Position numbers and translations under genes: made by a program. From an uncultured Blastocatellia bacterium (lineage in GTDB: Bacteria; Acidobacteriota; Blastocatellia; Pyrinomonadales; Pyrinomonadaceae): a stretch of 12,413 nucleotides of DNA. Where the stretch lies: assembly GCA_946480785.1 (NCBI GenBank), contig CAMLLD010000119.1:1-12413 (forward strand). The letters are read 5' to 3'. Within the stretch, counting starts at the first letter, position 1. The number at the start of each line of letters is the position of its first letter. This document shows positions 1-12,413 of this stretch, piece by piece. Below the pieces are notes generated by a model, which saw nothing but the letters and a program-made list of their open reading frames with translations, had not been told where the DNA came from and made no database searches.

Positions 1-645
1 GTAGCTCGTGTAATGTGGAGCTGTTTCTGTCGACGGTGTCGGCGTCGGCTGCGGTGCGGGTTTGTTCTCGATAACCGCGCTGCCGTGATACTGATCGGCC
101 GCCGTCGCGAGGTAGTAAACCGCATGGATCGTGTAAACGCCCGTGCCCTGGACTGACGGATCGATCGTCGTGTCTTCCCACGTGAGCGGCTCGGTCGGCG
201 ATGTTGCGCCGCGACCCGAGCTGCCCGCGAGCGGGCCGGAGTTAGAGTCTTTATGGATGTAGAGATCGTAATCGGTGACCGGCAGCAGCCACTCGATCTT
301 GATGCGAATCAGTTTGCCCGCCCAGTCACTCGGATTGCCGGCGACTGTCAAGGTGAAGGTATCGCAGTTAATGCCTTCCTGACAGAGATCTTCGCCGTTA
401 ATCAGACCGAGCGGCGCGTTGAGTGCGCCGCCGCCGACGCCGGTGCCGGTCCACGTGACGGGCGTAGTCGCGGTGGAACTAATCGTGCCGCCCGCCGGGC
501 TTGAGGCGGATGTTTTTCTCAACGCAGGCAAGATGCCCGCGACGAGCGCGATAATAAAAGTGGCGGCGATGAATAGACGCAGCGCAACGCGCGTGCTCCA
601 CGGCCGTCGGGTACGGTTTGCAAACCTAGTGATTGTCGGAATCAT
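1..645 (-). CDS. Secreted protein, N-terminal part (C-terminus beyond window edge)
   Basis: An uninterrupted frame of 215 codons reads leftwards from an ATG at 645 and is still open at base 1, so only the N-terminal part is seen. An AGGAG Shine-Dalgarno (654-658) lies 8 nt upstream of the ATG. The N-terminus has a long basic n-region (several Arg up to about residue 23) and a hydrophobic stretch at about 22-37 (ALRLFIAATFIIALVAGIL), so it is a signal peptide or membrane anchor. A Gly/Ser/Thr-rich segment follows, then a beta-rich domain at about 75-195 with two Cys (near 88 and 94) and a DYDLYIHKDS stretch resembling the PPC-like beta-sandwich modules of secreted enzymes. A Pro/Thr linker (PQPTPTPST) starts at about residue 200 and normally leads into another extracellular domain, which is outside the window. 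The protein is probably exported. The final domain, and so the function, cannot be told from here; a sialidase-like or other beta-propeller domain is only a guess. Confidence 0.8.
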   Translation of the reverse strand, partial: MIPTITRFANRTRRPWSTRVALRLFIAATFIIALVAGILPALRKTSASSPAGGTISSTATTPVTWTGTGVGGGALNAPLGLINGEDLCQEGINCDTFTLTVAGNPSDWAGKLIRIKIEWLLPVTDYDLYIHKDSNSGPLAGSSGRGATSPTEPLTWEDTTIDPSVQGTGVYTIHAVYYLATAADQYHGSAVIENKPAPQPTPTPSTETAPHYTSY

Positions 646-888
646 TAGCTCTACTCCTGCTCAGTGGAGATGTAAGGCGGCGGGGGTTGGTGGAGGACTG
701 CTTGCCGCGCTTGGAACTCGCGCCATTTACTACCGGCGAAAAGTTACACAGCAGTCACGGTTTTAAATTAATAAGTTAGTGAGAATCTTGCGGTAATCTT
801 GTGGCCTTCGAGAACTTAATTAGTCGGGCGGGCTTCCCGAAGCTGTTCTATAGTAAAATTCGATGCAAATTTATCTAGGTGAAGGGCC
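646..888. other. Divergent intergenic region upstream of toxin-antitoxin pair
   Basis: This 243-bp non-coding stretch lies between the minus-strand secreted protein and the plus-strand antitoxin, so it must hold promoters for both. It is clearly AT-richer than the surroundings from about 765 on. A TATAGT followed by AAAAT (849-858) could be a -10 element for the antitoxin operon, but no good -35 hexamer sits at the right distance. AATCTTG occurs twice, 11 bp apart (784-790 and 795-801), roughly one helical turn, which could be half-sites for a regulator such as the antitoxin itself. Both suggestions are weak. Confidence 0.3.
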
Positions 889-1182
889 ATGAAACTTTCT
901 CGGGATATTATGAGCTTGTCGACTTTTAAGCGTGACAGCAACAAAGTTATGCGCCAGATGAAGAAGACTAAAGAGCCGGTTATTCTTACCGTGAATGGTA
1001 AGGCCGCTATCGTCGTTCAGGACGCCGAAAGCTATCAAAGGCTACTGGAACTTAAGGAGCGTTCGGAAGTAGTTGAGATACTGCGAGAACGCCTGGCATC
1101 GCTCAGCACCAAAAAGGGCCGATCGGCAGAAGAGTTTTTTACGGAGTTCTTCGCAAAGAACCGCATCCCCGCTGAAGACTGA
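889..1182 (+). CDS. Type II antitoxin, Phd/YefM family
   Basis: This 97-residue protein matches the Phd/YefM antitoxin pattern: an N-terminal Ser-rich start (MSLSTFKRDSNKVMRQMKKT), then the conserved strand EPVILTVNGKAAIVVQDAESYQRLLEL (about residues 25-50). This half folds into the DNA-binding dimer in the family. The C-terminal half is charged and should be the flexible part that wraps and neutralises the toxin. AGGTGA (877-882) lies 6 nt before the ATG. The stop codon overlaps the toxin start by one base (TGATG), the usual arrangement for translational coupling with antitoxin made first. By family precedent the antitoxin, alone and with its toxin, represses its own promoter just upstream. 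The gene is lower in GC than most neighbours, which fits recent horizontal gain. Confidence 0.9.
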   Translation: MKLSRDIMSLSTFKRDSNKVMRQMKKTKEPVILTVNGKAAIVVQDAESYQRLLELKERSEVVEILRERLASLSTKKGRSAEEFFTEFFAKNRIPAED

Positions 1183-1481
1183 TGAAGAAGTACCGGGTCA
1201 TTCTTCATCCTGATGCCGAAATTGATTTCAGTTCCGCATTCGAATGGGGCACACGCGTCTGGGGCCGCAAAGAGGCCCGCGCTTGGATTCAAAAACTACG
1301 CCGCACCCTACAACAGCGTCTTGCGTTGATACCCTTGGGGTGTCCACTTGCGCCCGAGAGCAACGAGCTAGGCCTCCCTGTCAGGCAGTTGATCGTAGAC
1401 CGTTATCGCGTCCTCTTCATCGTTAACAGAAGGACCGTCACGATTCTGCACCTCCGAGGCCCTTACGTTCCGCCGCCTTAA
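1182..1481 (+). CDS. Type II toxin, ParE/RelE superfamily
   Basis: This 99-residue basic protein has the ParE/RelE layout: an N-terminal strand (KYRVILHPDAEIDF), two helices rich in Arg/Lys/Gln (about residues 25-50), and the C-terminal sheet signature with VDRYRVLFIVN followed by VTILHLRG (about 72-93). Family members with this type of C-terminus are either ParE-like gyrase poisons or RelE-like ribosome-dependent mRNA endonucleases; sequence inspection alone does not decide which. The lack of an obvious RelE catalytic set and the D-x-YRVLF pattern lean towards ParE. It starts on the A of the antitoxin stop codon (TGATG), so the two are one transcription and translation unit. The full length is normal for the family and nothing looks broken. 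Confidence 0.85.
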   Translation: MKKYRVILHPDAEIDFSSAFEWGTRVWGRKEARAWIQKLRRTLQQRLALIPLGCPLAPESNELGLPVRQLIVDRYRVLFIVNRRTVTILHLRGPYVPPP

Positions 1482-1526
1482 GCGTGCGATACTCTTGCCT
1501 GCTACAAGTTCGAAAGGAGTTACAAG

Positions 1527-2210
1527 ATGAATATCGGAATCATTGGCGCGGGCCACATCGGCGGCACGCTGACACGACGACTGACTGAACTCGGGCACAA
1601 CGTGTTCGTCGCGAATTCGCGCGGGCCGGAAACGCTCATAGCACTCGCACACGACACCGGCGCACAGCCGGTTGACATTCACCAAGCCGCACGCAGCGGC
1701 GAGATCGTTATCGTTACCATTCCCGAGAAGAACATCCCGGACCTGCCACGCGATCTCTTCGCGGGAGTGCCGGACGATGTGATCGTGATCGACACCGGCA
1801 ACTATTATCCGCAACAGCGCGACGGTCGCATTGACGCCATCGAACAAGGCATGACCGAAAGCCGTTGGGTGTCGGAACAGCTCGGCCGCCCGGTCGTGAA
1901 GACGTTCAACAACATCTACGCCGATCATCTTTTGCGTCTGGGCCGTCCCGCGAACGATCCGCAGCGCATCGCTCTGCCGGTTGCCGGTGACGATCCGAAA
2001 GCGAAGCAGAGAGTGATCGAGTTGCTCGACGAGCTCGGCTTCGACGGCGTTGACGCGGGGACGATTGACGAGTCGTGGAGACAACAACCAGGCACGCCGG
2101 TCTACGCAACGGACCACGACATTCCAGGTGTCAGGAAAGCGTTGTCGGAAGCGAGTAAGGAACGCACCCCCGAATGGCGTGCAGCGCAGGCGGGCGCGAG
2201 TGGACGTTGA
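1527..2210 (+). CDS. NADP-binding Rossmann oxidoreductase, F420-reductase-like (COG2085 type)
   Basis: This 227-residue protein opens directly with the dinucleotide-binding fold: MNIGIIGAGHIGGTL gives G7-A-G9-H-I-G12 after a beta strand. The next strand ends in VANSRGPE, where Ser-Arg replaces the acidic residue typical of NAD enzymes, so NADPH is the likely cofactor. Further recognisable blocks are VIVTIPEKNIPDLP (about 69-82), VIDTGNYYP, VVKTFNNIYADHLL (about 120-133) and the C-terminal DAGTIDESWRQQPGTPVY. These belong to the group of predicted dinucleotide-binding enzymes related to archaeal F420:NADPH oxidoreductase. Many bacterial members are annotated as F420 reductases without proof, so the second substrate is unknown. 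A strong AAGGAG (1514-1519) lies 7 nt before the ATG. The gene is probably expressed on its own; its TGA stop lies inside a large inverted repeat. Confidence 0.85.
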   Translation: MNIGIIGAGHIGGTLTRRLTELGHNVFVANSRGPETLIALAHDTGAQPVDIHQAARSGEIVIVTIPEKNIPDLPRDLFAGVPDDVIVIDTGNYYPQQRDGRIDAIEQGMTESRWVSEQLGRPVVKTFNNIYADHLLRLGRPANDPQRIALPVAGDDPKAKQRVIELLDELGFDGVDAGTIDESWRQQPGTPVYATDHDIPGVRKALSEASKERTPEWRAAQAGASGR

Positions 2211-2290
2211 GCCACAGACTTCCACAAATAAACACGGATCTGAACTCTCTTTTTTCAATCCGTGTTTGTCCGTTTGTGTCTGTGGCTCAA
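2207..2290. repeat. Long interrupted palindrome overlapping a stop codon; possible transcription terminator
   Basis: TTGAGCCACAGAC (2207-2219) is the exact reverse complement of GTCTGTGGCTCAA (2278-2290). Inside, AAACACGGAT (2230-2239) pairs exactly with ATCCGTGTTT (2258-2267). This gives a hairpin with a 13-bp outer stem, a roughly 10x10-nt internal loop, a 10-bp inner stem and an 18-nt loop. The stop codon of the preceding reductase (2208-2210) is part of the left arm. There is no U-run after it, so it is not a classic intrinsic terminator. It could still stabilise the 3' end of the mRNA. A shorter related sequence occurs at 4579-4597, so this is a repeat family. Confidence 0.75.
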
Positions 2291-2397
2291 GATGCATTTC
2301 GCCACACAAACTTGTCACTTTTAGCAGGACTAAGTCATGGTCCAGCGTTACAACCTGAGTGGTCTACGTTCGCAGGAACGCAAGGAGGTGAGGGCGA

Positions 2398-2670
2398 ATG
2401 GCAAGATACGGCAAGAAGGCCGGGAAGAAGGTCGAGCGGGCGATGCACGAGATGAAACGTGGCAAGCTCAAGAGCGGCCGCTCCGGCAAGAAAGTCACCA
2501 GCAGGAAACAGGCGATCGCGATCGGACTCTCAGAGGCTCGCGAAGAAGGCGACAAGGTGCCTTCGAAGAAGGGCGGCAAGAAAGGATCGAAGAAGCGTTC
2601 GAGCAAGAAGAGTTCGAAGAAGGGTTCGAAGAAGCGATCGTCTAAGAAACGAACTTCAAAGAAGAAGTAG
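2398..2670 (+). CDS. Lys-rich DUF6496-type small protein with histone-H1-like tail
   Basis: This 90-residue, extremely basic protein has two parts. Residues 1-55 carry the conserved block MARYGKKAGKKVERAMHEMKRG, then KLKSGRSGKKVTSRKQAIAIGLSEARE, which I recognise as the DUF6496 family. Residues 56-90 form a low-complexity tail of SKK/GSKK/RSSKK units, like eukaryotic histone H1 C-termini and bacterial H1-like proteins. No Cys, Trp or membrane segment is present. A very strong AAGGAGGTGA (2382-2391) lies 6 nt before the ATG, suggesting high expression. Binding nucleic acid through the tail is a reasonable inference from charge; the function of the family is not established. The tail is coded by near-identical short DNA repeats which run on past the stop codon. 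Confidence 0.85.
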   Translation: MARYGKKAGKKVERAMHEMKRGKLKSGRSGKKVTSRKQAIAIGLSEAREEGDKVPSKKGGKKGSKKRSSKKSSKKGSKKRSSKKRTSKKK

Positions 2671-2756
2671 CACGCGAAGAAGTAGCGCACGCGAAGAAGT
2701 AGCGCACGCGAAGAGAGTAGCGCACGCAAAGAACACGCGAAGAGAGTAGCGCACGC
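2661..2756 (+). repeat. Imperfect 15-18 bp tandem repeats at and beyond the end of the Lys-rich gene
   Basis: The unit GAAGAAGTAGCGCACGC occurs as 2661-2675 (2 bp shorter), 2676-2692 and 2693-2709 (exact). Two further copies have an extra base, GAAGAGAGTAGCGCACGC, at 2710-2727 and 2739-2756, separated by an 11-bp partial unit (2728-2738). The first copy contains the TAG stop of the preceding gene. The array looks like a continuation of the AAGAAG-rich coding repeats that slipped out of frame. Confidence 0.85.
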
Positions 2757-2907
2757 GTAGTAATGATCATCTTTGTTCCGTTTGGCATTGGTCTTGCCAA
2801 GCTACAAGCCGGTTAAAGATCTTGTCTCGAAAGGATTCAACCTTCACTGAAGGAGAGACTCTTTAGATACACGATCGGATGAAACACCAACAAGGAGGGA
2901 AACAAGG

Positions 2908-3069
2908 ATGGCTAAACAGAACCAGGGAAACCAGGGTGGTAAACAAGGTGGTGGTCAACAAGGCGGCAGTGGCGGTCAGCACGGCGGCGGCAAGCAGGCC
3001 GGCGGTCGTCAAGGCGGTCAACAAGGTGGTGGCGGCAAGAGCGGTGGTGGCAAAAGCGGCGGCCGCTAA
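2908..3069 (+). CDS. Small Gly/Gln/Lys-rich low-complexity protein (53 aa)
   Basis: This short frame begins ATG GCT AAA CAG AAC CAG and ends TAA at 3067-3069. The product, 53 residues, is built almost only of Gly, Gln, Lys and Ser, in loose repeats such as GGKQGGGQQGG and GGGKSGGGKSGGR, with one His and no hydrophobic core. It should be disordered. Three things support it as a real gene despite low complexity: AAGGAGG (2892-2898) is 9 nt before the ATG; a perfect intrinsic terminator follows 23 nt after the stop; and the GGN/CAR codon pattern is kept in frame throughout while the other frames give unrelated compositions. I do not recognise a named family. It sits after another small low-complexity basic protein, which hints at stress- or nucleoid-related roles, but that is speculation. 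Confidence 0.7.
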   Translation: MAKQNQGNQGGKQGGGQQGGSGGQHGGGKQAGGRQGGQQGGGGKSGGGKSGGR

Positions 3070-3092
3070 ACACACCCATACAAGCATTCTTT

Positions 3093-3125
3093 AAGGTGAG
3101 TCATGCGCATGGCTCACCTTTTTTT
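3093..3125 (+). terminator. Rho-independent terminator of the Gly/Gln-rich gene
   Basis: AAGGTGAG (3093-3100) pairs with CTCACCTT (3113-3120). The stem continues inward through T-G, C-G, A-T and T-A pairs to a GCGC tetraloop (3105-3108), giving 12 bp in all. A run of seven T (3119-3125) overlaps and follows the stem. It has the full intrinsic terminator layout on the plus strand. On the minus strand only two T follow, so it would serve the converging transporter gene poorly. Confidence 0.9.
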
Positions 3126-3153
3126 CGTTTCCGAAACCAGCATTCATTCCCGC

Positions 3154-4503
3154 TTACAGAAACCACGATGTGACGAGCCCGATGCTCGCGGCGAAGATCG
3201 CGGCGGTAGTGATCCAGCCGAGGACGTTCATCCAAAACGTGTTCACGCGATTGCCCATGATCCGGCGATTGTTCGTGATGAGCATGATGAGCAACAGCAA
3301 CGGTGGCGTCGAAAAACCCTGCACGATGCCCGAATAAACCAGCGCCTTCATCGGATTGAAACCGAGAAAGTTCAACCCCATCGCGAGCACTGTGAAGACC
3401 CCGATCGTCACGTAAAACCGCTTCGCCTCAGCCGGTTTCGCGTGCAGACTGTGCTTCCAGCCCAGCACCTGACAAAGGTCGTACGCCGCGCCAGTCGTCA
3501 TCACCGGCACTGCCAGAAAACCAACTCCGATCACGCCGAGCGCAAACAAGATCGACGCCGCTTGCCCAGCTAAAGGACGAAGCGCCTGCGCCGCTTCCGC
3601 CGCCGTGTTGATCTCATGCTGACCGGATTTGAAGAGCGTCGCCGCGGTCGAAAGAATGATGAAGTACATCACGACGTTCGAGAAAAACATTCCCGCCACG
3701 ACGTCGTTCTTTGTCTCTCGCAGTTCCTGTTTCGTCGCGCCTTTGCGATCGACGAGCCGGCGGCGGCCCATCGCGATCTCTTCTTCCACTTCCTGGTTCG
3801 ACTGCCACGTGTACAAATAAGCCGACAGCGTCGTTCCCACCACCGCCACCAGCAGCGAGAGAAACTTCTGATCGAAATGCACTGCCGGCAGCAAAGTACC
3901 TTTGAGCACTTCGAGCCAATCCGGTTTCGCCAGAATCGCCGCACCGACGTACGCGAGCAACGTGAGCGCGAGCCAGCGAAAGATGTTGCGAATCAACGTG
4001 TACGAGCCCCAGAGCTGCAACGCGAAGATCGCCGCCGTCACCGGAATGATGATCAACGGCGCGGGAATCGGGAGCAGCACTTGAATCGCCGCCGCCATGC
4101 CGCCGATGTCCGCGCCCGCTTCGATCACGTTGCCGATGAGCACACCGATCAGCGCCGGATACAAAATCCAGCGCGGATAGTTGTCGCGAATTACGTGAAA
4201 GAGTCCCTTGCCGGAAACCTGACCGAGCTTCGCCGACAGGTACACGACCGCACACATCATCGGGAACGTAACGGGTGCGGTCCAAAGAAACGCCGGACCG
4301 ATCGCCGCTCCCGCACTCGCGTACGTTCCGATAGCGGAAGGATCGTCGTCGGCAGCGCCGGTGATCAGTCCGAGACCTAGCGTCCGCAACACGCGGCGTC
4401 CACCGCCACGTGACGGCGAGCCCTTCTGCTCCGGCTCGTTCTGCTGTGGTGCTGGTGATGGTTCGGTGTGACGTGTTTCTGAAACACGTTTCGGTATGGC
4501 CAC
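3154..4503 (-). CDS. Nramp-like divalent metal transporter with atypical metal-site motifs
   Basis: This is a 449-residue protein with a roughly 40-residue disordered Pro/Gln-rich N-terminus and about 11 hydrophobic segments in Nramp order. TM1 has GLITGAADDDPSAIGTYASAG (about 45-65). TM6 has GTTLSAYLYTWQSNQEVEEE (223-242), followed by a basic loop. Classical Nramp proteins carry D-P-G-N in TM1 and M-P-H in TM6; here these read D54-P-S-A57 and S227-A-Y229. The Asp is kept, but the Asn and the Met that favour transition metals are gone, so specificity may differ (for example Mg or Mn over Fe). This is inference from family knowledge. The start used is GTG at 4503 with a G-rich stretch upstream. 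In-frame GTG and TTG codons at residues 39-40, just before the conserved part, are alternatives. The gene is divergent from the YihY-type gene and converges on the terminator at 3093-3125. Confidence 0.85.
   Translation of the reverse strand: MAIPKRVSETRHTEPSPAPQQNEPEQKGSPSRGGGRRVLRTLGLGLITGAADDDPSAIGTYASAGAAIGPAFLWTAPVTFPMMCAVVYLSAKLGQVSGKGLFHVIRDNYPRWILYPALIGVLIGNVIEAGADIGGMAAAIQVLLPIPAPLIIIPVTAAIFALQLWGSYTLIRNIFRWLALTLLAYVGAAILAKPDWLEVLKGTLLPAVHFDQKFLSLLVAVVGTTLSAYLYTWQSNQEVEEEIAMGRRRLVDRKGATKQELRETKNDVVAGMFFSNVVMYFIILSTAATLFKSGQHEINTAAEAAQALRPLAGQAASILFALGVIGVGFLAVPVMTTGAAYDLCQVLGWKHSLHAKPAEAKRFYVTIGVFTVLAMGLNFLGFNPMKALVYSGIVQGFSTPPLLLLIMLITNNRRIMGNRVNTFWMNVLGWITTAAIFAASIGLVTSWFL
4471..4489. 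promoter_or_regulatory. Perfect 19-bp palindrome, possible operator
   Basis: ACGTGTTTC (4471-4479), one T, then GAAACACGT (4481-4489) is an exact inverted repeat of operator size and symmetry. It lies within the first 11 codons of the transporter if the GTG at 4503 is the start, or in its 5' leader if translation starts further in (residue 39 or 40). It also lies about 190 bp upstream of the YihY-type start. Binding by a dimeric repressor is possible, but nothing else supports it. Confidence 0.35.
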
Positions 4504-4578
4504 GACCCCTTGTTCCCCCCTGGCTCGTTCGTAATTACCGATCGCAACTCACAGCAACCAGCATTCCCTCTCGGCTTC

Positions 4579-4597
4579 ATCTGTGTTATCTGTGGCT
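4579..4597. repeat. Partial copy of the CACAGA/ACACGGAT palindromic repeat family
   Basis: ATCTGTGTTATCTGTGGCT closely resembles the right arm of the large palindrome at 2207-2290 (ATCCGTGTTT ... GTCTGTGGCTC). Here only this arm is obvious, with no matching left arm nearby. It lies in the roughly 170-bp gap between the divergent transporter and YihY-type genes. The rest of the gap shows no gene. Confidence 0.55.
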
Positions 4598-4673
4598 GGC
4601 ACCGCCATTGCACGAAACGCGTCGGCCACGAACGGCGACCCGAAAACATACGACGCCGGAAAGGAGTACGGCC

Positions 4674-5621
4674 ATGAGATCCCTCTGGGCGCTCCAGAAC
4701 ATCAGTTGGTTTCAACTCGCGAAACGAGTCTGGAAAGAAATAGAAAAGGACCGCGTGTTCGGACGCGCCGCTGAACTCTCCTACTACTTTCTGCTCGCGC
4801 TCTTTCCTTTGTTGATCTTTCTCACGTCGGTGATCGGCATCATCATGGGTTCCGGCACGGGCACGCGACACGCGCTGTTCAATTATCTCGCGCGCATCAT
4901 GCCACCTTCCGCGTTTCAACTGCTCGACACCACGATGTATGAAGTGTCCACGTCAAGCGGCAGCGGCAAGATCTCGTTCGGATTGCTCGCTGCACTTTGG
5001 GCGGCGTCCAACGGCCTTAGCGCAATCACCGATTCACTCAACGCCGCTTACGATTTGGAAGAGAGTCGCCCGTGGTGGAAACAACGTCTCGTGGCGATCG
5101 CGCTCACGATCGCGCTCTCAGTGCTGATCATGGGCGCGTTGATCCTCGTGGTGGCGGGTGGAAACATCGGCGAGGGCGTTGCTAATCATTACGGCTTCGG
5201 GCCGGCGTTCGCGCTCGTCTGGAAGATCATTCAATGGCCGGTGATCTTTGCGGCGCTCGTGCTCGCGTTCGCGTTGATCTACTACTTCGCTCCTGACTTT
5301 CGCGACCAGGCGTGGCAATGGCTCACGCCGGGCGCCGCGATTGGTGTGGTGCTGTGGCTTTTAGTCTCGTTCGGTTTCCGCGTTTATCTTCAGTACTTCG
5401 ACTCTTACAGCAAGACGTACGGCTCGCTCGGCGCGGTGATCGTTTTGATGTTGTGGCTTTACTTCACCGGCGCGGCGGTTTTGATCGGCGGGGAGATCAA
5501 CTCGGAGATTGAGAATGCGGCAGCGGAGAAAGGCGCGCCCGAAGCAAAGGAACGCGGCGAGAAAGCGCCGGACGAATCGCCTGCGCCTCAGAAGGGCGCG
5601 CGGATCGCGACGCCAGGATGA
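4674..5621 (+). CDS. YihY/BrkB family inner-membrane protein
   Basis: This 315-residue protein starts at the ATG at 4674, chosen over longer in-frame options because AAGGAG (4661-4666) is 7 nt before it and family homology begins immediately after. The pattern is that of YihY/BrkB: FGRAAELSYYFLLALFPLLIFLTSVIGI (about 29-56, TM1), the segment LLAALWAASNGLSAITDSLNAAYDLEESRPWWKQR with TM3 (about 104-138), and the last helices with YSKTYGSLGAVIVLMLWLYFTGAAVLIGGEINSEIE (about 244-279). About six membrane helices are expected. After them come about 35 charged Lys/Glu/Ala/Pro-rich cytoplasmic residues. Old database names such as ribonuclease BN for this family are mistaken; the real function is not established. 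The 3' end overlaps the oppositely oriented deacylase gene by 34 bp. Confidence 0.92.
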   Translation: MRSLWALQNISWFQLAKRVWKEIEKDRVFGRAAELSYYFLLALFPLLIFLTSVIGIIMGSGTGTRHALFNYLARIMPPSAFQLLDTTMYEVSTSSGSGKISFGLLAALWAASNGLSAITDSLNAAYDLEESRPWWKQRLVAIALTIALSVLIMGALILVVAGGNIGEGVANHYGFGPAFALVWKIIQWPVIFAALVLAFALIYYFAPDFRDQAWQWLTPGAAIGVVLWLLVSFGFRVYLQYFDSYSKTYGSLGAVIVLMLWLYFTGAAVLIGGEINSEIENAAAEKGAPEAKERGEKAPDESPAPQKGARIATPG

Positions 5622-7045
5622 ACGCCAGTTTGTAGCTCGCCCTCTTTCACTACCAGCACGCCGTTCACGAGCACGAACTTAACGCCGGTGCTTGCTTGCG
5701 CCGGATCTTGAAAAGTAGACCGGTCGCTGATCGTTTGCGGATCGAAAACCGTGAGGTCTGCGTCAGCGCCGATACGAATGCGGCCTTTGTTCTTCATCGC
5801 GGGCACGCGCCGCTCTAATCTCTGCGCCGGCATCAACGTCATCTTCGTCAGCGCTTCCATCAGCGTCAACGCGTGATCTTCTCGCACGTACTTTCCGAGC
5901 ACGCGCGAGTACGTGCCCGCCGTGCGCGGATGGCCCTTGCCGTTTTCGAGAATCCCGTCGCTCGCGATCATCGTCAGCGGATTGCGCAAAGCGCCGAGCA
6001 CGATCTCTTCAGTCATCGAAAACACCGCGACCATGCCGCCGGTCTGCCGATACTTCTCGAACGTTTCTTTAGTGAGTCGTTCACCCGTCGCAGCCCATTG
6101 CAAGTCTTTATAGTCGATGCCGAAAACCTCCTGCCAGCCTTCGTTGAAGATCGCCGACTTGATGTCCGTCATCCCGGCGATATACGGATAGCACTCGGTC
6201 GTCACGTCGAGACCGCGCGCACGCGCTTCGCCGATCATCTGCAGGAGTTTCGGTGTCGCCGATCCTCCGGTGCTGTGAACGTGGACCACTTGCAGCGGCG
6301 CGCCGGTGATCGCGGCGGCGGAGAGCAGTTCTTCGAGTGCCTGAACGCTGCTCGCCGGCTCTTTCGCGCCTGCATTACGCATGTGGACGTGACACGACGC
6401 GCCGTAGCGTGCGGCGACACGAAACATCTCGAGGATCTCCCAGTGTGACGCGTTGGGCGTGTACTGGATACCGAAGCCGACTGCAACTGCGCCACGCTGT
6501 AGGCCGTGCTCGAGGCGTTGCTTCATGTCGGCGATCTCCGTGTCAGTCGCGGCGCGTTTCGCGGCTTCGCCCGTTGGCAGGAACGTGACGGGTTCTTTCA
6601 TCGCGGCCATGCGCGCGGCGAGGTGTCCGGCGCTGACGCCGTAGTTGATTAGCGACTTCCCTTCGCGTTGCGCGTACCACTGATCGACGTCGCCGGTGCC
6701 GACTTCGAGCTCGAGCGCGCTCGTGACGCCGTCCATTGCTTTGAAGCGAAAGTTTTCTTCGTCCTGGCCGTGTTGGTGCAGATCGATGAAGCCGGGCGAG
6801 ACGATGAGTCCGCGCGCGTCGATCGTCGTGCGGCCGTTGAGTTGGTTCGAGGAGATCGCTTTGATCTTGCCGTTAGTGATGCCGAGGTTGCGCACGGCGT
6901 CAGTCCTCGACTCGGGATCGATGACGCGGCCGTTGAGGATTACGAGATCGTAGACTTCGGCAGTGGTTGAAGTGTTCGATGCGTTCGAAGAGTTCACGGC
7001 GACGATGGTTGTTGCGAGCAGTAGCAGCAGGATGACACGGAGCAT
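5588..7045 (-). CDS. Exported N-acyl-D-amino-acid deacylase-like amidohydrolase
   Basis: This 485-residue member of the amidohydrolase superfamily is predicted to remove the acyl group from N-acyl-D-amino acids. The start is ATG 7045, because it gives a clean signal peptide (MLRVILLLLLATTIVAV); longer frames add only residues from the upstream gene's region. A short beta domain (about 31-85) leads into the metal-binding barrel with H90-Q-H92, the E112-L-E114 segment where other members have a bridging ligand, H219/H221, H255/H257 and D363. Further D-aminoacylase hallmarks are TTECYPYIAG, IASDG and GHPRTAGTYSRVLGKYVRE (371-389). The ELEVG segment in place of a Cys-containing one points to the D-glutamate-deacylase-like subgroup; this is tentative. 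The start is 4 nt after the stop of the upstream PLP enzyme, so the two are in one operon and act on related D-amino-acid substrates. The signal peptide implies a periplasmic enzyme. Confidence 0.88.
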   Translation of the reverse strand: MLRVILLLLLATTIVAVNSSNASNTSTTAEVYDLVILNGRVIDPESRTDAVRNLGITNGKIKAISSNQLNGRTTIDARGLIVSPGFIDLHQHGQDEENFRFKAMDGVTSALELEVGTGDVDQWYAQREGKSLINYGVSAGHLAARMAAMKEPVTFLPTGEAAKRAATDTEIADMKQRLEHGLQRGAVAVGFGIQYTPNASHWEILEMFRVAARYGASCHVHMRNAGAKEPASSVQALEELLSAAAITGAPLQVVHVHSTGGSATPKLLQMIGEARARGLDVTTECYPYIAGMTDIKSAIFNEGWQEVFGIDYKDLQWAATGERLTKETFEKYRQTGGMVAVFSMTEEIVLGALRNPLTMIASDGILENGKGHPRTAGTYSRVLGKYVREDHALTLMEALTKMTLMPAQRLERRVPAMKNKGRIRIGADADLTVFDPQTISDRSTFQDPAQASTGVKFVLVNGVLVVKEGELQTGVHPGVAIRAPF

Positions 7046-7049
7046 TGAT

Positions 7050-8186
7050 TTAGTGGACCTTGCCGCGGCCCGCGACACGCCAAACGGTTTCGACGCGGTC
7101 GCCGCGGACGCCGTAGATTTCGTCGTGCATGTTGACCGTGCTGCAAACGTGGTTGGGAATGACGGCGAGCCGATCGCCGACACGATACTGGCGTTCGGAG
7201 CGGGCGATGTTCAAGTGGCCGTGTTCTTCCGAGAAGCGTTCGATTTCCACGGCCGGGTCGTCTTTGATGAGTCCGAAGCCGCGGCCATCTTCGGCTTGAT
7301 AGCGATCGGAAGAAAATGTTTTTGAGCCGCCGTCGATCGCTGCGTGACCCGAGACGCTCGTGCTTACAACGGTGACGAGCACTGATAGCGCGCAATCGTC
7401 GATGTTCGCGGCGGAGACGCCGACGGTGTTGCGATCGTTAAAGATGTAAGTGCCGGGACGCGTTTCGTTCACGCCGTGGAAGAGATCGGACTCGTAACGG
7501 CTCGGTGTTGAGCCGCCGCTGATCGTGTGCAGCGGGATTCGCGCGTTCTCAAACGTTTCCAAACAGCGATCGAGTAGTTCGTTGACTTGCGCGCGCAGCA
7601 CGTTGCGCTTGTCAGGATCGACGCCGAAGTGACCGGGGAAGAACATCAGACCTTCGAAGTTCAGGCCGGGAAGCAAGCTGACTGTTTCCGCCAGCTTCAA
7701 AGCTTCTGTGTCGTTCGGCACGCCGCAACGGCCGAAGCCGACGTCGAGTTCGACGAGGATGTTTACGTGTGCATCGCGTTCGGAGACAGCGTCGGAGATT
7801 CCTAGCGCGGCGGCAGCTGAATCAAGCGAGACGGTGATCCGCGCGCGTTGCGCGAGTTCTGCCAGCCGGCGGGTTTTCGTTGGGCCAATGATCGGGTAAG
7901 CGATGAGCAGATCGTCGAGACCGGCGTCGATCATCACCTCGGCCTCATCGAGTTTCGCCACCGTGATGCCGGTTGCGCCGCTCGCGATCTGTTTGCGTGC
8001 GAGTTCGGGAATCTTGTGCGTCTTCGTATGCGGACGCAGTCGCAGCTCGTGCTCGCGACAGTACGCCGCCATCCGCGACAGGTTCCGCTCCATCACGTCC
8101 AAGTCCACAATCAGCGCCGGCGTGTCTAGTTCAAACGTAGACATGATTTCAGGATTCACAGGACTGTTTCTCAGAATCTTGTACAT
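7050..8186 (-). CDS. PLP enzyme, D-threonine aldolase / D-serine dehydratase-like
   Basis: This is a 378-residue fold-type III PLP enzyme. FELDTPALIVDLDVMERN (about 18-35) and RPHTKTHKIP (51-60) are the alanine-racemase-like N-terminal barrel; K55 is the expected PLP lysine. SGGSTPS in the middle binds the cofactor phosphate in relatives. The C-terminal domain has PNHVCSTVNMHDE with H346 and C348, matching the zinc-binding His-x-Cys of eukaryotic D-serine dehydratase (D-threonine aldolases have an equivalent His-x-Asp or His-x-Cys metal site). It should cleave D-threonine-type beta-hydroxy D-amino acids or dehydrate D-serine; which one cannot be decided. The start is uncertain. ATG 8186 has an AGGA 7 nt upstream but lies in a palindromic repeat. 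ATG 8144 (residue 15) fits family N-termini better but has no clear ribosome site. Confidence 0.88.
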   Translation of the reverse strand: MYKILRNSPVNPEIMSTFELDTPALIVDLDVMERNLSRMAAYCREHELRLRPHTKTHKIPELARKQIASGATGITVAKLDEAEVMIDAGLDDLLIAYPIIGPTKTRRLAELAQRARITVSLDSAAAALGISDAVSERDAHVNILVELDVGFGRCGVPNDTEALKLAETVSLLPGLNFEGLMFFPGHFGVDPDKRNVLRAQVNELLDRCLETFENARIPLHTISGGSTPSRYESDLFHGVNETRPGTYIFNDRNTVGVSAANIDDCALSVLVTVVSTSVSGHAAIDGGSKTFSSDRYQAEDGRGFGLIKDDPAVEIERFSEEHGHLNIARSERQYRVGDRLAVIPNHVCSTVNMHDEIYGVRGDRVETVWRVAGRGKVH

Positions 8187-8198
8187 TCTGCAATCCTG
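8150..8198. repeat. Composite palindromic element of CAGGATT type between two operon genes
   Basis: CAGGATT (8150-8156) pairs with AATCCTG (8192-8198), and CAGAAT (8172-8177) pairs with ATTCTG (8185-8190) around a 7-nt loop. On the minus strand the element starts inside the stop codon of the VWFA-related gene (TGA 8201-8199) and spans the upstream start codon of the PLP enzyme. Repeats of the CAGGATT word inside it suggest an intergenic repeat family. It may tune expression within the operon. Confidence 0.55.
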
Positions 8199-10343
8199 TC
8201 AGGGAACGATCGTAAAGGCTGCGTCCTGCTTTACGAGCTTGCGCGTGACCATGTCTTTGATCTCGATCGCCGCGGTGTACTTGCCCGGCGCGAGGCCCGC
8301 GAGCTTGATGTATTCGGCGAAGGTCAGGTGCGGCACCGGCTGATTCTCCGGCGCGCTCAACACGTAATCGAAAGGCTTCGTCGCCGGCTGCCCGTCTTTG
8401 AACAAACGCACGGTGACGCGCACCAGCGGCTGGCCCGTATCGGGACTATTCGCCGCGTTGTAGACCGACAGAAACATGATCAAATTGTCCGCCGCCTGAA
8501 ACTCACGTCGCGACGACGGCCGTATCTGCGTCCGGTCGTGCACAAACACATCACCCGGCTCGTCAGCGCCAAGCGCAGGCAAACGCGCCTGCTCGACGAA
8601 ACGACTGAGCACGAGCGGCGTCGCCGCAAACTCTCCATCCGCTTCCGGCAACACAAACGTCTCGCGCTTCGCGCTCGTCTTCCCTGACTGCTTGTCGCGC
8701 ACCATCAAATCCAGCGTGTACTCGCCCGGCGCGAGCACCATGTCCTGCCGGTAGAAAATGTTGTTGCTGACGATCGATTGGTACTCGGTGTCCGACAGAT
8801 TAACTTCGAAGTTTCCCCCAAGCCGCGAGAGCACACGCTCCGAACCGGCCTTCAACACCCCGAGCACTTCCAACTGCATCAAGCGCTTGTCGCCTTTGCG
8901 TTCGAACGTCACCGCGGTGGGCGGCAACTCGATCGCCACCGGCACCGTGTACAAACCCTCGCGCGATCTGAACTGGCTCAGCGTCACAAAAACCGGCAAC
9001 TCGGGATTCGCTTCCGCGGCCGCGAAGCCGCTCAACAGTTTCTTATCAGTCGGCGACAACAACATGATTTCTTCCGGCGGAATCGCGTAATAACCGTTGC
9101 GCGAAATGATCTGCGCGTCAGGCCGTCGCACTTCGATCTTTATTTTGCGAAACGTGCCGTCGAAGTTTTGGTTTGTGCTGCGATACGCAAGCGTGTAGCG
9201 CGCGTGAATCTCTTCGTCGATTCGTTCGAGTCCGAGGCTGATGTCGTTGCTGCCCTTGAAAAATTTGCCGCCCGTGTCGCCGGAGATGCGATAGAGAATG
9301 TCGTACTCGCGGCTCTGTCCTTCCTGCCGCGCGTAATCGAACACCGTTTCACCGCCGACTGCACGAATGCGCTGCTCCTGATTCGTGGCGCCGGAAACGC
9401 CTCCGAGCGGCGACGACGGCACGAGCGAACCCGACGCGGGCGCGCCCGCGCGTAAGCCGGCGGAGTCGATGATGTAGATGGCGACGTTCGCGCGGTTCGC
9501 GATGTCGATCGTGCTTTGTATCTGCCAGTCGAGCACGGCGGGCGTGACCCAGCCCTGCGAGAACAGGACGAGGGTTTTCTTTCCTGGGATCGGCCGCAAG
9601 CCTTCGGCGATTGCTGCGAGTGCGGCGAGTATCGGGCGTGCCTGTTGCAGACTCAACGCCGTGCGCAATTGAATGAACTGCGCCAGCACGCGTTCGGCGA
9701 TCATTCGCCGCGCGGCTTCCGAGCCGCCCGCCGGTGACGTGATCGCGCCCGGTCCGTTACCCGCTAACTGTTCGCGCCGCGCGTCGATGTTGCCGGCGAT
9801 GTCTTTCTGTTCGAAAGTTTTTGACGACGCGTTAACACCCGCGTTTTCGAGTGCGGCGATGAGTTTGGCTTTGTCTTGTGTGAATGGTTGCAGCATCTGC
9901 AAACCGTTCGTGACTGAAAGCAGCGCGACGACGTCGTTATCGGTGATCTGTTCGCGAATGTACTTGAGCGTGCCTTCGCGCACTTGTTTGAGGTTCGTGA
10001 TGTCGGTGGTTTGCGAATCGATGACGAGCGCAACGTAGTTCCGCGGCATGCTCGACGGCGGAGTTGTCGTTGTTGCTTCGGCTGGCGCTGTCGGGGCCGC
10101 AGTCTTCACTTCGTTGCGCATCAACGGCGCGTCGAAAAATTCGATCTTCTGCGCGACGCCGTTTTCGACGATCGTGAAGTCTTCGGGCTTCAGATCGGAA
10201 ATGTACTTCCCTTTCTTGTCCTTCACGATCACATCGATGTTGACGAGGTTCGATTTGACCTTGACGACGTCTTCTTCCTGCTGCGCGAACGCCAGGGATG
10301 AAGACGCAAGCACGAAAAGAATGAGCAGAGCGAAGTGCTTCAT
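8199..10343 (-). CDS. Secreted VWFA-related (acidobacterial type) protein
   Basis: This 714-residue protein starts at ATG 10343, chosen because it begins a clear signal peptide (MKHFALLILFVLASSSLAFA, cleavage predicted after A20). AGAGG lies about 10 nt upstream. The mature N-terminus (about 28-70) is the typical strand-rich block KVKSNLVNIDVIVKDKKG ... LKPEDFTIVENG, characteristic of the acidobacterial VWFA-related family. A Thr/Pro/Ala linker (about 80-100) leads into a von Willebrand A-like domain from about 102 (NYVALVIDSQTTD) through KKTLVLFSQGW to about 420. The metal-site motif, normally D-x-S-x-S, here reads D109-S-Q-T-T113, so it is partly degenerate. The remaining roughly 290 residues are beta-rich with no domain I can name. 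The gene starts 5 nt after the AhpD-like gene ends. Role unknown; surface binding or scaffolding is inferred from the fold. Confidence 0.88.
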   Translation of the reverse strand: MKHFALLILFVLASSSLAFAQQEEDVVKVKSNLVNIDVIVKDKKGKYISDLKPEDFTIVENGVAQKIEFFDAPLMRNEVKTAAPTAPAEATTTTPPSSMPRNYVALVIDSQTTDITNLKQVREGTLKYIREQITDNDVVALLSVTNGLQMLQPFTQDKAKLIAALENAGVNASSKTFEQKDIAGNIDARREQLAGNGPGAITSPAGGSEAARRMIAERVLAQFIQLRTALSLQQARPILAALAAIAEGLRPIPGKKTLVLFSQGWVTPAVLDWQIQSTIDIANRANVAIYIIDSAGLRAGAPASGSLVPSSPLGGVSGATNQEQRIRAVGGETVFDYARQEGQSREYDILYRISGDTGGKFFKGSNDISLGLERIDEEIHARYTLAYRSTNQNFDGTFRKIKIEVRRPDAQIISRNGYYAIPPEEIMLLSPTDKKLLSGFAAAEANPELPVFVTLSQFRSREGLYTVPVAIELPPTAVTFERKGDKRLMQLEVLGVLKAGSERVLSRLGGNFEVNLSDTEYQSIVSNNIFYRQDMVLAPGEYTLDLMVRDKQSGKTSAKRETFVLPEADGEFAATPLVLSRFVEQARLPALGADEPGDVFVHDRTQIRPSSRREFQAADNLIMFLSVYNAANSPDTGQPLVRVTVRLFKDGQPATKPFDYVLSAPENQPVPHLTFAEYIKLAGLAPGKYTAAIEIKDMVTRKLVKQDAAFTIVP

Positions 10344-10348
10344 GATTC

Positions 10349-10915
10349 TTAGCCTCTGCCGACTCCGAGCGCGTCGGCCACGCGATTGATGTAGTTGAAC
10401 CACGACGCGATCAGCGTGATTTGAAGAATGCCTTTATCATCGAAACCAACCGCCCGCAAACGATCGTGATCTTTCGGAGAGATGCGCGTCGCGTCGCGCG
10501 TGAGTTGCGACACGTAATCGAGCATCACTCTTTCCTGCTCCGTGATCGGCGCGGATCGATAGTCTTCTTCCAGCGCCTCCACCAACTCATGGTCCAAAGT
10601 CACTCGACGCAGAAACTCTGCGTGCGACTCGATTCAATAATGACACCGGTTGGTGACCGAGACGACTGTGGTGATCATCTCGTGTTGTCGCCGCGACAAC
10701 GGCAGGTCGGGCGACATCAGCGTGCCGAAGGTCGCGAACGCGTGATAGAGCGCAGGGGGAATCAGACTGTGCGACGCGACGATGCCCGCGGTCTCGCCGT
10801 CGGCGGTCGGATGCACCGGCGTGGCGTATTCGATCGGGTAGAGTTCGCGCTGCGACTCCATTGCCTTGCGCACCTCTTCGTCTTCGCTCGGCAAGACGGT
10901 TTTAATCCAGGTCAT
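10349..10915 (-). CDS. AhpD-like peroxidase-related protein with in-frame TGA, probable selenoprotein (CxxU)
   Basis: Read through one in-frame TGA (10636-10634), this gene gives a 188-residue protein of the carboxymuconolactone decarboxylase / AhpD family, peroxidase-related subgroup. The catalytic pattern of AhpD, E-x11-C-x2-C-x3-H, is present as E79, C91, codon 94 (TGA) and H98; the TGA stands exactly where the second redox Cys belongs. The frame continues through ESHAEFLRR to an ordinary C-terminal half ([21 protein letters not shown] ... [15 protein letters not shown]) of normal family length and composition. A hairpin suited to be a bacterial SECIS starts 3 nt after the TGA. The ATG overlaps the stop of the upstream permease (ATGA), and the TAA is 5 nt before the next start, so it lies mid-operon. 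By family knowledge it should act in thiol/selenol-based peroxide reduction. The alternative is a fresh nonsense mutation or sequencing error. No Sec machinery gene is in the window. Confidence 0.82.
10597..10630 (-). promoter_or_regulatory. Candidate bacterial SECIS hairpin
   Basis: On the minus strand, starting 3 nt after the TGA, ACGCAGA (10623-10617) pairs perfectly with TCTGCGT (10613-10607) around a 3-nt loop, GTT (10616-10614). After a 3-nt bulge (10606-10604) the stem goes on for seven more pairs (10630-10624 with 10603-10597, two of them G-U). Seventeen nt separate the TGA from the loop, and the first loop base is G. Both agree with the published consensus for bacterial SECIS elements (loop 16-37 nt from the UGA, G among its first two bases). 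The structure lies fully within coding sequence. Confidence 0.72.
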
Positions 10916-12252
10916 AAACTTCTTTCTCTCACCTTTCCCATGAAACCTTTACGACGAAATACAAAATAGTAGAACGGCAGGCCTAACAGCACTACGCCGA
11001 CGCCGAGAAACGCCTGCTTCGGATTGTTTCCGGCGAGCAACACGAGCAACAGGGTTACCAATACCAGGAAGACGATCGGCGTCACCGGATAGCCGGGCGT
11101 CAAATAACCGGCTTTGGGTTGTGTGCCGCGGCGTAACTTGAACAGCGCGACAATTGTAAGCGCAACGAACACGATCACCACAAACACGAAATAGGAAATG
11201 ATGTCGTTGAACGTGCCGGCCAGGACGAGCACCGACGCTAGCGTCGCTTGCAGCGCGATCGCAAACGCGGGCGTTTCGAAGCGCGGATGAATCGCCGCGA
11301 CTTGCGGAATGAACAAGCCGTCGCGCGCCATCGCGAAGTAGACGCGCGGCGCCGACATCACAACGGCTGCGAGACTTCCCAGCACCGCGATCACGACGAT
11401 CAGCGAGAACACTGTGCCGCCGGCGCGTCCGAACAGCACCTCGCCCGCTTGCGCCGCGAACGTTTCGCCTGACGTGACCTGTTCGAGTGGCACCAGATAC
11501 ACGAACACGAGACTCGTCAGGATGTAAACGACTGTTACGGTGATGACGCCGAGCGTCAGGGCTTTCGGCAACGTGCGCGCGGGATCTTTTACTTCACCCG
11601 CGAGCTTGCCGAGGTCCCACCAGCCCGCGAAAGAAAAGAACGCGCCGACGAGTCCGCCCGCGAGTGCGGCGAGCAGTGACGGCGAGTTTGGATGGCGGGT
11701 TACGATCGGCGTGAAGTTGGACCAGTGACCGAGTTGAAAACCGACGGCCCAGAGGATCACGAACGCGAGCAGGCCGAGTTTGAGAAACATCAACACGCGC
11801 ACGAACCACGCGCCCAGTCGTACGCCGCGGATGTTGATGAGGGCGATGGTGATGATCGTCGCGATGGCGAGTAGTTTGGTTCCGACCGGAGTCAGATGGA
11901 CGATGTAGCCGGCGTAGGTGGCGAGTCCGACAGCGAGCGCCGCAGTCAGGCCGGGATCCATCACGAGAAACGCCATCCAGCCATACATGAAAGCGAGTGC
12001 TGGTCCATACGCCTCGCGCAGGTAGACGTAGCCGCCGCCGGCCTCGGGATAACGCGCGGCGAGTTCGCCGTAACAGAGCGCACCGCAGAGCGCCATCGCG
12101 CCCATCGCGAGCCAAACGACGAGCAACCACATGGGCGAGCCGAGTTGTTTGGCCATCCCCGCGGGCGTCAGAAAAATGCCGACGGCAATCACCTCACCGA
12201 CGATGAGCGCCGCCGCCGTCCGCAACCCGATTTGTCGTTTTAGTTCAGCCAC
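10912..12252 (-). CDS. APC-family amino-acid permease
   Basis: This 446-residue protein has about 12 hydrophobic segments and the pattern of the amino acid-polyamine-organocation family. TM1 has LIVGEVIAVGIFLTPAG (about 17-33), an unwound-helix substrate motif similar to GxxIGxGIF. GELAARYPEAGGGYVYLREAYG (about 63-84) is the conserved TM2-TM3 region. SFAGWWDLGKLAGEVKDPARTLPKA (about 208-232) is the TM6 region with its following loop, and PRVYFAMARDGLFIP is the conserved loop after TM8. Substrate cannot be read off, but the operon suggests an amino acid, perhaps a D-isomer. The start is GTG 12252, because an in-frame TGA lies four codons upstream; no convincing Shine-Dalgarno is seen. The stop overlaps the AhpD-like start by 4 nt. 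It is the first gene of the proposed five-gene operon. Confidence 0.9.
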   Translation of the reverse strand: MAELKRQIGLRTAAALIVGEVIAVGIFLTPAGMAKQLGSPMWLLVVWLAMGAMALCGALCYGELAARYPEAGGGYVYLREAYGPALAFMYGWMAFLVMDPGLTAALAVGLATYAGYIVHLTPVGTKLLAIATIITIALINIRGVRLGAWFVRVLMFLKLGLLAFVILWAVGFQLGHWSNFTPIVTRHPNSPSLLAALAGGLVGAFFSFAGWWDLGKLAGEVKDPARTLPKALTLGVITVTVVYILTSLVFVYLVPLEQVTSGETFAAQAGEVLFGRAGGTVFSLIVVIAVLGSLAAVVMSAPRVYFAMARDGLFIPQVAAIHPRFETPAFAIALQATLASVLVLAGTFNDIISYFVFVVIVFVALTIVALFKLRRGTQPKAGYLTPGYPVTPIVFLVLVTLLLVLLAGNNPKQAFLGVGVVLLGLPFYYFVFRRKGFMGKVRERSL

Positions 12253-12265
12253 AGGTTTGTTTCAC

Positions 12266-12295
12266 GTTTGGCGTGAACAAGTTTGCCGTGAACAA
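12266..12295. repeat. Two 15-bp direct repeats in the operon leader
   Basis: GTTTGGCGTGAACAA (12266-12280) is followed directly by GTTTGCCGTGAACAA (12281-12295), with one mismatch. TTCACG (12261-12266) and CGTGAA (12272-12277) also form a small inverted repeat. They lie just upstream of the permease start and might be regulator half-sites. Confidence 0.4.
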
Positions 12296-12312
12296 AGTCC
12301 GCCGAGCGTCGC

Positions 12313-12413
12313 GTAGCGCCGAAGGCGCGACCAGATGCACCACATCAACAGCGCCCGGGTAGCGCCGAAGGCGCGACCAGATGCACCACATCAACAGCGC
12401 CCGGGTAGCGCCG
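12313..12413. repeat. 46-bp perfect tandem repeats running off the right edge
   Basis: Two identical 46-bp units (12313-12358 and 12359-12404) and the first 9 bp of a third (12405-12413) are present. Each unit contains GCGCC-GAA-GGCGC, able to form a tight 5-bp hairpin, and ends in GCGCCCGG. The unit length is not a multiple of three and no gene covers it, so it is a non-coding repeat. The array lies upstream of the five-gene operon and continues beyond the window. Confidence 0.9.

Follow-up and report, generated by a model that had tools for sequence, protein, structure and literature searches.

The DNA analysed in silico here, hereafter the window, is a stretch of 12,413 nucleotides from an uncultured Blastocatellia bacterium (Acidobacteriota). 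On its minus strand, an AhpD-like gene with a single in-frame TGA lies between an amino acid permease gene and a gene whose product we take to be a VWFA-like protein. The features of this region are as follows.

10912..12252, minus strand: amino acid permease of the APC type (PF13520), which immediately precedes the AhpD-like gene and overlaps it in ATGA
10349..10915, minus strand: AhpD-like predicted selenoprotein gene (TIGR01926, peroxidase-related), 188 residues with Sec94
10634..10636, minus strand: in-frame TGA, the predicted Sec codon 94, based on the reading of the frame and on conservation in relatives
10597..10630, minus strand: whole predicted SECIS stem-loop, made up of the core and a predicted outer helix, with a fold of -17.0 kcal/mol
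10607..10623, minus strand: core of the putative SECIS hairpin, either a 7-bp stem closed by a 3-nt apical loop or a 6-bp stem with a 5-nt loop
8199..10343, minus strand: next gene downstream, presumed VWFA-like protein, no Pfam match

The frame 10915-10349 opens with ATG and closes with TAA (10351-10349). Its only internal stop is the TGA at 10636-10634, which is codon 94 of 188 and is followed by 94 sense codons. The original prediction held that this TGA replaces the second Cys of the catalytic motif, that frame and family homology persist beyond it and that operon spacing is intact at both ends, and our analysis agreed on all three points. Counting the TGA as an amino acid gives the motif E79-x11-C91-x2-U94-x3-H98. 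The stop of the permease gene and the AhpD-like start overlap in ATGA (10915-10912). Downstream, the following ATG (10343) lies 5 nt past the TAA. The read-through protein matched TIGR01926 with 112 bits (cut-off 81.8) and the Pfam CMD family PF02627 with 37.7 (cut-off 23). Scores for the canonical AhpD model TIGR00777 (19.5 bits, cut-off 191.95) and for NF041238, the alkylhydroperoxidase-related (seleno)protein family AhpD_rel_CFYUT (53.4 bits, cut-off 175), were below threshold. NF041238 is similar in its CxYU motif (per the family's name), its AhpD-type core and the detectable match, but its model spans 357 positions compared with the 188 residues found here.

The active-site residues of the read-through protein are Glu79, Cys91, Tyr93, TGA94 and His98. 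Their spacing is identical to that given in the available excerpt of PMC3141380 for the active sites of Mycobacterium tuberculosis AhpD (Glu118, Cys130, His132, Cys133 and His137) and of PA0269 (positions 36, 48, 50, 51 and 55), the latter being described there as having weak peroxidase activity. Compared with M. tuberculosis AhpD, His132 gives way to Tyr93, which is also the case in PA0269, and Cys133 to the predicted Sec; in PA0269, Sec94 would occupy the place of Cys51. The best solved relatives by profile were 2PFX (2pfx_A, E 8.6e-31), 3C1L, 2OYO, 6K40 and 2PRR ('peroxidase-related'), and 2PFX differs from the window protein in having Cys at the position aligned to Sec94. A UGA falls on the column that is Cys in homologues, which is the CxxU arrangement of the TIGR01926 selenoprotein family.

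A single TGA that splits the frame of one gene could, from the window alone, be a nonsense mutation, the mark of a pseudogene or a sequencing error in a dying gene. We scanned a collection of species genomes using a query with Cys at column 94 and found 302 relatives, of which the best 80 were kept. Since the query carried Cys at this column, any bias of the ranking would have been towards Cys forms. By their titles, these 80 were mostly Acidobacteriota, together with Gemmatimonadota, one Latescibacterota and one KSB1. At 72-91% identity, codon 94 was TGA in all 80, and none had a further stop in the aligned stretch; the decay in close relatives that would have spoken for a lesion was therefore not seen. 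An even draw of 247 Acidobacteriota genomes, searched with a match threshold of 1e-20, gave 45 matching genomes with 51 places. By stop count, 50 of these places had one TGA (one of them also had a TAA) and one had none. We fetched 30 of the 51, and 29 had TGA at the column (26 of 27 without repeats), including relatives at only 35-45% identity. Taking together the best 80 of the 302 relatives, the window and these 30 loci, three of which are repeats, TGA was found in 110 of 111 sequences. The lone Cys form of the draw (L143, genome G063) has TGC at the column and also carries Thr in place of Cys91. In Gemmatimonadota, a search for Cys-form DNA with the Cys homologue P0098 as query matched 15 of 298 genomes at 1e-40 and returned TGA forms alone (15/15 loci; 9/9 after removing six repeats of the first set). 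We also considered a phage or plasmid link and rejected it: no relative and no exact UGA-plus-hairpin pattern was found in a set of viral contigs, and plasmids gave no match at 1e-20 with the Cys homologue P0109 as query. A lesion is hard to reconcile with a TGA kept at the same codon in close relatives, in the Acidobacteriota draw and in Gemmatimonadota. It is also at odds with the intact frame, motif and homology 3' of the TGA, where wobble positions are under extra constraint (see below). We therefore rejected a pseudogene or error, which we consider hardly credible, and the position of the TGA is, as originally argued, beyond chance.

A search of 5.8 billion catalogue proteins found 1246 homologues, of which the best 120 were listed and aligned with the query (121 rows). 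Column 94 was Trp in 75 rows and Cys in 43, including the placeholder Cys of the query, so that Cys was present in 42 of the best 120 homologues. The exceptions among these 120 were Leu (P0002), Ser (P0030) and a gap (P0085). Across the 121 rows, E79 was invariant and C91 was present in 120. The abundance of Trp could suggest that UGA is read as Trp, and suppressor tRNAs or another genetic code could also supply Cys or Ser: the part of PMC7609411 available to us describes allo-tRNAs from Acidobacteria and an opal selC-like tRNA-Cys from other bacteria. However, the permease gene of the same window is itself terminated by TGA, and Trp makes little chemical sense at a catalytic Cys column. Moreover, of 188 residues, the Trp protein P0029 shares 187 with the TGA-bearing L056 and differs in the Trp alone, which indicates that its Trp is a TGA translated by a code-4 gene model. 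A true Trp was thus rejected for P0029. By extension from this case, the other Trp entries, which by eye come mostly from short JGI contigs among the best 120 homologues, are probably TGA codons read by code 4 as well.

We then built a tree of 113 rows in which the window, 41 of the 80 loci and 26 of the 30 draw loci were entered as Sec, along with 43 Cys rows, P0002 and P0030; Trp rows were left out. Five changes between the Sec and Cys states were needed. Forty of the 43 Cys rows fell in two clades and three were singles among Sec rows, one of which (P0005) falls in the window's own group. Single proteins inside Sec clades carry Leu (P0002), Ser (P0030) or Cys (P0005), and Sec is accordingly not invariant in these clades. 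The topology would fit Sec being the older state, in a tree with a midpoint root, several open forks at depth, adjoining long branches and a bootstrap that had yet to settle.

A bacterial SECIS is a hairpin that closely follows the UGA and holds a guanosine in its apical loop, and the conserved loop guanosine is stated in a legend of the excerpted Sargasso Sea paper (PMC1088965). Such a hairpin, a feature absent from the observations of the original prediction, was found on the gene: its 17-nt core starts after the tenth nucleotide 3' of the TGA, and the conserved loop G at 10616 is 18 nt after the TGA. The exact 17-nt hairpin was present in 74 of the best 80 of the 302 relatives and in all 15 Gemmatimonadota loci. 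For a broader count we used 107 distinct TGA loci, after dropping three repeats (L127, L128 and L130) and the Cys form L143. All six stem pairs were formed in 101 of the 107, compared with a mean of 3.3 and a maximum of 9 under a synonymous-codon null (200 draws, kinship ignored), and the mean number of pairs was 5.93 versus 4.11 under the null (sd 0.078; 1000 draws, kinship ignored). The remaining loci were five without one pair and one (L148) that forms three of six. Codon choice within the hairpin was also biased in the 96 close loci relative to the same genes elsewhere (pooled over 107 loci): Ala99 was GCA in 94 of 96 against 9% of Ala codons, Arg103 was CGT in 91 of 96 against 10%, and residue 101 was TTT in 94 of 96 against 33%. 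Just outside the hairpin (codons 97 and 104), synonymous choice was variable. In distant relatives, one pair changed in a compensatory manner from C-G (98 loci) to G-C (8 loci), and the neighbouring pair changed on one side (A-T in 99, G-T in 7); the loci with changed pairs are few and related and do not count as independent events. The loop G was kept in 106 of 107 TGA loci. When the partner strand was slid by 1-3 bases, the paired fraction dropped from 0.99 to 0.19-0.65. The stem is lost in L143, the single locus that serves as the Cys-form control.

Taken singly, the 45-nt stretch of the window folds at -17.0 kcal/mol with a z of -2.43, and 6 of 200 shuffles fold as well. Because this fold is moderate, the SECIS claim is carried by the comparative evidence. 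Rfam models at gathering scores had no match in the window, and no copy of the hairpin was found behind the SelD UGA in 22 loci (21 genomes). Wobble conservation beyond codon usage and the compensatory change strongly support the hairpin as a bacterial SECIS. A stable hairpin after a stop can modulate termination, and the same arrangement could in principle serve regulated termination or frameshifting, with a functional product of 93 residues. The stretch after the TGA, however, lies within the alignments at 72-91% identity (best 80 of 302) and holds the active-site His98, and Cys homologues are full-length proteins. Termination would also cost the protein its second catalytic residue, which argues against a 93-residue product, and we regard such a role as extremely improbable. 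The hairpin is better read as the signal for Sec insertion.

We searched for the Sec machinery in 50 hosts drawn from the best 80 of the 302 relatives and in 14 control genomes. Hits over cut-off were obtained for SelA in 46 of 50 hosts against 1 of 14 controls, for SelB in 41 against 2 and for SelD in 44 against 2. The Rfam tRNA-Sec model was over cut-off in 47 hosts and also in 5 controls, so that only matches of at least 58 bits were counted (46 of 50 hosts). ARAGORN called a tRNA-SeC with the anticodon TCA at all 30 selC loci checked, as well as for nine genes in eight further stretches (two are repeats). By hand count, the complete set of SelA, SelB, tRNA-Sec and SelD was present in 31 of the 50 hosts and at least three of the four in 46. 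G001, the MAG closest to the window (91% identity, with matching neighbour genes), carries SelA, SelD and four genes for tRNA-Sec and no SelB over cut-off, and G049 (88%) and G003 (86%) have the complete set. In the draw of 247 Acidobacteriota genomes, SelA was found at E 1e-60 in 42 of 44 TGA-form genomes versus 117 of 203 others, with a one-sided Fisher p of 1.8e-7 that ignores kinship and genome incompleteness; the TGA column was checked in 29 of the 44, and 15 were assigned by stop count alone. SelA at this threshold was absent from two TGA genomes (G140 and G172) and from G063, the sole Cys-form genome of the draw. The lack of SelB over cut-off in 9 of 50 hosts and of SelA in G140 and G172 is compatible with incomplete MAGs. 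Judging from these relatives, the source cell is predicted to possess the Sec machinery.

More than one tRNA-Sec gene, between two and four distinct ones, was seen in several host MAGs (G001, G005, G037 and G041). In G001 (L115 with two, L116 and L117), two of them are about 2.1 kb apart on one contig, and copies on separate contigs in host MAGs are possibly contamination. SelD had an in-frame TGA in 40 of 44 hosts. In 22 loci of 21 genomes (L125, L126 and L157-L176), this TGA sits early in the gene, in the motif GUA-[A/C/S]-K. By its resemblance to the UxxK motif in the excerpted review PMC13188914, this is a known Sec site, which makes SelD a second predicted selenoprotein.

These results also bear on a suppressor tRNA or another code as the reader of UGA. 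Most of the hosts have SelA, SelB, SelD and long tRNA-Sec genes with a UCA anticodon, and SelB-dependent Sec insertion requires a hairpin 3' of the UGA. Reading of this UGA as Cys, Ser or Trp is thus very unlikely. Insertion of Sec, as originally proposed, is supported by a TGA shared across phyla, a SECIS-type hairpin, Sec machinery in relatives and a Cys-form genome that has neither SelA nor the hairpin.

Among the loci of the best 80 of the 302 relatives, 73 of which have at least 500 nt upstream, 24 carry a homologue of the window's permease gene on the same strand immediately before the AhpD-like gene, and a functional link between permease and selenoprotein is possible. The VWFA-like gene was near the AhpD-like gene in 4 of these 80 loci, all of them from close relatives. 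Downstream of the VWFA-like gene (window 5588-8186), an amidohydrolase gene adjoins a D-serine-dehydratase-like gene, and L001 and L003 also have the latter close to the selenoprotein gene. Elsewhere in the window (889-1481), a Phd/YefM antitoxin gene (47.4 bits, over the Pfam cut-off) is followed by a ParE-like gene (20.9 bits, cut-off 23), and the two probably form a toxin-antitoxin pair.

The original prediction stated that AhpD-like proteins with CxxU had been reported among bacterial selenoproteins, and this holds for the exact family, TIGR01926 / COG2128, in the excerpts available of PMC13188914, PMC1088965 and PMC2398784. Table 1 of the excerpted 2026 review (PMC13188914) places 'AhpD-like protein, TIGR01926, CxxU' among the entries headed 'Predicted with high confidence' rather than 'Experimentally verified', citing for this entry, as its reference 59, the Sargasso Sea paper of 2005 (PMC1088965). 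The latter, in its available part, reports 27 AhpD-like CXXU sequences, which belong to COG2128, and includes a drawing of the SECIS, and the excerpted GOS study of 2008 (PMC2398784) counts 299 sequences of 'AhpD-like 1'. Since the literature already counts TIGR01926 CxxU among the predicted selenoproteins, the window gene is a well-supported further member of a known family. As compared by the descriptions in these excerpts, the marine set shares with our sequences the NCBIfam family, CxxU, the UGA at the Cys column and a SECIS 3' of the UGA, but the sequences found here come from Acidobacteriota and Gemmatimonadota, many of them from soil by their titles. The main text of PMC13188914 makes no mention of Acidobacteria, Gemmatimonadota or soil. 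The deep-Sep study, in its excerpted passage (PMC12013277), reports three selenoprotein genes, unnamed there, in one Acidobacteriota genome. Among the titles in a partial coverage of the literature on Acidobacteria and selenoproteins, none concerned an AhpD-like clade.

Taken together, the gene very probably encodes a single-domain AhpD-like redox enzyme (CMD superfamily, TIGR01926) whose codon 94, a UGA, is decoded as Sec. In the mechanism that we propose from sequence comparison, the hairpin 3' of the UGA, with its loop G at +18, would recruit SelB and Sec-tRNA-Sec(UCA) for insertion at this codon. Sec94 would then stand in for the second Cys of the CxxC pair (Cys133 in AhpD, Cys51 in PA0269) and could form, together with Cys91, Glu79, Tyr93 and His98, a proton relay of the AhpD type. 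The selenol-thiol pair may reduce a peroxide or the disulfide of a partner, through a selenenyl-sulfide with Cys91, giving the protein either peroxidase or adaptor chemistry.

On a larger scale, these observations may point to a large and mostly unannotated clade of Sec AhpD-like proteins in Acidobacteriota and Gemmatimonadota. In such a clade, Sec would be ancestral, Cys would have arisen by repeated loss of Sec, the 17-nt SECIS core would be near-invariant, and protein catalogues would hide the members behind Trp code-4 calls or split genes. We give this broader picture about even chances. As TIGR01926 is filed as predicted rather than verified in the excerpted review (PMC13188914), a well-supported member such as this one is a candidate for a first direct test. 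The near-invariant SECIS core, combined with the codon-level test, could be used to find other such genes. The Trp-for-TGA artefact, seen in one catalogue entry, suggests searching for Cys columns in which some entries show Trp, which could reveal hidden selenoproteins in existing protein catalogues from metagenomes. Ordinary gene calling, in turn, would split or mistranslate what appears to be a redox enzyme conserved in two phyla of widespread bacteria.
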